A stretch of 64,000 bases of DNA, from the NCBI GenBank assembly GCA_022841825.1, contig JALHQT010000003.1:558001-622000 (forward strand), given 5' to 3'. The notes beneath the pieces are model-generated. The model searched no databases, was not told where the DNA came from, and saw nothing but the letters and a program-made list of their open reading frames with translations. This document shows, in pieces, positions 1-64,000 of the stretch; position 1 is the first letter of the stretch, and each line of letters opens with the position of its first letter. This stretch comes from Anaerolineae bacterium (GTDB taxonomy: Bacteria; Chloroflexota; Anaerolineae; Aggregatilineales; Phototrophicaceae). A program made the translations under genes and the position numbers.

Positions 1-1098
1 TTCTTCGTCGAAGAGCCGATTGCGTCGGAAGAAGCCACGCAGCCAGAGCTGCAAAGCTATGTGTGGGAAGGCGATGACGGTGCGAAAGTAACGGTCATCC
101 GGCTGATCCAGCCAGTGAGTTCGCTGCGTTGGATTGGACATGGCGATCCACTGACGACATCCACCTATCACACGCTGCTGCGCGATTACCTTCAGACGCA
201 GCGCGTGCGCCAGGCGCAGATGTGGTTGTACACACCGATGGCACTTGGTTTCGTGCAGGCGCTGCGCCCTAAGCTGGTTGTCTATGATGTCATGGATCAG
301 CTTTCCGCGTTTAAGGGCGCACCCAGCCAACTTGTCCAGCGCGAGCGAGATGCACTTTCCCGTGCGGATGTGGTCTTTACCGGGGGGATCAGCCTGTACT
401 ATGACAAGCGTCCCTATGCCGGGAGCATTTACCCGTTTCCCAGCGGCGTGGAAGCAGAGCATTTCGCGCGTGCGCGGCACCGCCACCACTTCCCACTGCC
501 AGCAGAGCTGGCGAACATGCAGGGACCCATTCTCGGCTATTACGGCGTGATCGATGAGCGGATGGATTTGCCGCTGCTGCGTTACGTCGCGGAACAGCAC
601 TCTGAGTGGAACATCGTCCTGGTCGGTCCCGTCGTCAAGATCGACCCACAGGATGTGCCGCAGCTTCCGAATATTCATGTGCTTGGGATGAAAACCTACG
701 ATCAGCTTCCTGGTTACCTGGCGCACTTCGATGTGGCGCTGATCCCATTTGCTATGAATGACGCGACGCGATTCCTCAGCCCGACCAAGACGCTGGAGTA
801 CCTGGCAGCCAACAAACCTGTCGTTTCAACCCCCGTCCACGATGTGATCGAGCTGTACGGCTCCGTTGTCAATGTCGGTTACACGCCGCACGAAATCGTC
901 CAGCATGTCGAAGATGCCCTGTCTCATCCTCAGCCCCAGGCGCAGCAGGGCGAAGTGCAGCGACTGCTCGAAGAGTATTCCTGGGATGTCATCGTCGGGC
1001 GGATGAAGCGCCTGATCTGGCGAAAAGCACAGGCGCAGCATCTTCTGGGTACCGCTGCCCTCTCACCGTCTGGATCGTCAGCATATTCATCAGAGTAG
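1..1098 (+). CDS. Glycosyltransferase, GT-B fold (5' end outside window)
   Basis: The reading frame is open from base 1, so the gene starts upstream of the window; the GTG at 61 is not the true start. The first residues read FFVEEP, a motif I associate with a glycosyltransferase family often found beside UDP-galactopyranose-mutase-like flavoproteins. The C-terminal half has a GT-B look: a GYYGVID strand-turn opening the second Rossmann domain, then LVGP, and SPTKTLEYLAANKPVV, the usual sugar-nucleotide loop followed by 'K.lEYlA.gkPvv'. No signal peptide or membrane segment is visible, so it is probably cytoplasmic and transfers a sugar to a cell-surface polymer or lipid. The next gene starts 9 bp downstream, so they are surely co-transcribed. 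Donor and acceptor cannot be told. Confidence 0.75.
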   Translation, partial: FFVEEPIASEEATQPELQSYVWEGDDGAKVTVIRLIQPVSSLRWIGHGDPLTTSTYHTLLRDYLQTQRVRQAQMWLYTPMALGFVQALRPKLVVYDVMDQLSAFKGAPSQLVQRERDALSRADVVFTGGISLYYDKRPYAGSIYPFPSGVEAEHFARARHRHHFPLPAELANMQGPILGYYGVIDERMDLPLLRYVAEQHSEWNIVLVGPVVKIDPQDVPQLPNIHVLGMKTYDQLPGYLAHFDVALIPFAMNDATRFLSPTKTLEYLAANKPVVSTPVHDVIELYGSVVNVGYTPHEIVQHVEDALSHPQPQAQQGEVQRLLEEYSWDVIVGRMKRLIWRKAQAQHLLGTAALSPSGSSAYSSE

Positions 1099-1107
1099 GA
1101 GCAGGGG

Positions 1108-2676
1108 ATGACAGAGTCATCAATGGAACAGAGGATCGTCATTCTGGGCGCGGGTCCTACAGGTTTGGGCGCTGCCTATCGCCTGCAGGAGCTGGGTTAC
1201 CGGAACTGGACGATTTACGAACGTAACAGTTATGTGGGTGGGCTGGCGACCAGCTTCAGCGACAGCGCGGGTTTCACCTACGACATCGGCGGGCACGTCA
1301 TGTTTTCGCACTACAAGTATTTCGATGATCTGGTCGATAAGCTGTTGGGCGACAATTACACCGAGATCATGCGCGAAGCGTGGGTGTGGATGATGGATCG
1401 CTTCGTGCCGTATCCATTCCAGAACAACATTGGCTACCTGCCGCGCGAAGTCGCGCTGGAGTGCATCATGGGGTTGGTCGAGGCGCAGCGCAATCCGGAC
1501 GCGCTGCACAAAGCGACCAACTTCAACGACCTGATCGATGCGCAGTTTGGCGAAGGCATCGCCAAATACTTCATGAAGCCGTACAACTTCAAGGTTTGGG
1601 CACATCCCGTCAGCCACATGAGCCGCGACTGGCTGGGCGAGCGTGTCGCAATGCCCAACCTGGAGCGCATCATCAAGAACGTCATGTTCGACCAGGCGGA
1701 TAAGGGCTGGGGTCCGAACAACAAGTTCAAGTACCCACTGTATGGCGGCACGGGCGGTCTGTATACGCCGTTCGTCAAGTACATCGGCGACAACCTGGTC
1801 GTCAACAAGACTGCCGTTCGGATTGATCCCGTCATCAAGCGCGTCTACTTCAGCGATGGCGAAGCGGTCGATTACGATCTGCTGCTCTCGACCATGCCGC
1901 TCGATCTGCTGGTGCAGCGCCTTGAAGCGCCGCCGGAACAAGTCATCCGTGCGACGAGCGGGCTGCACCATTCCAGCGGCTATATCGTGGGGGTGGGCGT
2001 CGCACGCCCGACCGACAGCGAGAAGTGCTGGCTGTACTTCCCGGAAGAGAGCAGTCCCTTCTACCGGGTGACGTACTTGTCCAACTACTCGCCCTACATG
2101 ACGCCGGACCCGAATCATATGCTGCTGCTGACCGAGACGAGCTACAGCGCGCATAAGTCGGAAGACCGCACGACCATCACCGACCGGGTCATTCAGGGAT
2201 TGCTCAACACTGGGCTGCTGAAGCCGGAGGACATGGATCGGATCATCAGCACCTATCTGATCGACGTGGACTACAGCTACCCGGTGCCAACTGTTGATCG
2301 CAATCTGGCGCTGGCGACCATTCAGCCTTACCTGATGGAGCACCAGATCTATAGTCGAGGGCGCTTCGGTGCCTGGGAATACGAGATCGGCAACATGGAT
2401 CACTCGGTGATGCAGGGTGTCGAACTGGTCAATCACTGGCTGCTCGATGAGCCGGAGACGACCTGGAAGGACTTCTCACACCTCGTCTCCAATAAGTCGC
2501 CCGCGCTGCTGCCGCAGCCGTTTCCCGTGAATGCGGTGTCAGCGTCGGGATACCGCGCCACCTCCGGTCATGGGCGGATTTCGACCCAGGAGATGGAAGT
2601 GCCGCTCTCTCTGCGTAAGCCCAAGGCACGCAGGAACGGCGTCGCGGCGAAGGATAGTGCAGCAACTGGCTCCTAG
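1108..2676 (+). CDS. FAD-dependent oxidoreductase / UDP-galactopyranose-mutase-like protein
   Basis: This 522-residue flavoprotein belongs to the amine-oxidase / protoporphyrinogen-oxidase / UDP-galactopyranose mutase fold. The N-terminus carries a dinucleotide-binding motif (VILGAGPTGLGAAYRL), then an acidic residue at the end of strand 2 (YERN), YVGGLA, and DIGGHVMF, the pattern that positions the flavin. The C-terminal third has GRFGAWEYEIGNMDHSVMQG, where such enzymes close the FAD site. GGAGCAGGGG lies just before the ATG at 1108; a second ATG at 1123 is possible. Tight linkage to the upstream glycosyltransferase suggests a sugar-nucleotide mutase or a dehydrogenase in surface-glycan synthesis, not haem synthesis. 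The exact reaction is inferred. A strong terminator follows. Confidence 0.75.
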   Translation: MTESSMEQRIVILGAGPTGLGAAYRLQELGYRNWTIYERNSYVGGLATSFSDSAGFTYDIGGHVMFSHYKYFDDLVDKLLGDNYTEIMREAWVWMMDRFVPYPFQNNIGYLPREVALECIMGLVEAQRNPDALHKATNFNDLIDAQFGEGIAKYFMKPYNFKVWAHPVSHMSRDWLGERVAMPNLERIIKNVMFDQADKGWGPNNKFKYPLYGGTGGLYTPFVKYIGDNLVVNKTAVRIDPVIKRVYFSDGEAVDYDLLLSTMPLDLLVQRLEAPPEQVIRATSGLHHSSGYIVGVGVARPTDSEKCWLYFPEESSPFYRVTYLSNYSPYMTPDPNHMLLLTETSYSAHKSEDRTTITDRVIQGLLNTGLLKPEDMDRIISTYLIDVDYSYPVPTVDRNLALATIQPYLMEHQIYSRGRFGAWEYEIGNMDHSVMQGVELVNHWLLDEPETTWKDFSHLVSNKSPALLPQPFPVNAVSASGYRATSGHGRISTQEMEVPLSLRKPKARRNGVAAKDSAATGS

Positions 2677-2690
2677 CACCTTTTCCTGCG

Positions 2691-2737
2691 GAGGCAGTCT
2701 GTCAGCGACCATGCGCTGACAGACTGCCTCTCTTTTT
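2691..2737 (+). terminator. Rho-independent terminator
   Basis: A perfect 17-bp stem (2691-2707 with 2714-2730), a 6-nt loop and then TCTTTTTG. It lies 14 bp after the flavoprotein stop codon and is the strongest intrinsic terminator in the window. It separates the surface-glycan pair from the glycosidase pair. Confidence 0.92.
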
Positions 2738-2766
2738 GTCCCTTCATTGCTTTTAAGAGGTTGTCG

Positions 2767-4209
2767 ATGGAGAGCCTGCATCTGTTGGTCCCTGAGGGAT
2801 TCGCGGCACCGCCGCTGCCGAGTTATCGAGGCTACATCTCACGAACAGCCAACGGACGGTATTTTCAGGATGAAGACGGCAAAGGGTTTGTCGTCATCGG
2901 TCATAACGATGCCATCACATGGCTGGGTTTGGAAGAATTGCTGGAAGGAGATCCCAATCCCACGGAACGCTATGTCGCCGACCTGCGCGCGCATGGTATC
3001 ACCGTCAGCCGCATCATGCTGGAATACGCGCAGGAGCGTCGGGGATGGCTGGAAGACCCTGTCGGCGTGTTTTCACCCAAAGTGGTGCGCTTCTGGGATC
3101 GGTTCATCCCGATTGCAGAGCGCCATGGTTTGTATCTGCTGCTGACGCCCTATGACACATTCTGGCAGGTGCTGCATTGGCGAGAGTATCCGTACAACCA
3201 GGCACGCGGCGGTCCTATCGCGCGTAAGAGCGATTGGCTGACGGCGAAGGCGTCCATTGCAGCGCACAAGCGGCGCTGGGAGTTTGTCATCCAGCGATGG
3301 GGTGGCTCGCCTAACATCATGGCATGGGATGTGATGAACGAGATTGACCTGTATTGGAGTGGCAACCCAACCCAGATCGGGCGCTATGTCTCGGAGATTG
3401 CGGCGCACATTCGGGCGCTGGAGCTTCACTATTGGGGCAAAACCCACCTGATCACGGTGTCATCGGCGACCGCCGTACCCCAAGGGGAGCTGGGCGAAGT
3501 CATCTACAACCATCCGGACATCGATTTCGTCAACACACACCTCTATTCCGGCGCAGGCATCAAAGCGCCGACCGATACCATCGAAGGCGCGCTCAACTTC
3601 AGTCGGGGCGTCGCGGCATCGCTGGAGGTCATGCGGTATGTGCGACCTTACTTCGACAGCGAGTCGGGTCCTATCGACGCCTGGATCTGGGATCATCAGC
3701 TTGATGCGCAGTATCACCACAACATGAGCTTCGCACATCTTGCAGCAGGGGGGGCGGGTTCCGGAATGCGCTGGCCCTACAGTCTGCCGCATCATCTTTT
3801 GCCTGCGATGCGCGACAACCTGAAGAGCCTGGCACGCTTCGCTGCGACGATTGAATGGGGCAGGTTCAGCAGTCGCAACATCGACGCCTGGGTACGTGTC
3901 AGCGACGAGTGTGTCATCGCCATCGGGTGCGGCGACAGCCATCGGCTGATCCTGTGGCTGTGCTGTGACAAACGCCGTCGGATGGCTGGGGGGCTGGCGG
4001 AAGCGTGGGTGGAAGTGCGCGATATTCTGACGGACAGCCGTTACCGTGTCGATCTGTGGGTGACGAAGGGCGGTCAGCGCTACCACAGTCTGGACACTGT
4101 GGTCGAGGATGGAAAGCTCGCGTTTGCCCTGGCAATGCCTGGGTACGCGGTGGATGACATCGCGATATCTGTTTATCCGGCACATGAGTATGTGGAGCGC
4201 TGGTCATGA
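2767..4209 (+). CDS. Cellulase/mannanase-type glycoside hydrolase (GH5-like TIM barrel)
   Basis: A 480-residue clan GH-A-like hydrolase. MAWDVMNEID places the acid/base Glu after an Asn near residue 192, and PYFDSESGP places the nucleophile Glu near 299; the spacing fits GH5-type retaining enzymes. THLY near 257-260 fits the barrel-strand 6-7 region. Residues beyond about 370 form a small beta domain. No signal peptide is seen, so it probably cleaves imported oligosaccharides in the cytoplasm. The ATG at 2767 is preferred to a TTG at 2761 because AAGAGG sits 6 nt before it. The stop codon overlaps the next start (ATGA), so it is translationally coupled to the GH43 gene. Substrate could be beta-mannoside, beta-glucoside or another; not resolvable by eye. 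Confidence 0.78.
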   Translation: MESLHLLVPEGFAAPPLPSYRGYISRTANGRYFQDEDGKGFVVIGHNDAITWLGLEELLEGDPNPTERYVADLRAHGITVSRIMLEYAQERRGWLEDPVGVFSPKVVRFWDRFIPIAERHGLYLLLTPYDTFWQVLHWREYPYNQARGGPIARKSDWLTAKASIAAHKRRWEFVIQRWGGSPNIMAWDVMNEIDLYWSGNPTQIGRYVSEIAAHIRALELHYWGKTHLITVSSATAVPQGELGEVIYNHPDIDFVNTHLYSGAGIKAPTDTIEGALNFSRGVAASLEVMRYVRPYFDSESGPIDAWIWDHQLDAQYHHNMSFAHLAAGGAGSGMRWPYSLPHHLLPAMRDNLKSLARFAATIEWGRFSSRNIDAWVRVSDECVIAIGCGDSHRLILWLCCDKRRRMAGGLAEAWVEVRDILTDSRYRVDLWVTKGGQRYHSLDTVVEDGKLAFALAMPGYAVDDIAISVYPAHEYVERWS

Positions 4210-5144
4210 CACTGAGCTATATCAACCCTGTCTACCCGGAGTACTTTGCCGACCCGTTCATCCTCGAACAGGAGGGCATGTACTATGCCTATGGGACAGG
4301 TCCAACCCAGGGCGACCGGGTGCTGCCGGCGCTCAGTTCGCCTAACCTCGTCGATTGGACGGCACACGGCGGCGTGCTGGTACCGCCTGCGGGAAGCGAC
4401 GAGTGGTGGGCACCGGAAGTCGCCTTTTTCGACGGGATGTACTACCTGTATTACTCGGCGAAGGGCATCGACAAACGCGATCATCAGTTGCGTGTCGCAT
4501 ACAGCGCTCATCCGTTGGGTCCCTTTGAGGACTGCGGACGGGTGCTGGTGCCAGATCAGCCCTTCACCATCGATGCGCATCCCTTCCGAGATGAGGATGG
4601 CGTTTGGTATCTCTTTTACGCTCAGGATTTTCTGACCCTGGACGGCGACACGCGCGTCGGAACAGGCATCGTCGTCGATCGGCTGGTCGATATGTTGACG
4701 CTGGCGGGCGAGCCGCATGTGGTCGTTCGACCGCATCTCGATTGGCACTTGTTCAAGGCACAGCGGGTGATGTACGGAGGCGTCCACGATTGGCACACGG
4801 TCGAAGGTCCGTCGGTTTTGCGCCACGAGGGGCGCTACTACTGCTTTTATAGTGGGGGTGCCTGGGAACAGGAGACCTACGGCGTCAGCTATGTGTCTAC
4901 CGATCATCCTCTGGGACTTTACACATCGCCGCTCGAAACGAGCTATCAGGTGCTGCGCTCACTGCCGCCGCATGTGATGGGTCCCGGACACAATTCATTC
5001 GTCCGCTCACGGGACGGTCAATTGTTGATGGTCTACCACGCCTGGGATGCCGCTCGCACAGGGCGTTACATGCGCCTGGACAAGCTGGTGTGGAAGGAGG
5101 GCGTCCCGCACGTTTCGCCAACCTGGACGCCCACAACGCTGTAG
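4206..5144 (+). CDS. GH43-family glycoside hydrolase
   Basis: A 312-residue five-bladed beta-propeller hydrolase of the GH43 type (arabinofuranosidase/xylosidase-like). The three acidic catalytic positions of the family are visible: Asp16 in ADPF (base), Asp123 in IDAHPF (pKa modulator) and Glu200 in VEGPSV (acid). Blade motifs such as WWAPEV and YYLYYSA are typical. There is no signal peptide, so it likely acts inside the cell. It overlaps the preceding hydrolase by 4 bp, suggesting the two enzymes process the same imported oligosaccharide. The stop codon lies inside a short palindrome that can act as the terminator. Confidence 0.88.
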   Translation: MTLSYINPVYPEYFADPFILEQEGMYYAYGTGPTQGDRVLPALSSPNLVDWTAHGGVLVPPAGSDEWWAPEVAFFDGMYYLYYSAKGIDKRDHQLRVAYSAHPLGPFEDCGRVLVPDQPFTIDAHPFRDEDGVWYLFYAQDFLTLDGDTRVGTGIVVDRLVDMLTLAGEPHVVVRPHLDWHLFKAQRVMYGGVHDWHTVEGPSVLRHEGRYYCFYSGGAWEQETYGVSYVSTDHPLGLYTSPLETSYQVLRSLPPHVMGPGHNSFVRSRDGQLLMVYHAWDAARTGRYMRLDKLVWKEGVPHVSPTWTPTTL

Positions 5145-5169
5145 GGACGCCCAGCCGGGCGTCCGCTAC
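5141..5169. repeat. GTAGGG-type palindromic repeat, likely bidirectional terminator
   Basis: GTAGGGACGCCC, a short spacer, then GGGCGTCCGCTAC. The perfect 8-bp stem is 5145-5152 with 5157-5164. It sits between convergent genes (GH43 and the KGG gene) and supplies the TAG stop of GH43. Related palindromes occur at 24105-24130 and 63722-63749. Confidence 0.65.
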
Positions 5170-5183
5170 AACTTTCCAGTTTC

Positions 5184-5402
5184 CTAACGGTCGCGGCTGC
5201 CACGATCATCGGTGCCGCTGTTACCAGGGTTGCCGCGGCGCCCGCCAGAGCTGGGGGTTTCCCCCTCATCGCCCTTGGTGGTCTTGCCCTTGCCGCCCTG
5301 TGATGCCTTGCCGCCCTGGCTGGCGATCTCTCGCTGCTTTTCGTCATCCATCGACGCAAAGCCGCGCCCGCCCTTCTTCTCCGTTTCCTTCTGCTTCGCC
5401 AT
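5184..5402 (-). CDS. KGG-motif stress protein
   Basis: A 72-residue, very hydrophilic protein rich in Gly, Lys, Glu and Ser. It contains KKGGRGFASMD, followed by REIASQGG and KASQGG: the KGG repeat of general-stress proteins such as GsiB and YciG. Such proteins are intrinsically disordered and linked to desiccation or general stress; the molecular role is unknown. The ATG at 5402 is chosen because GAGGAAA lies 5 nt upstream; an upstream ATG at 5450 has no such support. It stands alone, divergent from a PRC-barrel gene that may also be stress-related. Confidence 0.82.
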   Translation of the reverse strand: MAKQKETEKKGGRGFASMDDEKQREIASQGGKASQGGKGKTTKGDEGETPSSGGRRGNPGNSGTDDRGSRDR

Positions 5403-5685
5403 TTTGCTTTCCTCATTCTGAACAGGATTAGATGCAGGCTCCATGCGCATGGTGCATCACGAGTATTTTCGTGTGTTTCTCCACTCGCCGGAGGTTCCAT
5501 GTGACCCATCTTCCCTGCGTCACCTGAGGCTCCTGCCGACGCCCCTTTTGTCCCCCAAGTGACCCAAGACGTTCGACCACTTCAGCCCTTCAGAGTACGG
5601 CTGCTTCAGCATAGGGTGTGAGAGGGGCGCGAGATCTCCTCGCCTCTTCTATGTGGAAGCCAGGGTAGGGAAAAGGAGCATAACG
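5403..5685. other. Divergent intergenic region between two stress-type genes
   Basis: About 280 bp between the leftward KGG gene and the rightward PRC-barrel gene. Apart from the two ribosome-binding sites, no open frame or confident sigma70 promoter was recognised. A short CACGA/TCGTG inverted repeat near 5460 is too small to interpret. Confidence 0.4.
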
Positions 5686-6516
5686 ATGCGTTTCAAGTCA
5701 GGTGCAGATGTTCACAGCAGTGATGGGAAGAAGGTCGGTCGTTTGCGCGGAGTCGTGATGACGCCAGGTTCAGATGCGATTACAGGCATCATCGTCGAAC
5801 GCGGCTTTCTCTTCACCGAAGATCGCATGATCCCGGTCGATTGGATTGCTCAAACATCCGAGGAAGGGAACATTCGCCTGAGCGAGGAGCATCAGACGTT
5901 TGATGATCTCGAACGCTTTGATGAAAATGTCTACATCGCTGGCGACATGTCAAACCCCGCTGATATTGGGGTGCTGCCGACCTACTACTACTATGGTGCG
6001 CCCGCATACATCCCGAATGCAGCAAACCTGGGTCCTGCGCTCGCCACCGATGAGCGGATGCATGAAGAGGCGGAGATGGGGCTGGACGAGGGCGACGTCA
6101 CCGTGCGGGTTGGCATTGATGTCATCAGCAGTGACGATCATCATGTGGGCAGGGTGGATGAGATCATCGCCAGCGCGCCCGAAAATCGCCTGTCACACTT
6201 CGTCGTCTCCAAGGGGAATTTGTTCACCACCCGCAAGATGATTCCTATGCAGTGGATAGGCGAGCTGGGCAGCGATCGTGTTCTTCTGGCGGTCAGCCGT
6301 GACTTCATGGAGCGCCTGCCGGACTTCGACGAGAAGCGCTGGAATACGCAGGGTGATGAGTACGCTACCAACCACGATACGGACAACATGAATGACACTG
6401 ACGACGTCATGCTTGACGACGAACACGCGACGACTGCCAGCAGCGATGACACTCGCCCTCGCCGCCCAGACCACGCGGATAAGACGGGTGTCGAGACCTC
6501 GCGTTCTCGCGATTGA
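5686..6516 (+). CDS. Two-domain PRC-barrel protein
   Basis: A 276-residue protein with two PRC-barrel domains. The first (about residues 3-80) has a 'GADVHSSDGKKVGRL..VV' opening; the second (about 135-215) has 'GIDVISSDDHHVGRVDEII'. Each ends with an 'F(L/T)..(R/K)MIP..WI' strand. The last 60 residues are strongly acidic and then basic, probably disordered. PRC-barrel proteins are beta-barrel adaptors found in photosynthetic reaction centres, RimM and many stress-linked stand-alone proteins. The start at 5686 is supported by AAGGAG 7 nt upstream, in preference to a GTG at 5653. The frame stays open for 34 more codons after the TGA. Confidence 0.85.
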   Translation: MRFKSGADVHSSDGKKVGRLRGVVMTPGSDAITGIIVERGFLFTEDRMIPVDWIAQTSEEGNIRLSEEHQTFDDLERFDENVYIAGDMSNPADIGVLPTYYYYGAPAYIPNAANLGPALATDERMHEEAEMGLDEGDVTVRVGIDVISSDDHHVGRVDEIIASAPENRLSHFVVSKGNLFTTRKMIPMQWIGELGSDRVLLAVSRDFMERLPDFDEKRWNTQGDEYATNHDTDNMNDTDDVMLDDEHATTASSDDTRPRRPDHADKTGVETSRSRD

Positions 6517-6618
6517 GAACGTACCGGGAGCGTGGGTTCAGAAGTGACGATGCCGGACGATGCCGATGACAACGCGGACTACCAGCGTGGGAACGAACGC
6601 CCGATCCAGAGCACGTAG
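6517..6618 (+). other. In-frame open extension beyond the PRC-barrel stop
   Basis: Directly after the TGA at 6514-6516 the same frame runs 33 sense codons to a TAG at 6616-6618. It encodes a polar tail (for example MPDDADDN and YQRGNERPIQST) like the disordered C-terminus of the preceding protein. This could be the original C-terminus cut by a nonsense mutation, a read-through extension, or chance. The hairpin that closes the unit lies only after this extension. Confidence 0.4.
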
Positions 6619-6628
6619 TCGCAGCAAT

Positions 6629-6660
6629 GAAGGGGGCTGGCGATGGCTCCAGCCCCCTTC
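6629..6660 (+). terminator. Terminator-like hairpin after PRC-barrel gene
   Basis: Perfect 12-bp stem GAAGGGGGCTGG (6629-6640) with CCAGCCCCCTTC (6649-6660) and an 8-nt loop. There is no clear U-tract after it, so termination efficiency is uncertain. Confidence 0.6.
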
Positions 6661-6792
6661 CTGTTGAGCGTGCGCAGCAGCACTCTGCTGCACCGTATTC
6701 AAGTTGCCTTCAGTGACGAGTGGTTATTGTCCCAGGTCGCTGGGGTACATCAACTGATCGATGCTGACGAGTTCGACGGTTGCGACAACTGA

Positions 6793-7131
6793 CCGCCGTA
6801 TCTCGCCTTCCCAAATCTACCCACCCTGCCGCCTGTGCCAGATGTCGTTGACCCCGACGCCTGGCTGCACGCCTATCATGGGCGAACATTCAAGCGACAC
6901 ATCGGGCAAAACGGGCGCGTCTCGGTGGGTACTTATGATTACTACGTCGGCTACACGCTTTCCGGTGAGAAGATTGGCGTATTTTTGGACGCAAACGAGC
7001 GCTGCCTGCGTTTTCTGCATCGCGGCGGTATCGTCAGAGAATTGGAGATCCAAGGACTGATGGGGCAGCCACTCTCGTTCGGCGACTATTTGAAACTCAT
7101 GCTCGCTGAAGCACGCACTGCAGACGCATAG
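6793..7131 (+). pseudogene. C-terminal remnant of an integrase-type transposase
   Basis: The frame is open only from 6793 (a TGA at 6790 precedes it) and encodes a proline-rich linker (PNLPTLPPVP) and then a small beta-rich domain, including GRTFKRHIGQNGRVSVGTYDYYVGY. This looks like the C-terminal barrel that follows the catalytic core in rve-type (IS481/IS21-like) transposases. The catalytic core is absent, and upstream DNA to 6661 shows no continuous match in any frame. A GTG at 6835 would allow a 98-residue product, but no ribosome-binding site is evident. Most likely a dead IS fragment; a small stand-alone protein is the alternative. Confidence 0.5.
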
Positions 7132-7244
7132 ACGCCCACTTTTTCAATAAGCCGCGTCTCCCGACAGGGGCATGTTCACTTTGTCCTCACATCGGTCACG
7201 ATGTCCGGAAACACCCAGGGGAGTTGAACCACAAAAACAATACA

Positions 7245-7415
7245 GTTCCCGTTTGCCGCACCTATTGCCTTTTTCACCCCGTTGACAGCGTTTTGCGCGA
7301 GTGAACGCCTTTTTCGACCGCGACTGGAACGCGAAAGCCTAGCTTGAATTATCAACGATTCCCGTTTGCTGCGCCCCCTGTTTCTTTTATCAACTGTTCC
7401 CGTTTGCCGCACCCC
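7245..7415. repeat. Three direct copies of a ~20-bp motif
   Basis: Copies of GTTCCCGTTTGCCGCACC or near variants lie at 7245-7262, 7357-7375 and 7396-7413. The last two sit in longer matching blocks (7351-7378 and 7389-7415) that both begin ATCAAC, 38 bp apart. The third copy runs over the 3' end of the alcohol dehydrogenase gene and supplies its stop. Apart from these repeats the 7132-7389 spacer shows no gene. Confidence 0.7.
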
Positions 7416-8460
7416 CAAGCAGACTCCAGTCGAAGATAACGCCGACGGCGGACGAGCGATCGCGCAGCAGTCCCAGATAGGCGTCCGCCGCCTGTAACGG
7501 CGAGTAGCGATGGGTGACGAGGCTTTGCACATTCATCCTGCCGCGCGTCAGGTAATCGAAGAAGAGGTCGGTCATCTCGTCTACCGACCAGGGCGTGTAC
7601 TCGGTCTTCTTATCCGGCACCTGGTAGCCATGAATGCCCAGGATGGAGACCGACTTGAAGACAACCCCCGGACCCAACGTCTGCTGCGTCGGGATGGGGG
7701 TGTCGCCCAGCAGCACCAGCCGCCCCAACCGTCGCAGCAGTTGAACGGACGGCGCAAGTGCACTGGGATGCCCGGTGACCTCGAACACCGCGTCCAACCC
7801 CCAGCCGTCCGTCAGGTCATTCACGGTCGCCAGTGCATCGCCGACGGGCATCTGGAGGATGTGCGTCGCGCCATTTGCCTGGGCGAGCTGAAGGCGGCTC
7901 GCCATCGGGTCAATGGCGATGATGCGCCGCGCGCCCGCCGCCGCCAGATACTGCACGACGAGCTGTCCCAGAATGCCCAGCCCGACGACGGCGGCGCTCT
8001 CGCCAAACTGGAACTCGGCGCGGCGCACGGCGCTCTGGGTCGTGCATGCCAGGCTGCGCCAGGTCGCCTCTTCGCTGCTGATCCGATCGGGCACGACGGC
8101 GGCGCTGATCCCTACCGGGATGTCATAACGTTTTTCGGGATGTGCCACCTGCACCTTGTAATACTGTTGATGCAGCGCATAACTGGCGATACGATCCCCT
8201 TCGCGGATGCCCTCGACATCCGGCGCGACCGCCAGTACGCGCCCAACCATGCTGTAGCCTGTGCGGAAGGGGTATCTGACCCAATCGTACCAATTGGTGC
8301 CGGGGTCGAACTGCCCTCGCAAACAGTGCAGTTCAGTGCCGATGCTGAGGAGCGAGCGCTCCGCCTGGCAGAGGATTTCGCCCGCCTCCGGTGCACCGAC
8401 CTCTTCCTCCCACAGATCAACCTGCTCTTTTGCCGGGAAGACGATATAACGTGATTTCAT
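7390..8460 (-). CDS. Zinc-type medium-chain alcohol dehydrogenase (MDR family)
   Basis: A 356-residue MDR-superfamily protein. GLGILGQLVVQYL is the Rossmann NAD(P) motif near residue 163, and IAIDPMASRL follows at the strand-2 acidic position. The N-terminal GroES-like domain has SIGTELHCLRG but lacks the usual Cys-His pair, so zinc binding is doubtful; it resembles sugar-alcohol or BchC-like dehydrogenases. It is the last gene of a leftward sugar operon after an FGGY kinase, suggesting oxidation of a polyol or sugar. The last eight codons (GGAANGNS) and the stop lie in a repeat that also occurs twice downstream, so the natural C-terminus may have been replaced. Confidence 0.78.
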   Translation of the reverse strand: MKSRYIVFPAKEQVDLWEEEVGAPEAGEILCQAERSLLSIGTELHCLRGQFDPGTNWYDWVRYPFRTGYSMVGRVLAVAPDVEGIREGDRIASYALHQQYYKVQVAHPEKRYDIPVGISAAVVPDRISSEEATWRSLACTTQSAVRRAEFQFGESAAVVGLGILGQLVVQYLAAAGARRIIAIDPMASRLQLAQANGATHILQMPVGDALATVNDLTDGWGLDAVFEVTGHPSALAPSVQLLRRLGRLVLLGDTPIPTQQTLGPGVVFKSVSILGIHGYQVPDKKTEYTPWSVDEMTDLFFDYLTRGRMNVQSLVTHRYSPLQAADAYLGLLRDRSSAVGVIFDWSLLGGAANGNS

Positions 8461-8469
8461 GATCTAATC

Positions 8470-10011
8470 CTATTCATTCGTAAGTTTGGCGAGGGCGTGC
8501 ATGTCGTCGCGTGTGTGCGGGTACAGGCTGCGATAAACCGCATACAAGGCGTCGTAGGTCGGTTTGACGACCGGGTTGGGTTCGACCACACGGGCGATTT
8601 TGACCCACTCGTCCTTGAGCGGCTGCGCGTCGTGGAATATGCCCGCCGCGTACCCCGCCAGGTAGGCATCACCGAACGCCGCGCCGACGGTGTGTTCCGA
8701 AACCTGCTGCGGCAGTCCGGTGACATCGCTGCAAATCTGCACCCACAGACTGTTGCGCACCCCGCTGCTGACGGCGACCAGTCGCTCCGGCATGGCGTCC
8801 ACCTCCGCCATCGTCTCGATGTTGTGGCGCAGCCCGTAGGCGATGCCTTCCAGGCAGCTTCGGTAGACATGCGCCCGTGTGTGTTTGAGTGTGAAGCCAA
8901 AGAGCGCGCCGCGCGCCTGCGGGTCGTTGATGGGCGTTCGCTCGCCGCTGAAATACGGCAGCGCGATCAGCCCGTCGCTGCCCGCCGGGATCTGCGCCAC
9001 ACTTTCGCTGAGGAGCTGGTAGGCGTTGCCCTCGCCGCGCGCTTCCGCCTCTTGTTCGGGCTGCCCGAACTGATCGCGAAACCAGCGGATGAGCGCGCCG
9101 GACGTGGACATGCCTGCTGCCAGCGCCGCCTGCCCCGGTTGCAGATAGACCGATGCCCACAGGTCGCGGTGGCGGCGATAGCCCGCCACTGCCTGGATCA
9201 GGAACATCGTCGTGCCATACATGATCATCAGGTCGCCCGCTTCGAGCGCCCCGGCACTGACGGCTTCGCTGGCGGCATCCGCCGTGCCGACGGCGACCGG
9301 CGTCCCCGCCGGAATGCCGGTCTCCTCGGATGCCTTCGCCGTCACCACCCCAGCCATTTCGGTCGCCCAGGCGGTCTCCGGCAGCCAGCTCAGCGGGCAG
9401 ATCGGCTCGACAAATTCGGGCGACCAGGCGAGCTTACCCACGTCGAAGAAGGGCGTGAAATACGGCGCGGTGTAGTTATCGACCACGAAGCGCCCGGTCA
9501 GCCTGTACGTCAGGTAGCTGGTGGCGGTCACGACTTTGGCGGTGCGGGCGTACAGTTCCGGCTCGTGGCGGCGATACCAGGCGACCTTGGGACCGACCGA
9601 CTGAGCGCTGAGAAACTGCCCCGTGCGTTCGAAGATGCGTTCGGTGCCAAACTGCTCGGTCAATTCGTCGATCTCACGCGCCGCGCGTGTGTCAATGCCA
9701 TAGAGAATCGCCGGGCGCAGCGGGCGAAATGCCGCGTCGAGGGGCAGCATGGTCGGCGCGATGGCGCTGCATCCCACCCCTGCGAGCTGCCCCTGCCGCA
9801 GCTCCACCTGGGCGAGCAGGGCGCGAGAGATCGTGCAGACGCTTCCCCACCATGCCTGGTCAGCATCATGCTCCGCCCAGCCGGGGCGCGGGATATCAAA
9901 GCCGTAATGTGTTTCGTGCTGCGCCAGGATATCGCCACGCAGCGTCACCAGCACGCCCTTCGCGCCTGTGGTGCCCAGGTCGATGCCCATCAGCACACGG
10001 TCGTCCGTCAT
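8470..10011 (-). CDS. FGGY-family carbohydrate kinase (xylulokinase-like)
   Basis: A 513-residue, full-length FGGY kinase. The N-terminus MGIDLGTTGAKGVLV is the phosphate-1 ATP motif, GTADAASEAVSAG marks the catalytic-Asp region, and SSGVRNSLWVQICSDVTGLP is the family signature before the adenosine site. It phosphorylates a pentulose, hexulose or polyol with ATP in the cytoplasm. The start at 10011 overlaps the stop of the upstream Gfo/Idh-like gene by 4 bp, indicating translational coupling. The substrate would be the product of the Gfo/Idh/MocA dehydrogenases encoded just upstream; which sugar is unknown. Confidence 0.88.
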   Translation of the reverse strand: MTDDRVLMGIDLGTTGAKGVLVTLRGDILAQHETHYGFDIPRPGWAEHDADQAWWGSVCTISRALLAQVELRQGQLAGVGCSAIAPTMLPLDAAFRPLRPAILYGIDTRAAREIDELTEQFGTERIFERTGQFLSAQSVGPKVAWYRRHEPELYARTAKVVTATSYLTYRLTGRFVVDNYTAPYFTPFFDVGKLAWSPEFVEPICPLSWLPETAWATEMAGVVTAKASEETGIPAGTPVAVGTADAASEAVSAGALEAGDLMIMYGTTMFLIQAVAGYRRHRDLWASVYLQPGQAALAAGMSTSGALIRWFRDQFGQPEQEAEARGEGNAYQLLSESVAQIPAGSDGLIALPYFSGERTPINDPQARGALFGFTLKHTRAHVYRSCLEGIAYGLRHNIETMAEVDAMPERLVAVSSGVRNSLWVQICSDVTGLPQQVSEHTVGAAFGDAYLAGYAAGIFHDAQPLKDEWVKIARVVEPNPVVKPTYDALYAVYRSLYPHTRDDMHALAKLTNE

Positions 10012-10787
10012 GATAGCTCCTCCACCCAGCGCTGCGCGCGCAGCCAGTCGTCAATCGTCCCCAGCGGCGCGCCGTCGCGCAGATGCGCGATGAATGCTTC
10101 GATCATGTAGTGCTGCGAGTCATTCGTCCATGCTTCCCAACGCATCCCCTGGTCGAAGAGCGTCAGGCGCTGCTGGAAGGCATTGACGCGACAGAAGCCA
10201 CCCGTCCCGTACAACTCCAGGGTCAGCGCCTCCGGCAGCGAATAACCCGGCGGCAGTGCGCGTCCGATGTCGAGCAGTGCATACGCGTCGCCCAAGCGCA
10301 GGGACGCAAGCCAGTGTTCGGGCGTCCGCTCGATATGGGTGTCGACGGGGTCGTCCCCGGTCAGCCAGTGGAGCACGTCGAGCGCGTGAATCAGCAGGTC
10401 TCTGAGCGGCCGCCCAGAGTCCTGCACATGATATTCAAGCCGCACGCTGATCAGCCGACCCAGCCGCCCGTCTGCCAGCGTCTCATGGAGCATCTGCATG
10501 GGGGGCAGTGTGCGCAGCGGCAGCGCCGGGTATAGGATTGTGCCATGCGCCCCAGCATCGGCGCTCAGCCCCGCCAGCACCTCGCTGGAGCCGAAGGGCG
10601 GCAGCAGCAGCACAGCGCGGCTCGTCCCCCATGTGCTGTCCAGGCGCGCCGAGTCGGTGATGACGCCGTCGAGGCTGTTCGCCGCTGCCGCGCCGCGTTG
10701 GAGCGGGTGCGCTTCGATCCCCAGCGCGGCGAGGACAGCACAGCAGCGCTCCGTCTGCGCCTCGTGGGTGAGTATGCCGATCTTCAT
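10008..10787 (-). CDS. Divergent Gfo/Idh/MocA-like protein with degenerate NAD domain
   Basis: A 259-residue protein. The C-terminal half resembles the Gfo/Idh/MocA alpha/beta domain (GRLGRLISVRLEYHVQDSGRPLRDLLIHALDVLHWLTG, where the His-Ala-Leu-Asp stretch replaces the usual GG..D.g.H.lD). The N-terminal part begins MKIGILTHEAQTERC, without the GxGxxG of the family, and has no EKP motif. So NAD binding is probably lost or altered. It is fused to its neighbours by ATGA overlaps on both sides. It may be a partner subunit of the adjacent dehydrogenases rather than an enzyme in its own right. The ATG at 10787 is used because it overlaps the preceding stop. Confidence 0.68.
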   Translation of the reverse strand: MKIGILTHEAQTERCCAVLAALGIEAHPLQRGAAAANSLDGVITDSARLDSTWGTSRAVLLLPPFGSSEVLAGLSADAGAHGTILYPALPLRTLPPMQMLHETLADGRLGRLISVRLEYHVQDSGRPLRDLLIHALDVLHWLTGDDPVDTHIERTPEHWLASLRLGDAYALLDIGRALPPGYSLPEALTLELYGTGGFCRVNAFQQRLTLFDQGMRWEAWTNDSQHYMIEAFIAHLRDGAPLGTIDDWLRAQRWVEELS

Positions 10788-11788
10788 TGTATCTCTGCCA
10801 AATGCACTGCGCGCCCCATGCGCATCGACTCCAGCACCGCCAGCGAAAGCCGCAGCGCTTCTCTGCCATCGTGAGGCGAGACACGAAACTCGCGATCCCG
10901 TTCGAGGCAGTCGAGCACATGCCAAAGCTGTTGGGCATACGGCTCTTCGCTGCTGCTCATCGGCTCGGCGGGCAGCAGCGCCGGGCGGCTCTCATCGCGC
11001 AGGACGAGCGTGAAGGGCTCGTCAGGCAGGCTGTCATACTGCAGGAGACCCTGGCTGCCGCCGATCTCGAAACGCTGGCGGAAGCGACCATCGGTCACCA
11101 GCCAGCTTCCCTCGATTTGTCCCAGCGCGCCGCTGGCGAACTTCAATGTCACCAAGGCATGATCGCCGACCAGCCCAGTCGGGTTATCGTAGGTCAGCCC
11201 GCGCGCGAACACCTGCTCGACATCACCCATCACCCAGCGCGCGTAGTCGAGATCGTGAATACCACCTTCCAGCATTACCCCGCCCGATTCCTCCGCCGCC
11301 TTAAACCAGGTGCGACGCGCATTGACCGAAGGATGCCCTGCCGCGCGCAGCAGCCGAATGAAAGACGGCGTGCCGATGGCATCGTCCAAGACGAGCTGGC
11401 GCGCGCGGACATACTGCGGGAAGAAGCGCAGCACCTGACCGACGAACAGGCGTACCCCGGCGGCTTCACACGCCCGGATGATGGCGTCGGCATCACTCAG
11501 CGTGCGCGCCAGCGGCTTTTCGCAGATTACATGCTTGCGTGCCGCCGCCGCTGCCAGGGCATGAGCGTGGTGATGTGGCGTTGGCGAGCAGACGTGCACG
11601 ATGTCCACCGCCGCGCACAACGCCTCGACGCTGGCGAAAGCGCGCCCGCCAAAACGTTGTGCGGCAGCTCGGGCAGCATCGGTGTGCAAATCATAAAAGC
11701 CAACCAGATCGACAGGCAGCCGCCGCCAACGTTCGGCGTGCCAGGTGCCGATCCAGCCTGCACCGATGATGCCGACCTTGAACTTCAC
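10784..11788 (-). CDS. Gfo/Idh/MocA-family oxidoreductase
   Basis: A 334-residue NAD(P)-dependent sugar or cyclitol dehydrogenase. VGIIGAGWIGTWHAERW is the Rossmann motif, CEKPLARTLSDA carries the EKP motif with the catalytic Lys, and GGVMLEGGIHDLDYARWVMG is the conserved substrate-side GG..D...H.lD motif. The family oxidises or transiently oxidises hydroxyls of sugars, inositols or glycosides in the cytoplasm. It sits between two further Gfo/Idh/MocA genes; three in a row suggests successive steps or a hetero-oligomer on one sugar. Confidence 0.88.
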   Translation of the reverse strand: MKFKVGIIGAGWIGTWHAERWRRLPVDLVGFYDLHTDAARAAAQRFGGRAFASVEALCAAVDIVHVCSPTPHHHAHALAAAAARKHVICEKPLARTLSDADAIIRACEAAGVRLFVGQVLRFFPQYVRARQLVLDDAIGTPSFIRLLRAAGHPSVNARRTWFKAAEESGGVMLEGGIHDLDYARWVMGDVEQVFARGLTYDNPTGLVGDHALVTLKFASGALGQIEGSWLVTDGRFRQRFEIGGSQGLLQYDSLPDEPFTLVLRDESRPALLPAEPMSSSEEPYAQQLWHVLDCLERDREFRVSPHDGREALRLSLAVLESMRMGRAVHLAEIQ

Positions 11789-11797
11789 GCGGTTGTC

Positions 11798-12826
11798 CTA
11801 CAGGTCTACCGGGCGACCGCTGCGCGCCGATTCGGTTACGGCGGTCAGCACGCGGGTGACGAGCAGACCATCTTCACCCGACGCCAGCACAGGCTGGTCA
11901 TAGACGACCGCATCGACGAAACGCGCGATCGCTTCGAGCACGAAGCCGCTCATGCGCGGCTCTTCGCCGCCAAAGACGATCCCCATCACATCCGGCAGGC
12001 TGGCGTTCTGCTGGGTGTACTTTTGCACCGCCCGGTGATCCGATGTATTGATGTACATCGCGCCCTTACTGCCGACCATCTCGAACTTGAAGTTGAAGAC
12101 CATCGGCTCGGTTTCCGGCAGAATCCACAGGTTCTCCAGCGTGACGACCGTGCCCTTTTTGAACTCGACGACCGCGACATGCAAATCCTGCGTATCGACC
12201 CCCATCGACTGGAGAATGCCCGAACGACTGACGGCATAGACTCGCCTGGGTTCGTCTTCGAGCAGATAATGCGCCAGGTCGAAGGTGTGGCTGGCGAGGA
12301 ACCAGAGTGCCGAGCTCTTGCTCGCCCAGGGGAGCATCTGGGTCGCGACCCAGGTTGTGTTGCTCAGCCGGGCATAGATGTACGAGATATCGCCCAGCTC
12401 TCCCGCCTTGACGCTGGCTTTGGCGTTGATGAACGGCGGGCTGACGCGATTGTGAAAATCGACCATCAACTTGACGCCGGCTTTCTTCGTCGCGTTCAGG
12501 ATCGCCTCGGCATCCTCGACCGTCGTCGCCAGCGGCTTTTCGACCAGGATGTGCTTGCCCGCCTCGGCGGCGGCGACGGCGATTTCGCGATGCGCGAAGT
12601 CCGGCGTGGCAATCGAGACTGCCTTGATCTCCGGGTTGGCGAGCAGCTCACGATAATCCGTGTAAACATGCGGCACATTGTACTTGCGGGCGATTTCGTT
12701 GGCGCGCTCTGCGTTGAGATCGCACACGCCCACCAGCCGCGCCTGTGGCATCCTCGCGTAGACATGCGCGTGCCACGCGCCTCCGACGATCCCTGTTCCG
12801 ATAACACCAAATCCGACGGGTTCCAT
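11798..12826 (-). CDS. Gfo/Idh/MocA-family oxidoreductase
   Basis: A 342-residue dehydrogenase of the same family as its neighbour. The dinucleotide motif is GVIGTGIVGGAWHAHVY, with VEKPLATTVEDA for the catalytic Lys and SSALWFLASHTFDLAHYLL in the His-containing helix. The ATG at 12826 is only 6 bp after the permease stop. An upstream in-frame extension runs antisense-like through the permease and is rejected. In the operon it directly follows the importer permeases, so it probably performs the first step on the imported sugar. Confidence 0.88.
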   Translation of the reverse strand: MEPVGFGVIGTGIVGGAWHAHVYARMPQARLVGVCDLNAERANEIARKYNVPHVYTDYRELLANPEIKAVSIATPDFAHREIAVAAAEAGKHILVEKPLATTVEDAEAILNATKKAGVKLMVDFHNRVSPPFINAKASVKAGELGDISYIYARLSNTTWVATQMLPWASKSSALWFLASHTFDLAHYLLEDEPRRVYAVSRSGILQSMGVDTQDLHVAVVEFKKGTVVTLENLWILPETEPMVFNFKFEMVGSKGAMYINTSDHRAVQKYTQQNASLPDVMGIVFGGEEPRMSGFVLEAIARFVDAVVYDQPVLASGEDGLLVTRVLTAVTESARSGRPVDL

Positions 12827-12831
12827 GATGA

Positions 12832-13659
12832 CTAGCCTTTCACTGCACCGAAGGTGAGACCACGCACAACATAACGCCCCAGAATGAGAAAGATGATCAT
12901 CGGGGGAAGCATGGCGACGACTGCCGTCGCCGCGATTTGATTCCAGTAGACGCCGGTCGAGGCGAAGAAGCTGATCGTCCCGACCGGGAGCGTCGCCGTC
13001 GTCTGCCTGCTGAGCACGAGCGGGAAGAGGACATTGTTCCAACTGAAGACGAAAGCGAACATCGATGTGACGATGATGCCCGGCAGCGCGAGCGGCAGCG
13101 TCACGCGCCAGAAGGCGAGCCAGCGATTCGCGCCATCGACCAGCGCCGCCTCTTCCAAGTCGTAGGGCACGTCATCCATGAAGCTCTTGAGCAGCCAGAC
13201 GGAAAAGGGGATGGTGATGGTTTGCAGCATGACGATCATCGCCTGGTAGGTGCCCGCCCAGCCGATGCGTGTCATCAGGATGAAGAAGGGGATGATGAAG
13301 ATGATCGGCGGCGCGATCAGCAGACTGACATACCAGTTGAGGATGAAGCTCTTGCCACGCATATTGAAGCGCGAGAGGGCGTACGCGGCTGAAAGCGAGA
13401 AGGGCAGGCTGAGAAGCGTTGCTCCAGTGCTGACGATCAGGCTGTTGACGAGCTGCGGCGCATTGTTGCCAGGATCGACAAAGGTCGTCTCGAACGATTG
13501 CAGCGTCGGCTGGAAGAAGATTTGCGGCGGCAGCACATATGTATCTGACGGGTGGCGGAATGCCAGCAGCATGAACCAGAAGATCGGACCGATGAACAGC
13601 AAGAGGACGAGCAGCGTCAGGGCGTAGATGATCGCTTTCTGCAAATTTGTCAGCCGCAT
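12832..13659 (-). CDS. Carbohydrate ABC transporter permease, MalG type
   Basis: A 275-residue inner-membrane permease with six predicted hydrophobic segments. The EAA loop DLEEAALVDGANRWLAFWRVTLPLALPG contacts the ATPase. The ATG at 13659 has GGGAG 9 nt upstream; a GTG at 13668 overlaps the previous stop but lies too close to that site. It pairs with the MalF-type permease upstream and the binding protein beyond. No ATPase gene is in the operon, so it must use a shared MsmX-like ATPase encoded elsewhere. Confidence 0.92.
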   Translation of the reverse strand: MRLTNLQKAIIYALTLLVLLLFIGPIFWFMLLAFRHPSDTYVLPPQIFFQPTLQSFETTFVDPGNNAPQLVNSLIVSTGATLLSLPFSLSAAYALSRFNMRGKSFILNWYVSLLIAPPIIFIIPFFILMTRIGWAGTYQAMIVMLQTITIPFSVWLLKSFMDDVPYDLEEAALVDGANRWLAFWRVTLPLALPGIIVTSMFAFVFSWNNVLFPLVLSRQTTATLPVGTISFFASTGVYWNQIAATAVVAMLPPMIIFLILGRYVVRGLTFGAVKG

Positions 13660-13661
13660 GA

Positions 13662-14534
13662 TCACCACTCCCGCTTACGAAAGATGAAGAAGATGTACAG
13701 GTTGATGATGATGGTCACGATGATGACGACCAGCCACGTCATCGCCGCCGTCAGCCCGATGTTATAGTTGACCAGCCCTTCGCGGTAGAGATTGAAGCTG
13801 AGTGTACGCGAGGCAGTGCCAGGTCCCCCTCCCGTAAGCACGAAGACCAGGTCGAAGCTGTTGAACAACTGCATGAAGCGGATCATGACCAGGAAGGCGG
13901 CGACCGGGCGCAGCAGCGGCAGCGTGATGCGCCAGAACATCGCCAGCCCGCTGGCACCATCGACGCGCGCCGCATCCTTGAGTTCTTCCGGGACGGCAAT
14001 CAAGCCCGCGTAGAGCACGATGGCGAAGAACGGCGTCCACTGCCAGGTATCGGCGATTCCGATGCTCAGCAGGGCGGTGCTGGCGCTGCCGAGAAGCCCT
14101 TGTGGCGGCGGCGTCAAGCCGATGCCCGTCAGCAGCCAGGGCAGGACGCCCCCCTGCGGCTCCATCAGGTAGCGAAACAGAAAGCCGACCACGACAGGTG
14201 CCACGGTCGTCGGCATGATCAGGATAGCGCGCGTCACAGTCATGCCGCGCAAGTGGCTGTTGAGCAGCAGCGCGATTGCCATCCCCAGCCAGAACTGGAC
14301 AAAGGTGCCGACGAAGGACAGGAGCAGGGTGTTGGTCAGCGCTTCGACAAACGGCGTCGTCTGGAAAACCATCCGGTAGTTATCCCAGCCCGAAAAGAAG
14401 AGCGGGGTGGGGCTGGTCTGCAAATTCCAGAAATAAAAACTATTGATGAGGGCGAAGCCCATCGGATAGAGCACCAGCGACAACAGGACGACGACGGAGG
14501 GTGCGATCAACAAATAAGGCAGCCGCTTGCGCAA
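13662..14534 (-). CDS. Carbohydrate ABC transporter permease, MalF type
   Basis: A 290-residue membrane protein with six hydrophobic segments. The first (about residues 5-27) is followed by NSFYFWNL, and the EAA loop is ELKDAARVDGASGLAMFWRITLPLLRP. LTGGGPGTASRTLSF before the last helices is typical of CUT1 MalF-like permeases. It forms the membrane channel with the MalG-type partner. A stable hairpin separates it from the binding-protein gene, as often seen where the latter must be made in excess. Confidence 0.92.
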   Translation of the reverse strand: MRKRLPYLLIAPSVVVLLSLVLYPMGFALINSFYFWNLQTSPTPLFFSGWDNYRMVFQTTPFVEALTNTLLLSFVGTFVQFWLGMAIALLLNSHLRGMTVTRAILIMPTTVAPVVVGFLFRYLMEPQGGVLPWLLTGIGLTPPPQGLLGSASTALLSIGIADTWQWTPFFAIVLYAGLIAVPEELKDAARVDGASGLAMFWRITLPLLRPVAAFLVMIRFMQLFNSFDLVFVLTGGGPGTASRTLSFNLYREGLVNYNIGLTAAMTWLVVIIVTIIINLYIFFIFRKREW

Positions 14535-14563
14535 GGGGTTGTCCTCCCAGAATACTTTTTGGT

Positions 14564-14588
14564 GAGGCGGCGCAGCCCGCGCCGCCTC
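14564..14588 (-). terminator. Intercistronic hairpin downstream of the binding-protein gene
   Basis: Perfect 10-bp GC stem (14564-14573 with 14579-14588) and a 5-nt loop, 13 bp past the binding-protein stop. On the transcribed strand no U-tract follows, so it probably protects or partly attenuates the mRNA rather than ending it. Confidence 0.6.
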
Positions 14589-14601
14589 GTAGGTTACAAC
14601 A

Positions 14602-16077
14602 TCACGCCTGCAGGCTGGCGATCAACGCCTGGGTGTTCTCCAGGGTGTCGTCGAAGCTGTCGATGTTGTACGGGATCATCTGGTTGCCGCTCAGGATGTT
14701 GCTGAAGAGCGTCTGCGTCGTCTCCAGCGCGACCTCCGGCGTAACAGCACCGGTCATCGCCTGGTTGAGCTGTAAGCCGTACACACCTTCCAGCGAGGTG
14801 TAAATCGGCGCTGGCGGGCGGACGACCTTGCCGTTGCCCAGACGCATCATCTCCAACTGGGTATCCAGGAACGGATAGATTTCACGCAGCTCTTCGTCCT
14901 GGTAGAGCGACAGACGGCTGAAGTCCGCGAACTGGTAGCCCGCGACATTGACCTTTCCCATCGCCTTCTGCCCTTCCGTGCCCGTCGCCCACTTCAGGAA
15001 CTGCCAGGCATCGTCCTGGTTGGCGGAGGTGGAAGGCATGCCCAGCGCCCAGCCGCCCAGGCTGACGACCTGGTCGCCGCCGGCGGTCTTCGTCGGCAGG
15101 ACGGCAGTGCGGAACTTGTCGACGACGGGGGATGGCGTGCCGGTCAGGTAACCTTCGTTGTTGACCAGATAGAAGTAGGGTGTCCAGTGGTAGAACATGG
15201 CGATATCGCCCTGCGAGAAGCGTGTGCCCGCGTCGAACCACAGGTAGTTGATCGATTCTGGCGGCGACCAGTCGTACAGGCGCTTCCAGTCCTGGAGCGC
15301 GGCGAGATTCTCCGGCGAGTTCATCGTCGGCGTGAAGTCCCACGGCGCGTTGGGGAACTGGGTGAACCAGCGCGCGCCATAGCTGGCGGCGAGCTGGGTG
15401 TACATGTGAACGACGGGGACGGGCTGCGCGCCGATTACGGTCGTGGCGAAGAACGTCGTTCCGTCCATCTCCATGCCGTTGACCTGTTCGAGAATCTCGA
15501 AATAGCGCTCCCAGGTCCAATCGCCCGCTTCGGCGGTACTGGCGGGCAGCGGGTCGATGCCTGCCGCTTCGAAGACATCGGTGCGGTACATGATGCCCTG
15601 CGCATACGCGCCAACGGGCAGAGTCCAGATCTTGCCGCGCCATGTGCTGAGCGAGTGGAGCACTTCCGGCAGGAAGTCGTCGATGGCGCTGTCCGAATCG
15701 GCGGCAATGTAATCGTCGAGCGAGCGAATCCAGCCATTGTCGGCATATTGGCTGATCCACATCTGGTCAACGGCGATCACATCGGCATCCGCCGTTTGTG
15801 TCAGGAAGGAATTGATCAGACGCGCCTGAAGTGCGACATATCCCAGCGACTCAATTTCGACGCCGATACCCGTTAGCTCGGTGAATTGGTCAACCACGTT
15901 TTGCAGCGCCAGATCCCAGGGATCGCCGACCGTCAGGACTTTGATGGTCCGTTCAGTCTGCGCCTTGGAACGTGCGACGATGCGATTGAACATGGGCAGT
16001 CCGGAAACCGCGAGCGCCCCTGCCGCACCAGATATGCGGAGGAAGTCGCGCCGGCTAAGTAAGTTTCTTCTGTACAT
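14602..16077 (-). CDS. Sugar ABC transporter substrate-binding protein (Tat-type signal)
   Basis: A 491-residue family 1 (MalE-like) extracellular solute-binding protein. The N-terminus has the twin-arginine motif SRRDFLRISGAAG and a hydrophobic stretch, so export is likely by the Tat route. The mature part has the family 1 pattern 'VDQFTELTGIGVEIE' and WTWERYFEILEQV ligand-side motifs. AAAGGA lies 9 nt before the ATG. It captures the oligosaccharide for the two permeases encoded downstream. Confidence 0.9.
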   Translation of the reverse strand: MYRRNLLSRRDFLRISGAAGALAVSGLPMFNRIVARSKAQTERTIKVLTVGDPWDLALQNVVDQFTELTGIGVEIESLGYVALQARLINSFLTQTADADVIAVDQMWISQYADNGWIRSLDDYIAADSDSAIDDFLPEVLHSLSTWRGKIWTLPVGAYAQGIMYRTDVFEAAGIDPLPASTAEAGDWTWERYFEILEQVNGMEMDGTTFFATTVIGAQPVPVVHMYTQLAASYGARWFTQFPNAPWDFTPTMNSPENLAALQDWKRLYDWSPPESINYLWFDAGTRFSQGDIAMFYHWTPYFYLVNNEGYLTGTPSPVVDKFRTAVLPTKTAGGDQVVSLGGWALGMPSTSANQDDAWQFLKWATGTEGQKAMGKVNVAGYQFADFSRLSLYQDEELREIYPFLDTQLEMMRLGNGKVVRPPAPIYTSLEGVYGLQLNQAMTGAVTPEVALETTQTLFSNILSGNQMIPYNIDSFDDTLENTQALIASLQA

Positions 16078-16236
16078 GGTTCAGATCCTTTACCCTAATC
16101 GAGTCTTCATCTCTTCCAATGCAAGCACATGGGCAACGGGCATCACTACCACCCGTTTTCGCCAGTCTCTCTTTCGCTTCAGCCCATTGCCACCTCCTGC
16201 TCCCTCGTGATGGATGCTCGAGTGCGATCTGGCGAT

Positions 16237-17304
16237 CTACACAGCGAGCCGTCCCTGTTCAAAAATCGGATGCCCGTCCAGGTATACAGTGCCTTGTTGA
16301 CGGAGGTCTTTGACGATATCCCAGTGGATAGCGGATTGATTGGTGCCGCCGCATTCGGGGTACGCACGCCCCAGCGCCAGATGGATCGTGCCGCCGATCT
16401 TTTCGTCGATCAGGATGTCTTTGCAGAAGCGATCGACATGCGGATTCAGCCCAAAGGCGAACTCGCCGATCAAGCTTGCGCCGGCATCGGTTTGGATGAC
16501 ATGGTGGAGAAAGTCCTGATTGCGCGAGGCGGTGGCTTCGACCAGCTTGCCTCGCTCCCAGCGCAGGCAGATATCGTGGACGAGCTGCCCGCCCAACACG
16601 CCTGGGAACTCGAAGCGGATGCTGCCGTCGAGCGTCTCGGTGAGGGGCGCGGTGTAGATTTCACCATCGGGCATGTTGATTTTGCCGTCGAAGACCTGCC
16701 AGCTTCGCCCGGCGACCGAGAAGCGCAGATCGGTATCGACGCCGACGATGCGCACCTCGCTCCCGCGATTCAGCGTCTGCGCCTGCGCTCGCCAGCGCTC
16801 CGCCAGCGTCGGATAATCGACAAAGCAGGCGTCGAAGAACATGTTGGTGATGGTGTCGAGGTTGGTCTCTGCCTGCTGGGCAAAGGCAGCGTTAGGGACG
16901 CGCACCAGACACCAGCGCGTTTTTTGCCAGCGCAGCGTCGAGACTTTGCCCATCGCCGCCTGGTTGAGCGCCAGTCGCTCCGGCGCGATGCCGTCGTGCT
17001 CATGCAGATTGCAGCCGCCGCGCAGTCCCAGGTAGACATCCGCCCACTCCATGCCGTACGCTTCCAGCTCCGGCACCCAGGCGAGCTGTGCCTCATCGCC
17101 GTAGCGTAGGACGAGGTCGCGCAGCGATTCAGACAGGAACTGCACCTGTGGGTAGGCACCCGCTCGTACCGCCGCCTCAAAGCAGGCATGTACCAGCGGG
17201 TAGGTCTCCAACTCAGACATGGCGATCATCACCCGTTCGCCAGGCTCTACGGCGACCGAGTACTGGATCAACAGCTCTCCAAGTTGTTTCCAGCGACGAT
17301 CCAT
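16237..17304 (-). CDS. M29-family metallo-aminopeptidase
   Basis: A 355-residue thermophilic-aminopeptidase-like (AmpS/AmpT) protein. All family metal-site residues seem present: the Glu of NMPDGEIYTAP, the Glu of IGEFAFGLNP, and the His/Tyr/His/Asp set in GGTIHLALGRAYPECGG followed by IHWD. It would release N-terminal residues from peptides in the cytoplasm, with Zn or Co. It is the first gene downstream of a sigma70-type promoter and heads a sugar operon, which is an odd place for a peptidase. It may act on a glycopeptide or an amide-linked sugar, or simply share the promoter. Confidence 0.85.
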   Translation of the reverse strand: MDRRWKQLGELLIQYSVAVEPGERVMIAMSELETYPLVHACFEAAVRAGAYPQVQFLSESLRDLVLRYGDEAQLAWVPELEAYGMEWADVYLGLRGGCNLHEHDGIAPERLALNQAAMGKVSTLRWQKTRWCLVRVPNAAFAQQAETNLDTITNMFFDACFVDYPTLAERWRAQAQTLNRGSEVRIVGVDTDLRFSVAGRSWQVFDGKINMPDGEIYTAPLTETLDGSIRFEFPGVLGGQLVHDICLRWERGKLVEATASRNQDFLHHVIQTDAGASLIGEFAFGLNPHVDRFCKDILIDEKIGGTIHLALGRAYPECGGTNQSAIHWDIVKDLRQQGTVYLDGHPIFEQGRLAV

Positions 17305-17499
17305 GCCACAACCTTTGCTTTGATAGCCGCTACATCAACGACTTGTTGAAGTCGATGGCAGGCGTCGGCTTTGTGGGTGAATCCGATATGTTTCCGTTCG
17401 TCAGCTCAGGATCATATTGATTTTGCATCATCATCGCTTTCGACGTGACGCGGAAGTCTAGAAGAATGTTTTTGCGACATCACGATTAATTTCGGGATG

Positions 17500-17528
17500 A
17501 TGATAGGAGCGTTTGGCGACCATGTCAA
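17500..17528 (-). promoter_or_regulatory. Sigma70-type promoter for the leftward operon
   Basis: On the minus strand TTGACA (17523-17528), a 17-bp spacer and TATCAT (17500-17505; 5 of 6 consensus). It would give a leader of roughly 190 nt before the aminopeptidase start. The leader and the rest of 17305-17694 contain no gene that I can recognise. Confidence 0.6.
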
Positions 17529-17694
17529 CAAATTCGCTCACAAATCATCAATGTTTCGCAAAGATCATTCATAAATGACGAAACTTCAGCACTCTAATTG
17601 GGTTGTGTATCGATTCGGTTGAAATTGGGTACAGCCCATGTAGGTACTGCTGGCGTAAACAGTTGATAATTCGCGCTTGACGTGAAGAGCGCAT

Positions 17695-18150
17695 CTGTGG
17701 GGGATACTTTAGCCACCTGCGCTGGATTCGCCTCGAAACAAAGCTACAATCCGCAGTCGCATGTGATATCCAATCCCCAATGAGAACAATCGCTGATGCG
17801 TCAATCCCTGCGCCAAGCGCTCCGTCAAGGATTCGTTTTTATCCTTCAGCGCGTTGAACAACGCTTGAAACACTGGACACAGCCCAAGAACGTGGGTCTC
17901 TTGCTGGGAGCAGTCATCGACATGTCTCGCAGCAAATCAGAGTTAGTCGCTGAGAATGCCTTCTTGCGCCAACAGCTGATTGTTCTGCGGCGTCAAACGA
18001 AACGCCCGGCATTGACTTCATCGGATAGGCTGGATCTAGATGTTGCCGACTTCTATTCGTGCTCCGAAAGCCAATACAATGTACGAACGCTTTCTGGGAA
18101 GCGTACAACGGGAATGATTAGATCATGTGGTGGCGTTCAACGAATGATAT
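17695..18150 (+). mobile_element. Decayed insertion sequence with rve-type transposase
   Basis: 17695-17710 (CTGTGGGGGATACTTT) matches the terminal repeats of the IS at 28164-29176. From 17796 a frame encodes a transposase N-terminus including SKSELVAENAFLRQQLIVLRR, which matches the intact start at 28276. After about residue 75 the core is deleted, and the frame resumes near 18060 with PKANTMYERFLGSVQRE, a stop codon, and LDHVVAFNE: the end of the catalytic core. It is therefore a dead copy with a large internal deletion and a nonsense mutation. No right terminal repeat is clear. Confidence 0.7.
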
Positions 18151-18154
18151 GATC

Positions 18155-18224
18155 TTGCTGGTCAAGTGGCGCGACCTGCTTGGGGGAGCGCTTCACGATG
18201 GCAATCCTGTTGCTTGACCAGCAA
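18155..18224. repeat. 12-bp perfect inverted repeat
   Basis: TTGCTGGTCAAG (18155-18166) and its exact complement CTTGACCAGCAA (18213-18224), 46 bp apart, just after the IS remnant and before the regulator gene. It could be an IS scar or a regulatory stem. No gene lies in 18151-18438. Confidence 0.55.
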
Positions 18225-18438
18225 AATAGCTGCTTGGATAGGATTTCTTGTCATTGCAGGTCAACCGTGAATTGTCAACGATTTGCGTGGGTAGTACTGG
18301 ACCCTAAAGAACGTTGTACAATCCGAGTGACATCGCGTGCCAGGACAGCCCTTGGAACACGGTAGCTTTCATGCACGCGAGTCCACTAAGACCGGCTCTC
18401 CAGTCCGGCTCGGTAAGCGAATTTGCCTTTCGACATGG

Positions 18439-19725
18439 CATATGCCACAATCGATTGACCTTATGAATACTTGCTTTTTGTTGATGAGACAAGACGATTC
18501 TGGAATTGCAATACGTGGATTGAACGCATTCCTGACGCAGTTTGATCGGAAATGCCTTGTCGTCATTGCACAAGACCTCGCGCACTGGCCCGTAGGCGAG
18601 GTGGCTGCGGGCGCAAATGCCGCCGCGCTCTCCGGTGGGTATCGCCTGATCTCCCTCGATTTTCATCGTTCCCCTGACCGTGAACGCGACCTGTTGCAGG
18701 TCTTGTGCAATTCGCAGGTCAGCGGGTGCATTTTTCTGTGGGATAACGCGCCCCACAACCTTGATCTTTATCAGGAGCTCGCCACGAATTTTCCGTGTGT
18801 TCAGGTGATCGATCCCAAGCCGATTCCGCAGCTTGATACGGTCATGTGCGATGACTATACGGGCGGGATGGCAGCCGTGCGCCATTTGATTCTGCTCGGA
18901 TTCCGGCAGATTGGGCATGTGACGGTCGATACGCCGATGCAGGCTGTCCGGGATCGGCACCAGGCGTATGTCGATGCAATGCGTTTAGCCAACCTGCCGC
19001 TTGACGAGCATTGGGTACTGGAACTGCCCTATGGCGTGACTGAAGCTGACCGCGTCCTGCGTGCACCCATCATCCGTGAGTTCCTCTCACAGTCGCGTCT
19101 ACCGAGGGCACTGTTTGTCTGTGCCGATTGGTTAGCGAGCGAAATTATCGAATGCACCCAGGAACTCGGCTTGGGCATCCCGCACGACATTGCCCTGGTC
19201 GGTTATGACGATGCTCTGCCCTATGCCCTGACGGGAATTCCGCTCACGACAGTGCAGAACGACTTTCGGGAAATGGGACGCCTGGCGGTCGAGCGTATCA
19301 CCTTTCGCCTGACGAACCACCTCAGCGATGTCGAACCGTGCATCATTCGCATCACACCAACGCTGGTGATCCGGGCGTCATCCGTGCCGCTGTCGCCAGC
19401 AACCCAGCGTTGGGAAGTCATCATGCGGTATATTCAGGACCATTTCCGCGAAAACATTACCGCTGCCCAAACAGCGGATGTCTATGGGCTGGACTCGAAT
19501 TACTTTTCGCACCAGTTCAAACTGGTTTTTGGCGTTCGCTTCACCGACGCTGTGAATAAGTTACGGTTGGAATATTCAAAACAGCTGCTCAAAACGACAG
19601 GCTACACAGTCGAAGCCGTCGCCGACGCCGCTGGCTTCCGCACCCCGAATCACTTTTATGCCCTGTTCAAGCGCGCCTATGGCATGACGCCGCATGCTTA
19701 CCGCAAGCAGCACACTTTTCGATAG
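18439..19725 (+). CDS. XylR-like regulator: sugar-binding domain fused to AraC-type HTH
   Basis: The N-terminal two-thirds is a LacI/periplasmic-binding-protein sensor fold (CLVVIAQDLAHW, then CDDYTGGMAAVRHLILLGFRQIGHV, and DIALVGYDDALPYALTGIPLTTV). The last 100 residues are an AraC/XylS pair of helix-turn-helices (GLDSNYFSHQFKLVFGVRF and the second HTH ending YGMTPHAYRKQ). This architecture is that of E. coli XylR. No LacI-type N-terminal HTH is present. The start is uncertain: ATG at 18439 or 18463, or GTG at 18337, none with a good ribosome-binding site. It most likely binds a sugar imported by the downstream ABC system and activates that operon. Confidence 0.85.
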   Translation, partial: HMPQSIDLMNTCFLLMRQDDSGIAIRGLNAFLTQFDRKCLVVIAQDLAHWPVGEVAAGANAAALSGGYRLISLDFHRSPDRERDLLQVLCNSQVSGCIFLWDNAPHNLDLYQELATNFPCVQVIDPKPIPQLDTVMCDDYTGGMAAVRHLILLGFRQIGHVTVDTPMQAVRDRHQAYVDAMRLANLPLDEHWVLELPYGVTEADRVLRAPIIREFLSQSRLPRALFVCADWLASEIIECTQELGLGIPHDIALVGYDDALPYALTGIPLTTVQNDFREMGRLAVERITFRLTNHLSDVEPCIIRITPTLVIRASSVPLSPATQRWEVIMRYIQDHFRENITAAQTADVYGLDSNYFSHQFKLVFGVRFTDAVNKLRLEYSKQLLKTTGYTVEAVADAAGFRTPNHFYALFKRAYGMTPHAYRKQHTFR

Positions 19726-19745
19726 AAACGCAAAACTTTTCTGAA

Positions 19746-19823
19746 TTGCTCCCCTTCGACACATCCCGCTATCCTCTGTAGGATAGGCAATTCGTCAACT
19801 ATTGTTTGAACTGTCTGCCTATC
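19746..19823 (+). promoter_or_regulatory. Possible promoter with overlapping palindromes upstream of the ribose-type operon
   Basis: A weak TTGCTC (19746-19751) / 18 bp / TATCCT (19770-19775) promoter is possible. CTATCCTctgtAGGATAG (19769-19786) is a palindrome over the -10. The middle segment GGATAGGCA (19781-19789) can instead pair with TGCCTATCC (19815-19823), so two mutually exclusive stems can form. Either an operator set for the regulator upstream or an attenuator-like leader. Confidence 0.4.
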
Positions 19824-19845
19824 CATTGACTGCTGAGGACATGGC

Positions 19846-20916
19846 GTGCTGCGCCCTGTGAAATCAGTTTTTGGGGATAGTTATTCGAAGCTATTGCCGA
19901 GCCAATTTATGGACAGTCCAATTAGAGTCGCGTCGATTACTTTCAAAAACTGGGCGGCGCTTGCGCTCGAAAACGATTTTGTCAGGATCGTGGTGATTCC
20001 TGAGATTGGCGGCAAAGTCGTTTCGATAGAGTCCCTTTCGAACCACCGGGAATTCTTGTGGCAGGATGACACACGCCCCTATCGTCATCCCCGGTATGGC
20101 GATGTGTTTGGCAATTACGATGCCAGCGGCTTCGACGAGTGTTTTCCCAGCATCGGCGAATGTGACTACCCCGAATTTCCCTGGGATGGCGTGCGTGTCC
20201 CCGATCATGGCGAGATGTGGTGTACGCCGTGGCGGGCTGAACCCGACGACAAGAGCGTTCATCTGGATGCACATGGCGTGCGTTTTCCCTATCACTTCGA
20301 AAAGTCGCTCACCCTGGCGGCTAACGCGCCGCGCTGCACCATCACCTATCGGGTGACCAATCCGGCACCGTTCGACTTCAAGTATTGCTGGTCGGCGCAT
20401 CCTTTGTTCGCGGCGTCCGAAGGAATGTGCATTTTGCTACCAGATCACCCCGATGCGCGGCTGGTGTTTGCGCTCGGTAACCGTGTTGCCGGCGATCTAC
20501 AGGAGACCTATCGCTGGCCGTGGCTGCGCACGCCAGCCGGTGAAATGCTCGATTACAGTCGGATAGGTTCGCCTGCGCTGGCAGCCAATGACAAAGTCTA
20601 TGTTGATGTGGGGGATGAGGGTTGGTGTGCGCTCTATGACCCGACGACCGGAGATTTTGTCGGCTTCCGCTTTGCGCCGGAGTTGATCCCCTATCTCGGC
20701 ATTTGCGTCAACCACGGTGCATATCCTTTTGAGGGCGCAAAGGGTTTTTGGGTCGCGCTGGAACCGTGTACCGGCTATCCCGACGCACTCAGCGACGTCA
20801 TCGCGCTCCAGAAACACGCCACCGTGAAAAGTCGCAGCAGTGTGTCGTGGTCACTGGCGCTGCACGTTGGACAGGCAGATTCAGTTGCTGAGGTACGGCG
20901 TCAATTGCTGGCTTGA
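19846..20916 (+). CDS. Aldose-1-epimerase-fold protein (galactose-mutarotase-like)
   Basis: A 356-residue protein with the galactose-mutarotase-like beta-sandwich: LALENDFVRIVVIPEIGGKVVSIES at the start is the typical opening ('tnd.l.v.vlPe.GGkv.si'), followed by DECFPSIG, and YCWSAHPLFAA with a His in the core strand. Such proteins interconvert sugar anomers or bind sugars; some are annotated DUF5107 or DUF4432. GTG at 19846 is chosen, with GAGGA 7 nt upstream; ATG at 19909 is the alternative. It precedes the ABC importer, so it probably supplies the right anomer of the imported sugar. Confidence 0.75.
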   Translation: MLRPVKSVFGDSYSKLLPSQFMDSPIRVASITFKNWAALALENDFVRIVVIPEIGGKVVSIESLSNHREFLWQDDTRPYRHPRYGDVFGNYDASGFDECFPSIGECDYPEFPWDGVRVPDHGEMWCTPWRAEPDDKSVHLDAHGVRFPYHFEKSLTLAANAPRCTITYRVTNPAPFDFKYCWSAHPLFAASEGMCILLPDHPDARLVFALGNRVAGDLQETYRWPWLRTPAGEMLDYSRIGSPALAANDKVYVDVGDEGWCALYDPTTGDFVGFRFAPELIPYLGICVNHGAYPFEGAKGFWVALEPCTGYPDALSDVIALQKHATVKSRSSVSWSLALHVGQADSVAEVRRQLLA

Positions 20917-20978
20917 GCGCCAAGTTGACATCGAGTGCTTACAAAAGACCGACTCCTAGCGAAGAGGAGATGAATGTA

Positions 20979-21986
20979 ATGGCTGTGGCCGCAACAAAAT
21001 CCGAGAACAGACCGCGGCTGGGCACACGCACCACAGCGGTTTTTCGGCGTCTGTTCAGTGTCCCCGAAGTGGGCGTGCTGATTCCGCTGATTGCATTTGC
21101 CCTCATCTTCTACCTGGTCAACCCGACGTTTCTTTCGCCAGCCAACATCACCACGATGCTGAGGGCGGTGGCATACATCGGTATCATCGCCATCGGGATG
21201 ACGTTCCTGCTGATCACTGGCGCATTCGACCTGTCCGTTGGCGCGACAGCGGGCTTGTGCGCCATCGTGTGCAGCTATGCTATGGTCAATCTGAGTTGGC
21301 CAATTCCGCTCGCTGTGCTGGCAGGGGTGCTCACTGGCGCGCTGGTAGGGTTGGTCAACGGCTTTGTCGTCCTCAAGCTGGGCGTTCCGGCGTTTATCAC
21401 GACGCTGGGCATGCTGAACATTGCTAAGGGCATCACTTACCTCATCTCCAAAGGCTACACCATCTACCCTCTTCCCGAACCGGTTGGCGTTTTTGGGGAG
21501 GCAGAGCCGTTCGGCACGTCGTGGGCGGTCGTGATCTTTGTACTCATGGCAATCGCCGCGGCATTCGTGGCGACCCGCACTTCGTATGGGCGTAAGCTAT
21601 ACGTCGTGGGCGGCAACCCAGAAGTCGCCCGCCTCGCGGGGATTAACCCCGCGCGCATCCAGCTATCCGGATTCGTGCTGGTCAGCGTGTGCGCCGGGAT
21701 TGCCGGGATGTTGCTGATGTCGCGCATAGCGACCGGGCAGCCAACGATTGGTCTCGGTTGGGAACTGAACGTGATCGCGGGGGTCGTCATCGGAGGCGTC
21801 AGTCTGTTTGGCGGTTCAGGGTCGGTCGTTGGAGCCGTTATCGGGTTGCTCATTATGCAGGTCGTCACGAGCGGTCTGGTCATCAGCAATGTTGATCCTT
21901 ACTGGCAGACGGTGGCGATTGGGCTGATCATGATCGTCGCAGTCGCAATCGACATCCTCCGGCGAAAATCGAAATCGGCTGCTTAG
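20979..21986 (+). CDS. Ribose-type ABC transporter permease (RbsC-like)
   Basis: A 335-residue membrane protein of the branched BPD_transp_2 family, with about 8-10 hydrophobic segments. GAFDLSVGATAGLCAI and GRKLYVVGGNPEVARLAGINP, with GGVSLFGGSGSVVGAVIGLLI, are hallmarks of RbsC/XylH permeases. The ATG at 20979 has GAGGAG 8 nt upstream; earlier in-frame starts at 20913 and 20970 are less well supported. Together with the duplicated binding protein and the RbsA-type ATPase it makes a complete CUT2 importer for a monosaccharide. Confidence 0.93.
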   Translation: MAVAATKSENRPRLGTRTTAVFRRLFSVPEVGVLIPLIAFALIFYLVNPTFLSPANITTMLRAVAYIGIIAIGMTFLLITGAFDLSVGATAGLCAIVCSYAMVNLSWPIPLAVLAGVLTGALVGLVNGFVVLKLGVPAFITTLGMLNIAKGITYLISKGYTIYPLPEPVGVFGEAEPFGTSWAVVIFVLMAIAAAFVATRTSYGRKLYVVGGNPEVARLAGINPARIQLSGFVLVSVCAGIAGMLLMSRIATGQPTIGLGWELNVIAGVVIGGVSLFGGSGSVVGAVIGLLIMQVVTSGLVISNVDPYWQTVAIGLIMIVAVAIDILRRKSKSAA

Positions 21987-22203
21987 TGCCTAGTCGCGGA
22001 TTGGTTTACCTATAGATACACGAGCCGCAGGCGCCGAAGTCGATAGCTCGAACAACGACACCTGTACCTGAGCCTTTAGGGATAGAGAAAGGAGAGAGCA
22101 ATAGGCAGGATCGACACTTTCTTGTCGGTAGGCCAACGAAGTCAACATTCAAATATGTCGTCCAACTGATTAGACGGATACGAGTTACAGAGGGAGAACA
22201 GAC

Positions 22204-24069
22204 ATGCGTTTCCAAAAGACCGGCTTTAAGTTCATCAGTTTGTTGCTTGCTGTGCTGCTGCTCGTCACCGCGAGCAGTATGCTGGTAAGTGCCCAGGATG
22301 CGCCGCGCATCGCGCTGATCCAATTCCTCAAGGGACATCCGGTGCATCGGTTGATGCAGTTGGGTTTCCAGGAGGGCTGCGAAGCTGCAGGTGCGCAGTG
22401 TGACATGCTGCTGACGGACAGCACCAACCCGGTAGACATGGTGCCGCTGGCAGAGCAAGCCCTGGCGCAGGGTTACGACGGCGTCGTGCTCTACGCCGTG
22501 GATGCCAGCTTTTTCCCCGTCATTCAGCAGTTCCGCGATGCTGGCATCCCCGTGGTCACGCCACACTTCACGAGTTTCGACCAGGAAGAGTCTGGGTTGA
22601 CGGCAGTAGTGGGTGCGGATGTCGTAGCCTATGCCCAGGCGGCAGCAGAGGCGATGGGCGAACGGCTCGGCGGGGTGGGGACGGTGGCGGTGACGGTCGG
22701 CAGTTTCAACCAGACCGAGAATCTGGTGGCTGAGACGTTCACGGCGACCCTCAATGAGCAGTACCCGGACATCACTGTGCTCGAACCGCAGGAGGAAGGG
22801 TTCGACCAGGCGCAGGCGATCGCGAAAGCGGTGGCGATCCTGCAGGGGAACCCCGAGGTGACAGGTGCGTTCTCGACGACGGGAAATGGACCAACGACCT
22901 GGGCGCGCGCGGCAGAGGAAGCAGACCGCGACGGTATCAGCATCATCAGCATGGACTACACCCGCCCCAACCTGGACTTGGTGCGCGATGGCAAGGTCTA
23001 CGCGCTGGTGGGGCAGCCGCTGTACGAGGAATTCTACAACTCGGTCGAACTGCTGGTGAGTGCGATCAACGGGGATGAGGTCGAATATCTCAACCTACTG
23101 CCCGCACCCATCATCACCGCCGCTGATCTTGATGCCTACTATGGCTTCAACGACCGCGCCGAAGCAGGTATCGCGGGCGAAGCTGTGACGCCGCGCATCG
23201 CCTTGATCCAATTCCTTAAGGGACATCCAGTGCATCGGTTGATGCAGTTGGGTTTCCAGGAGGGCTGCGAAGCTGCAGGTGCGCAGTGTGACATGCTGCT
23301 GACGGACAGCACCAACCCAGTAGATATGGTGCCGCTGGCAGAGCAAGCCCTGGCGCAGGGTTACGACGGCGTCGTGCTCTACGCCGTGGACGCCAGCTTT
23401 TTCCCCGTCATTCAGCAGTTCCGCGATGCTGGCATCCCCGTGGTCACGCCACACTTCACGAGTTTCGACCAGGAAGAGTCTGGGTTGACGGCAGTAGTGG
23501 GTGCGGATGTCGTAGCCTATGCCCAGGCGGCAGCAGAGGCGATGGGCGAACGGCTCGGCGGGGTGGGGACGGTGGCGGTGACGGTCGGCAGTTTCAACCA
23601 GACCGAGAATCTGGTGGCTGAGACGTTCACGGCGACCCTCAATGAGCAGTACCCGGACATCACTGTGCTCGAACCGCAGGAGGAAGGGTTCGACCAGGCG
23701 CAGGCGATCGCGAAAGCGGTGGCGATCCTGCAGGGGAACCCCGAGGTGACAGGTGCGTTCTCGACGACGGGAAATGGACCAACGACCTGGGCGCGCGCGG
23801 CAGAGGAAGCAGACCGCGACGGTATCAGCATCATCAGCATGGACTACACCCGCCCCAACCTGGACTTGGTGCGCGATGGCAAGGTCTACGCGCTGGTGGG
23901 GCAGCCGCTGTACGAGGAATTCTACAACTCGGTCGAACTGCTGGTGAGTGCGATCAACGGGGATGAGGTCGAATATCTCAACCTACTGCCCGCACCCATC
24001 ATCACCGCCGCTGATCTTGATGCCTACTATGGCTTCAACGACCGCGCCGAAGCAGCGATCCAGAATTAG
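22204..24069 (+). CDS. Ribose-type substrate-binding protein with two tandem, near-identical domains
   Basis: A 621-residue exported protein: a signal peptide (about residues 1-31, ending SAQ) and then two periplasmic-binding domains of 296 and 292 residues. Each begins PRIALIQFLKGHPVHRLMQ and ends YYGFNDRAEA. Usual RbsB-like proteins have one such domain and are about 300-350 residues. At protein level the two domains look identical except at their junction and C-terminal ends; at DNA level they are an 888-bp tandem duplication with only seven silent differences. The frame runs through without a stop. GGGAGAA precedes the ATG. It lies between the permease and the ATPase gene. Function: binding a monosaccharide for import, with two binding sites per chain. 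Confidence 0.88.
   Translation: MRFQKTGFKFISLLLAVLLLVTASSMLVSAQDAPRIALIQFLKGHPVHRLMQLGFQEGCEAAGAQCDMLLTDSTNPVDMVPLAEQALAQGYDGVVLYAVDASFFPVIQQFRDAGIPVVTPHFTSFDQEESGLTAVVGADVVAYAQAAAEAMGERLGGVGTVAVTVGSFNQTENLVAETFTATLNEQYPDITVLEPQEEGFDQAQAIAKAVAILQGNPEVTGAFSTTGNGPTTWARAAEEADRDGISIISMDYTRPNLDLVRDGKVYALVGQPLYEEFYNSVELLVSAINGDEVEYLNLLPAPIITAADLDAYYGFNDRAEAGIAGEAVTPRIALIQFLKGHPVHRLMQLGFQEGCEAAGAQCDMLLTDSTNPVDMVPLAEQALAQGYDGVVLYAVDASFFPVIQQFRDAGIPVVTPHFTSFDQEESGLTAVVGADVVAYAQAAAEAMGERLGGVGTVAVTVGSFNQTENLVAETFTATLNEQYPDITVLEPQEEGFDQAQAIAKAVAILQGNPEVTGAFSTTGNGPTTWARAAEEADRDGISIISMDYTRPNLDLVRDGKVYALVGQPLYEEFYNSVELLVSAINGDEVEYLNLLPAPIITAADLDAYYGFNDRAEAAIQN
22303..24055 (+). repeat. 888-bp in-frame tandem duplication
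   Basis: Copy 1 starts at 22303 and copy 2 at 23191, offset exactly 888 bp. Silent differences occur at 22314, 22315, 22329, 22341, 22431, 22437 and 22503 (copy 1 numbering). From 22504 to about 23167 the copies are base-for-base identical by eye. Confidence 0.92.
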
Positions 24070-24088
24070 TACCGCGACACGATGAAAA

Positions 24089-24149
24089 TGACGGGGGTTC
24101 TCCTGGGGGCGTGGTATGCCGCGCCCCTACCGACCGGGAGACCCCGTCA
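24089..24149 (+). repeat. Large intercistronic stem-loop containing a GTAGGG-type palindrome
   Basis: TGACGGGG (24089-24096) pairs with CCCCGTCA (24142-24149), extended inward by further pairs with small bulges. Inside it, 24105-24130 read on the minus strand begins GTAGGGGCG and is a member of the palindrome family at 5141 and 63722. It lies between the binding-protein and ATPase genes and could limit transcription downstream of the former. Confidence 0.6.
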
Positions 24150-24179
24150 GGCTCAAAGGTTGCCCTGAAGGAAATACTG

Positions 24180-25742
24180 ATGACACATTTGCTTGAGATG
24201 GCAGACATCACCAAGCGCTTTCCCGGCATTGTTGCCCTCAATGATGTCAGTTTTGCAGTTCAGGCGGGCACGATTCACGGGCTGGTGGGCGAAAATGGGG
24301 CGGGGAAATCGACCCTGATGAAGATTCTTTCGGGCACATACCCCGCCGGGACGTACGAAGGCGCAATCCGCCTGCACGGAAAGACACTCCATTTGCACAC
24401 CGCGGCAGATGCGCTGGAGCAAGGCATCGGCATCGTGCCCCAGGAAACGAGTGTGATCGACCAGTTGACGGTCGCCGAAAACGTGGTTGTCGGCAAATGG
24501 CTTCAGCCTGGCGGCTTGCTGGTCAGCCAGTCGGCTATTCGACACACCGTCAGAAACTTTCTGGAAGAATACGATATCACGCTCGACCCTGCTATCTCGG
24601 TCAGCCGACTCACGACTGCGCAGAAGCAGTTGGTAATGATCGCACGCGCACTGTATCGAAAGCCGAGCGTTTTGATTTTGGATGAACCCACTTCTTCACT
24701 GGCTATAGACGAAATCGAGCGTTTATTTGCCAGTCTGAATGTGCTGCGCCAGAAAGGCGTCACCACCGTTTTTATCACCCACAAGTTGACGGAGATTTTT
24801 GAACTGACCGATCGCACAACCGTGCTGCGCGATGGCGAGGTGGCAGGAGAGTTCGACCGCAGCGAATATGACCAGGCGCTTATCATCGCGGCGATGGTCG
24901 GGCGACGAATCGAAAATCTCTACCCGACCCGCCATTCGCCCATCGGCGCAGACGAAGTGCTGCGCGTGGCACACCTCACCGTGCCACATCCGACAATCGC
25001 GAATCGCAACATTGTCGAGGACGTGAGTTTTTCGCTGAGACGTGGCGAGATTCTCGGTTTGGCGGGTTTGGTTGGCTCTGGGCGCAGCGAAACTGTCAAC
25101 GCAATCATTGGGCGCACCGCTTATTCGGGCACGATCAGCGTTTTCGGTCAGTCCGTCTCTATTAGGAGTCCGGCAGATGCCAAGCGCGCCGGGATTGCGC
25201 TGGTCACAGAGGATCGAAAACGTGACGGGTTTCTTCCCAACCTGGAAATTCGCCCGAACACGACGCTCCATAGCCTGCCACAGGTAACCCGGCGAGGCTT
25301 GATGGATGTGTCGGCTGAACGCCGCCTCGCAACTGAAGCGGTTGCCCGTTTCAACATCAAGGCGCAGTCGATCGAGCAGATGGTTGTGAGTCTGAGTGGC
25401 GGCAACCAGCAAAAAGTCATCCTGGCAAAAGTCCTGATGGACAACCCACAGATCCTGTTTCTGGACGAGCCGACCAAAGGGATCGATATTGGGGCAAAGA
25501 ATGAGATTTATAAGCTGATGCTCGACCTGGTGGCGCAGGGTATTTCGATCATCATGATTTCGTCCGAACTGCCCGAACTGCTGGCGATGTGTGATCGTTT
25601 CGTCGTCCTTGCCGAGGGTAAGGTGGCTGACGAGTTTTTGCGGTTGGATGCAGACGAACATCGGGTTATGCTGGCGGCGACAAGAGCGCGGTCGCAGATC
25701 ACACAGGCGGCACACGCGAGCGCATCGGAGTTGACAGCATAG
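24180..25742 (+). CDS. Ribose-type ABC transporter ATPase (RbsA-like, two nucleotide-binding domains)
   Basis: A 520-residue double ATPase of the CUT2 class. Domain 1 has Walker A GENGAGKST, a degenerate signature (LTTAQKQLV) and Walker B LILDEPTSSL. Domain 2 has the usual shortened Walker A (LVGSGRSE), a good signature LSGGNQQKV and Walker B LFLDEPTKGIDIGAK. The ATG at 24180 has AAGGA 7 nt upstream; an upstream GTG-started extension is rejected. It powers the permease and binding protein encoded just before. The fused pair distinguishes this system from the three other importers in the window, which lack an ATPase gene. Confidence 0.94.
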   Translation: MTHLLEMADITKRFPGIVALNDVSFAVQAGTIHGLVGENGAGKSTLMKILSGTYPAGTYEGAIRLHGKTLHLHTAADALEQGIGIVPQETSVIDQLTVAENVVVGKWLQPGGLLVSQSAIRHTVRNFLEEYDITLDPAISVSRLTTAQKQLVMIARALYRKPSVLILDEPTSSLAIDEIERLFASLNVLRQKGVTTVFITHKLTEIFELTDRTTVLRDGEVAGEFDRSEYDQALIIAAMVGRRIENLYPTRHSPIGADEVLRVAHLTVPHPTIANRNIVEDVSFSLRRGEILGLAGLVGSGRSETVNAIIGRTAYSGTISVFGQSVSIRSPADAKRAGIALVTEDRKRDGFLPNLEIRPNTTLHSLPQVTRRGLMDVSAERRLATEAVARFNIKAQSIEQMVVSLSGGNQQKVILAKVLMDNPQILFLDEPTKGIDIGAKNEIYKLMLDLVAQGISIIMISSELPELLAMCDRFVVLAEGKVADEFLRLDADEHRVMLAATRARSQITQAAHASASELTA

Positions 25743-25762
25743 ACCGTGAAAGGGCGCACGAG

Positions 25763-26599
25763 GTGAACAACAGATACAGCCTTGAAGGGAAACTGATTCT
25801 GGTGACCGGCGCGGGAACGGGAATCGGGCAGGGTATCGCGCTTGAAGCGGCACGACTGGGCGCGGATGTCGTGCTGAGCTATGCGCACAGCGCTCAGGGT
25901 GCACAAGAAGCGGCGGAAGAAATTCGTGGGATGGGACGCCGAGCGTTGGCGATCGGCGCCGACCTGAGCAAGGTTGCCGAATGCATTCGCCTGGTTGATG
26001 AAGCGGCTGCCTTTCTCGGCGGGCTGGACGGGCTGGTCAACAATGCGGGGCTGACACTGACGATGGGTTTCCTCGATGTGACCGAAGAACATTTCAACCG
26101 GATATATAACTTGAACATTCGCGGTGAATTCTTTTGCTCGCAGCAGGCGGTGCGTTATATGGTACAGCGTGGTCAAGCCCTGTGCGCGCAGTTTCCGGAC
26201 AATCCCTGGGCTGGGGGCAGCATCGTCAATGTATCGTCGGTGCATGGTTTCGTGGGCTGCGCGGGGCATTCAGTCTACGCGGGCACAAAAGGGGCAATCA
26301 ATGCATTCACCCGCGAACTGGCAATCGAATTGTGCCCGCTGCACATCCGCGCGAATGTGCTTGCTCCCGGTTCAATCGAGGTCGAAAGCTATTTCAAGTC
26401 CATCCCGGAATACAATCGCGCGTTCGGCGATAGTCTGGTGCCGTGGGGACGTATCGGGCTGCCAAGCGACTGCGGCCATATAGCGGCATTCATGTTGTCG
26501 GATGCCGCCGAGTTCATGACCGGGCATGTCCTGTATTTCGATGGCGGTCTGACTGCGAAGATGGCACTGCCTTTTCAGCCGAGCGACAGCGAACGTTGA
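25763..26599 (+). CDS. SDR-family NAD(P)-dependent sugar dehydrogenase
   Basis: A 278-residue short-chain dehydrogenase. Cofactor motif [15 protein letters not shown], the NNAG motif in [10 protein letters not shown], the catalytic Ser in VNVSSVHG and YAGTK carrying the Tyr and Lys, with the PGS following; all are intact. GTG start at 25763 is 20 bp after the ATPase stop, so it belongs to the same operon. It probably oxidises the imported sugar (glucose-1-dehydrogenase or arabinose/xylose dehydrogenase type) in the cytoplasm; the substrate is not determined. Confidence 0.87.
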
Positions 26600-26619
26600 A
26601 GCATTGTGAAGGGAAAACT

Positions 26620-27585
26620 ATGACGCGGCGCGCCAAGGTCTTTGTAAGTCGCATTATTCCCGAAGCCGGTCTCGGTAGAGTGCGTGCAGCATGTGATGTC
26701 GATGTATGGCAGGATGCACTGCCGCCACCCTACGACGTACTCAAGTCGAGGGTTTTTGGAGTCGAAGGCATCTTATCGACTCTAAACGATCAAATTGACG
26801 ACGAACTTATGGATGCCGCTGGGGACTCACTAAAAGTTATCAGTCAAATGTCGGTTGGTGTCGACAACATTGACGTGGTTGCAGCCCATCGGCGAGGGAT
26901 TAAAGTAGGAAACACACCTGGCGTTCTTACAGACGCAACCGCCGACATCGCGATGGCGCTTTTGCTGGCGGCGGCGCGACGCATCGTCGAGGGTGTCGAA
27001 TACATTCAGTCGGGGCACTGGCGCACTTGGGAACCGATGGGGTTGCTCGGCGGTGACCTGTCTGGTGCCACACTTGGTCTCATTGGACTAGGAAGGATCG
27101 GACGCGCTGTTGCACGCCGCGCCCGCGGGTTTGAGATGCGACTTGTGGCACACAGCCCAAGTTGCCCAGCGGAGGAAGCGGCTGCACTTGGTGTTACATT
27201 GGTTTCGTTAGAACAGGTACTCCGCGAAGCTGACTACTTGTCAATACATGTGCCGCTTAAGCCTGATACCCGCCACATGATTGACAGAGATCGGCTCGCA
27301 CTTATGAAGAAAAGTGCGATCTTGATCAACACCGCCCGCGGCGCCATTGTTGATCAAATGGCACTATACGACGCTGTCAAAAATCGAGACATCGGCGGCG
27401 CAGCGCTGGATGTAACAGATCCCGAGCCGATTCCACTGAACGATCCACTTCTTACCCTGCCAAATGTCATTGTCGTTCCACATATTGGCAGCGCCAGCCA
27501 TCGCACGCGCGACAAAATGGCAGCTATGGCAGCCGAGAATTTACTTGCCGGTCTCGCAGGTCATAGCCTTCCGAACGAGGTCTAG
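26620..27585 (+). CDS. D-2-hydroxyacid dehydrogenase (glyoxylate/hydroxypyruvate reductase-like)
   Basis: A 321-residue enzyme with all catalytic marks of the family: [15 protein letters not shown] (NAD motif), [10 protein letters not shown] (catalytic Arg region), DVTDPEPIP (Glu) and VPHIGSAS (His). It reduces 2-keto acids such as glyoxylate or hydroxypyruvate, a plausible end of an oxidative sugar route that begins with the SDR upstream. The ATG at 26620 has AAGGGAAA upstream. Base use looks different from the neighbours: many more A- and T-ending codons, which hints at separate acquisition. Confidence 0.88.
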
Positions 27586-27650
27586 CCGTGCCATTCAATA
27601 CTATTGATATCGAGCAGAAGGGTGCTCTTGTTTCCTATTTGAGAGGCAGC

Positions 27651-27776
27651 ATGATGTGCCTAAAAACTGGACAGTAAAGTAGCACGATGATCAGTGGATT
27701 GGGAAGCACGATGAGAAACAGCCATAGTCCGGAATTTAAACCGAAATTGGCACGTGAGGTCTTGCGAAAATATTGA
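27651..27776 (+). pseudogene. Left end of an IS3-type element with truncated orfA
   Basis: 27651-27690 resembles an IS left end (GTGCCTAAAAACTGGACAG). An ATG at 27711 opens RNSHSPEFKPKLAREVL, the start of an IS3-family orfA helix-turn-helix protein, which stops at TGA 27774 after 21 codons. Nothing of the rest of the element is seen. A dead fragment. Confidence 0.55.
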
Positions 27777-28003
27777 AGCTTTTCGAGTGTGCGCGAAGAC
27801 GTATAGGAAACAGAAAAACCAACCGCATGGCTGGTCAATGTTCGAATTTTTTGTTCACTTGCGTTAACTTTGACCCTCAAGACACCCAAAGTGAACATGA
27901 GGCGGTGTTGGCAGAGGCAGCTGACGCCCTGATCGACTACTTCGAGCGCACGAGCTTTCCCGCACGCGAGCTGCTTCACCAGCTCGTGTTCGGCTCCGAC
28001 TAA
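27773..28003 (+). CDS. Unidentified small ORF, probably the 3' end of a truncated accessory gene
   Basis: A 76-residue frame whose second half (TQSEHEAVLAEAADALIDYF, then ARELLHQLVFGSD) looks like a real alpha-helical protein end, while the first 30 residues lie in IS-derived sequence. It ends 55 bp before a good ribosome-binding site and a parA-like start, as if both belonged to one plasmid- or integrative-element operon. I do not recognise a family. It may not be expressed. Confidence 0.3.
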   Translation: MKLFECARRRIGNRKTNRMAGQCSNFLFTCVNFDPQDTQSEHEAVLAEAADALIDYFERTSFPARELLHQLVFGSD

Positions 28004-28058
28004 CCTACCCTCCTGATCTCCTACTCAGTCTGCGCACAAGCGTATATGGAGGGAGATC

Positions 28059-28163
28059 ATGACACGTGTTTTTGTCCTTACCAACAACAAGGGTGGGTGC
28101 GGCAAGACGACATCCGCCGCCAATATCGCGCTCGGCTTAAGCGGCGTGCTGCGCAAGATGGGC
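28059..28163 (+). pseudogene. ParA-family ATPase, N-terminal fragment cut by an IS
   Basis: An ATG at 28059, with GGAGGGAG 5 nt upstream, opens MTRVFVLTNNKGGCGKTTS followed by AANIALGLSGVL. This is the deviant Walker A region of a ParA/Soj-type partition ATPase, with Cys where Val is usual in KGGVGKTT. After about 35 codons the sequence runs into the left inverted repeat of the IS at 28164; the rest of the gene was not found beyond the IS. It suggests a former plasmid or integrative element here. Confidence 0.72.
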
Positions 28164-29176
28164 GCTGTGCCGGCTACTTCGCTCATCCGGCATGATTCCT
28201 GGCACACATCAGGTATAATCTTCGTCTGAAACGCCCTCTGAATTCCTCCGAAACGCAACAATAAGGACAATTCCAATGAACTGGCGTCAGCTTTGGACCG
28301 CCGGCAAACGCTTGGTCGCGCGCGGACTTCTTCAGGTCGAAACCAAGCTGAAAGAATGGAGCAAACCAGCACCGGATCGCCAAGTGACAGGTATAGTCAC
28401 CGACTTGTTACGCACCAAGCAAGAGCTGATTGCAGAAAATGCGTTTCTGCGCCAGCAGGTGATTGTGTTGAAGCGTCAGAGCCCGGAACGTCCAGCGATC
28501 ACCCAGCGGGATCGCCGCATACTGGTGGTGTTGGCGAGCCAGCTGCGCGGCTGGAAGGACGCATTGCACTTGCTGAAATGGCACCAGCGATGAGATCTGG
28601 TTCTGCGACTTTGTGCAGACCTATGACTTGTTCTTCGGCGCGATTTTTGTCTTCTTTGTGGTGGAGCTGGGATCACGCCGCGTGGCGCATTTCGGGGTCA
28701 CACGCTCACCGAGTGATGCGTGGATAGTCCCAGCAGCTTCGCGAAGCCACGCCGTTTGGTGAAGGACCGCGTTTTCTCATCCGCGACAATGATGGCAAGT
28801 ATGGCGACCGCTTCGAACGTGTGGCAGCCGGAACCGGCATCGAGGTGATCCAGACACCGTTTGGAGTGCCCAAAGCGAATGCAGTGTGCGAGCGCTTCAT
28901 TGGCAGCGTCAGGCGAGAACTGCTGGATCACATCGTGATCGTGAGTGAACGCCATCTGCGACGCAAGGTCGCCGCGTACGTTCGTTACTTCAATCACGCG
29001 CGTCCGCATCAGGGCATCAACGGTCAAGTCCCGATCCCTGCCAGTGCACCGCCCTCGATCATCCCGCCGCTATCTCAACTCAGGCGTATCCCGATTCTCG
29101 GTGGTTTGCACCATGACTACCAATGGGCTGCCTGAGCGGAGAATCTGGCTCGGATGGCCTAAGTAGCCGGCACAGC
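28164..29176 (+). mobile_element. Insertion sequence with inverted repeats, about 1 kb, inactive
   Basis: Left end 28164-28189 and right end 29151-29176 share GCTGTGCCGGCTACTT as a 16-bp perfect inverted repeat, then match again at CATCCG. Between them lies one broken rve-type transposase gene. No target-site duplication is obvious. Its terminal sequence resembles those at 17695 and 29227, so several related elements have visited this region. Confidence 0.82.
28276..29135 (+). pseudogene. rve/DDE-type transposase, frameshifted with internal deletion
   Basis: The N-terminus includes TKQELIAENAFLRQQVIVLKRQ and runs to KDALHLLKWHQ near 28588. Here about 80-100 residues are missing, and the frame changes to DEIWFCDFVQTYDLFF at 28590 (first catalytic Asp). 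One extra base near 28729 shifts the frame again before QQLREATPFGEGPRFLIRDN (second Asp). The final part GVPKANAVCERFIGSVRREL contains the catalytic Glu and ends at 29135. All three catalytic residues remain but no single frame encodes them. Confidence 0.82.
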
Positions 29177-29203
29177 AGCCCCTGAAGCGCCGTTTCTCGC
29201 TTA

Positions 29204-29227
29204 GATGCGCTAAGTAACCCCCACAAC
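29204..29227. repeat. Solo IS terminal repeat
   Basis: On the minus strand this reads GTTGTGGGGGTTACTTAGCG, close to the IS ends at 17695 and 28164. It lies 27 bp outside the right end of the intact-ended IS, so it is probably the leftover end of another related element. Confidence 0.55.
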
Positions 29228-29256
29228 TTGCCTACTTATGCGCTGCGATTCGACTC

Positions 29257-29892
29257 CTACGCGCCGATCAGTTCCCGCACTTTGCGCACGGCGCTGGTCG
29301 CATCTGCCGCGTAGCCATCCGCGCCGATCTTGTCTGCGTACTCCTGGGTGACGGGTGCGCCGCCGATGACGATGCGGATCTGATCGCGCAGTCCAGCCTG
29401 CTGGATGGCGTCAATCACACTCTTCATGGCGGGCATCGTCGTCGTCAGCAGGGCGGAAAGTGCGATGACCTGCGCGCCGTTGCGGATGGCATCGACGAAC
29501 TTTTCCGGCGGGACATCAATACCGAGATCCATAATTTCGAAACCGAAGCCTTCCAGCATCATCGATACCAGCTTCTTGCCAATGTCATGCAGGTCGCCTT
29601 TGACGGTGCCGATGGCGACTTTGGCGATCGGCTGGACGCCTTCGGCAGTCAGGTACGGCTTGAGCACCACCAGGGCTTTATCCATCGCGCGGGCGGCGAT
29701 CAGCATTTCCGGGACGAAGGCGATCCCTTCCTCGAAGAGTTCGCCGATGCGCTTCATCCCGCTGATCAAGCCCTGGTTGAGGATGGTATCTGCGGATTCG
29801 CCAGCTTCAAGCGCCTGCTTGACTTTTTCGACCACCACATTCGCCTGACCCTCGATCACTGCTTCTCGGATTTCTTCAATCAGGGACATCAT
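29257..29892 (-). CDS. Corrinoid (B12)-binding methyl-carrier protein
   Basis: A 211-residue two-domain corrinoid protein like MtaC/MtbC or the B12 module of MetH. Residues 1-85 form the helical cap; the Rossmann-like B12 domain follows, with GTVKGDLHDIGKKLV giving the D-x-H-x-x-G motif (His102 as lower cobalt ligand), then SALLTTTM and IGGAPVT. It carries a methyl group on cobalamin between two methyltransferases. Three URO-D-family proteins at 38.5-42 kb are candidate methyltransferase partners. GAGGAAAA precedes the ATG. No B12 riboswitch was recognised upstream. Confidence 0.88.
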   Translation of the reverse strand: MMSLIEEIREAVIEGQANVVVEKVKQALEAGESADTILNQGLISGMKRIGELFEEGIAFVPEMLIAARAMDKALVVLKPYLTAEGVQPIAKVAIGTVKGDLHDIGKKLVSMMLEGFGFEIMDLGIDVPPEKFVDAIRNGAQVIALSALLTTTMPAMKSVIDAIQQAGLRDQIRIVIGGAPVTQEYADKIGADGYAADATSAVRKVRELIGA

Positions 29893-29933
29893 TTTTCCTC
29901 ACGCGATGCAACCCAACAAGAACCGCCGCTACT

Positions 29934-31076
29934 TCAAAGCGCGAATGACCCGACCGTCGCATCCTGCGTCTGGAGTGCCTGGCAGGATTGGCGGACGATG
30001 AGCGTCGGCGCGAGTATGATCTGGTCAAAGCGCTCTCGCTTGCCATTAATGCGACGCAGCAGAAGTTCCGCAGCCACCTCGCCGATCTCATGAAAGGGCT
30101 GCGCCATTGTCGTCAGCGGCGGATCGAGATGGGCGGAGACGTCCAGATCATCGAAGCCCACCACAGAGAGATGATCGGGAATGGATATTCCCAGGCTCGC
30201 CGCCGCCCGGTAAAGCGCGATGGCGATCTGGTCATTGGCGGCGAAGACAGCCGTGGGGCGGTCGGTGCCGGTGATGAATTCGTGGAGCTGCGTATGGTCG
30301 ATCAGCGGGTATCCGCCTTCGACCCGGCAGACCAACCGTTCATCCAGCATCATGCCGCGTTCCGTCAGCGCCTGGCAGTAGCCCAGATAGCGGTGCTCCA
30401 TGCTGATCGAGGGCGAAAGCCAGGTCACGAAGCCGACACGTCTGTGCCCCAGATTGAAGAGCGCGTGCGTGGCGCGAATGGCACCGCCGAAATGATCGGT
30501 CATGACGTAGTCGGTCGAGATCGTGCGCAGATAACGGTCGATCAGCACAATTGGAAAGCGGGCGTTATTCAACTCTTCGATCAGCGCGATATGTTCGGAA
30601 TTGATGGGATAGAGCGCGAAGCCCGCGACGTTTTCGTCGATCAACTTGAGGATGACGCGCTCCTGCTGTTGCAGATCATTGTTGACGTGATTGAAGATGA
30701 CCGAGTAATTCGCCTGTTCAGCCACCTGTTGAAAGCCGACCAGGATCGCAGGCACGGAAGAATCGCGCACGTAGGGCACGATGAATGCCAGTCGCTGCGA
30801 ACGATTGCTTGTGGCGCTGTACTCGCTCCACTGAACGAATGTGCCACGTCCTTGCTCGCGGCTCAGGTAGCCTTCGGCTTCCAGAGTAGCCAGCGCCTGG
30901 CGCACCGTGCCGCGCGCGACATCGAATTCCGCGCAGAGGACTTTTTCCGGGGGAATGTTGCTGCCGTTGCGCCAGTCGCCGTTGTGGATGCGCTTCTTGA
31001 GAATTGCGGCGACCTGGATATGCAGATGGGGTGCGTCGGGGCTGCGGTCGAGCATGACAGGCATAGAAGTCCACAT
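29934..31076 (-). CDS. GntR-type HTH regulator with LacI-like sugar-binding domain (AraR type)
   Basis: About 380 residues. The first 70 form a GntR winged helix ([22 protein letters not shown] and then [17 protein letters not shown]). The rest is a LacI/GalR-type effector domain ([69 protein letters not shown]). This is the AraR layout: a repressor released by a sugar. The ATG at 31076 is preferred; a TTG at 31082 is possible. A perfect palindrome AGGTCTAGACCT lies just upstream over the predicted start of transcription, suggesting autorepression. Similar boxes precede neighbouring operons. Confidence 0.88.
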
Positions 31077-31094
31077 GTACAATGCAACTCAAAA

Positions 31095-31139
31095 AGGTCT
31101 AGACCTGTTAACATAACACGATGCAGACCGCTTTGTCAA
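31095..31139 (-). promoter_or_regulatory. Promoter and 12-bp palindromic operator of the GntR-type gene
   Basis: Minus strand: TTGACA (31134-31139), 18 bp, TATGTT (31110-31115), then the perfect palindrome AGGTCTAGACCT (31095-31106) at about the start site. GGTCTAGACC matches the known core of NagR/DasR-type GntR operators. Confidence 0.65.
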
Positions 31140-31220
31140 ATGATTCGACAGAGCAGGCTGCATTCCCAATGGGTGGCAACCTGCGCTCTGAATCCGAGAC
31201 TCTTGAAAGCCATGCGAACC

Positions 31221-32438
31221 CTAATGCTCGTGCGCCTCGATCGCCATCTTTTGCTGCATTCTGACCGGAGTGTTTTCCAGCAGCCACGCTTCCATCCGCT
31301 CTGCAATCTGCGCCGGAGTCTCCGGGTAGCCGTAGGCTTCCAGCAGTACGGGCGTCCATTTCTTTCCCCAGCGGATATGAAAGTTCTCATCGCTCCAGTC
31401 ATAGCTGACCGCCGCCGCCGAGATCTCGTCGTGGATTTCTTCCCAGTGTTCGCGATTTGCCGACTTTTCCGGCATCCCATTCGGTTCGATTACCGTCGTC
31501 AGCAGCGCGTACTGCTCAACGGCGGGCAGTTTCATCATCACATCATAGATTTGTACGACCTGTGGTACATCCGCAGGCTGCAAGCCCAACTGCCCGATGC
31601 GCACCATTCCGAGCTGGCTGTGGCGAATCTCATCCCACAAGTGGCGTGAGACATTGTACTGGTACTCCCACGTCATTTCCGGCGTCATCCACAGGATAGA
31701 GCCGAGAGTCTCCGCCGCAGTCATCTCGTTCAGATAGTGCTTGAAGCGCCACAGACGATGCGCTTCCGGCTCCGCCTTGCGATCCGGTTCGAAATCGACT
31801 GAAGGGTCGAAGATCGGCCAGTCCTTCATCCGCTGGCAGTTCATCCACGGCAGCAGCAGCGGGTGATTATCAGGCTCATGCGGTTCGGCAGCCTTCGCTT
31901 CCATGCCGGTCACACCACCATCCGCCGCCAGCAGCCCGGCGACATAATCGCGCCACGTCTCCCAGCCGGGATAGCGCGCATCGATCTCTGTGAAGAATTT
32001 TTCCGCCCAGGCAACCTGACGTTCCAGCGCGGGCAGCAGCTTCTCGGTGATCTGCACGGTCGGGCGGTCGAAGTCACTCCAGGTCACGCTGGGATGACTG
32101 CGGTAGGCTTCCAGCAGCGCTTTCTTGATCACCAGATAGATTGTCGCGATCACCTCGGCGCTGTTCTGCGCGCGGTCGAGCGCCGCTGCCAGCCGGGGCA
32201 ACAGCTCGCCGATGCCGCGTTCCGGCTGGTAGCAGCGCAGCTCGCGCAGCCGCTGGAAAATCAGATCTGCCGCGTCGCCGCTCTCCCAGATGTGCAGCCC
32301 GATCTCGTTCTTCGCTTCCCACTCAGGCACGCCCGGCAGCCACCCGGCAAGCGTCCGCATACACGCTTTCTCCAGGAAGGCGTAACGCTTCAGGACGTCG
32401 GTGTTCTGCTCAATCGTGATGTGAGTTTTCGCGCTCAT
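31221..32438 (-). CDS. Ferritin-like di-iron protein, paralog A
   Basis: A 405-residue protein of unknown function, related to two others in this window (48686-50095 and 60871-62190). Conserved acidic/His motifs fit a four-helix ferritin-like di-iron site: NEMTAAET about 30 residues before WDEIRH (Glu270, His273), then a Glu-bearing helix and WSDENFH (Glu351, His354). The N-terminal half has another shared block (WEAKNEIGLHIWES, with RLRELRC). It may belong to or near the DUF455 ferritin-like group, from memory. No signal peptide. It is the last gene after a binding protein and two permeases, so it probably acts on the imported compound, perhaps as an oxidase or oxygenase; that is inference. 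Confidence 0.7.
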   Translation of the reverse strand: MSAKTHITIEQNTDVLKRYAFLEKACMRTLAGWLPGVPEWEAKNEIGLHIWESGDAADLIFQRLRELRCYQPERGIGELLPRLAAALDRAQNSAEVIATIYLVIKKALLEAYRSHPSVTWSDFDRPTVQITEKLLPALERQVAWAEKFFTEIDARYPGWETWRDYVAGLLAADGGVTGMEAKAAEPHEPDNHPLLLPWMNCQRMKDWPIFDPSVDFEPDRKAEPEAHRLWRFKHYLNEMTAAETLGSILWMTPEMTWEYQYNVSRHLWDEIRHSQLGMVRIGQLGLQPADVPQVVQIYDVMMKLPAVEQYALLTTVIEPNGMPEKSANREHWEEIHDEISAAAVSYDWSDENFHIRWGKKWTPVLLEAYGYPETPAQIAERMEAWLLENTPVRMQQKMAIEAHEH

Positions 32439-32469
32439 GGCTCTCTCCCTCGTTACATGAGTTGCCGTC

Positions 32470-33372
32470 TTACTTCAGCGCTCCGCGCGCCAATCCTGAG
32501 ATGATCATTCGCTGACCGAACAGAATGATCAACAGTACAGGGATAATCATAAATACACTGAGGGCGCTCATCATATCCCACGGCTTGGTGTATGTGGAGC
32601 CGGGGTCTGTCAGCTCTGTCAGCCCGACACTCAGCGTCTTGGTATCGACAGTATGGGCAAACACCAGCGGGTAGAGCAGCTCGTTCCAACTGATGATGAA
32701 GTTTATCAGGAACATGGTGAACAGCGCTGGGCGAATCAGCGGCAGCACCACGCGCGTGATGATCTGTACAGTGTTCGCGCCGTCGATGTATGCCGCTTCT
32801 TCGATCTCCGCCGGGACCTGTTTGATAAAGGATACCAGCGTGATGATCGTGAAGGGCAGCATCAGGCTGCTCATCATGATGATCAGTCCGTGATGCGTAT
32901 TGACCAGCCGGAAGGTGTTGAACGTCTGGAACATCGGCACCAACACGGCGATCTGCGGCAGCGCCACCGACAGGATCAGCGCCAGGTAGATCGCGTTGCT
33001 GCCAGGGAAGCGGATGCGCGCCAACGCATACGCCGCCATCCCCGCCGCGATCACGGAGACTGCTGAAGAGCCGATGCCGAAGATCAGCGAATTGCGGAAA
33101 TACGTCAGGAACGGAATCGACTGGCTCATGCGCAAATAATTGTCCAGCGTCGGTACGCTTGGCCAATAGGTGGGCGGCACATTGAACAGTTCTGTCGACG
33201 GCGTGATTGACGAGGAGAAGATGAAATAGAATGGGAGCCCGATCACAATTACGAAGATGGCGAAGGCTGCGTAAATCAGCACGCTTTCGCCATAGCGGGC
33301 GAGCAGCGCCGCGCGGTATCCCGGTCGCTCGTGGATGGGTGCCTGTGGGTGCAGGACTGCTTGTTGTGACAT
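32470..33372 (-). CDS. Carbohydrate ABC transporter permease, MalG type
   Basis: A 300-residue permease with an N-terminal cytoplasmic tail of about 25 residues and six hydrophobic segments. The EAA loop is EIEEAAYIDGANTVQIITRVVLPLIRP. It ends with MIISGLARGALK, the usual MalG-type tail. The ATG at 33372 has GAGGGGGG 8 nt upstream; an upstream frame extension from 33402 is rejected. It pairs with the MalF-type permease immediately upstream. Confidence 0.93.
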   Translation of the reverse strand: MSQQAVLHPQAPIHERPGYRAALLARYGESVLIYAAFAIFVIVIGLPFYFIFSSSITPSTELFNVPPTYWPSVPTLDNYLRMSQSIPFLTYFRNSLIFGIGSSAVSVIAAGMAAYALARIRFPGSNAIYLALILSVALPQIAVLVPMFQTFNTFRLVNTHHGLIIMMSSLMLPFTIITLVSFIKQVPAEIEEAAYIDGANTVQIITRVVLPLIRPALFTMFLINFIISWNELLYPLVFAHTVDTKTLSVGLTELTDPGSTYTKPWDMMSALSVFMIIPVLLIILFGQRMIISGLARGALK

Positions 33373-33385
33373 GTTTACACCCCCC

Positions 33386-34315
33386 TCAAATCGACACGTC
33401 AAAGCGGCGAAACAGGGTTAAACCAATCACGCCGACGACAGCGACGATGCCGACCAGCACCATACTGATGGATGCTGCGTAGCCATAGTTGAGCGAGTTG
33501 CTTTCCAGGTAGATCTTCTGCGCGATGACTGTCGTCGAGAAGCCAGGTCCGCCGCCCGTCATCAGGAAGGGCAGGTCAAACACGGCGAGCTGCCAGACGA
33601 TCATAAACATGCCTGTCGTGATCAGGATGGGCAGCAGCATGGGGATGGTGATATAGAACAGGCTCGTCCAGGCATTCGCGCCATCGACGCGCGCTGCTTC
33701 GTACAGATCGCGTCCAATGCCTTGCAGTCCCGCCAGCAGCACCAGCGCCACAAAGGGAGTACTCTTCCAGATGGCGACCGCGATGACCGCCAGCTTGGCG
33801 TTGTTCGGGTCGATCAGCCAGCGCATTTCGATGCCCGCCAGCGTGCGCAAAAGATCGGGGATGATGCCGAACTGATCGTCGAACATCCAGCGGAAGCCGA
33901 GGGCTGCGACTGCCATCGGGACAGCCCACGGAATGAGCACCAGCGCGCGCGATAGGAAGCGCAGACGAAACGATGCATTGAGCAGATGCGCCACCGCAAG
34001 CCCCAACGTGAGTTGGGCAAAGGTCGCGCCGACGACGAACAGGATGGTGAAGCTGATGCTCGCCTGCACAACCGGGTCAGCACCCATGCGCTGGAAGTTG
34101 CCCAAGCCGACGAAAACCGGTCCATTATGATCGAATGCCGGGTTATAGCGGTGAAAGCTGAGGTATGCCGTCTGAAGGAAGGGGTAGAACGCTGTGAAGG
34201 TGCGCAGCATGACCGCCGGAAGCAGCAGCACAATCGCGACGACATAAAAGCGCTGCTGCAGCGTCAACTGGGCAAACAAGCCATGCCGACGATTCGCAGG
34301 AGATCGTAATGTCAT
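33386..34315 (-). CDS. Carbohydrate ABC transporter permease, MalF type
   Basis: A 309-residue membrane protein. First hydrophobic segment about residues 21-45, then YLSFHRYNPAF; the EAA loop is DLYEAARVDGANAWTSLFYITIPMLLP, and LMTGGGPGFSTTVI follows, as in CUT1 permeases. The ATG at 34315 is preferred because the frame upstream (from a TTG at 34366) crosses a stable hairpin between this gene and the binding-protein gene. Ribosome-binding site is weak. Confidence 0.9.
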   Translation of the reverse strand: MTLRSPANRRHGLFAQLTLQQRFYVVAIVLLLPAVMLRTFTAFYPFLQTAYLSFHRYNPAFDHNGPVFVGLGNFQRMGADPVVQASISFTILFVVGATFAQLTLGLAVAHLLNASFRLRFLSRALVLIPWAVPMAVAALGFRWMFDDQFGIIPDLLRTLAGIEMRWLIDPNNAKLAVIAVAIWKSTPFVALVLLAGLQGIGRDLYEAARVDGANAWTSLFYITIPMLLPILITTGMFMIVWQLAVFDLPFLMTGGGPGFSTTVIAQKIYLESNSLNYGYAASISMVLVGIVAVVGVIGLTLFRRFDVSI

Positions 34316-34351
34316 ATCAAGGATAGTTTCGTCTCTATTTTTCGAACATAG

Positions 34352-34381
34352 AATCCCCCTTGCCAAGCGGCAGGGGGGATT
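34352..34381 (-). terminator. Intercistronic hairpin after the binding-protein gene
   Basis: A 13-bp stem with one G-T pair (34352-34364 with 34369-34381) and a 4-nt loop. No U-tract follows on the minus strand. Likely stabilises the binding-protein mRNA or partly attenuates permease expression. Confidence 0.6.
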
Positions 34382-34392
34382 TGAGATAGACC

Positions 34393-35715
34393 TTACTGAT
34401 CGAGAGCGGCAATCAACTGCTTGCCCTGTTCCAGCACCTCAGAGAGGCTGGACTGGTTGGTCAGGAAGAGGGATGCCATGTCGTCCACGACCGTCTGCGC
34501 TTCTGCAACACGCGGGTGGAAGGCACGCGGCGCGAACACATCGTTCTGGGCGTACAGTCCCATAGCAGCGATCAGTTCATCGTCGGTATCCGACATCGCT
34601 TCCAGGATCGAGTTACGCGGCGTGAGCAGGAAGCCCTGCTGCTTTGCCAGCTCTGGCGCGACTTCCTTCGACGTCAGATAGCTGATGAGCGCCTTTGCAC
34701 CATCGGGGTTCGGTGCATACGTCGGGATCGAGTAGCCCCAACCGCCGATCCAACTCTTGCTGCCCGCAGGACCCGCTGGTGGCAGGCTGATGACCAGCTT
34801 TTCCGGCGCGTACCACTCGGTATTGCCCTCGGCGACGCCCTGGAAGAACGGCCACTGACGCATGAACCAGACCTTGTCACCCATGTAGAGTTCGTTCTGC
34901 GCCGTGTAATCCTGGTTGAGTGCCTCTTCCGGGAAGATCCTGTGGGTGTGGATCATGTCATAGAGGAACTGGAGCGCTTCCGCCGTGCCATCGTCGAAGT
35001 CGAAGACTTTGCCGCCCGCCTGTGCCGCCAGATAGGCGACGTAAACGTACAGCAGCGCTGGCTTGATCAGTCCGTCGGTGGTCGCCCAGACGCCGTTATC
35101 CGGGTCCGAGACTTCCTTGCCGACCTCGACCAGTTCTTCCCAGGTGGTCGGGGCGGCGAGTCCACGTTCTTCCAGCCAGTCCTGGCGGCTGAAGAAGTAG
35201 CCGACTGCGAATTCGTGCGGTATACGATAGGGGACATCGTCGATGCTGAGGAATCCGCGAATGTGATCCTGCATACTGGGGGGGAAATCATCCCACGTTT
35301 CCTGGGGGATAATCTCGTCCAGCGGCATGACCCAACCCGCGCGCATGAATGTCGGCGAGCTGTCGTCGGCATCGCTGAACAGGTCAACCGGGCTGGTGCC
35401 GGAGGCAAATGCCGGGCTGTAGCGAGTCAGCATATCGTTGCCGCTGACGGGTCCGCCTTCGAGCTGGACGGTCAGTCCGGTGTCTTCTTCGAACTGGGGG
35501 AGCACGCTCTGGATCGCCGGATGCGCGAATTCCTGAATAGCGAAGACGATGGTGTTGTTCTGACGAATGAGCTTGGGCGCGAAGATCCCTTGCGCCAGTA
35601 ACTTGCTCGGACCGGTGGCTGCCAGCGCAGCAGCGATGCTGCCGGCGGTACCCTTGAGAAAGGTGCGTCGTGAAATTCCACTTTGAACCGCTTTAGAGAG
35701 AGTACCTTTGCGCAT
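34393..35715 (-). CDS. Sugar ABC transporter substrate-binding protein (Tat-type signal)
   Basis: A 440-residue family 1 solute-binding protein. ISRRTFLKGTAGSIAAALAA is a twin-arginine signal, so the protein is probably exported folded. The mature region has QFEEDTGLTVQLE and WIGGWGYSIPTYAPNPDGA, typical of oligosaccharide-binding proteins. The ATG at 35715 has AAAGGA 6 nt upstream; an ATG at 35730 is possible. First gene of a leftward operon with two permeases and ferritin-like paralog A, behind a strong promoter. Confidence 0.92.
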   Translation of the reverse strand: MRKGTLSKAVQSGISRRTFLKGTAGSIAAALAATGPSKLLAQGIFAPKLIRQNNTIVFAIQEFAHPAIQSVLPQFEEDTGLTVQLEGGPVSGNDMLTRYSPAFASGTSPVDLFSDADDSSPTFMRAGWVMPLDEIIPQETWDDFPPSMQDHIRGFLSIDDVPYRIPHEFAVGYFFSRQDWLEERGLAAPTTWEELVEVGKEVSDPDNGVWATTDGLIKPALLYVYVAYLAAQAGGKVFDFDDGTAEALQFLYDMIHTHRIFPEEALNQDYTAQNELYMGDKVWFMRQWPFFQGVAEGNTEWYAPEKLVISLPPAGPAGSKSWIGGWGYSIPTYAPNPDGAKALISYLTSKEVAPELAKQQGFLLTPRNSILEAMSDTDDELIAAMGLYAQNDVFAPRAFHPRVAEAQTVVDDMASLFLTNQSSLSEVLEQGKQLIAALDQ

Positions 35716-35772
35716 AAGGAATCCTTTCATCTAGTATCGTTGGGAAAATTAATGTGACATGCTATCATGATA

Positions 35773-35823
35773 TTGGTCTAAACATTCTCTGTAAAATATA
35801 TAGTCAATACTCTCCTTTGTCAA
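35773..35823 (-). promoter_or_regulatory. Promoter and GntR-like box for the leftward importer operon
   Basis: Minus strand: TTGACA (35818-35823), 17 bp, TATATT (35795-35800; 5 of 6), then AATGTTTAGACCAA (35773-35786) over the expected start site. The GTTTAGACC core is close to the palindrome before the GntR gene. The region is shared with the divergent GH38 gene. Confidence 0.62.
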
Positions 35824-35841
35824 ACAGAAGAGGTCGTTTCT

Positions 35842-38544
35842 ATGGCACGTTTTCAAGCCACACTGGTCAGTCATACCCACTGGGATCGTGCATGGTACTG
35901 TACCTTTCAGGAATTTCGCATTCGATTGGTACAGTTGGTAGACAAGCTGCTCGACATGCTCGATGCTGAACCGCATTTTCGCTGCTTTATGCTCGATGGG
36001 CAGATGAGCGTCCTCGAAGATTATCTGGAGGTGCGTCCCAGCCGTGCCGCAGACCTGCGCAGGCACTGCCGCTCCGGTCGCATCCAGGTGGGTCCGTGGT
36101 TCGTGCTGGCGGATGAATTCCTGGTCAGCCCGGAAGCGCTGATCCGCAATCTGCGCCTGGGACATCGCATGGGCGAAGAGTATGGGGGTGTGGTCAAGAT
36201 TGGCTATGTGCCCGATGGATTTGGGCATATTGCACAGCTTCCGCAAATCCTGCGCGGCTTCGGCATCGATAATGCCTTCTTCTGGCGCGGCATGGGCGCG
36301 GCAGGCGATGCGTTGGGCAGCGAGTTCATGTGGCATGCGCCGGATGGTTCCGTGGTCATGACTATCCTGATGCCCTGGGGCTATCACAATGTCACCAACC
36401 TCGGCTATGGCATCCACTGGGGCGATGTCTCGCAGATGGAATTCGATGTCGAGCTGGCGTTGGACAAGATCGACCGCGCGATCAACAAGCTGACGCCGAT
36501 GGCGAATACCGACGCGCTGCTGCTGATGAACGGCATCGACCACGCCGAAGCGGAACCACGCATCCCGATGATCATCCAGCGTGCGAACGAACATCTGAGC
36601 ACTGCCCAAATCCGCCAGGGGACGCTTGCCGATCATCTGGCGCAGGTGCGCTCGACCGACAAGCCGCTGCCCGATTTCAGCGGCGAATTCCGCTGGGGGC
36701 GCTACTCGGAGATTTTGCAGGGTGTCTATTCCACCCGTATCCATCTGAAGCAGGAGAATCACAAAGGTGAGGTGCTGCTTGAACGTTATGTCGAGCCGCT
36801 GACCGCCTTCTCATGGCTCGCGGGCGCGGAGGTGCCGCCAGGGGTGCCCGATTTGGTCGATCTGGCATGGCACTGGCTGCTGCTCAACCATCCGCATGAC
36901 GACATCTACGGAAGCGGCATCGACGAAGTCCACCACGAGATGGATTACCGCTTCAGCCAGTCGCGCCAGATCGGCGAGTCGCTGGTGCGCGACAGCCTGC
37001 GCCGTCTCGCGATCCAGGTCGATTTCAGCGCGCATCCTGGCATCCCGGTCATCGCCTACAACCCGCTTGGCTGGGGACGTGAGGAAGTCATAGACGCCGA
37101 GATCGATTTCGAGTCCGACGATACGACCGCCGACTCGTTCAAGGTCGTCAATGCGGTGGGCGAAGTCGTGCCGCATCAGGTCATCGCCGATGAGCAGATC
37201 TTCTGGATGGAGGTGTTGAAGCCAAACCGCAAGCGCCGCATGAAGATGCTGATACCTGTGCAGGCACCGTCGTGTGGCTATACGTCGCTCTACATCCAGC
37301 CCGGCGCAACTGCCTCGCAGACGACCGACCTCGTTTTGACCGAGCGCGGCGCAGAGAATGCCTATCTCAAGCTGCGTATCGACGTTGACGGCGGGCTGAC
37401 GATCCTGGATAAGGCGACGGGGCATACCTATGACAGCCTGGGGCATCTGGAAGATGTGGCAGACGCGGGTGATGAATATACGTCCTGCCCCGTCAAAGGC
37501 GATTTACCGTTCACGACCGCCGGGCAGCCCGCCGAGGTCACGCTCACCGAATCTGGTCCGTGCCGAGCTGCCTTCCGCATCCGCCGAACGCTGCATCTAC
37601 CCGCGTGCCTGAGCGACGACCGCAGGCAGCGCAGCGCCGAGCGGGTCGAAATGCCCGTGACGATGGATGTTCACCTGTACGCCGGGCAGCCGGGTGTCTA
37701 CATCACCACGCACATCGTCAATCACGCGCACGATCACAAGCTGATGGCGCGGTTCCCCAGCGGCATACGCGCGGTGCAGGCGCATGTGGATGAGTCGTTT
37801 ATGGTCGCCGCGCGCGACCTGAAGCTGCCCGACTCGACGGGTTGGGTGGAAGATCCGACACCGCTGATGCATCAGCGCGCTTTCACCGATCTCAGCGATG
37901 GCGGGCGTGGGCTGGCGGTGCTCAATCGCGGGCTTCCGTCTGTCGAGGTCTACGAGGATGGCACGATCGCGCTCACGCTGCTGCGCAGCGTTGGCTGGCT
38001 CTCTCGCGACGATTTGTGGGTGCGGCGCATCGCGGCGGGACCGCTCGTGCCGACGCCGGGCGCGCAGTGCCTGGGCGAGTACTCCTACGAGTATGCGATC
38101 CTGCCGCACGCGGGCGATTGGCAGCAGGTCTACCAGACGGCGCACAACTACAACGCGCCGATTATGGCACGTCGCGCCGATACGCATCCCGGGCTGGAAC
38201 TGAGCGAGATGAACATCACGCGCGATAACCCGGCGCTGGTGCGCAAGAAGCCGTGGCAGCGCGGTGGTCACTTGCCTTCGGCGTTGAGCGTATTGGATGT
38301 CAGCGCCTCCGGACTGATCCTGACGGCACTTTACCGCAGTGGCGACACGTTGATCGCGCGCGTCTACAATCCGATGGCGGAAGTCGTCAGCGGGATGATC
38401 GGCTGCGGGCTGCCGCTGGCACGTGCAGAGCACGTTCGGCTTGACGAGACGGTGCTGGAAACGCTGCCCGTCGAAGGCGGGCAGATCGCGGTGACGGTAC
38501 GTCCGGGCGAGGTCTATACGCTGCGGCTTCATCCGCTGGGTTGA
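35842..38544 (+). CDS. GH38-family alpha-mannosidase
   Basis: A 900-residue protein with the family's full layout. SHTHWDRAW gives zinc ligands His13 and Asp15; LADEFLVS gives Asp91 as nucleophile and ligand; DGFGH (125-129) and NHPHDDIYGS follow in the catalytic half; the C-terminal half is beta-sandwich. Known members cleave alpha-mannosides with retention; some act on mannosylglycerate or N-glycan fragments. No signal peptide, so cytoplasmic. AAGAGG precedes the ATG. It is divergent from the importer operon and shares its control region, so it probably degrades the imported mannoside. Confidence 0.92.
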   Translation: MARFQATLVSHTHWDRAWYCTFQEFRIRLVQLVDKLLDMLDAEPHFRCFMLDGQMSVLEDYLEVRPSRAADLRRHCRSGRIQVGPWFVLADEFLVSPEALIRNLRLGHRMGEEYGGVVKIGYVPDGFGHIAQLPQILRGFGIDNAFFWRGMGAAGDALGSEFMWHAPDGSVVMTILMPWGYHNVTNLGYGIHWGDVSQMEFDVELALDKIDRAINKLTPMANTDALLLMNGIDHAEAEPRIPMIIQRANEHLSTAQIRQGTLADHLAQVRSTDKPLPDFSGEFRWGRYSEILQGVYSTRIHLKQENHKGEVLLERYVEPLTAFSWLAGAEVPPGVPDLVDLAWHWLLLNHPHDDIYGSGIDEVHHEMDYRFSQSRQIGESLVRDSLRRLAIQVDFSAHPGIPVIAYNPLGWGREEVIDAEIDFESDDTTADSFKVVNAVGEVVPHQVIADEQIFWMEVLKPNRKRRMKMLIPVQAPSCGYTSLYIQPGATASQTTDLVLTERGAENAYLKLRIDVDGGLTILDKATGHTYDSLGHLEDVADAGDEYTSCPVKGDLPFTTAGQPAEVTLTESGPCRAAFRIRRTLHLPACLSDDRRQRSAERVEMPVTMDVHLYAGQPGVYITTHIVNHAHDHKLMARFPSGIRAVQAHVDESFMVAARDLKLPDSTGWVEDPTPLMHQRAFTDLSDGGRGLAVLNRGLPSVEVYEDGTIALTLLRSVGWLSRDDLWVRRIAAGPLVPTPGAQCLGEYSYEYAILPHAGDWQQVYQTAHNYNAPIMARRADTHPGLELSEMNITRDNPALVRKKPWQRGGHLPSALSVLDVSASGLILTALYRSGDTLIARVYNPMAEVVSGMIGCGLPLARAEHVRLDETVLETLPVEGGQIAVTVRPGEVYTLRLHPLG

Positions 38545-38559
38545 GGGCGAAAACGCCCT
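38544..38559. terminator. Small hairpin between convergent genes
   Basis: AGGGCG (38544-38549), loop AAAA, CGCCCT (38554-38559), filling the 15-bp gap between the GH38 gene and the convergent URO-D gene. It could serve both strands; weak because no U-tract is present. Confidence 0.45.
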
Positions 38560-39708
38560 TCACACTGGGTCGAACAGACGATAGATCTCGTGCAGATCAG
38601 TCTCGTGCCAATCGTCGTCGATCAGTCCGTTAGTGATATCGACATTGATGAAAAGCCCGCGATAGGTCTTGCTCGCCGCTTTGACGCGCCGCACGTAATC
38701 CGCCATGCCCGCGAACTTGAGATCGCGGTGCAGCCCGACGCGGCAGGCGAGCGCGATTTTGCCGCCAAAGTGTTCCAGCACCGGCTCGAAAGTGGCTTCA
38801 CTCGCGCCGAACTCGTGACCGCGCAGGTTGTGGATCTTGGCGAGGCTGGGGAACTGGTGCGTCCATTTGCCGCACGAATGCAAATAGACGCCGCCGAACG
38901 CCTCCGAGAGCTGATTGAGATACGGCACCTGGAACTCGTCATGCATCGCTGCGGAGACCATGACGCACTCGTCGTTGGAGATCGAGACGCCGAGACCATC
39001 CGGCATCCAGGGCTGGAACATGCTCGGCACGTACTCGCAGCCAAGGCTTCGTGCCAGGTCGCGCTGTGCCTGCACAAAGGCGATCGTCAAATCGGTGACC
39101 ATCTGGAGCAGGTGATGTACCGCGTCCGGTTCGGTGTACATCGCCATGAGGAAGTTGTTGTGCCCCATGATCAGGGCACCGCTGTCCAGAGGTCCCTGGA
39201 TGTCGCTCATCCGCAGCGGGTAACGACCGCCCGTTTGCTCGATGAAGTACCGTGTGTAATCGAGCATCCGCCCCAGCTCGCCATCGCGGACGGTCGGCGT
39301 GGGCAGTGCGTACACCGCCTGCGCGTCGTCCTGGATGACGGGGCGGATGGCGGGCAGGTCGTTCTCCCACCACACGACCTCGCAGCCAAACGCCGATGGA
39401 ATGCCCACCAGCCCAAGCGTCGGGCAGAGCGATGGGACGAAATCGCCCTCCAGCTCCAACTGCGCGTCGATCTCGGTGAGCTGCGCTTTGAGGAACTTCG
39501 CAGGGTCTTGCAGGCGGTCACGGACGGTATCCGATCCTTCGGTCGAGAACAGCGCGCTCGGTATCGGTTTGCCGTTCTTCACACGCGGTCCGACGTAGCC
39601 GATCATGAAGCCGGGGCGCTCGTCATTCTCCAGCGCCCACAAGCGTTCGAGGAATGCCTTACTGCGCTCGATTTTCGATGCCGCATCCATGCTATTCGTA
39701 CTTCCCAT
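38560..39708 (-). CDS. URO-D-family methyltransferase-like protein 1
   Basis: A 382-residue uroporphyrinogen-decarboxylase-fold protein. LHSCGKW is the HxCG motif that holds zinc in MtaA/CmuA-type methylcobamide methyltransferases, but no Cys is seen at the C-terminal third-ligand position. It is not a haem enzyme in this context: two more URO-D-family genes lie directly upstream and a corrinoid protein is at 29.3 kb. It probably handles methyl transfer to or from a corrinoid, or is a catalytic relic of that family. ATG 39708 (GGAG upstream) or ATG 39690 could be the start; the former overlaps the previous gene by 17 bp. Confidence 0.75.
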   Translation of the reverse strand: MGSTNSMDAASKIERSKAFLERLWALENDERPGFMIGYVGPRVKNGKPIPSALFSTEGSDTVRDRLQDPAKFLKAQLTEIDAQLELEGDFVPSLCPTLGLVGIPSAFGCEVVWWENDLPAIRPVIQDDAQAVYALPTPTVRDGELGRMLDYTRYFIEQTGGRYPLRMSDIQGPLDSGALIMGHNNFLMAMYTEPDAVHHLLQMVTDLTIAFVQAQRDLARSLGCEYVPSMFQPWMPDGLGVSISNDECVMVSAAMHDEFQVPYLNQLSEAFGGVYLHSCGKWTHQFPSLAKIHNLRGHEFGASEATFEPVLEHFGGKIALACRVGLHRDLKFAGMADYVRRVKAASKTYRGLFINVDITNGLIDDDWHETDLHEIYRLFDPV

Positions 39709-40846
39709 ACATCTCCGCCGCTTCCATCATGGCGTTGATGTTCTCCAGCGGTGAGCCTGGCGGAATGTTGTTGCCATCCTGAATGATCAGCCCGCGATAG
39801 TGCCCAAGCTTGGCGATGATCTGGCGCACGGCTTCGCGCACTTCTTCCGGCGTACCGTCGTGGATCAGCATCGGGTTGACGTTGCCGATCAACACCACGC
39901 GCCCGCCCAATGCTGACGCGATCCTGTCCAGATTAACCTGGTAGCCAAAGCCCTGCAGCTCGTTGATCTTCAGGTCGTCGGCGAAGATCTCAAGCATGTG
40001 ATCGGTCTTGCCGCACATATGCATACTGACGTAGCCGTCGAAATTGAAGCGCAGGCGCTTCTCGTAAGGCAGCACCAGATCGCGATAGGTCTGCGCGGAA
40101 AGCGAAACGGCGAGGTCATCCGTCCACGCGAAGTCTTTCGGCGTGGGGAGTTGTTCTTCTTCCCAGCAGAAATCCAACCACTCGATTAGCTTGTCGGTGA
40201 CGATGCGCAGAAGTTCGCGCACGAAGTCCGGGCGCTCGTAAACGCCGAGAAACAGATCGACCTGTCCCATCACATCCCCGGCGACGCCGAACGGTCCGTC
40301 CGAGGTATGCGTGAGGGCGGGGTTCGCGCCGGGATAAAAGATCTCGCCGCCCTGAAAGCGCACCGGGTATTTTTCCGCCACATTCATCATCGCGCGACGG
40401 TACTCGATCTGGCGGGCGTTGATCCCGCCATGCACGAAATCCATCGCCTCCAGCCGCTTGAGGTCATCGTCAGTCTTGACCCAGCCGGGTCCGACCCAGG
40501 GAATGTCGTCATCCTGAAAGACGATCTCGCAGCCCAGGCTGCCGGATTCAAATGTGTTCTGGAAGTCCGTCCACGCGCCAACCCACGCCCCCGTGATGCT
40601 GTAGGCGTCGGTGCGCACATTCTCCATCAGCCACTTTTGCGCCAGGATCTGTGTGCGCAGCATCGTCTCTGGGTCGCTGTAGTAATCACGGAAGCTGACG
40701 CCGACCTGTGGCACGAGAAAGCGATGGGCGATGGCGGGGATGACCGGGATGCGGTCGGTCGTCTCAAAGCGCTTGGTGCGCTGGACGCGCTCGCGCCGCG
40801 CCGCGATTTCTTCGATAGGGACGCCAATTTCGATGACTTCAGCCAT
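39692..40846 (-). CDS. URO-D-family methyltransferase-like protein 2
   Basis: A 384-residue URO-D-fold protein. MHMCGKTDHM is the HxCG zinc motif; the C-terminal region (GLIIQDGNNIPPGSP) aligns with the active-site loop but has no Cys. The ATG at 40846 overlaps the end of the upstream URO-D gene by 8 bp, so an upstream frame extension is rejected. The three genes form a translationally coupled set. Likely role: methyl transfer with a corrinoid protein; substrate unknown. Confidence 0.75.
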   Translation of the reverse strand: MAEVIEIGVPIEEIAARRERVQRTKRFETTDRIPVIPAIAHRFLVPQVGVSFRDYYSDPETMLRTQILAQKWLMENVRTDAYSITGAWVGAWTDFQNTFESGSLGCEIVFQDDDIPWVGPGWVKTDDDLKRLEAMDFVHGGINARQIEYRRAMMNVAEKYPVRFQGGEIFYPGANPALTHTSDGPFGVAGDVMGQVDLFLGVYERPDFVRELLRIVTDKLIEWLDFCWEEEQLPTPKDFAWTDDLAVSLSAQTYRDLVLPYEKRLRFNFDGYVSMHMCGKTDHMLEIFADDLKINELQGFGYQVNLDRIASALGGRVVLIGNVNPMLIHDGTPEEVREAVRQIIAKLGHYRGLIIQDGNNIPPGSPLENINAMMEAAEMYGKYE

Positions 40847-42011
40847 AGGTACACCGCCGCGCTTCGTCGGCGAACGCATCCAGCAGCGACAGATCTGCCT
40901 CAAAGAAGTGGTCGGAAGGGCACAGGATGTAGCCTCCGTTTGCGCCGGCTGCCTCAAAGCAGCGACGCACCTCGGCGCGTGTCTCTTCCGGCGTGCAATC
41001 GACGAAATTGTGGAACTGGTCAAAGCCGCCGATCATGCAGACGCGGTCGCCGATGCGCTGCTTGGCTTCCGCGAGTCGCACATCGCCGCCCATGTCTGGC
41101 GGGGTGAATGTCTCCATCGCGTCCGGCTTCATATCGGCGATGCGTTCCAGCAGGGGCATCATGCCGCCGCAGGTGTGGTAGACGATGCGCTGCCCGGCTT
41201 CATGGGCGAGCGCGATCAACTCGCTGTCATACGGGGCGACGAATTGGTCAAAGATTTTGGGCGAGATGACCGTCGATGACGCCGCGCCACCGCCCAGCTC
41301 CAGCAGGTCATAACGCGCGCCTTGGAGCGAACGGATGAAGGTCTTCTTGCGCTCCTGAAGGATCTTGATGAGTTCATGCACCCATTCCGGATCATCGTAG
41401 GTTTCTAGGATCAGACGCTCAGTACCAACCAGCTCGACTGCGTCCTGCCAGCAGCCCGGCTGCCCGTAGATATCGAAGTAGCAGATGTGCCCGCGCACCA
41501 GACCGCGATCGCCGAACGCCTCTGCCGTGCGGTTGACCGCTTCGACATCGCATGTAGGATGGGTGACCCACTTTGCGATCAGGTCGATGTCGCGCTTGTC
41601 TTTGATCAGTGGTTCGACCACCCAATCGGTGTGCTGGTTGCCCTGAAGCAGCATCGAAAGCGAGCCGTCCGGCGTGACGAATGTATAGCGAACGGTGTGA
41701 TACTCGGGATGGGGGATCGTCTCGGCTTCGATGCGCCAGTTGTCTGAGGTGATGCGGTGGGTATGGTCGAGCGGGTGAATGAAGGTCTGGTTGGGGTCGA
41801 AGTATTCGCCTCTGGCGGTATCCGCTTTGTAGGGCACCGTCCACACGTAGGCGTCCATCCCAAAGCGATCAAAGAATTCGGGATATGAAATGCCATCCAT
41901 GTATTTGTTGAGAAACGAGAGCATCACATGATGCGTGGTCACAGGAAGGCGATCCGGGATGCCCCCTTTGAGGGCAGTGAGCATGCGCTCGCGCGAAGTC
42001 ATTGAACTCAT
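40839..42011 (-). CDS. URO-D-family methyltransferase-like protein 3
   Basis: A 390-residue URO-D-fold protein, the first of three coupled genes. YHTCGGM gives the HxCG zinc motif and GGYILCPSDHFF near the end supplies the C-terminal Cys, so unlike its two neighbours it has all three MtaA-type zinc ligands. It is the best candidate for a true methyltransferase. ATG 42011 sits downstream of a palindrome and a sigma70-type promoter. Confidence 0.8.
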   Translation of the reverse strand: MSSMTSRERMLTALKGGIPDRLPVTTHHVMLSFLNKYMDGISYPEFFDRFGMDAYVWTVPYKADTARGEYFDPNQTFIHPLDHTHRITSDNWRIEAETIPHPEYHTVRYTFVTPDGSLSMLLQGNQHTDWVVEPLIKDKRDIDLIAKWVTHPTCDVEAVNRTAEAFGDRGLVRGHICYFDIYGQPGCWQDAVELVGTERLILETYDDPEWVHELIKILQERKKTFIRSLQGARYDLLELGGGAASSTVISPKIFDQFVAPYDSELIALAHEAGQRIVYHTCGGMMPLLERIADMKPDAMETFTPPDMGGDVRLAEAKQRIGDRVCMIGGFDQFHNFVDCTPEETRAEVRRCFEAAGANGGYILCPSDHFFEADLSLLDAFADEARRCTYG

Positions 42012-42013
42012 AA

Positions 42014-42075
42014 TTGGACCAGACCTTTGTAAAAGTCGTTAACGACACTATATGGACAACTGACCGGATCGGCAA
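42014..42075 (-). promoter_or_regulatory. Promoter and palindromes upstream of the URO-D operon
   Basis: Minus strand: TTGCCG (42070-42075), 17 bp, TATAGT (42047-42052; 5 of 6), then the perfect palindrome GTCGTTAACGAC (42035-42046) and an AAAGGTCTGGTCCAA box (42014-42028) resembling the GntR operator. This splits the leftward gene run so that the URO-D genes can be expressed apart from the hydrolases upstream. Confidence 0.5.
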
Positions 42076-42128
42076 ATGTCAAACGACATCAATCGGGCGT
42101 GTGGGTTGTCTGCAAGACAGATGCTGGG

Positions 42129-43487
42129 TTACACCCAGCCTGAGCTTTCGGTGCTGTGTCCTAAGGCGTCGGTGTGGATGATGGCGTCGCTGCCGCTGAA
42201 TTGGTTTTCGCCGATCTCCACATCCGGCTGTTGGACGAAAACAGCCGCCTGCTGGTTATTCTCGAAGGTGTTGTCGCTCACGACTGACTGGCGAACGCGG
42301 TGGAAGCGCAGTCCAGTCAGGTTGCTGCGAAAGGTGTTCCCGCGCAGACGCAGATCGTAGCTGACCTTCTCCGCCGGTATCTCCGCTCCCGTATAGCCGT
42401 TGAAACCGATGCGGTTGAACTCGATCAAGTTGTTTTCCAGGGTGTAGTCATAAGAGACCGCCCATTCCGGCCAGTGCTTGAGCGTCTCACCGCCACGCGT
42501 GAACAGGCGGATACCCTCGCGATTGTTCGAGATCTGGTTGCCGCGGATGATGAAGCTGTGTCCGTGTTCGATGGCGATGCCGACCATGCGACACGAATCG
42601 ACAATGTTGTCCTCCATGACATTATCCCACGAGTAGCCCATCCAGAAGCCGTAGTTGGATCGACTGCAATCGTTGCGGCGGAAGATATTGCCGCGTGCAA
42701 ACGTGGATTCGATGGCGTTATTCGTGCTTAATCGGCAGTCGTTATCTTCGATCAGATTGTCGTCACAGGTGGCTTTGCCGCCTTTGTGGTTGTAGCCTGC
42801 GATGAATATGCCGTCGCCGCCGCACAGGCAGCCATTGCGCAGCAAGTGGTTGCGACACGAGCTTTCGACCAGGACGATCGCGGCGGCATCAGCTTCGACG
42901 CGGATTGCGCCGCTTTCCGGTCTGCGAAAGACGCGGTTGCAGAAGTCAAGGCGGTTATCGAGGATGCGGTTGCCACTCGACCCGTTCAGGTAGACGCCCC
43001 AGCAGATGTTGAACGAAGCATTGCAGCGTTCGACCGTGACGCCGCCGCTATGATACAGCAGGATGCCGTTCATCTGATGCTGGAAGTCGCAATCGCGCAC
43101 CACGCCGCCTTGTACGTTATTGAGCAGGATCGCGCCGCTGTAGACCTGCTCAATCGGATGCCAGAGGTAGAGGAAGGTGTCGATGCCTTCGATCTCGTAG
43201 GTGTCACGCACGCGGACGTTGTCGACCTGGACATCGCGGCAGTCATCGAAACGCAAGCCATGATAGAAGCCCGAAATCGAGATGCCACGCACGGCGATGT
43301 TCTGCCGATCGTGCGCCTGGATGCCTACGCCTTCGCGCGTCTGGTTGACGAGCAGCACGCCCTCGCCTTCGAGCGTGACATTATCCGCGCCGATGGTCAG
43401 CCCCTGGCTCAGCGGATAGATGCCAGGTGCGAAGCGGGTGCTTTCGGTGATGACCATGCCATCGGCCGGGATGATATTGTCGAGCAT
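42129..43487 (-). CDS. Right-handed parallel beta-helix repeat protein
   Basis: A 452-residue protein with about a dozen 20-25-residue beta-helix turns, visible as repeats such as NNLIEFNRIGFNGY, NTFRSNLTGLRFH, NTFENNQQAAVFV and GNQISNNREGIRLF. This fold is used by pectate lyases, polysaccharide epimerases and alginate lyase-like enzymes, and often binds long glycans. No signal peptide is seen, which is unusual for a polymer-active protein. ATG 43487 has AAAGGA 7 nt upstream. It lies 25 bp after the unassigned hydrolase gene. Enzymatic activity cannot be read from the sequence. Confidence 0.82.
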   Translation of the reverse strand: MLDNIIPADGMVITESTRFAPGIYPLSQGLTIGADNVTLEGEGVLLVNQTREGVGIQAHDRQNIAVRGISISGFYHGLRFDDCRDVQVDNVRVRDTYEIEGIDTFLYLWHPIEQVYSGAILLNNVQGGVVRDCDFQHQMNGILLYHSGGVTVERCNASFNICWGVYLNGSSGNRILDNRLDFCNRVFRRPESGAIRVEADAAAIVLVESSCRNHLLRNGCLCGGDGIFIAGYNHKGGKATCDDNLIEDNDCRLSTNNAIESTFARGNIFRRNDCSRSNYGFWMGYSWDNVMEDNIVDSCRMVGIAIEHGHSFIIRGNQISNNREGIRLFTRGGETLKHWPEWAVSYDYTLENNLIEFNRIGFNGYTGAEIPAEKVSYDLRLRGNTFRSNLTGLRFHRVRQSVVSDNTFENNQQAAVFVQQPDVEIGENQFSGSDAIIHTDALGHSTESSGWV

Positions 43488-43512
43488 TCTATGTCCTTTC
43501 ATAGGAGTGCGC

Positions 43513-45105
43513 TCATGAGCGCGCCTTTGCCAGTGTGATAACTGCGTCAATCTCATCGCGTGCGCCTGCCAGCGTGCCATCGACAAACGCCAGGGTCGGC
43601 ACGTAATGCGGCTCGTCTGGGAGGCGTTCATACGGCGCGTAGCCGGACTCGAAGACTCCCGTACTGCCGCGGCTGGCTTCGCCGTCGCAGATGTGTCCCA
43701 TCAGCCGGGCATAGCGCCCAACCCACGCGGGCACCTGCCGCCACTTCGCCGTTTGCTGAAAGATCGGAAAGATCGGCAGAAGTCCATCCCACCAGTCTTC
43801 GCCTGTCACGAGCAGTTCAGGGCGACCGGCTCGCAGACGCTCCACCAGCTCGTGATACCCCTCACGGATGTTGAAGTCCGGATCGTTCGTCCAGACTTCG
43901 ACGGTGTCGAGAAAGACGGCGTCAAAGCTGTACTGCGTCATCAGCGTCGTGATCTGCCGCGTCAGCTCGGTTTGCCAGGCGGGCGCGCCGGGGTTCAGCC
44001 AAGCCTGCCAGCCGGTGTCGTGCGCGCGGCTCAGGTTCCAATCGGGCTGGTTGCCGAGGAAGACATTTCGCGTCGCCGATTTCATATATGACGGCGGACC
44101 AAAGCTGTGGAAGTTCGGCATCCATGCGTTGGCGCAGTTGCCGCCGAACATCGGCATGACGTGGACGCCGAGCGCGCGCGCTTCGTCACAGAGCCGAGCA
44201 AAACCGTCCGCGCCGCCCATGCGCGGTTCCGGGCGGAAATCGCCATATTGCCAGTAGTAGCGCCCCTCCCAACCCGGCAGGTACGCCAGCACATGCCGCC
44301 CGTCGATGCGTTCGGCGATGTAGCGGATGGTGTTGAGCATGGCGGCGTAATCGTTGAAGATATAGCCCGACCAGTGCATCCCGTGCAGGGTCAGCACCAG
44401 CTTCAGGTCGCGTGCCCAGTTGGGCATATCCGTGCGCTGTTCCCAGGGGATCAGTCCCGCGTGCGCTTCGCTGAACGCGAGCTGCTGCGTGCGGAATCCG
44501 TCGGGATCGGTCTGGCGCGAGAGCACCCAATCGGGCACGCGGATCGTCTTGTCAAAGCAGCGCGCGTCCTCGTCATGCAGGCACTCGACGGCGTTGCGCC
44601 CAGCCAGCGCGCCCATCCGTTCGGCGTAAGCGCAAAAGCGTTTGGCGCGATACTGCGCGTCTTCGCAGCGGAAGCCGAGGATGCCGATGTCTGTAGCGAC
44701 CATCCACAAGGGCAGGCGGAGGACGTTCGGGTAGCGGTCAAGCAGCCCATCGACCGGTACGCTGCGCGGCTGATCGAGCAGGTCGAGCGGGCGCAGCGGC
44801 GGCAGATCACGGATCAACAGTTTGACTGTCGTGATCGGCTCCGGAGCGCTCGCCTCGATGCTGATCCTCAAGCCGCCGTTGTCTTCGGCAGAGAGCATCG
44901 CTGTGAGCGAGCCTTTCGCCTGCACCTGCCCGCCACCCCAGCGCAGCCCGGAGCAGCGCAGGTGCCAGCGGTTGCCGTGCTGCTCAAGGGTGATCCGGTC
45001 GGGGTCCATGTCGTAGGTGTTCTCGAATGTGATCACCTGGAAGCTCAACTTCCAACCCGCGACTTCGACGATGGGATCGTGCGCATCAAAGCTGTAGAAC
45101 TGCAT
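43513..45105 (-). CDS. Putative glycoside hydrolase with TIM barrel (family not assigned)
   Basis: A 530-residue protein. The N-terminal ~210 residues look like a beta-sandwich (HGNRWHLRCSGLRWGGGQVQ). The remainder looks like a (beta/alpha) barrel: LVLTLHGMHWSGYIFND, YLPGWEGRYYWQYGDFRPEP, MPMFGGNCANAWMPN, DAVFLDTVEVWTND and LVTGEDWWDG. FLDT and GEDWWDG end predicted strands and could hold the catalytic acids, as in GH36/GH31-like or GH101/DUF6259-type barrels. ATG 45105 has AAAGGT upstream. Position between GH31 and the beta-helix gene supports a role in the same glycan pathway. Confidence 0.6.
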   Translation of the reverse strand: MQFYSFDAHDPIVEVAGWKLSFQVITFENTYDMDPDRITLEQHGNRWHLRCSGLRWGGGQVQAKGSLTAMLSAEDNGGLRISIEASAPEPITTVKLLIRDLPPLRPLDLLDQPRSVPVDGLLDRYPNVLRLPLWMVATDIGILGFRCEDAQYRAKRFCAYAERMGALAGRNAVECLHDEDARCFDKTIRVPDWVLSRQTDPDGFRTQQLAFSEAHAGLIPWEQRTDMPNWARDLKLVLTLHGMHWSGYIFNDYAAMLNTIRYIAERIDGRHVLAYLPGWEGRYYWQYGDFRPEPRMGGADGFARLCDEARALGVHVMPMFGGNCANAWMPNFHSFGPPSYMKSATRNVFLGNQPDWNLSRAHDTGWQAWLNPGAPAWQTELTRQITTLMTQYSFDAVFLDTVEVWTNDPDFNIREGYHELVERLRAGRPELLVTGEDWWDGLLPIFPIFQQTAKWRQVPAWVGRYARLMGHICDGEASRGSTGVFESGYAPYERLPDEPHYVPTLAFVDGTLAGARDEIDAVITLAKARS

Positions 45106-45164
45106 ACTCGACCTTTCACCCGCGCTTGGGTGCACATTTCATTGTGATGGCACAGAATCCTCGT

Positions 45165-47582
45165 TCACGAACCTGCGAAGTCGATGATCACCTGCGAGTC
45201 CGCACTGCGCGGCAGTTGGATTTCCAGAGATGAGGTGTCTGCTGATTGCCAGTCCGTGACTGATATTGTCTTTCCATCCGCCGTCTTCAAGAGGATGCTG
45301 CGCACGCCAGCGGGCAGCCCGATGATGCGTAGAATGTAGGCGCGTTCCGGACTGCCGTTCCAGCCAAAAGTGAACGAGTCTTTGCTCAACGCGCCGCTGA
45401 ATTCGGTCGTCCCCTCGTCTTCCAGGAAGGTATAGCGCATGTCCGCCGCAGGATAGATCTGCAAAAAGAGCGGGTCGATCAGCGTCTCCGAAATGCGGTC
45501 GTTCTCGTCTTGCATCGGCAGAATCGCTCCGGCGCGGACGAAGAGCGGCAGGGTATCGAGCGGTGCATCGACGCGAAGTTGCGCGGGACCCGAATAGCGC
45601 CGGTTGCTCCAGTAATCGACCCATTCGCCGGGCGGCAGATAGACATGGCGCTGGTCGCTGTCATCATAAACGGGCGCGACCAGGAGCGAGGGACCGAGCA
45701 TGTATTCCAGATCTTCGCGGTAGCCGCCGGGGTCCTCCGGGAAGGCAAGCGCCAGCGCGCGGATCACGGGAAGCCCGGTTCGTACCGCTTCATGGGAGGT
45801 GCTGTAGAGGTAAGGGAAGAGCTGATTGCGCAGCCTGGCGTACCGCCTTACGATGGCGTTGGCTTCGTCGCCGAAATGCCACGGCTCGCGCGGACTGTCG
45901 CCATGCATCCGGCTGTGCGAACACATCAGCCCGAACTGTGCCCAGCGCACATACAGACGCGGCGTGGGCATGCCCCGGTACGCGCCGATATCGTTGCTCC
46001 AGAATGGAAGCCCGGACAGTCCGGCGCACAATCCGCTGCGGATGGTACAGGCGAGACTGTCGAAGTCCGCCGCCGGGTCGCCCGACCAGTAAATGGGGTA
46101 GCGCTGGCTTCCCGCCGTCGCGGAACGCGCCCAGACCACGCCATAGCCGCGCTCCTGCTGCGTGACTTCCGTGACGCAGCGGTTGTAGAGCAGAGGATAG
46201 AGGTTGTGCATGGTCGCGCCGCTTTCGCCGTTATGGAAGATCGCATCGTGCGGCACATCTTCGCCGAAATCGGTCTTGAAGACATCGACTCCCATGCGCA
46301 GAATGGGGCGATGCAAGTCCTGGAACCAGGCATAAGCGTCCGGATGCGTCAGGTCGATGATGGCGACGCGTGCATTCCAGGATGTTTCGGGGGTCGCATG
46401 ACGCACGATGCCGTCCGGGCGCGGCGCGAGCGACAGTCCGTAATCGATGATGTAGACCTCACCATCCGGGCGTGTCAGGAAAAAGCCGCGCGCTTTTCCG
46501 TACTCGAACAGCTCGCTTTCGATGGAGATGTAGGGATGTTCCCACAGGCACAGCCTCAGCCCTGCCTCGTGTAGACTGTCGATGAAGCCTTCGACATCCG
46601 GGAAAGCTTCGCGATTCCAGATGAAATCGCAGTAGTTACGCCACTTCATCCACCAGGGATCGAGGTGGACGACGCTGGCGGGGAAGTCATGCGTTTTCAA
46701 TCCCGCGATCAGCGCCTCCACTTCCGCCTGCGTGCGGTAGGTGCCGCCCGATGAAACCCAGACGCCATACGTCCACCTGGGGGGCAGCGTCGCCCTGCCC
46801 GTCAGGGAGGTATACCGTTGCAGAATGTCCGACAGCGTGGGTCCGTGAATGATGTAGGCGTCAAGCGCCTCGCCTTCTAAGTCGATGGTGTACGACTGGC
46901 ACGAGGTCGCGCCCAGATCCCAGGTGATTCGCGCGCCGGTATCCAGCAGCAGCCCATAGCCGCGCGTGCTGAGCAGGAAGGGGATGTTCTTGTGTGAGCG
47001 TTCGCTGGTCGAACCAAAAGCATCTTGCGTCCAGGAGATGATGCGCTGTCCGACCTTGTCCAGCGGCGTGTATTTTTCGCCCAGTCCGTACAGATGCTCA
47101 TCTGGGCGCAGGTGAAACGACGCAGTCACATGCGTAACGGACTGGTCGTCGCGGACAAAACCGAGCGGCAGCACGAACGGACGCCCCAGTCCGTCGATGT
47201 CGGTCGGGTTTTCACGCAGCACATCAAAGCCGCGCGCATCGAGCAGCCGAAAGCTCCAGGGGTCGCGGGTGATATGCAGGCTGAGACCGCCAGGCTGGTC
47301 ACTGCTCACAGGCACGACAACCCATCCGCCGCTCTCTTCAATGATGTGCAGCGGCACTGGCTGAGGTTCGTGGTCGAGGATCGGCGTTTTGAAGATCCTG
47401 CCGCCCGGCGGCACGAACGTCATGCGCCAAATCGCAGGCGAGAACGCCTGAAAGCGCAGTTCGGCGCTGGCATCCTCGGCGCTTTTCACCGTCAGGATCA
47501 GCGTATCATGCTCTTGCCGCAATTCGGACACGCGGGTGATCCAATCGAAGCCAGGGGGGGCGTGGTGGGGAATCTTGTCCAC
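45165..47582 (-). CDS. GH31-family alpha-xylosidase/alpha-glucosidase
   Basis: An 805-residue GH31 enzyme. VFKTDFGEDVP carries the nucleophile Asp438 and matches the KTDFGE form of YicI-type alpha-xylosidases; SGDPAADFD carries the acid/base Asp502. Before it are the N-terminal beta-sandwich and LYGLGEKYTPLDKVGQ; after it the distal and proximal beta domains (GPSLLVAPVYDD, LPPGEWVDYWS). GTG 47582 is the start, with AAGGAG 9 nt upstream; the longer frame overlaps the previous gene. No signal peptide, so intracellular. It probably removes alpha-xylosyl or alpha-glucosyl ends. Confidence 0.92.
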   Translation of the reverse strand: MDKIPHHAPPGFDWITRVSELRQEHDTLILTVKSAEDASAELRFQAFSPAIWRMTFVPPGGRIFKTPILDHEPQPVPLHIIEESGGWVVVPVSSDQPGGLSLHITRDPWSFRLLDARGFDVLRENPTDIDGLGRPFVLPLGFVRDDQSVTHVTASFHLRPDEHLYGLGEKYTPLDKVGQRIISWTQDAFGSTSERSHKNIPFLLSTRGYGLLLDTGARITWDLGATSCQSYTIDLEGEALDAYIIHGPTLSDILQRYTSLTGRATLPPRWTYGVWVSSGGTYRTQAEVEALIAGLKTHDFPASVVHLDPWWMKWRNYCDFIWNREAFPDVEGFIDSLHEAGLRLCLWEHPYISIESELFEYGKARGFFLTRPDGEVYIIDYGLSLAPRPDGIVRHATPETSWNARVAIIDLTHPDAYAWFQDLHRPILRMGVDVFKTDFGEDVPHDAIFHNGESGATMHNLYPLLYNRCVTEVTQQERGYGVVWARSATAGSQRYPIYWSGDPAADFDSLACTIRSGLCAGLSGLPFWSNDIGAYRGMPTPRLYVRWAQFGLMCSHSRMHGDSPREPWHFGDEANAIVRRYARLRNQLFPYLYSTSHEAVRTGLPVIRALALAFPEDPGGYREDLEYMLGPSLLVAPVYDDSDQRHVYLPPGEWVDYWSNRRYSGPAQLRVDAPLDTLPLFVRAGAILPMQDENDRISETLIDPLFLQIYPAADMRYTFLEDEGTTEFSGALSKDSFTFGWNGSPERAYILRIIGLPAGVRSILLKTADGKTISVTDWQSADTSSLEIQLPRSADSQVIIDFAGS

Positions 47583-47611
47583 TGCGGAAAGCTCCTTCAG
47601 CAGCAACACTG

Positions 47612-48400
47612 TCAGGATAAGGTTTCGCGGGCGCGCTGCGCACCCCACAGGCACACCTGCCACAAATCCGCGACCGGCACATGGGTGTGCGGCAGCGTAT
47701 GCAGATAAGTCGGCGGTCCATATTCGGGCGTGAAGGTCAGGTAGTGCGAATTCGCTTCATGGTGAAGACGGCGGATTTCCTGCCACTGCTCCTCGTGCCA
47801 CGCGCGTTGGCTCGCGTACTCCGGCGCAGAGGGATCAGGCACTTGAGGTCCTTGTTCATAGCCTACGCGCCCATGAATATGGACGGCGCGGCGGTTCGCC
47901 AGCGCCAGCGCGGCGCTTTCGTCGAGCGGCAGCCGCTCACAGACATTCACCCAATGGCTGTAATCAGCGGTAATCCGCAGCGCGTCAAACCGCCGAAGGT
48001 AGTGTGCCGTCACCCACGGTGTGAACAGGATGCGTCCCCGGTGCGTCTCATGTCCGACCTGCACGCCGATCTGTGCTTCGACGCGCAGGGCTTCTTCAAA
48101 GAAGCTGCTGGCTTGGCTTTCGTTCATGTTGTCGCGTCCGCTGTGCAGGTTGATGCGGACGGGTTCAAAGGCGGCTAGCTCATTCAGCGTTCGCTCGATC
48201 TGGTCTTGATCTTCGATTGCCGCGCCGACCACTAGCTTTTGTCCGTGGTCTGCCGCCAGTTTCATGATCTCCTGGCGTGAGATCGTCCATTGACCGGGCC
48301 AGAGTTCAAAGCCGTCATACGCAGCCGCCGCGACCTGCTCGACCTGTTGGTGAAGCGGACCGGTCATGCCCCACAGCGCACGGAAAACCAAAAGCTGCAT
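47612..48400 (-). CDS. Sugar phosphate isomerase/epimerase-like TIM-barrel protein (AP2Ec)
   Basis: A 262-residue xylose-isomerase-like TIM barrel. Strand ends include YDGFELWP, VRINLHSGRDN, GVQVGHETHRG, ITADYSHWVNV and AVHIHGRVGYEQG, with Glu, Asp and His in metal-binding positions. The family isomerises or epimerises sugars or keto-sugars with a divalent metal. It lies 1 bp after the ferredoxin stop codon. Such enzymes often partner with Gfo/Idh/MocA dehydrogenases or with C-glycoside cleavage systems. Confidence 0.82.
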   Translation of the reverse strand: MQLLVFRALWGMTGPLHQQVEQVAAAAYDGFELWPGQWTISRQEIMKLAADHGQKLVVGAAIEDQDQIERTLNELAAFEPVRINLHSGRDNMNESQASSFFEEALRVEAQIGVQVGHETHRGRILFTPWVTAHYLRRFDALRITADYSHWVNVCERLPLDESAALALANRRAVHIHGRVGYEQGPQVPDPSAPEYASQRAWHEEQWQEIRRLHHEANSHYLTFTPEYGPPTYLHTLPHTHVPVADLWQVCLWGAQRARETLS

Positions 48401-48401
48401 T

Positions 48402-48680
48402 TCATTTCTCCAAGGTGACGTCGGAGCAGGCTAGCGCGCTGCATAGAAGTCGATAATTCGCCGCAAGCTCATCCGCGTCGATATTCAACTCGCTCACGTA
48501 CTCCGGGTCGTGTTCGGCACAGCCGGAAAGCACACGGGTCAGGCATGAGCGACAGGTGCCGCTGCGACAGCTATACGCCAGCAGGATTCCCGCACGTTCA
48601 GCGGCGTCGAGGATCGTCTCACCCTCTTCGACAGTGAACTGCGCGCCCGTTTTGGCAAGGGAAGCGATATAAGCGGGCAC
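48402..48680 (-). CDS. Plant-type [2Fe-2S] ferredoxin
   Basis: A 92-residue ferredoxin. Cys38, Cys43, Cys46 (YSCRSGTCRSC) and Cys80 (LLCSALAC) give the C-x4-C-x2-C-x33-C pattern of plant-type [2Fe-2S] proteins; GETILDAAERAGI is the conserved segment before the cluster loop. It hands single electrons to oxygenases or hydroxylases. GTG 48680 is 5 bp after the stop of ferritin-like paralog B, with GAAGG upstream, so the two are coupled. No ferredoxin reductase gene is nearby. Electron donor to the di-iron protein is the natural guess. Confidence 0.85.
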   Translation of the reverse strand: MPAYIASLAKTGAQFTVEEGETILDAAERAGILLAYSCRSGTCRSCLTRVLSGCAEHDPEYVSELNIDADELAANYRLLCSALACSDVTLEK

Positions 48681-48685
48681 AATCC

Positions 48686-50095
48686 CTACGCCTTCAGCGC
48701 TTCTTCGTCCGCCGCGACCGGTGCCCATTGGACGTTCAGGGCATCATCCGGAATATCGTGCAACATCGAAGCGATCACATCATGGAGCCGCTCGAAGTAT
48801 GGGGCGAGTTTGGCTTGCGGGTCGTCTTTGTGCTCGGCGACGAAGCGGGCGATGATCTCGCGGGCGTCGTCGGTCAGCCGCGTCAGCTCCTCTTTGCCTG
48901 CGTTGCTGTCGCCGAGCAGATGGCGCAGCCATGTGTAGCCATAGCTGACGTGGATCGCCTCGTCTGCCCAATCGAAGTCCATGTCCTGCACACTGCCGTC
49001 GTCCTGCGCAGACTCGAGGATCTTGATCTCGATCTGCTTGGTACCCGCCCGGAGCAGGCTGTCTTCATAATAGTAGAGCAGTGCCAGACGCTGAATCGGC
49101 GGCATCGGTCCTAGCGCGTTGTAGAGCGCGTTGCCCCATGGGATCAGGTCGGGGACATCCCAACCCCAGCCTTGCAGGGCGCGGTAGCCCATCGTACTGT
49201 GCCGGGTTTCATCCCATGCCCATCGTGCGAGATCGAGGTAGAAATCCCAGGGCTGGTCATCAAAGTCCCACATCGACGCGGCGACGACTTCCGCCGCCCA
49301 GATTTCATTGAAGTGGCTGATTGCCGACCAGACCTGCATGGCGACACGTTTATCGAGCGCTTCGATGCGCTGCCAGGCTTTGCGCCCTTCAACATCATAT
49401 TTGTTCTCGTGGGGCAGGTGGAATAGGACAGGTCGCCAGCGTTCGTCACGCATGACGCTGCGCCCGATCTCATAGGTGGGGCGTCCCGCAAGCGGATGAT
49501 CGGCGGGCGCGGGTGCGCGTTCATCCAGACCGGAGATGCCACCCACTGCCGCGCAGCATTGGCGCAGATACCCCTGCCAGGCTGCTGTCCGCTCGAACAG
49601 CCCAGGTGACACCTCATCCGCCAGCGCGCGCATTCGTTCGATCTGCATTTCAAGATCGGCGACAATGTGACGCACGATGTAGATGCTGGGCGCGTCGTCG
49701 AGCGGGTCGGTCGCGCTCAGATAACCCTGGTAGGCGCGCACGAGTTCGGGAAGTAGGACGCCATAAACGCCGCCGATGAATTCGGCGTGCGCTGTTCCTT
49801 TTGCGCATTCCGCCACCAGCGCCATCAGCGCCGGGTCGGGCTTCTTATCCACGTCGCGGCGTGGATAACGTAGTTCGAGGATGCGCGTCCGCAAGGCGTC
49901 GGCGTGGCGCGACGCCTGCCACATGTCATTGGCTAATTGTCGCTTGAAATCCCACTGGCTGGTATCGACAAATTTCGCCGCCACTGTACGCATCAACTGG
50001 CGTTCGACGACATAGCATCGTTTTAAGTAACGCGAGGCGTTTTCGACACGTACATCGACGTGACTGCTGCGGCTGGCTGGTAAGACTTTGACCAT
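48686..50095 (-). CDS. Ferritin-like di-iron protein, paralog B
   Basis: A 469-residue paralog of the proteins at 31221 and 60871. NEIWAAEV (Glu264 and Glu269) precedes WDETRH (Glu296, His299); a Glu-bearing helix (RAGTKQIEIKIL) and WADEAIH (Glu379, His382) complete an E / ExxH / E / ExxH di-iron set. The N-terminal domain shares ANDMWQASRHADALRTRILELRYP with the other two. No signal peptide. It is the first gene of a leftward operon with ferredoxin, epimerase, GH31 and other sugar genes. ATG 50095 has GAGGGT upstream. Oxygen-dependent oxidation is suggested by the ferredoxin; the reaction is not known. Confidence 0.74.
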   Translation of the reverse strand: MVKVLPASRSSHVDVRVENASRYLKRCYVVERQLMRTVAAKFVDTSQWDFKRQLANDMWQASRHADALRTRILELRYPRRDVDKKPDPALMALVAECAKGTAHAEFIGGVYGVLLPELVRAYQGYLSATDPLDDAPSIYIVRHIVADLEMQIERMRALADEVSPGLFERTAAWQGYLRQCCAAVGGISGLDERAPAPADHPLAGRPTYEIGRSVMRDERWRPVLFHLPHENKYDVEGRKAWQRIEALDKRVAMQVWSAISHFNEIWAAEVVAASMWDFDDQPWDFYLDLARWAWDETRHSTMGYRALQGWGWDVPDLIPWGNALYNALGPMPPIQRLALLYYYEDSLLRAGTKQIEIKILESAQDDGSVQDMDFDWADEAIHVSYGYTWLRHLLGDSNAGKEELTRLTDDAREIIARFVAEHKDDPQAKLAPYFERLHDVIASMLHDIPDDALNVQWAPVAADEEALKA

Positions 50096-50133
50096 AGCAC
50101 CCTCATCAACATATTCTGAAAACGAAACCTGAC

Positions 50134-50192
50134 TGTACAACTTATGGACATTATTTAGCGCTAGTGTAATCGGCACCGGATGGCGATGTCAA
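50134..50192 (-). promoter_or_regulatory. Promoter for the leftward di-iron/ferredoxin/GH31 operon
   Basis: Minus strand: TTGACA (50187-50192), 18 bp, TACACT (50163-50168), and downstream an imperfect 17-bp palindrome (50134-50150, arms TGTACA and TGGACA). The leader before the paralog B start would be about 60 nt. Confidence 0.5.
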
Positions 50193-50223
50193 GCAATACG
50201 GCGCGCGCTATCCCGTAGACTCC

Positions 50224-50273
50224 TTGACAGCCCATCGATCACGCACTAGACTCGAATTGTTTGTATAGACAAC
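50224..50273 (+). promoter_or_regulatory. Promoter and GntR-like operator for the rightward importer operon
   Basis: TTGACA (50224-50229), 17 bp, TAGACT (50247-50252), then GTTTGTATAGACAAC (50259-50273), an imperfect palindrome at the expected start site. The layout matches the promoters at 31095 and 35773. Confidence 0.55.
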
Positions 50274-50392
50274 ATCCGCTTTAGCTTCAAACCTTTACCC
50301 GCTCTTGCCATCAACTAGTTGGAGGTAGATTGTCTGACGAAAACCACGGTTGAGAAGACTAGTCAAGATTCAGAGAACACAAGGAGCACATT

Positions 50393-51748
50393 ATGTCTCG
50401 CAAATGGTTGAAGGGTTTTTGCCTACTTTCACTCCTGGCGCTCCTGCTTTCAGGGTCGCTTGTATCCGCGCAGGAATGCCCCGGCGATGTCGTGACGCTG
50501 CGCGTTGATGACTGGTCGAGCGGTGACCGTGTCGAATATATGAACCAGGTCATCGAAGCCTTCGAGGCAGAAAATCCCTGCATCGATGTCGTGCTCGAAC
50601 CCAACATTGGGGATGACCAGAACACCCGCCGCCTGACCTGGCTGGCGGCTGGCACCAGCCCCGACCTGATGGCGTATCCGCCGGAGTGGGCTGCGCTCTA
50701 TATGGAGGCGTCGGAAGGACAGGCGTATATCGACCTGACCTCGTACATTGAAGGCGAAAACGGCATCGCGATTGGCGAAGACGTCTACGAAGGCATCTAT
50801 CAGCAGGGCTTCTACGACGGCAGTCCGGTCGCGCTGCCCAAGGATTACAGCACCAGCTCGTTCTACATCAACACCGCGCTGTTTGACGCCGCCGGTATTG
50901 CCTACCCGGAAGAGGGTTGGACGTGGGATGACGTGCTCGACATCGCGCTTCAGTTGACGCTCGACGGGAACGGCAACAATGCGGCAAGCCCGGATTTTGA
51001 TCCGGACAACGTCGTGCAGTGGGGCATCGACATCGTCAATGATGGCTGGTGGCGCGCTATGCAGAGCTACCTCCAGTCTTGGGGCGTGCTGACCATCAGT
51101 GAAGACGGCACGACGACCACCGGTCTGCTTAACAGCCCGGAAGCCGTCGAAGGACTCGAATGGTATCGCGACCTGGTCTTTACCCATCACGTCGCTCCGT
51201 CCGGTTCGGCGATAGGCGCGGTCGAGGGTGGTCGTGTGCAGATGTTCCAGGACGGCGTGATTGCCATGGGTATCACCTTCCATGGTCCGTGGTGGTCGGA
51301 TGTACTCAATGAGACGCCAAACCTCTCCTGGACGGTGGCTCCTGTTCCCGCGGGTCCTGGTGGACGTGCCAGCGTGTTGATGTGGCTGGGCTGGGGTATC
51401 TCCGGACAGAGCGAGCATCCCGATGAGGCATGGCTGCTGCTGCGTTGGCTGACGACAGAAGCTGGGCAGCGGGTGTTCGCGCTCAAGGCACTCAGCGGCA
51501 ACCCGGTCGTCTCTCAGGAAATGCAGCGTGAAACTGACCCGTACTGGGGTGTCTATATCGCGGAAACCAGTCATCTGGGTCCGCTGGAGGAACTGCGCTC
51601 TCCGTATTACAGCCCGTGCGTCGCGACTCCGGCTGGCGACCTTGTCAAGCGTCTGCTGGCGGATGGCGGCGATGAGATCGACATCGCAGCCGAGTTGGAT
51701 GTGCTGGTCGCAGATGCTGACGCATGCATCGCTGACGGCGGTCAATAG
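50393..51748 (+). CDS. Sugar ABC transporter substrate-binding protein (Sec-type signal)
   Basis: A 451-residue family 1 binding protein. A Sec signal (about residues 1-26, ending VSAQ) replaces the Tat signals of the other two CUT1 binding proteins in the window. Mature part: QVIEAFEAENPCIDVVLEPN and LMWLGWGISGQSEHPDEAWLLLRW, typical of the MalE-like fold. AAGGAG lies 6 nt before the ATG. It heads an operon of two permeases, GH172, GH2 and more. An attenuator-like terminator follows it. Confidence 0.92.
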   Translation: MSRKWLKGFCLLSLLALLLSGSLVSAQECPGDVVTLRVDDWSSGDRVEYMNQVIEAFEAENPCIDVVLEPNIGDDQNTRRLTWLAAGTSPDLMAYPPEWAALYMEASEGQAYIDLTSYIEGENGIAIGEDVYEGIYQQGFYDGSPVALPKDYSTSSFYINTALFDAAGIAYPEEGWTWDDVLDIALQLTLDGNGNNAASPDFDPDNVVQWGIDIVNDGWWRAMQSYLQSWGVLTISEDGTTTTGLLNSPEAVEGLEWYRDLVFTHHVAPSGSAIGAVEGGRVQMFQDGVIAMGITFHGPWWSDVLNETPNLSWTVAPVPAGPGGRASVLMWLGWGISGQSEHPDEAWLLLRWLTTEAGQRVFALKALSGNPVVSQEMQRETDPYWGVYIAETSHLGPLEELRSPYYSPCVATPAGDLVKRLLADGGDEIDIAAELDVLVADADACIADGGQ

Positions 51749-51817
51749 CAGCGCATCATCAGGAGCACTGGGTTAAGCCTGGTGTCTCCTGACGTAATGC
51801 CAATATCAACTTTCAGT

Positions 51818-51866
51818 ACAGGGGTGTTCGCGTGTCCTGAGCGCGTGGAGCGCCCCTGTCTTTTTT
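51818..51866 (+). terminator. Attenuating intrinsic terminator after the binding-protein gene
   Basis: ACAGGGG (51818-51824) pairs with CCCCTGT (51853-51859), extendable inward by G-T pairs and an inner CGCG stem, followed by CTTTTTTG. It lies between binding-protein and permease genes, which would keep the binding protein in excess. A weaker stem (CAGGAG/CTCCTG) lies just before it near 51765-51791. Confidence 0.72.
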
Positions 51867-51878
51867 GAGGCGAATACC

Positions 51879-52796
51879 ATGTTACAGCTTGCCCGCAGAT
51901 TGAGCCTGGGCACGCCGATGGCGCGCCGCGAGGCATTCACTTTTTATCTGCTGATTCTCCCCTGGCTGATCGGCTTCGTGGCGTTTCTTGCCTACCCGAT
52001 GCTGCGTTCACTCTACCTCTCCTTCACGAGTTATGACCTGCTGTCCGCGCCAGAGTGGATCGGCTTGCGGAATTATCAGCGCATCTTCGCTGATGCCGAA
52101 TTCTGGCAGTCGCTGAAAGTGACATTCCTCTACGCGATGGGCAGTGTTCCCGGCGGTACCATCATCGCCCTGGCGCTGGCGATGGTGCTTTCGCAGAATC
52201 TGCGTGGCGTCAATATCTGGCGTACGATCTTCTTCATTCCGTCGATCCTGAGCAGCATTGCGGTCGCGATTCTCTGGCTGTACATTTTTCGCCCGGATGG
52301 TGGTCTGCTCAATGTCATCCTCGGCTGGTTTGGCGTCGAAGGACCCGACTGGCTCCTGAGCGAGCAGTGGGCGCTGCCCGCGCTGATCATTATGAGCTGG
52401 TGGAGTGTTGGCGGGCAGATCGTGATTTATCTCGCCGGGATCAAAGGTATCCCCGATGTGCTCTATGAAGCGGCGGAAATCGACGGCGCGAATGTGTGGG
52501 CGAAGTTCCGCTTCGTCACACTGCCGATGCTCAGTCCCACAATCTTCTTCAATGTCGTGCTGGCGATTATCGGCGCGCTCCAGGTGTTTGACGTCGGCTG
52601 GGTGCTGACGCGCGGCGGACCGAATGACGCGACGCTCTTCTACATGATCAACCTCTATGAGCGGGCATTCGAGTTCGTGCAGATGGGCTATGCCTCGGCG
52701 TTGGCATGGATACTCTTTGTCATCATTATGGTCATCACGCTGCTGGTCATTCGCTCGTCTGCGGCGTGGGTCTATTACGAATCGGAGGCGCGTTGA
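51879..52796 (+). CDS. Carbohydrate ABC transporter permease, MalF type
   Basis: A 305-residue membrane protein. Six hydrophobic segments; FTFYLLILPWLIGFVAFL is the first. The EAA loop is VLYEAAEIDGANVWAKFRFVTLPMLSP and LTRGGPNDATLF follows. GAGG lies before the ATG at 51879. It works with the enlarged MalG-type permease encoded 1 bp downstream. No ATPase gene is present in the operon. Confidence 0.92.
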   Translation: MLQLARRLSLGTPMARREAFTFYLLILPWLIGFVAFLAYPMLRSLYLSFTSYDLLSAPEWIGLRNYQRIFADAEFWQSLKVTFLYAMGSVPGGTIIALALAMVLSQNLRGVNIWRTIFFIPSILSSIAVAILWLYIFRPDGGLLNVILGWFGVEGPDWLLSEQWALPALIIMSWWSVGGQIVIYLAGIKGIPDVLYEAAEIDGANVWAKFRFVTLPMLSPTIFFNVVLAIIGALQVFDVGWVLTRGGPNDATLFYMINLYERAFEFVQMGYASALAWILFVIIMVITLLVIRSSAAWVYYESEAR

Positions 52797-52797
52797 G

Positions 52798-54747
52798 ATG
52801 GACGGCACACGCGTAGCCCAGCCCGTAGGGCGCTGGCAACAGCTCCGCACCTCCAAACGCTGGCAGCGTAACCTGCGCCACGCCGGGAGCTATCTGGTCC
52901 TGCTGGCAGGGTCGGCATTTATGCTCTTCCCGATGCTGTGGATCATCTCCGCCAGCTTCAAGCCGAACTGGCAAATCTTCACCCAACCGCCGATCTGGAT
53001 TCCGCAGCACTGGGAAGAAGTGCGCGCGGGCAATACGAACCGCATGATCAGTCTGTGGCAGGTCATGGTGAGTGGCGAGCCGCAGAAGGTGATCGAACTT
53101 GGCGTGCGCCGCTACACGACCGTGATTGACGCCAGCCTGCTTACGGAGCTCCTGATCGCGCCGACTGCTGAAATGGGCGAGGCGGCGGCATTGAATGTCA
53201 ACGGCATTCTGCTCAATGTTCGCGACTGGACGGCGAACGGCGAAACGCGACAGGTGGTCGCGCTGGCGCGCGGCGAGGGGGATACGCTGATCGTTGCCGA
53301 CGCGCAGCAGGTGCAGGCAGCCGCGATGCGCCTGCCGCTGGACGAAGTCAATGCCGGTGGACGAGCAGAGGTCACGATTGGCGAGGAAGTGTTTCGCGGG
53401 CGTGAGATCACGCTCGACGACCGCACGATCCAGGTCATTCCGGTTGGGCCGGAAACACAGCTTTCGGTCATGGGCGCGCCGCAGATCGCCTCGGCTGCGC
53501 TGCTCGTCCCCGCGGAAAGCGTGAGCAGCGCAGGCTTTGCCGAGGTCGGCGATACCGAATTGCCGCTGGTGGCGGTCGAGGGCATGACAGGCGAATACAT
53601 CACGCTGGCGAGCGAGTCCTGGCAGCCCGTGATCGACGAAGCAGAGTTCGACGCACAAGCCCTTGTCGCTGCGCGGGCGCTGATGACTGAGGCACAGCCT
53701 CTACCGGTCAATGGCGTGGTGATGCAGGTCTCGACATTCACGCCGGATGGCGGCGCGCCGGTCGAGGTGGCGGTGCTGGTCAGCGGCACGACCCAGAGCA
53801 TCGTCATCCCGGTCGATCAGGCGTCCACGCTCCGGCTGGCGCAGCTCGGCGGCTTAACCAGCGCGCGCGGTGACCAGCTCAACCGCATCCCGTTCCGTGT
53901 GCAGGATGGCTACAGCGAGGGTGGCGAAGCTGGACAGACCTCGTCCGTCGTGCTCGTCGGCGAATCGCGGGAGATGTCGCTGGTCGCGCCCTCGTCCGAG
54001 GTCAGCGAAGCGTTTGATGTGCCGCCGGAAGCGATTGAGCGCGCGCTGTACACCCAGTTCCGCATCGACGGTTACCGCGAAGCGCTGCAAACCAAGGTCG
54101 GCGAGACCTATTTCCCCACCTTCTTTGTCAATTCGTTTATCCTGGTCGTACTCAACGCTATCGGGCATGTGCTTTCCTGTATCGTCGTGGCGTATGCCTT
54201 CGCACGGCTGCGCGCACCGGGCAAGAATGTCTTTTTCGTCATTCTGCTCGGCACGATGATGCTGCCGTATCCGGTGACACTGGTGCCCGTCTACGAGATC
54301 TTCCGCGATCTGGACATGGTCAACACACTCTGGCCGCTGTTCATTCGCTCGTTCTTTGGTAATGCGTTCCTGATCTTTATGCTGCGGCAGTTCTTCTCGT
54401 CGATCCCGCGCGAGCTGGAAGAAGCGGCGCGCATCGATGGCGCGAATGTCGTGCAGATCATCCTCAGCGTGATCGTGCCGCTGAGCAAGCCAGCCATCGC
54501 GACGGTCATCATCTTCACCTTTTGGTGGACGTGGAACAGCTTCCTGGAGCCATTCATCTACCTGAGCAGCCCGGAGCTTTTCCCGGTCTCAGTTGGACTG
54601 AACTTCTTCCGCGACCAGTACGGTACGATCTTCTACGATCGGCTGATTGCGGCGTCGGTGCTCAGCATGGTGCCGATGATTGTGCTGTTCTTCTTCGCTC
54701 AGCGCTACTTCATCGAAGGCATTCAGCTTTCGGGCTTGAAAGGATGA
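52798..54747 (+). CDS. MalG-type ABC permease with a very large extracytoplasmic insert
   Basis: A 649-residue permease; MalG-type proteins are normally 270-300. The first membrane helix (about residues 28-50) and the SFKPNWQIFTQPPIWIP stretch are normal, and the C-terminal 210 residues (TFFVNSFILVV onward, with the EAA loop ELEEAARIDGANVVQIILSVIVPLSKP) are a complete MalG core. Between them (about residues 70-440) lies a hydrophilic, beta-rich, acidic insert with an internal repeat (VNGILLNVRDWT and VNGVVMQVSTFT, each followed by a 'VVAL/VAVL..G' strand). By topology it faces outside. It might contact the binding protein, the wall or the substrate. ATG 52798 follows the MalF stop by 1 bp. 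Confidence 0.9.
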   Translation: MDGTRVAQPVGRWQQLRTSKRWQRNLRHAGSYLVLLAGSAFMLFPMLWIISASFKPNWQIFTQPPIWIPQHWEEVRAGNTNRMISLWQVMVSGEPQKVIELGVRRYTTVIDASLLTELLIAPTAEMGEAAALNVNGILLNVRDWTANGETRQVVALARGEGDTLIVADAQQVQAAAMRLPLDEVNAGGRAEVTIGEEVFRGREITLDDRTIQVIPVGPETQLSVMGAPQIASAALLVPAESVSSAGFAEVGDTELPLVAVEGMTGEYITLASESWQPVIDEAEFDAQALVAARALMTEAQPLPVNGVVMQVSTFTPDGGAPVEVAVLVSGTTQSIVIPVDQASTLRLAQLGGLTSARGDQLNRIPFRVQDGYSEGGEAGQTSSVVLVGESREMSLVAPSSEVSEAFDVPPEAIERALYTQFRIDGYREALQTKVGETYFPTFFVNSFILVVLNAIGHVLSCIVVAYAFARLRAPGKNVFFVILLGTMMLPYPVTLVPVYEIFRDLDMVNTLWPLFIRSFFGNAFLIFMLRQFFSSIPRELEEAARIDGANVVQIILSVIVPLSKPAIATVIIFTFWWTWNSFLEPFIYLSSPELFPVSVGLNFFRDQYGTIFYDRLIAASVLSMVPMIVLFFFAQRYFIEGIQLSGLKG

Positions 54748-54751
54748 GGTC

Positions 54752-55825
54752 ATGAATCTCGGCATGAGTACGCTCGCCGGGCTGCCGCTGCTGCGCCCTG
54801 GTGTCCGCCGCCTGCGTGTCTCCAGTTATGACCCTGCCGGGGGCAACAGCGATTGGTGGGAGTTTGAGCCGGGGCAGGTGCGCGATATCGCCCATCTGCA
54901 GGGCGCAGGCTGCATCAAACACATCTGGATGACGATGTGGTCGGATGACAAGTACACGCTGCGCAAAGTCTTGCTGCGCATGTACTGGGATGGCGAGACA
55001 TCGCCGAGCGTCGAGACGCCAATCGGTGATTTCTTCGGCATGGGGCACAGTATGTCGCGCAATTTCGTCTCGCTGCCGCTGCAGATGAGCCCAGAGGATG
55101 GACGCGCCTTCAACTGCTGGTTCCCGATGCCCTACCAGAGCGAGGCGCGCATCGAAATCGCCAACGAGGCGAGCAAGAAGCTCAACTTCTACTTCTACAT
55201 CGACTACGAAGCCTATCCCGAAGGTACGCGGCTGGATGACTACGGGCGCTTTCATGCGCAGTGGCGGCGCGTCAATCCGACACCTGGCTGGGCAGACCCG
55301 TCTGTGCGCTGGGAGGACGATCACGACAAGATGCGCGCCGCCTGGCGCACGCCAAATCTCACCGGCGAAGACAACTATGTCATTCTGGATGCGGAAGGTC
55401 GCGGGCATTACGTCGGCTGCCATCTCGACATCGACTGCTTCCAGCGCCAGGCAAATGATTGGTATGGAGAAGGCGATGACATGATCTTCGTCGACGGCAC
55501 GCCCTGGCCGGGACTGCATGGCACAGGCACGGAGGATTACTTCAACACGGCGTTCTGCCCGACACAGGAATACAGTGCGCCGTATCACGGCGTCATCCTC
55601 TACCAGGGCACGGAGGATTGGAAGTGGCGCGGCAAGAATTCGATCTACCGCTACCACATCGAAGACCCGATCTTCTTCGAGCAGTCGATCCGCGTGACGA
55701 TCGAGCATGGACACGCTAACAAACTGACAAACGACTACTCATCGACTGCCTACTGGTATCAGGCTGAACCGCACAAACCCTTCCCGTCAATGCTTGCGAC
55801 GGATGCGCGGCTGCCGAGGCTGTAA
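54752..55825 (+). CDS. GH172-family hydrolase (DUF2961)
   Basis: A 357-residue DUF2961 protein, now family GH172. GAGCIKHIWMTMWS near residue 52, the PIGDFFGMGHS loop and TPWPGLHGTGTEDYFN are signature regions; the Glu of GTEDYF is one expected catalytic residue. Known members are alpha-D-fructofuranosidases, difructose-dianhydride enzymes and alpha-D-arabinofuranosidases, and they form trimers or hexamers. It starts 4 bp after the permease stop. No signal peptide. Likely trims furanosyl ends from imported oligosaccharides. Confidence 0.88.
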   Translation: MNLGMSTLAGLPLLRPGVRRLRVSSYDPAGGNSDWWEFEPGQVRDIAHLQGAGCIKHIWMTMWSDDKYTLRKVLLRMYWDGETSPSVETPIGDFFGMGHSMSRNFVSLPLQMSPEDGRAFNCWFPMPYQSEARIEIANEASKKLNFYFYIDYEAYPEGTRLDDYGRFHAQWRRVNPTPGWADPSVRWEDDHDKMRAAWRTPNLTGEDNYVILDAEGRGHYVGCHLDIDCFQRQANDWYGEGDDMIFVDGTPWPGLHGTGTEDYFNTAFCPTQEYSAPYHGVILYQGTEDWKWRGKNSIYRYHIEDPIFFEQSIRVTIEHGHANKLTNDYSSTAYWYQAEPHKPFPSMLATDARLPRL

Positions 55826-55846
55826 CCGCGAAACAGGACGACAACC

Positions 55847-58507
55847 ATGACGCAGTGGAATAGTGACATCAACGCATATTCGATCTCGCTCGATGGCGAT
55901 TGGGAATTCTCGTTGGCGGGGCAGCTCGGCATGATCGGCGTGCCCGGCACATGGGAAGCGCAGGGATACTCCCGCCGCGCGGAAGGTCCAGCGGTGTACC
56001 GCCACAGCATCGCAATCCCGGCGCAATGGCTAGGAATGCGCGCACAACTTCAATTCGACGCTCTCAGCTATCATGTGGAAGCGCGGCTCAACGGCATATC
56101 GCTCGGTGAGCACAGCGGCATGTGGTCGGCATTCGCGTTCGATATCAGCGCCGCAATGCGCCCCGGCGAGGAGAATATGCTCGAACTCATCGTGTACAAG
56201 GTGGGTGAGCGCTTCCCGATGCGCGAGTCGCTGGCGGGCTTTTTGCCGGATGTCTCGATCCCGTTCGGTGGCATCTGGCAGTCGGCGCGGATCGTGGCAA
56301 TCCCCGGCGCGGCGATCAGCGAAGTGTGGGTGCTGCCGGATAGCGAGTCAGGCATCGTGCGCGTCGAGGCACGACTGCATCGCGCCGCAGGGATGACCGC
56401 GGTGGTACGTCTGCTCGCTCCTGGTGGGCAGGAGATCGCTCGCTGGCAAGATACAGCCGATGCCGATCAACTGCGCGCCGAGCTGCTGGTCGAGGAGCCT
56501 CATCTGTGGCGTCCCGGCGATCCCGCGCTGTACACGACAGTGATCTGCATTGAAGTGGACGGTGAGACGCGGGCAGAGGTCCGGCGGCGGTTCGGCTTTC
56601 GCGTACTCGCGCATCACGGCGACCAATTGCTGTTCAACGGCGTGTCGGTCTGTCTGCGCGGCATCCTCAACTGGGGTTGGTACCCGGACATCCTCTGCCC
56701 CGCGCCGGACGAAACCGCCATCCGCGACGAATTCCAGCGGGTGCGAACGCTCGGCTACAACATGGTCAAGCTGTGTCTGTATGTGCCGTCGCCGCGCTAC
56801 TTCGAGATCGCCGATGAGGAAGGTATGTTCCTGTGGCTGGAACTGCCGATGTGGCTGCCTGACGTGACGCCACAGTTGGAGGCGCGCGCGCCGGGCGAAT
56901 ACGCCGAAATCCTGATGCAGGTGCATCACCATCCTTCAGTGGTGATCTACAGCCTGGGCTGCGAACTTGACGCCGCCGTCAGCGCCGATTTCATTGGTCA
57001 TCTGAATGCGATCATGCGCAGCCGGACGAGCGGCGTGTTGTCCTGCGATAACAGCGGCTCTGGCGAGGCGTACGGTGGACTGACGTTCGATTACGCCGAT
57101 TTCAACGACTATCACTTCTACGCGGATTTGCAGTACTTTGCGCCGCTGCTCGATCACTTCCGGCGCGATTGGCGTTCGCCTCGCCCGTGGATCTTCGGCG
57201 AGTTCTGCGACGCGGACGACTACCGCGACTTAGACGAGATCGCCGAGGCGCTCGGTGGGGCGCTGCCTTGGTATCTGCTGGACAAGAACCCGATCCATCC
57301 GATCGAGAAGTTAGCCTATCCGGAACAACGGGCGCGCATTGCGCGACACGCCGATCTCGGCTTCAGCGGGCAGGACTTGCAGCGCATCTCGCGCCAGCAG
57401 TCGTTCATCATCCGTAAGACGATCCTGGAAAAGGTGCGCGGGCGCGCCGGGATGGGTGGCTATGTGGTCACCAGCTTGCGCGATACGCCGCTGGCGACCT
57501 CGTCCATGTTTGACGATCTGGGGCGCATGAAGTACGAACCGGATGCCTTCCGCGCCTTCAACGCCGACAGCGTACTGGTGTTGGAGCAGGGGCGCAGACG
57601 TGTATGGCATCGCGGCGGTGATAGACCTACGGTGATCGATCGCTACAACCTGCGCGCGGAGACGCCGGTCGATTACCGCGTCGTCCTGGCGCATGTGGGC
57701 ACGCCGCTGGTGGATGGCGATGTGTATTGGCGTCTGATGGATGTGCAGGGAACGACGGTCGTGAGCGGAGGGAGCCGGGCGAGAGCATCGCGCGTCAACG
57801 GTGCCGCGCGCGAAATCGCCGGGATTGCCTTCACGACGCCGCAGCAGCCAGGTGAATACACACTCGTGGTCGAGCTGGGCGATGTGCGCAATGCCTGGAC
57901 ACTATGGGTTTACCCGCCAGCGGGCGACGCGCTGCCCGCGCTGGCGTGGCATGATCCCGGTGGAAACCTCAAGGACTTGACACTCCTGCGCGGGTCGGCG
58001 ATCGATGTGAGCCGCGAAACTCGCCTTGATGCGCTGTCCAATCGGGTGCTGGTGACCAGCGCGCCGAATGACGCGGTGTTCGACTTCGTGCGCAGCGGTG
58101 GTCGCGCCTTGATCCTGCAGGAGGGCGAGGGAATGCTGCCTGTCGTGCCGTGCCCGTTCTGGCGCGAGGCAATCAAGCTTATTTACCCGCATCCCGCCTG
58201 GGACGGGTTCCCGCATCGCGGCTTTGTCGATTTGCAGTTCTACCATCTGGCGACAGATTACGCGTTTGACAGGGAACGGCTGGCGGCGCTGCCGGATGTA
58301 GACGCGGTCACGCCCATCCTGCGCCGCATGGATGCGCGGCAGTTCACGCTGACGGACTATCTGGTCGAACTGCGCATCGGCGCAGGTGTTGCGCTTGCCA
58401 CCACGCTGCGCTTCGCGGGCGGCACAGGCGACCAGGTGCAGGGGCTGGAGGCAAACGTCGCAGGGCGGCATCTGCTTGAGCAGGCGCTGCGTTTCCTAGC
58501 AGGGTAG
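55847..58507 (+). CDS. GH2-like beta-glycosidase with altered acid/base motif
   Basis: An 886-residue GH2 protein: jelly-roll domain (LDGDWEFSL, then VYRHSIAIPAQW), immunoglobulin-like domain, TIM barrel and extra C-terminal domains. The nucleophile Glu452 is in IFGEFCD. The acid/base Glu373 is in YSLGCELDA, where the residue before Glu is normally Asn (NE); here it is Cys372. The enzyme may still work, with changed substrate 2-OH contacts. No signal peptide. 21 bp after the GH172 stop, in the importer operon. Possible activities: beta-galactosidase, glucuronidase or mannosidase type. Confidence 0.82.
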   Translation: MTQWNSDINAYSISLDGDWEFSLAGQLGMIGVPGTWEAQGYSRRAEGPAVYRHSIAIPAQWLGMRAQLQFDALSYHVEARLNGISLGEHSGMWSAFAFDISAAMRPGEENMLELIVYKVGERFPMRESLAGFLPDVSIPFGGIWQSARIVAIPGAAISEVWVLPDSESGIVRVEARLHRAAGMTAVVRLLAPGGQEIARWQDTADADQLRAELLVEEPHLWRPGDPALYTTVICIEVDGETRAEVRRRFGFRVLAHHGDQLLFNGVSVCLRGILNWGWYPDILCPAPDETAIRDEFQRVRTLGYNMVKLCLYVPSPRYFEIADEEGMFLWLELPMWLPDVTPQLEARAPGEYAEILMQVHHHPSVVIYSLGCELDAAVSADFIGHLNAIMRSRTSGVLSCDNSGSGEAYGGLTFDYADFNDYHFYADLQYFAPLLDHFRRDWRSPRPWIFGEFCDADDYRDLDEIAEALGGALPWYLLDKNPIHPIEKLAYPEQRARIARHADLGFSGQDLQRISRQQSFIIRKTILEKVRGRAGMGGYVVTSLRDTPLATSSMFDDLGRMKYEPDAFRAFNADSVLVLEQGRRRVWHRGGDRPTVIDRYNLRAETPVDYRVVLAHVGTPLVDGDVYWRLMDVQGTTVVSGGSRARASRVNGAAREIAGIAFTTPQQPGEYTLVVELGDVRNAWTLWVYPPAGDALPALAWHDPGGNLKDLTLLRGSAIDVSRETRLDALSNRVLVTSAPNDAVFDFVRSGGRALILQEGEGMLPVVPCPFWREAIKLIYPHPAWDGFPHRGFVDLQFYHLATDYAFDRERLAALPDVDAVTPILRRMDARQFTLTDYLVELRIGAGVALATTLRFAGGTGDQVQGLEANVAGRHLLEQALRFLAG

Positions 58508-58749
58508 TCGCCGGCAAATGCATCACGACTGGCTTCCATGAAGGTCTGGATGCACACCGTCAGTCGCCCAGTCCTTCAGTCCGTTTGTACCGAGCGCAGC
58601 CATCACTCACGCCGTGATTGAGGATGCCGCAGCGCTCTAAGATCTGCCCTATCGCTGAATACACGCCTCTGCCTAGGAGGATTATGGTGTTTTGCAAAAA
58701 TGCCGTAAACTCCACGCGCTTATTCATCGAGACGCGCGAGGTCATCCTA

Positions 58750-59841
58750 ATGAGCTATCGGGTTCCGGGGATCGTGCTTGAGAAGCACGGTCAACCGCCC
58801 TCGTTGGAACAAGTCGTCGTCCACGAACCAGGGGCGAACGAAGTCGCGGTGCGCATGGTCGCCAGCGGCATTTGCCACACTGACCTCGGCGCGGTGCGCG
58901 ACGCACGCGCCGTGCCCATCCTCCTGGGGCATGAGGGCGCGGGGGTGGTCGAAGCCATCGGCGTTGGCGTGACGCACGTTCAACCGGGTGATCATGTCGT
59001 TATCAACTGGCAGGTCAAATGCCTGAAGTGCCGCTGGTGCCTGAGCGGGCGGCAGGACTTGTGCGAAAACGTTCAGGCGACCGCCGCGCCGCGCGTCTAC
59101 TGGCGCGATCAGCCGCTGAATCTCCTGCTGAACGCGGGCACCTTCTGCCCGATTGCCGTCCTGCCAGCGATGGGCGCCATCCCCATTCGCCGCGATATGC
59201 CGCTCGACAAGGCGGCGCTGCTCGGTTGTGCAGTGGCGACAGGCGTCGGCGCGGCTCTCTATACGGCGCGCGTCCTGCCAGGGCAAACGGTCGCCGTCAT
59301 CGGCACGGGGGGCGTTGGGCTGAACATCATCCAGGGTGCGCGACTGGCGAATGCGGGCATGATCGTCGCCATCGACCTTGATGACGATAATTTGCGGCTG
59401 GCATCTGCGATGGGGGCATCGCACACCGTCAACAGCCGCCAGCACGATGCAGTCAAGACCCTTCGTGATCTGACGCAGGGGCGCGGCATGGAGCATGTCT
59501 TCGAGGTGGTCGGGCTGTCGGAACTGATGGCGCAGAGCATCGATATGCTTTCGCGCGGGGGGGCGCTGACTCTGGTCGGTGCCGCCGCGCGCGATGCGAA
59601 CATGCAGTTTGCGCCGCGCCGCTTCATGAGCCAGCAGCAGACGATCCAGGGCTGCATCTACGGCAATATCCGCCCCAACATTGACCTGCCGTTGTTCGCC
59701 GATTGGTATATGAGCGGTGCGCTGAAGCTGGACGAACTGCACACGCGCGATGTTCGCCTGGAAGACCTGCCAGATCTCTTCATCAACCGCGAAAAGCTGC
59801 GCGGCATCCGCACGATCATCCAGTTCGGAGGCGCAGCATGA
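58750..59841 (+). CDS. Zinc-dependent alcohol dehydrogenase
   Basis: A 363-residue MDR enzyme with both zinc sites visible: SGICHTDLG and GHEGAGVVE for the catalytic zinc, and CLKCRWCLSGRQDLC for the structural zinc, though the first has an extra spacing compared with class III enzymes. VAVIGTGGVGLNII is the NAD motif and AIDLDDDNL ends with the Asp that favours NAD. ATG 58750 has GAGGT 7 nt upstream; an AGGAGG just before ATG 58684 could add 22 residues. Its stop overlaps the next start (ATGA). Probably oxidises an alcohol released from the glycoside, or formaldehyde-like adducts. Confidence 0.85.
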   Translation: MSYRVPGIVLEKHGQPPSLEQVVVHEPGANEVAVRMVASGICHTDLGAVRDARAVPILLGHEGAGVVEAIGVGVTHVQPGDHVVINWQVKCLKCRWCLSGRQDLCENVQATAAPRVYWRDQPLNLLLNAGTFCPIAVLPAMGAIPIRRDMPLDKAALLGCAVATGVGAALYTARVLPGQTVAVIGTGGVGLNIIQGARLANAGMIVAIDLDDDNLRLASAMGASHTVNSRQHDAVKTLRDLTQGRGMEHVFEVVGLSELMAQSIDMLSRGGALTLVGAAARDANMQFAPRRFMSQQQTIQGCIYGNIRPNIDLPLFADWYMSGALKLDELHTRDVRLEDLPDLFINREKLRGIRTIIQFGGAA

Positions 59842-60710
59842 CCGCTTACCGATTGGAAGAACTCTTCCCGGAACAACTCGAAGCGCGACTTGTCGAATGC
59901 CCGATCCTCGTCCTCTCGTTCGGCACGATTGAATGGCACAGCCACCATCTGCCGCTGGGGCTGGATGGCATCGTGGCAGCCGCCATTGGCGACCGCATCG
60001 CCGCCGCCGCCGCCGCCGTCGTCTGCCCGGTCTCGTACTGGGCGGTTGGGGGAGTGCCCTACCCGCATACGCTGACGTTGCCCGGCGCGGTCGTTGAGCC
60101 GCTGCTGATGACGCTGTTCGAGCAGTTCGGCGCGATGGGCTTCAAGGTGATTGTCGCCTTCACCGGGCACTTTGGGCTGGAGCAGACGCTGATGCTCAAG
60201 CGTGCGGCGGTGGCGGTCATGCGCCGTTCGCCTGTCACCATCCTGCCGCTTACCGAGTACGACCTGACGACCGATGCGGGATACAAGGGTGATCATGCGG
60301 GTATTGGCGAGACCTCGCTGCTGTGGAGCCTGCGCCCCGACCTCGTGCGCTTGGATGTTGTGCCCGCCGATGCACCTCTCGATGGCGTTTTAGGTGCCGA
60401 CCCGCGCGGCGCTGCCAGCGCTGAACACGGCGCGGTGCTGCTGACGATGATCGCCGAGCGGGCGGCGGCGGTCGCGGGACGCTTGCTGCACAAGACGACA
60501 GCGCTCCAGCGCATTGACTACATCCAGGCACTGGCAATGGGTGTGAATGTGTTGGAAAAGACAGCGGCGGCGCGTCAGGCACAGCCCAAAGCCACCGTGC
60601 CGTCGATCACCACGCCAGCTTATCTGGCGTTTTGCCAGGCGCTGCATCAGGGCGATTACCGGGCTGCGCTGCGATATGCGGAACAGAAATGGGCGAACCT
60701 GAGCGAATGA
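59838..60710 (+). CDS. Creatininase-family amidohydrolase
   Basis: A 290-residue creatininase/MftE-fold protein. LSFGTIEWHSHHLPLGLDG supplies metal ligands (Glu, His, Asp), VAFTGHFGLEQ another His, and HAGIGETSLLWSLRPDLV the second Glu. The family hydrolyses amides or lactam rings with two metal ions; sugar-linked homologues of unknown substrate are common. It is coupled by ATGA overlap to the alcohol dehydrogenase. Cytoplasmic. No creatinine pathway genes are nearby, so the name is structural only. Confidence 0.85.
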   Translation: MTAYRLEELFPEQLEARLVECPILVLSFGTIEWHSHHLPLGLDGIVAAAIGDRIAAAAAAVVCPVSYWAVGGVPYPHTLTLPGAVVEPLLMTLFEQFGAMGFKVIVAFTGHFGLEQTLMLKRAAVAVMRRSPVTILPLTEYDLTTDAGYKGDHAGIGETSLLWSLRPDLVRLDVVPADAPLDGVLGADPRGAASAEHGAVLLTMIAERAAAVAGRLLHKTTALQRIDYIQALAMGVNVLEKTAAARQAQPKATVPSITTPAYLAFCQALHQGDYRAALRYAEQKWANLSE

Positions 60711-60870
60711 AGCCATCTTGTATAAATGAGTTTGATCGCTTTCAGCAGGTAGATGTCTGGCAATGTCTATATGAATCTGTGAAAGCAGGTTATAATCTGT
60801 CATCACAAAGAAATCGTATCGTTCGAGCCTGGCATGACAGCGTTAAGCATTTTCATAAGGACAACAGGAC

Positions 60871-62190
60871 ATGGGTGCAGTGGCATATCTCCCTGGGCAG
60901 CATGACCGCGCAAAACTGATGCGTTATGACACAGCCGTGATCCTCAAACGTTTTTTCTTCGTGGAGGAATCGCTCGTCATTTCTCAGGCGGGCTGGCTCG
61001 CAGGCGTGGGCACGATGGAGGCGAAGTACACGCTGGCACGCCACATGTGGGAAGACTCGCTGACAGGCGACGCGCAGCGTACGCGTGTCTTCGAGCTGCG
61101 CTATCCCAGCCGCCTGATGGAGATCGGCGATGAGGAGCCGTTGATGCGCCTGGTCAACGAAGCCCGCAACGCGCCGAGCGGTCTGGCGATGGTGCAGTCG
61201 CTGGCGCAGGTCTTCAAGCCTGCACTGCTCGCTGCTTACCGCGCCTACCTCGCGCTTGCCGATGGCATCGGCGATGGTCCCAGCATCCGCTTCATGGAGC
61301 TGGCGCTGCGCGAAAAAGAGGCTCAGATCACGGAGTTGGAAGGGCTGCTGCCAGTCCTGCGCGAATACCACCCTGAAGATGTGGCGGATGCAGAGGCGTG
61401 GTGTGCGGAAATCGCCCGCCGTCTGAATGCGATGGGCGGCATCGGTCTTGATCCGGTCGAGGCGAAAGCGGGCGACCCGGTGACACTGCCGGGGCGCGAG
61501 CCGTTCGCGCTGGCGCAGATCCCGGAGCGCGACCGTCGCTTCCGGCAGGTGACGTACTATTGGCCCGATGTCGTCGATCCTACTTACCCCTACGGCGACG
61601 GCATGAGTCTGCAAATCCGCAGCGCTATCAGCCATCTCAACGAAGTCTGGGCGGTCGAGACGGGTGGCGCACTGCTGCACGCCTTCGCCGACGAGCTGGG
61701 TTGGGAATTCGTGCTGGATGCGGCGCGCTGGACGTATGATGAATCGCGGCATATGCGGATGGGTTACGAACGGCTGATGGCGTGGGGTTATGAGACTGCG
61801 GAGCTGCCGCTGGGGACGTACATCTATATGGCGGCATACAACCAGGACCCGATCTATCGCCTGGGCAGCCTGTACTTCTTCGAGACGAAGAACATCAAGC
61901 GCAAGCCGGAACGCATCAAGAGCTTCACCGATTTCTCAGACGATGTCAGCCGCCATGATATGGACTTCGACTGGGCGGATGAGACGATTCACGCCGCGTA
62001 TGGCACCCGGTGGCTGACGAAGCTGTTGGAGGTGCGCGGGGAAGCGAAGCCCGACCCGCATGTCGTGCGCGCCTACGTCGGCAATCTGGTGGACAGCATG
62101 GTCGCGAAGGCGACCGATGCCGACCGCGCCGAAATCCGCGCCATCGCCGATCACATCATGACGAAAGCACAAAAGATTGCCGGTGCATAA
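60871..62190 (+). CDS. Ferritin-like di-iron protein, paralog C
   Basis: A 439-residue paralog of the proteins at 31221 and 48686. NEVWAVET precedes YDESRH (Glu291, His294), a Glu-bearing helix (FFETKNIKRKPERI) and WADETIH (Glu371, His374) complete the di-iron pattern; Glu-to-Glu spacing (80) equals that of the others within 3 residues. The N-terminal block (MEAKYTLARHMWED, FELRYP) is also shared. A TATAAT lies at 60791-60796 in the 160-bp gap upstream without a clear -35, and TGTCTATATG (60764-60773) resembles a GntR half-site. ATG 60871 has AGGAC upstream. Function unknown. Confidence 0.73.
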   Translation: MGAVAYLPGQHDRAKLMRYDTAVILKRFFFVEESLVISQAGWLAGVGTMEAKYTLARHMWEDSLTGDAQRTRVFELRYPSRLMEIGDEEPLMRLVNEARNAPSGLAMVQSLAQVFKPALLAAYRAYLALADGIGDGPSIRFMELALREKEAQITELEGLLPVLREYHPEDVADAEAWCAEIARRLNAMGGIGLDPVEAKAGDPVTLPGREPFALAQIPERDRRFRQVTYYWPDVVDPTYPYGDGMSLQIRSAISHLNEVWAVETGGALLHAFADELGWEFVLDAARWTYDESRHMRMGYERLMAWGYETAELPLGTYIYMAAYNQDPIYRLGSLYFFETKNIKRKPERIKSFTDFSDDVSRHDMDFDWADETIHAAYGTRWLTKLLEVRGEAKPDPHVVRAYVGNLVDSMVAKATDADRAEIRAIADHIMTKAQKIAGA

Positions 62191-62230
62191 ATGCGCACAG
62201 ATCCGGAATACAACAACCGCTAAGGCACAT

Positions 62231-62262
62231 AGGACGCGAAGAATTACCGGTCTTCGCGTCCT
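62231..62262. terminator. Bidirectional terminator between convergent genes
   Basis: A perfect 12-bp stem, AGGACGCGAAGA (62231-62242) with TCTTCGCGTCCT (62251-62262), and an 8-nt loop, in the 90-bp gap between paralog C and RbsD. Confidence 0.72.
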
Positions 62263-62280
62263 TCGTGGTTCAGACTATTC

Positions 62281-62760
62281 CTATTTCTTCTTCTTCGCCA
62301 GGGCTTCGATCTTTCTGGCGTAGTGTTCCGGCGCGACTGTGCCGGGCTTGGTGAACCATTTCGGCACATCGACCCCGGAATAGAGCAGGATATTGCCCCA
62401 GGGGTCGAATGCCCCCGTGCGCACAATGACCTTCGCCTTCGCAGCTATCTCGTTCAGGATGCTGGCGTGTGAGATGAAGTTGTGGTCAGCATCGCCGAAG
62501 ATCTTTTTGACCTTCGCAAGGAGCTTTGGATTGTTGGTCTTCAGCTCGTCGGCATACTCGACCTTTTCCGCCACGAAGTCTTCCGCAATCAGCGACAGCA
62601 CCGTCTCCAGGTCGGGCAAGTCCTGCATGATGGCGAGGTCGATGCGCCAGGCGCTGCTGGGGATCGGGAAGCCCGCATCGCACACAATCATCAGATCGCC
62701 ATGACCCATCGAGCCGATGGCGTAGTTCAGTTCGGCATTCAGGATTTTTCCACGCTTCAT
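62281..62760 (-). CDS. rbsD: D-ribose pyranase / fucose mutarotase family protein (RbsD-like)
   Basis: A 159-residue RbsD/FucU-family protein. MKRGKILNAELNYAIGSMGHGDLMIVCDAGFP carries the family His and Asp of the active site, and ILLYSGV near the C-terminus is typical of the family; the protein ends in a Lys-rich tail. It converts sugar between pyranose and furanose (or anomeric) forms in the cytoplasm, forming ring-shaped oligomers. It ends a leftward group with ribokinase and an RbsA-type ATPase, which supports RbsD rather than FucU. Confidence 0.85.
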   Translation of the reverse strand: MKRGKILNAELNYAIGSMGHGDLMIVCDAGFPIPSSAWRIDLAIMQDLPDLETVLSLIAEDFVAEKVEYADELKTNNPKLLAKVKKIFGDADHNFISHASILNEIAAKAKVIVRTGAFDPWGNILLYSGVDVPKWFTKPGTVAPEHYARKIEALAKKKK

Positions 62761-62772
62761 CGTTGTCCTCCG

Positions 62773-63699
62773 TTATGCATAATTCGCTGCGTACATCGTA
62801 TCGATCTGCTCGCGCCGCCCTAAAGCCGGGATGACGCCGAGTTTGGTACAGGCGGTCGCTCCGCCGCAGCAGCCATAGCGCACCGCCTCGACCAGCGACT
62901 TGCCGTCGGCGAGCGCGACAGCAAAGGCAGAGTTGAAAGCGTCGCCCGCTCCAGTCGTGTCGACGACCTCGACCGCAACCGTTGGGACGTGGGTTTCGCC
63001 CTCATCGTTCAGAATCAACGCACCGAGTTCGCCCATCGTCACGATCACCGTCTTCACACCCATCGCACGCAGGCGCGCTGCCAGGATGGGGGTTGGCGTC
63101 GGGTCGTCGGGTGGCAAGCCAAGCAGGATACGCAGCTCGCTTTCGTTTGGCGTCAGGTAATCGACCATCTTTAGCAGCGTTTCGGGCAGGGGGGCTGCCG
63201 GGGCTGGATTCAGAATGGTCGTGACGCCGTGCTTCTTGCCCAGCTCCATTGCACGCTGGGCGGCGGGAATCGGGATTTCCAGGACTGCCATGACGATCTT
63301 GCTGGCTGCTATTTGTGCCTCCGCGCCATCGACAAAAGGTGCGTCAATCAGGTTGTTGGCACCCATGTCGAGGATGATGAAGTTTTCGCCCTTGCTGTTG
63401 AGGATGATCAAGCCGGCACCTGTTGCCATCTCGGACGTTGTGCGCAGATATGTCGTGTCCACGCCTTCACTCCGATACAGATCGACGGCGATTTCTCCCA
63501 GCTTGTCCTCACCGATCAGCCCGACGAACGACGAGTTCGCGCCCAGACGAGCGGTCGCAACCGCCTGGTTGGAGCCTTTGCCGCCGGGTCCCATATCAAA
63601 ATCGGAGCCAATCAGGGTTTGCCCAAAGATCGGAAGCTGCGGTGTCCGTATGGTCAGCCCTACTGCAAAACTGCCGACGACCGTGATGATTGGAGCCAT
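62773..63699 (-). CDS. rbsK: Ribokinase (PfkB family)
   Basis: A 308-residue PfkB-family kinase. FDMGPGGKGSNQAVATARLGA is the N-terminal signature, ILNPAPAAPLPE and DYLTPNESEL the middle, and VVDTTGAGDAFNSAFAVAL the C-terminal signature with the catalytic Asp. It phosphorylates ribose or a similar sugar with ATP. 12 bp separate it from RbsD. Substrate assignment rests on the rbs-like context; the enzyme could also use deoxyribose or another furanose. Confidence 0.88.
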   Translation of the reverse strand: MAPIITVVGSFAVGLTIRTPQLPIFGQTLIGSDFDMGPGGKGSNQAVATARLGANSSFVGLIGEDKLGEIAVDLYRSEGVDTTYLRTTSEMATGAGLIILNSKGENFIILDMGANNLIDAPFVDGAEAQIAASKIVMAVLEIPIPAAQRAMELGKKHGVTTILNPAPAAPLPETLLKMVDYLTPNESELRILLGLPPDDPTPTPILAARLRAMGVKTVIVTMGELGALILNDEGETHVPTVAVEVVDTTGAGDAFNSAFAVALADGKSLVEAVRYGCCGGATACTKLGVIPALGRREQIDTMYAANYA

Positions 63700-63721
63700 A
63701 AGAGGTTATACCTTTGGTTAT

Positions 63722-63749
63722 GCGGGCGACCACGCGGGGTCGCCCCTAC
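63722..63749. repeat. GTAGGG-type palindromic repeat
   Basis: Minus strand GTAGGGGCGACC and then GGTCGCCC, 8-bp perfect stem (63724-63731 with 63738-63745). It carries the TAG stop of the RbsA-type gene, as the copy at 5141 does for GH43. Confidence 0.6.
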
Positions 63750-64000
63750 TGTCCCATCGCGCACGATAGGATTGCCTGTTCGTTCGCCGTCTGATGCGTG
63801 AACTCGCCGCTGATCTGCCCCTGATACATGACGAGGATGCGATCACAATGCCCCATCAGTTCTGGCAGTTCGGACGAGACGATCAGAATTGCCTTGCCCT
63901 GGGCGGCGAGGTTATGCAGGATGCGATAGATCTCCGCCTTTGCGCCCACGTCGATGCCGCGCGTCGGCTCATGCAGCAGAAGGATGGCGGGATCAGTTGC
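63746..64000 (-). CDS. Ribose-type ABC transporter ATPase, C-terminal end (runs out of window)
   Basis: Only the last 84 residues are in the window. [20 protein letters not shown] is the Walker B/D-loop of the second nucleotide-binding domain, with His in place of the usual Asp before Glu (LHEPT), and [21 protein letters not shown] is the switch His region with Ser-Ser-Glu, normal for RbsA-type second domains. It ends in SCAMGQ. With the downstream ribokinase and RbsD it forms a ribose-like uptake operon; this second ATPase shows the region has two separate CUT2 importers. Confidence 0.85.

Follow-up and report, generated by a model that had tools for sequence, protein, structure and literature searches.

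A sugar-binding protein with two near-identical domains in a candidate Chloroflexota importer and the recurrence of such doubled proteins in the order

The doubled gene and its neighbours

The window, the whole stretch of 64,000 nucleotides of Anaerolineae DNA that was analysed, contains on its plus strand a coding sequence (22204..24069) for a substrate-binding protein (SBP) of 621 amino acid residues with two Peripla_BP_4 stretches (PF13407, E 4.5e-80). The N-terminus (22204..22293, plus strand) has a putative export signal that ends near SAQD and lacks a lipobox cysteine, as judged by eye from the translation and by a pattern check. Direct comparison at an offset of 888 placed repeat unit 1, the first sugar-binding domain, at 22301..23167 and unit 2, the second domain, at 23189..24055 (867 bp each, plus strand). 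Between them lies a 21-bp linker (23168..23188, plus strand), which is outside both units and occurs at a single place in the window. The sequence-only reading had described an 888-bp duplication. The tandem repeat was correct, but 888 is the spacing of the units (867 + 21) and their length is 867 bp. Each unit is a complete Peripla_BP_4 domain, so the chain has two full binding domains, as had been proposed.

The two units are identical at 860 of 867 bp. The seven differences are at 22314, 22315, 22329, 22341, 22431, 22437 and 22503; all of them are synonymous, and over the shared unit both halves of the protein have the same amino acid sequence. The earlier observation of seven silent differences within the first 200 bp or so was borne out by the exact comparison. 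All seven fall within the first 203 bp of the unit, and the last 664 bp (22504..23167 in unit 1 and 23392..24055 in unit 2, both on the plus strand) are without any difference and presumed to be a homogenised tract. Random placement would put all seven differences in the first 203 bp with a probability of about 4e-5, or 1.6e-4 when the two adjacent bases are counted as one event. When the codons were shuffled and the longest identical run was scored, the window pair gave p=0.001.

The doubled SBP is encoded in a row of genes on the plus strand. The row begins with a regulator that combines a Peripla_BP_3 sensor with an AraC-type DNA-binding domain (18337..19725), followed by a DUF5107 protein (19846..20916) and, directly upstream of the SBP, a BPD_transp_2 permease (20913..21986; PF02653, E 4.2e-47). 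This was the only permease-like gene found beside the SBP, in agreement with the sequence-only reading, which had placed a sugar-binding protein next to one permease. Downstream of the SBP lies an ATPase with two ABC domains (24111..25742; PF00005 in two stretches, E 5.5e-56), which is probably translated from the ATG near 24180. It is followed by a short-chain dehydrogenase (25763..26599) and a D-isomer-specific 2-hydroxyacid dehydrogenase (26443..27585), which probably starts further to the right. By its predicted domains, the combination of a Peripla_BP_4 SBP, a BPD_transp_2 permease and a double-ABC ATPase matches the arrangement of CUT2 monosaccharide importers. None of the NCBIfam equivalog models matched by the importer (arabinose, xylose, allose and others) reached its cut-off; the best for the permease was AraH (230 bits, cut-off 378) and the best for the ATPase a xylose ATPase model (571 bits, cut-off 699). 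The SBP and the permease are separate open reading frames (ORFs), and a fusion of binding and transmembrane domains of the GlnPQ type is absent.

One domain (22294-23166) was modelled with two relatives as alignment and gave a mean pLDDT of 91.2. In a structure comparison the model matched GanP, AraP and other sugar-binding proteins. The full chain of 621 residues, modelled without an alignment, reached a mean pLDDT of 41.7 and was not used. Scans of the window for RNA families (Rfam at gathering thresholds) gave no match, for promoters 3 sites against 5.3 in shuffled sequences, and for terminators 13 against 9.8 (sd 3.1).

At the flanks, the segment 28821-29135 matches rve_3 (Pfam), and the segments 17796-18152 and 28276-28593 are alike by eye and had no Pfam match. 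From these sequences, the importer row seems to be bracketed by transposase remnants. Further on, a B12-binding protein (29257-29892) adjoins a regulator on the minus strand (29934-31082) with a GntR DNA-binding domain and a Peripla_BP_3 sensor.

Doubled binding proteins in other genomes

The nearest full-length relative of the window protein (L022) is 75% identical, has one domain and keeps the order permease, SBP, ATPase. A further relative (L023, 48% identical) and the proteins of G071, G075, G146 and G147 (39-41% identical) are also single-domain. In a domain tree the window pair was nested among these single-domain proteins, and its doubling is therefore separate from those of other subfamilies. 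Since the nearest full-length relative is single, the doubling looks fairly young. When 97 other genomes of the family were searched, matches at E<=1e-30 were found in three and in none of 14 congeners. Together with the transposase remnants at the flanks, this suggests that the row has moved horizontally. In one of the three genomes (G034), the gene is cut by the end of contig L024 at SBP residue 95, and up to this end the two proteins are 86% identical over 64 residues. L024 covers six of the seven difference sites; it agrees with copy 1 at four of them, has a third base at the other two and nowhere agrees with copy 2, so that at those four sites the changed bases are probably those of copy 2. 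Whether the contig end marks a collapsed repeat was considered and dropped; the ATPase contig of the same genome ends within the ATPase gene and not in a repeat, and the break in the SBP gene may therefore be a mere coverage gap.

Fetched loci were then analysed with profiles, and an ORF was counted as doubled when it contained two SBP domains of >=150 residues. This gave 33 doubled rows, two from the window gene and 31 from proteins of other genomes. Within these chains the halves were 76-99.7% identical (30 of the 31, L069 left out); in many of the 31 they were clearly below 97% and had linkers of their own. In the source genome, 35 Pfam Peripla_BP_4 matches fell into 29 ORFs, six of which were doubled. 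Among the matches listed, a hand count gave 30 genomes with doubled Peripla_BP_4 genes out of 154 in the order, the source genome included; the 30 comprise G026, with halves only 29% alike, and G075, where the second unit is cut. Another search added five genomes with such a gene (G012, G018, G020, G039 and G041). A doubled SBP_bac_3 protein was matched over nearly its full length in at least 60 of the 154 genomes by hand count, including G041 with an in-frame stop in the match. All 32 SBP_bac_3 genes fetched from matched genomes were two-domain, and in the source genome six SBP_bac_3 matches fell into five ORFs, one of them doubled. Of 45 loci with a doubled SBP, 43 have a permease-like and an ATPase-like gene next to it, and the remaining two are located at contig ends. 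In some of these loci, such as L051, L071, L072 and L073, there are two permease-like genes.

The source genome was also scanned for repeats in 81 pieces that cover 1.664 Mb including the window, 20 of which (L115-L134) had been picked for their Peripla_BP_4 content. The scan accepted in-frame two-copy repeats with a unit of >=600 bp and a nucleotide identity of >=84%. Seven genes passed, by Pfam six Peripla_BP_4 and one SBP_bac_3. The latter (L106) has units that are 97.4% identical and came from a piece taken regardless of content. Other long repeats had multiple copies of shorter units (CUB, SdrD_B/GEVED, CARDB/DUF11) or were below 84%. A further family served for comparison: no two of the 35 SBP_bac_1 matches in the source genome fell into the same ORF, against 6 doubled of 29 for Peripla_BP_4 (Fisher p=0.006). 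The doubling of Peripla_BP_4 and SBP_bac_3 proteins is thus recurrent in the order and not a one-off. An isolated oddity would not agree with six doubled Peripla_BP_4 genes in the same genome and their recurrence in the order. The domain number in relatives, which the earlier reading had named as a check, was single in the nearest full-length relative, and doubled versions are recurrent in the order.

Three single loci were of interest in themselves. About 2 kb past the window end, on the minus strand, L115:3978-5885 encodes a doubled Peripla_BP_4 protein with units that are 93.6% identical and with its own permease and ATPase. In G111, the ORF at L062:4835-7033 runs through two SBP units into a third that is cut at the contig end; the protein is triple or else the assembly has a loop there. 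In G026, the chain encoded at L069:4889-6754 has two SBP domains with just 29% identity between the halves and by its sequence is a possible two-ligand protein.

Such diverged halves, together with the presence of tandem binding domains on one importer, are what a two-specificity importer like GlnPQ would show, where the domains serve different ligands; besides G026, several SBP_bac_3 chains have halves that are only 61-74% identical. The halves of the window protein, however, do not differ in a single amino acid over the shared unit, and different ligands are therefore not expected there. For the window protein we regard the chance of two specificities as close to nil.

The diverged halves also bear on the possibility of an assembly artefact, in which one gene was assembled twice or two strains were stitched together. 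A near-identical repeat in an assembly with an estimated contamination of 2.36% would fit such an error, and the third unit in G111 stops exactly at a contig end. Against it stand the unique 21-bp linker and the seven differences, the position of the gene inside a 659-kb contig, and the occurrence of doubled genes in numerous other assemblies, where the identity of the halves goes down to 76% (L069 not counted) and is lower in the SBP_bac_3 chains just named. The coding sequence was found once in the 5.9-Mb assembly. As a general explanation an artefact was rejected on the diverged halves and the separate linkers in other genomes. The sequence-only reading had judged it less likely, and with 31 two-domain proteins in other genomes and 32 doubled SBP_bac_3 genes we consider it extremely improbable.

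Short-read assemblies may break or collapse doubled genes, and the architecture may therefore be under-counted. Doubled SBP_bac_3 matches started <=6 bases from a contig end in G065:C35, G004:C8, G069:C82, G104:C36 and G105:C31, which is expected if short reads fail to resolve near-identical units.

We also considered that the doubling serves retention at the cell surface, as a larger unanchored exported protein would be lost less easily. Of 40 doubled proteins whose N-terminus could be read, 38 had no lipobox pattern, and the flags of the other two were doubtful by eye. Of 47 single-domain rows, however, 41 lacked the pattern as well; about 13 of these were judged by eye to be regulators, and some 28 exported-looking proteins without the pattern remain. 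The lack of an anchor is therefore not tied to doubling. A link between lipid anchor and doubling was rejected on this ground, and retention is in our view a very unlikely cause.

Outside the order, 400 genomes across the phylum were searched with three candidates scored per genome. Full-length two-domain matches (E<=1e-70) were found in G000, G529 and G477, which is a lower bound. The survey under-counts, since only three candidates were scored per genome and since the doubled protein of G391 was missed in it and found in the survey of contiguous genomes. In the latter, 13 of 73 ORFs were doubled in seven genomes of the order and 2 of 59 in eight others, where the PF13407 counts take in regulators with a binding-protein domain. 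Without G000 and G477 the numbers were 13 of 73 and 1 of 53 (Fisher p=0.004), with nine of the 13 from G122. These genomes were chosen for contiguity and not blindly, as four of the seven from the order (G012, G039, G054 and G122) and also G477 were already known to have doubled genes. The plasmid collection, our sole view of other phyla, gave three weak partial hits, none covering 80% of the query. The doubled architecture is present outside the order and seems to be rarer there.

Likeness of the two halves

To compare the halves of each chain, a domain tree, a run test and a silent-site profile were used. L089, L091 and L092, with 160 first-half residues equal to those of a kept row, were left out of all three; L076, with its second unit cut, was left out of the pair counts and L069 of the silent-site profile. 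The source-genome pairs L115-L119 stand outside all three sets, and comparisons between species used one genome per species.

In the domain tree 19 of 36 chains had their two halves as sisters, and one further chain was unresolved. In group f3f8 the halves were 96.1-99.6% identical within chains and 79-81% between the families f3 and f8. In group PLPP the halves of one chain were closer to each other than halves of different species in four of five chains, the exception being L068. Among the SBP_bac_3 proteins, the halves were nearer to each other than to any other half in 15 of 32 chains. In the source genome they are 98.3% identical, against 66.5% for the best other half, and the junction peptide is nearly the same as in the congener G013.

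In the run test, 20 of 36 Peripla_BP_4 pairs had a longest identical run above that of the shuffles (p<=0.005). The course of synonymous divergence along the repeat, another check named by the sequence-only reading, was then followed. Of 34 pairs, 28 had a higher density of silent differences at the unit ends than in the middle and 6 a lower one, with a density ratio of 1.59. In 102 same-position comparisons between species the ratio was flat (1.02), and weaker constraint at the ends therefore does not explain the excess. Ragged domain edges and close relatives were also rejected as its cause, since the effect survived trimming and thinning. With 8 codons trimmed from the edges the ratio was 1.55 (1.04 between species; 28 versus 5 pairs), with 15 codons 1.67 (1.08 between species; 25 versus 6 pairs), and with one chain per close cluster the ends were above the middle in 20 versus 5 (p=0.004). 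Tree, runs and silent-site profiles together suggest that gene conversion or an equivalent recombination, as proposed from the window gene, does play a part in some lineages.

In genus g17, 13 SBP_bac_3 chains that are putative orthologs had the half types in the orders AB (5), BA (3), BB (4) and AA (1), a mixture that also points to recombination between halves. In L186 (G114), and by overlapping match rows in G100, G096 and G115, a further SBP_bac_3 gene adjoins the doubled one, and the BA and BB chains may have arisen from it.

Other results pointed the other way. In 16 of the 36 chains the halves were not sisters, and N halves grouped with N halves in L071/L072, L011/L053, L007/L008 and most of the g17 Peripla_BP_4 proteins (six of seven chains). 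L068 was closer to L064 than its own halves were to each other. In 17 of 32 SBP_bac_3 chains one half was at least as close to another gene as to its partner, 16 of 36 pairs missed p<=0.005 in the run test, and the end effect in SBP_bac_3 was slight (20 versus 11 pairs, ratio 1.16 versus 1.01). Sister halves could partly be independent recent duplications. The higher likeness of halves within a chain than of same-position halves was observed for the class and not for every lineage; among the sequences compared, the window gene had no doubled ortholog. For this gene, a young duplication with little later change may account for much of the identity, because L022 (75%) is single-domain. Judged from these sequences, homogenisation is frequent and not universal.

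The same data were weighed for an unselected recent tandem duplication, in which unequal crossing-over made a double that is no better than the single and is to be lost, with no conversion involved. The single-domain nearest full-length relative and the near-identity of the units favour it, and so does the single-domain L012 (G039), which nests within a doubled clade beside L005_C and indicates that halves are also lost. It does not account for the restriction of the window differences to the first 203 bp or for a silent-divergence profile unlike that between species. Doubled genes of two unrelated families in about 30 and about 60 of the 154 genomes (among the matches listed), the doubling kept across congeners in g17 and the absence of any doubling among the 35 SBP_bac_1 matches of the same genome also argue against it. 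We hold this explanation to be unlikely. The sequence-only reading had offered recent duplication or gene conversion as alternatives; both fit and the choice is not exclusive, as the single-domain L022 points to a young doubling and the pattern of identity to conversion.

Proposed working and known systems

Taken together, our results make it probable that the window gene encodes a genuine double-headed SBP of a CUT2-type sugar importer, with units homogenised by recombination and an architecture that has arisen repeatedly in the order. A one-domain protein would have been duplicated in tandem and in frame, so that a single exported chain offers two equivalent sugar sites to an importer with one permease gene and one gene for a double ATPase. 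Recombination between the units, whether by gene conversion or by unequal exchange, would then keep the coding sequence of the halves near-identical, most strongly in the interior. In the Peripla_BP_4 and SBP_bac_3 proteins of the order, the same architecture would have arisen repeatedly and been homogenised in many lineages. Both domains may bind the same sugar and dock in turn, so that one chain delivers two loaded sites, and linkage of the domains may bring more loaded sites close to the permease, as in GlnPQ. With no permease fusion and no visible lipid anchor, the delivery protein is likely to be free.

A wider hypothesis would see a systemic design in this Chloroflexota order, in which the SBPs of importers with two-fold symmetric (homodimeric) permeases are repeatedly doubled and those of the SBP_bac_1 type are not. 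The halves would be kept identical for equal docking by selection and intragenic recombination, and the free bivalent carrier would be a third layout beside the lipid-anchored and the permease-fused ones. The permeases of SBP_bac_1 importers are usually asymmetric heterodimers. The hypothesis rests on the SBP_bac_1 contrast in one genome, and the doubled loci with two permease-like genes do not help it. We put it forward tentatively, as an idea with some chance of being right and a greater one of being wrong.

How many binding sites are useful per importer, and whether linked domains cooperate, is a question studied in GlnPQ and OpuA, whose binding domains are fused to the permease. Here, related one- and two-domain SBPs exist that are unfused to a permease and often have identical domains, and valency could be tested alone. 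The set of intragenic repeats also allows recombination between large domains to be followed across species.

Two ligand sites per chain beside one permease had been thought an unusual design, but more than one ligand site per importer is already known from GlnPQ and OpuA. In GlnPQ, each of the tandem binding domains retains its structure and affinity, and they are largely independent (PMC8025302). The window protein resembles GlnPQ in having two complete domains with a short linker on one importer, the linker being 14 residues in GlnP (PMC8025302) and 7-8 here. It differs in that the GlnP domains are fused to the permease and have differing specificity, whereas here a separate exported chain has identical halves of the Peripla_BP_4 type. 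In OpuA, the two identical domains are reported to be cooperative in transport (PMC11065425). Common to both is that at least two identical binding domains lie near a single translocator; for OpuA, cooperativity of delivery was proposed (PMC11065425). There, however, the binding domains are joined to the transmembrane domains of two subunits, and here two are in one free chain.

The one-domain CUT2 proteins GanP (6gq0, 6gt9), AraP (6sw4) and the ribose-binding proteins (2ioy, 1dbp) have the same fold and family and differ in having one domain per chain instead of two. Of 161 PDB sequence matches, the 60 chains listed were all <=354 residues long. Among the open-licence literature matches listed, titles and starts of abstracts named no free, homotypic, doubled binding proteins or their concerted evolution. 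Long-lasting concerted evolution of duplicated prokaryotic genes has been described for 26 genes (PMC6053082), and in the available part of its main text the terms 'ABC transporter' and 'binding protein' are absent. In that study, as here, copies in the same genome are closer than orthologous copies elsewhere and gene conversion is invoked; the copies there are separate paralogous genes, whereas here they are the halves of one chain. In conclusion, tandem binding domains in an importer are already known, and the present case differs from those systems in its probably free, homotypic doubled form.
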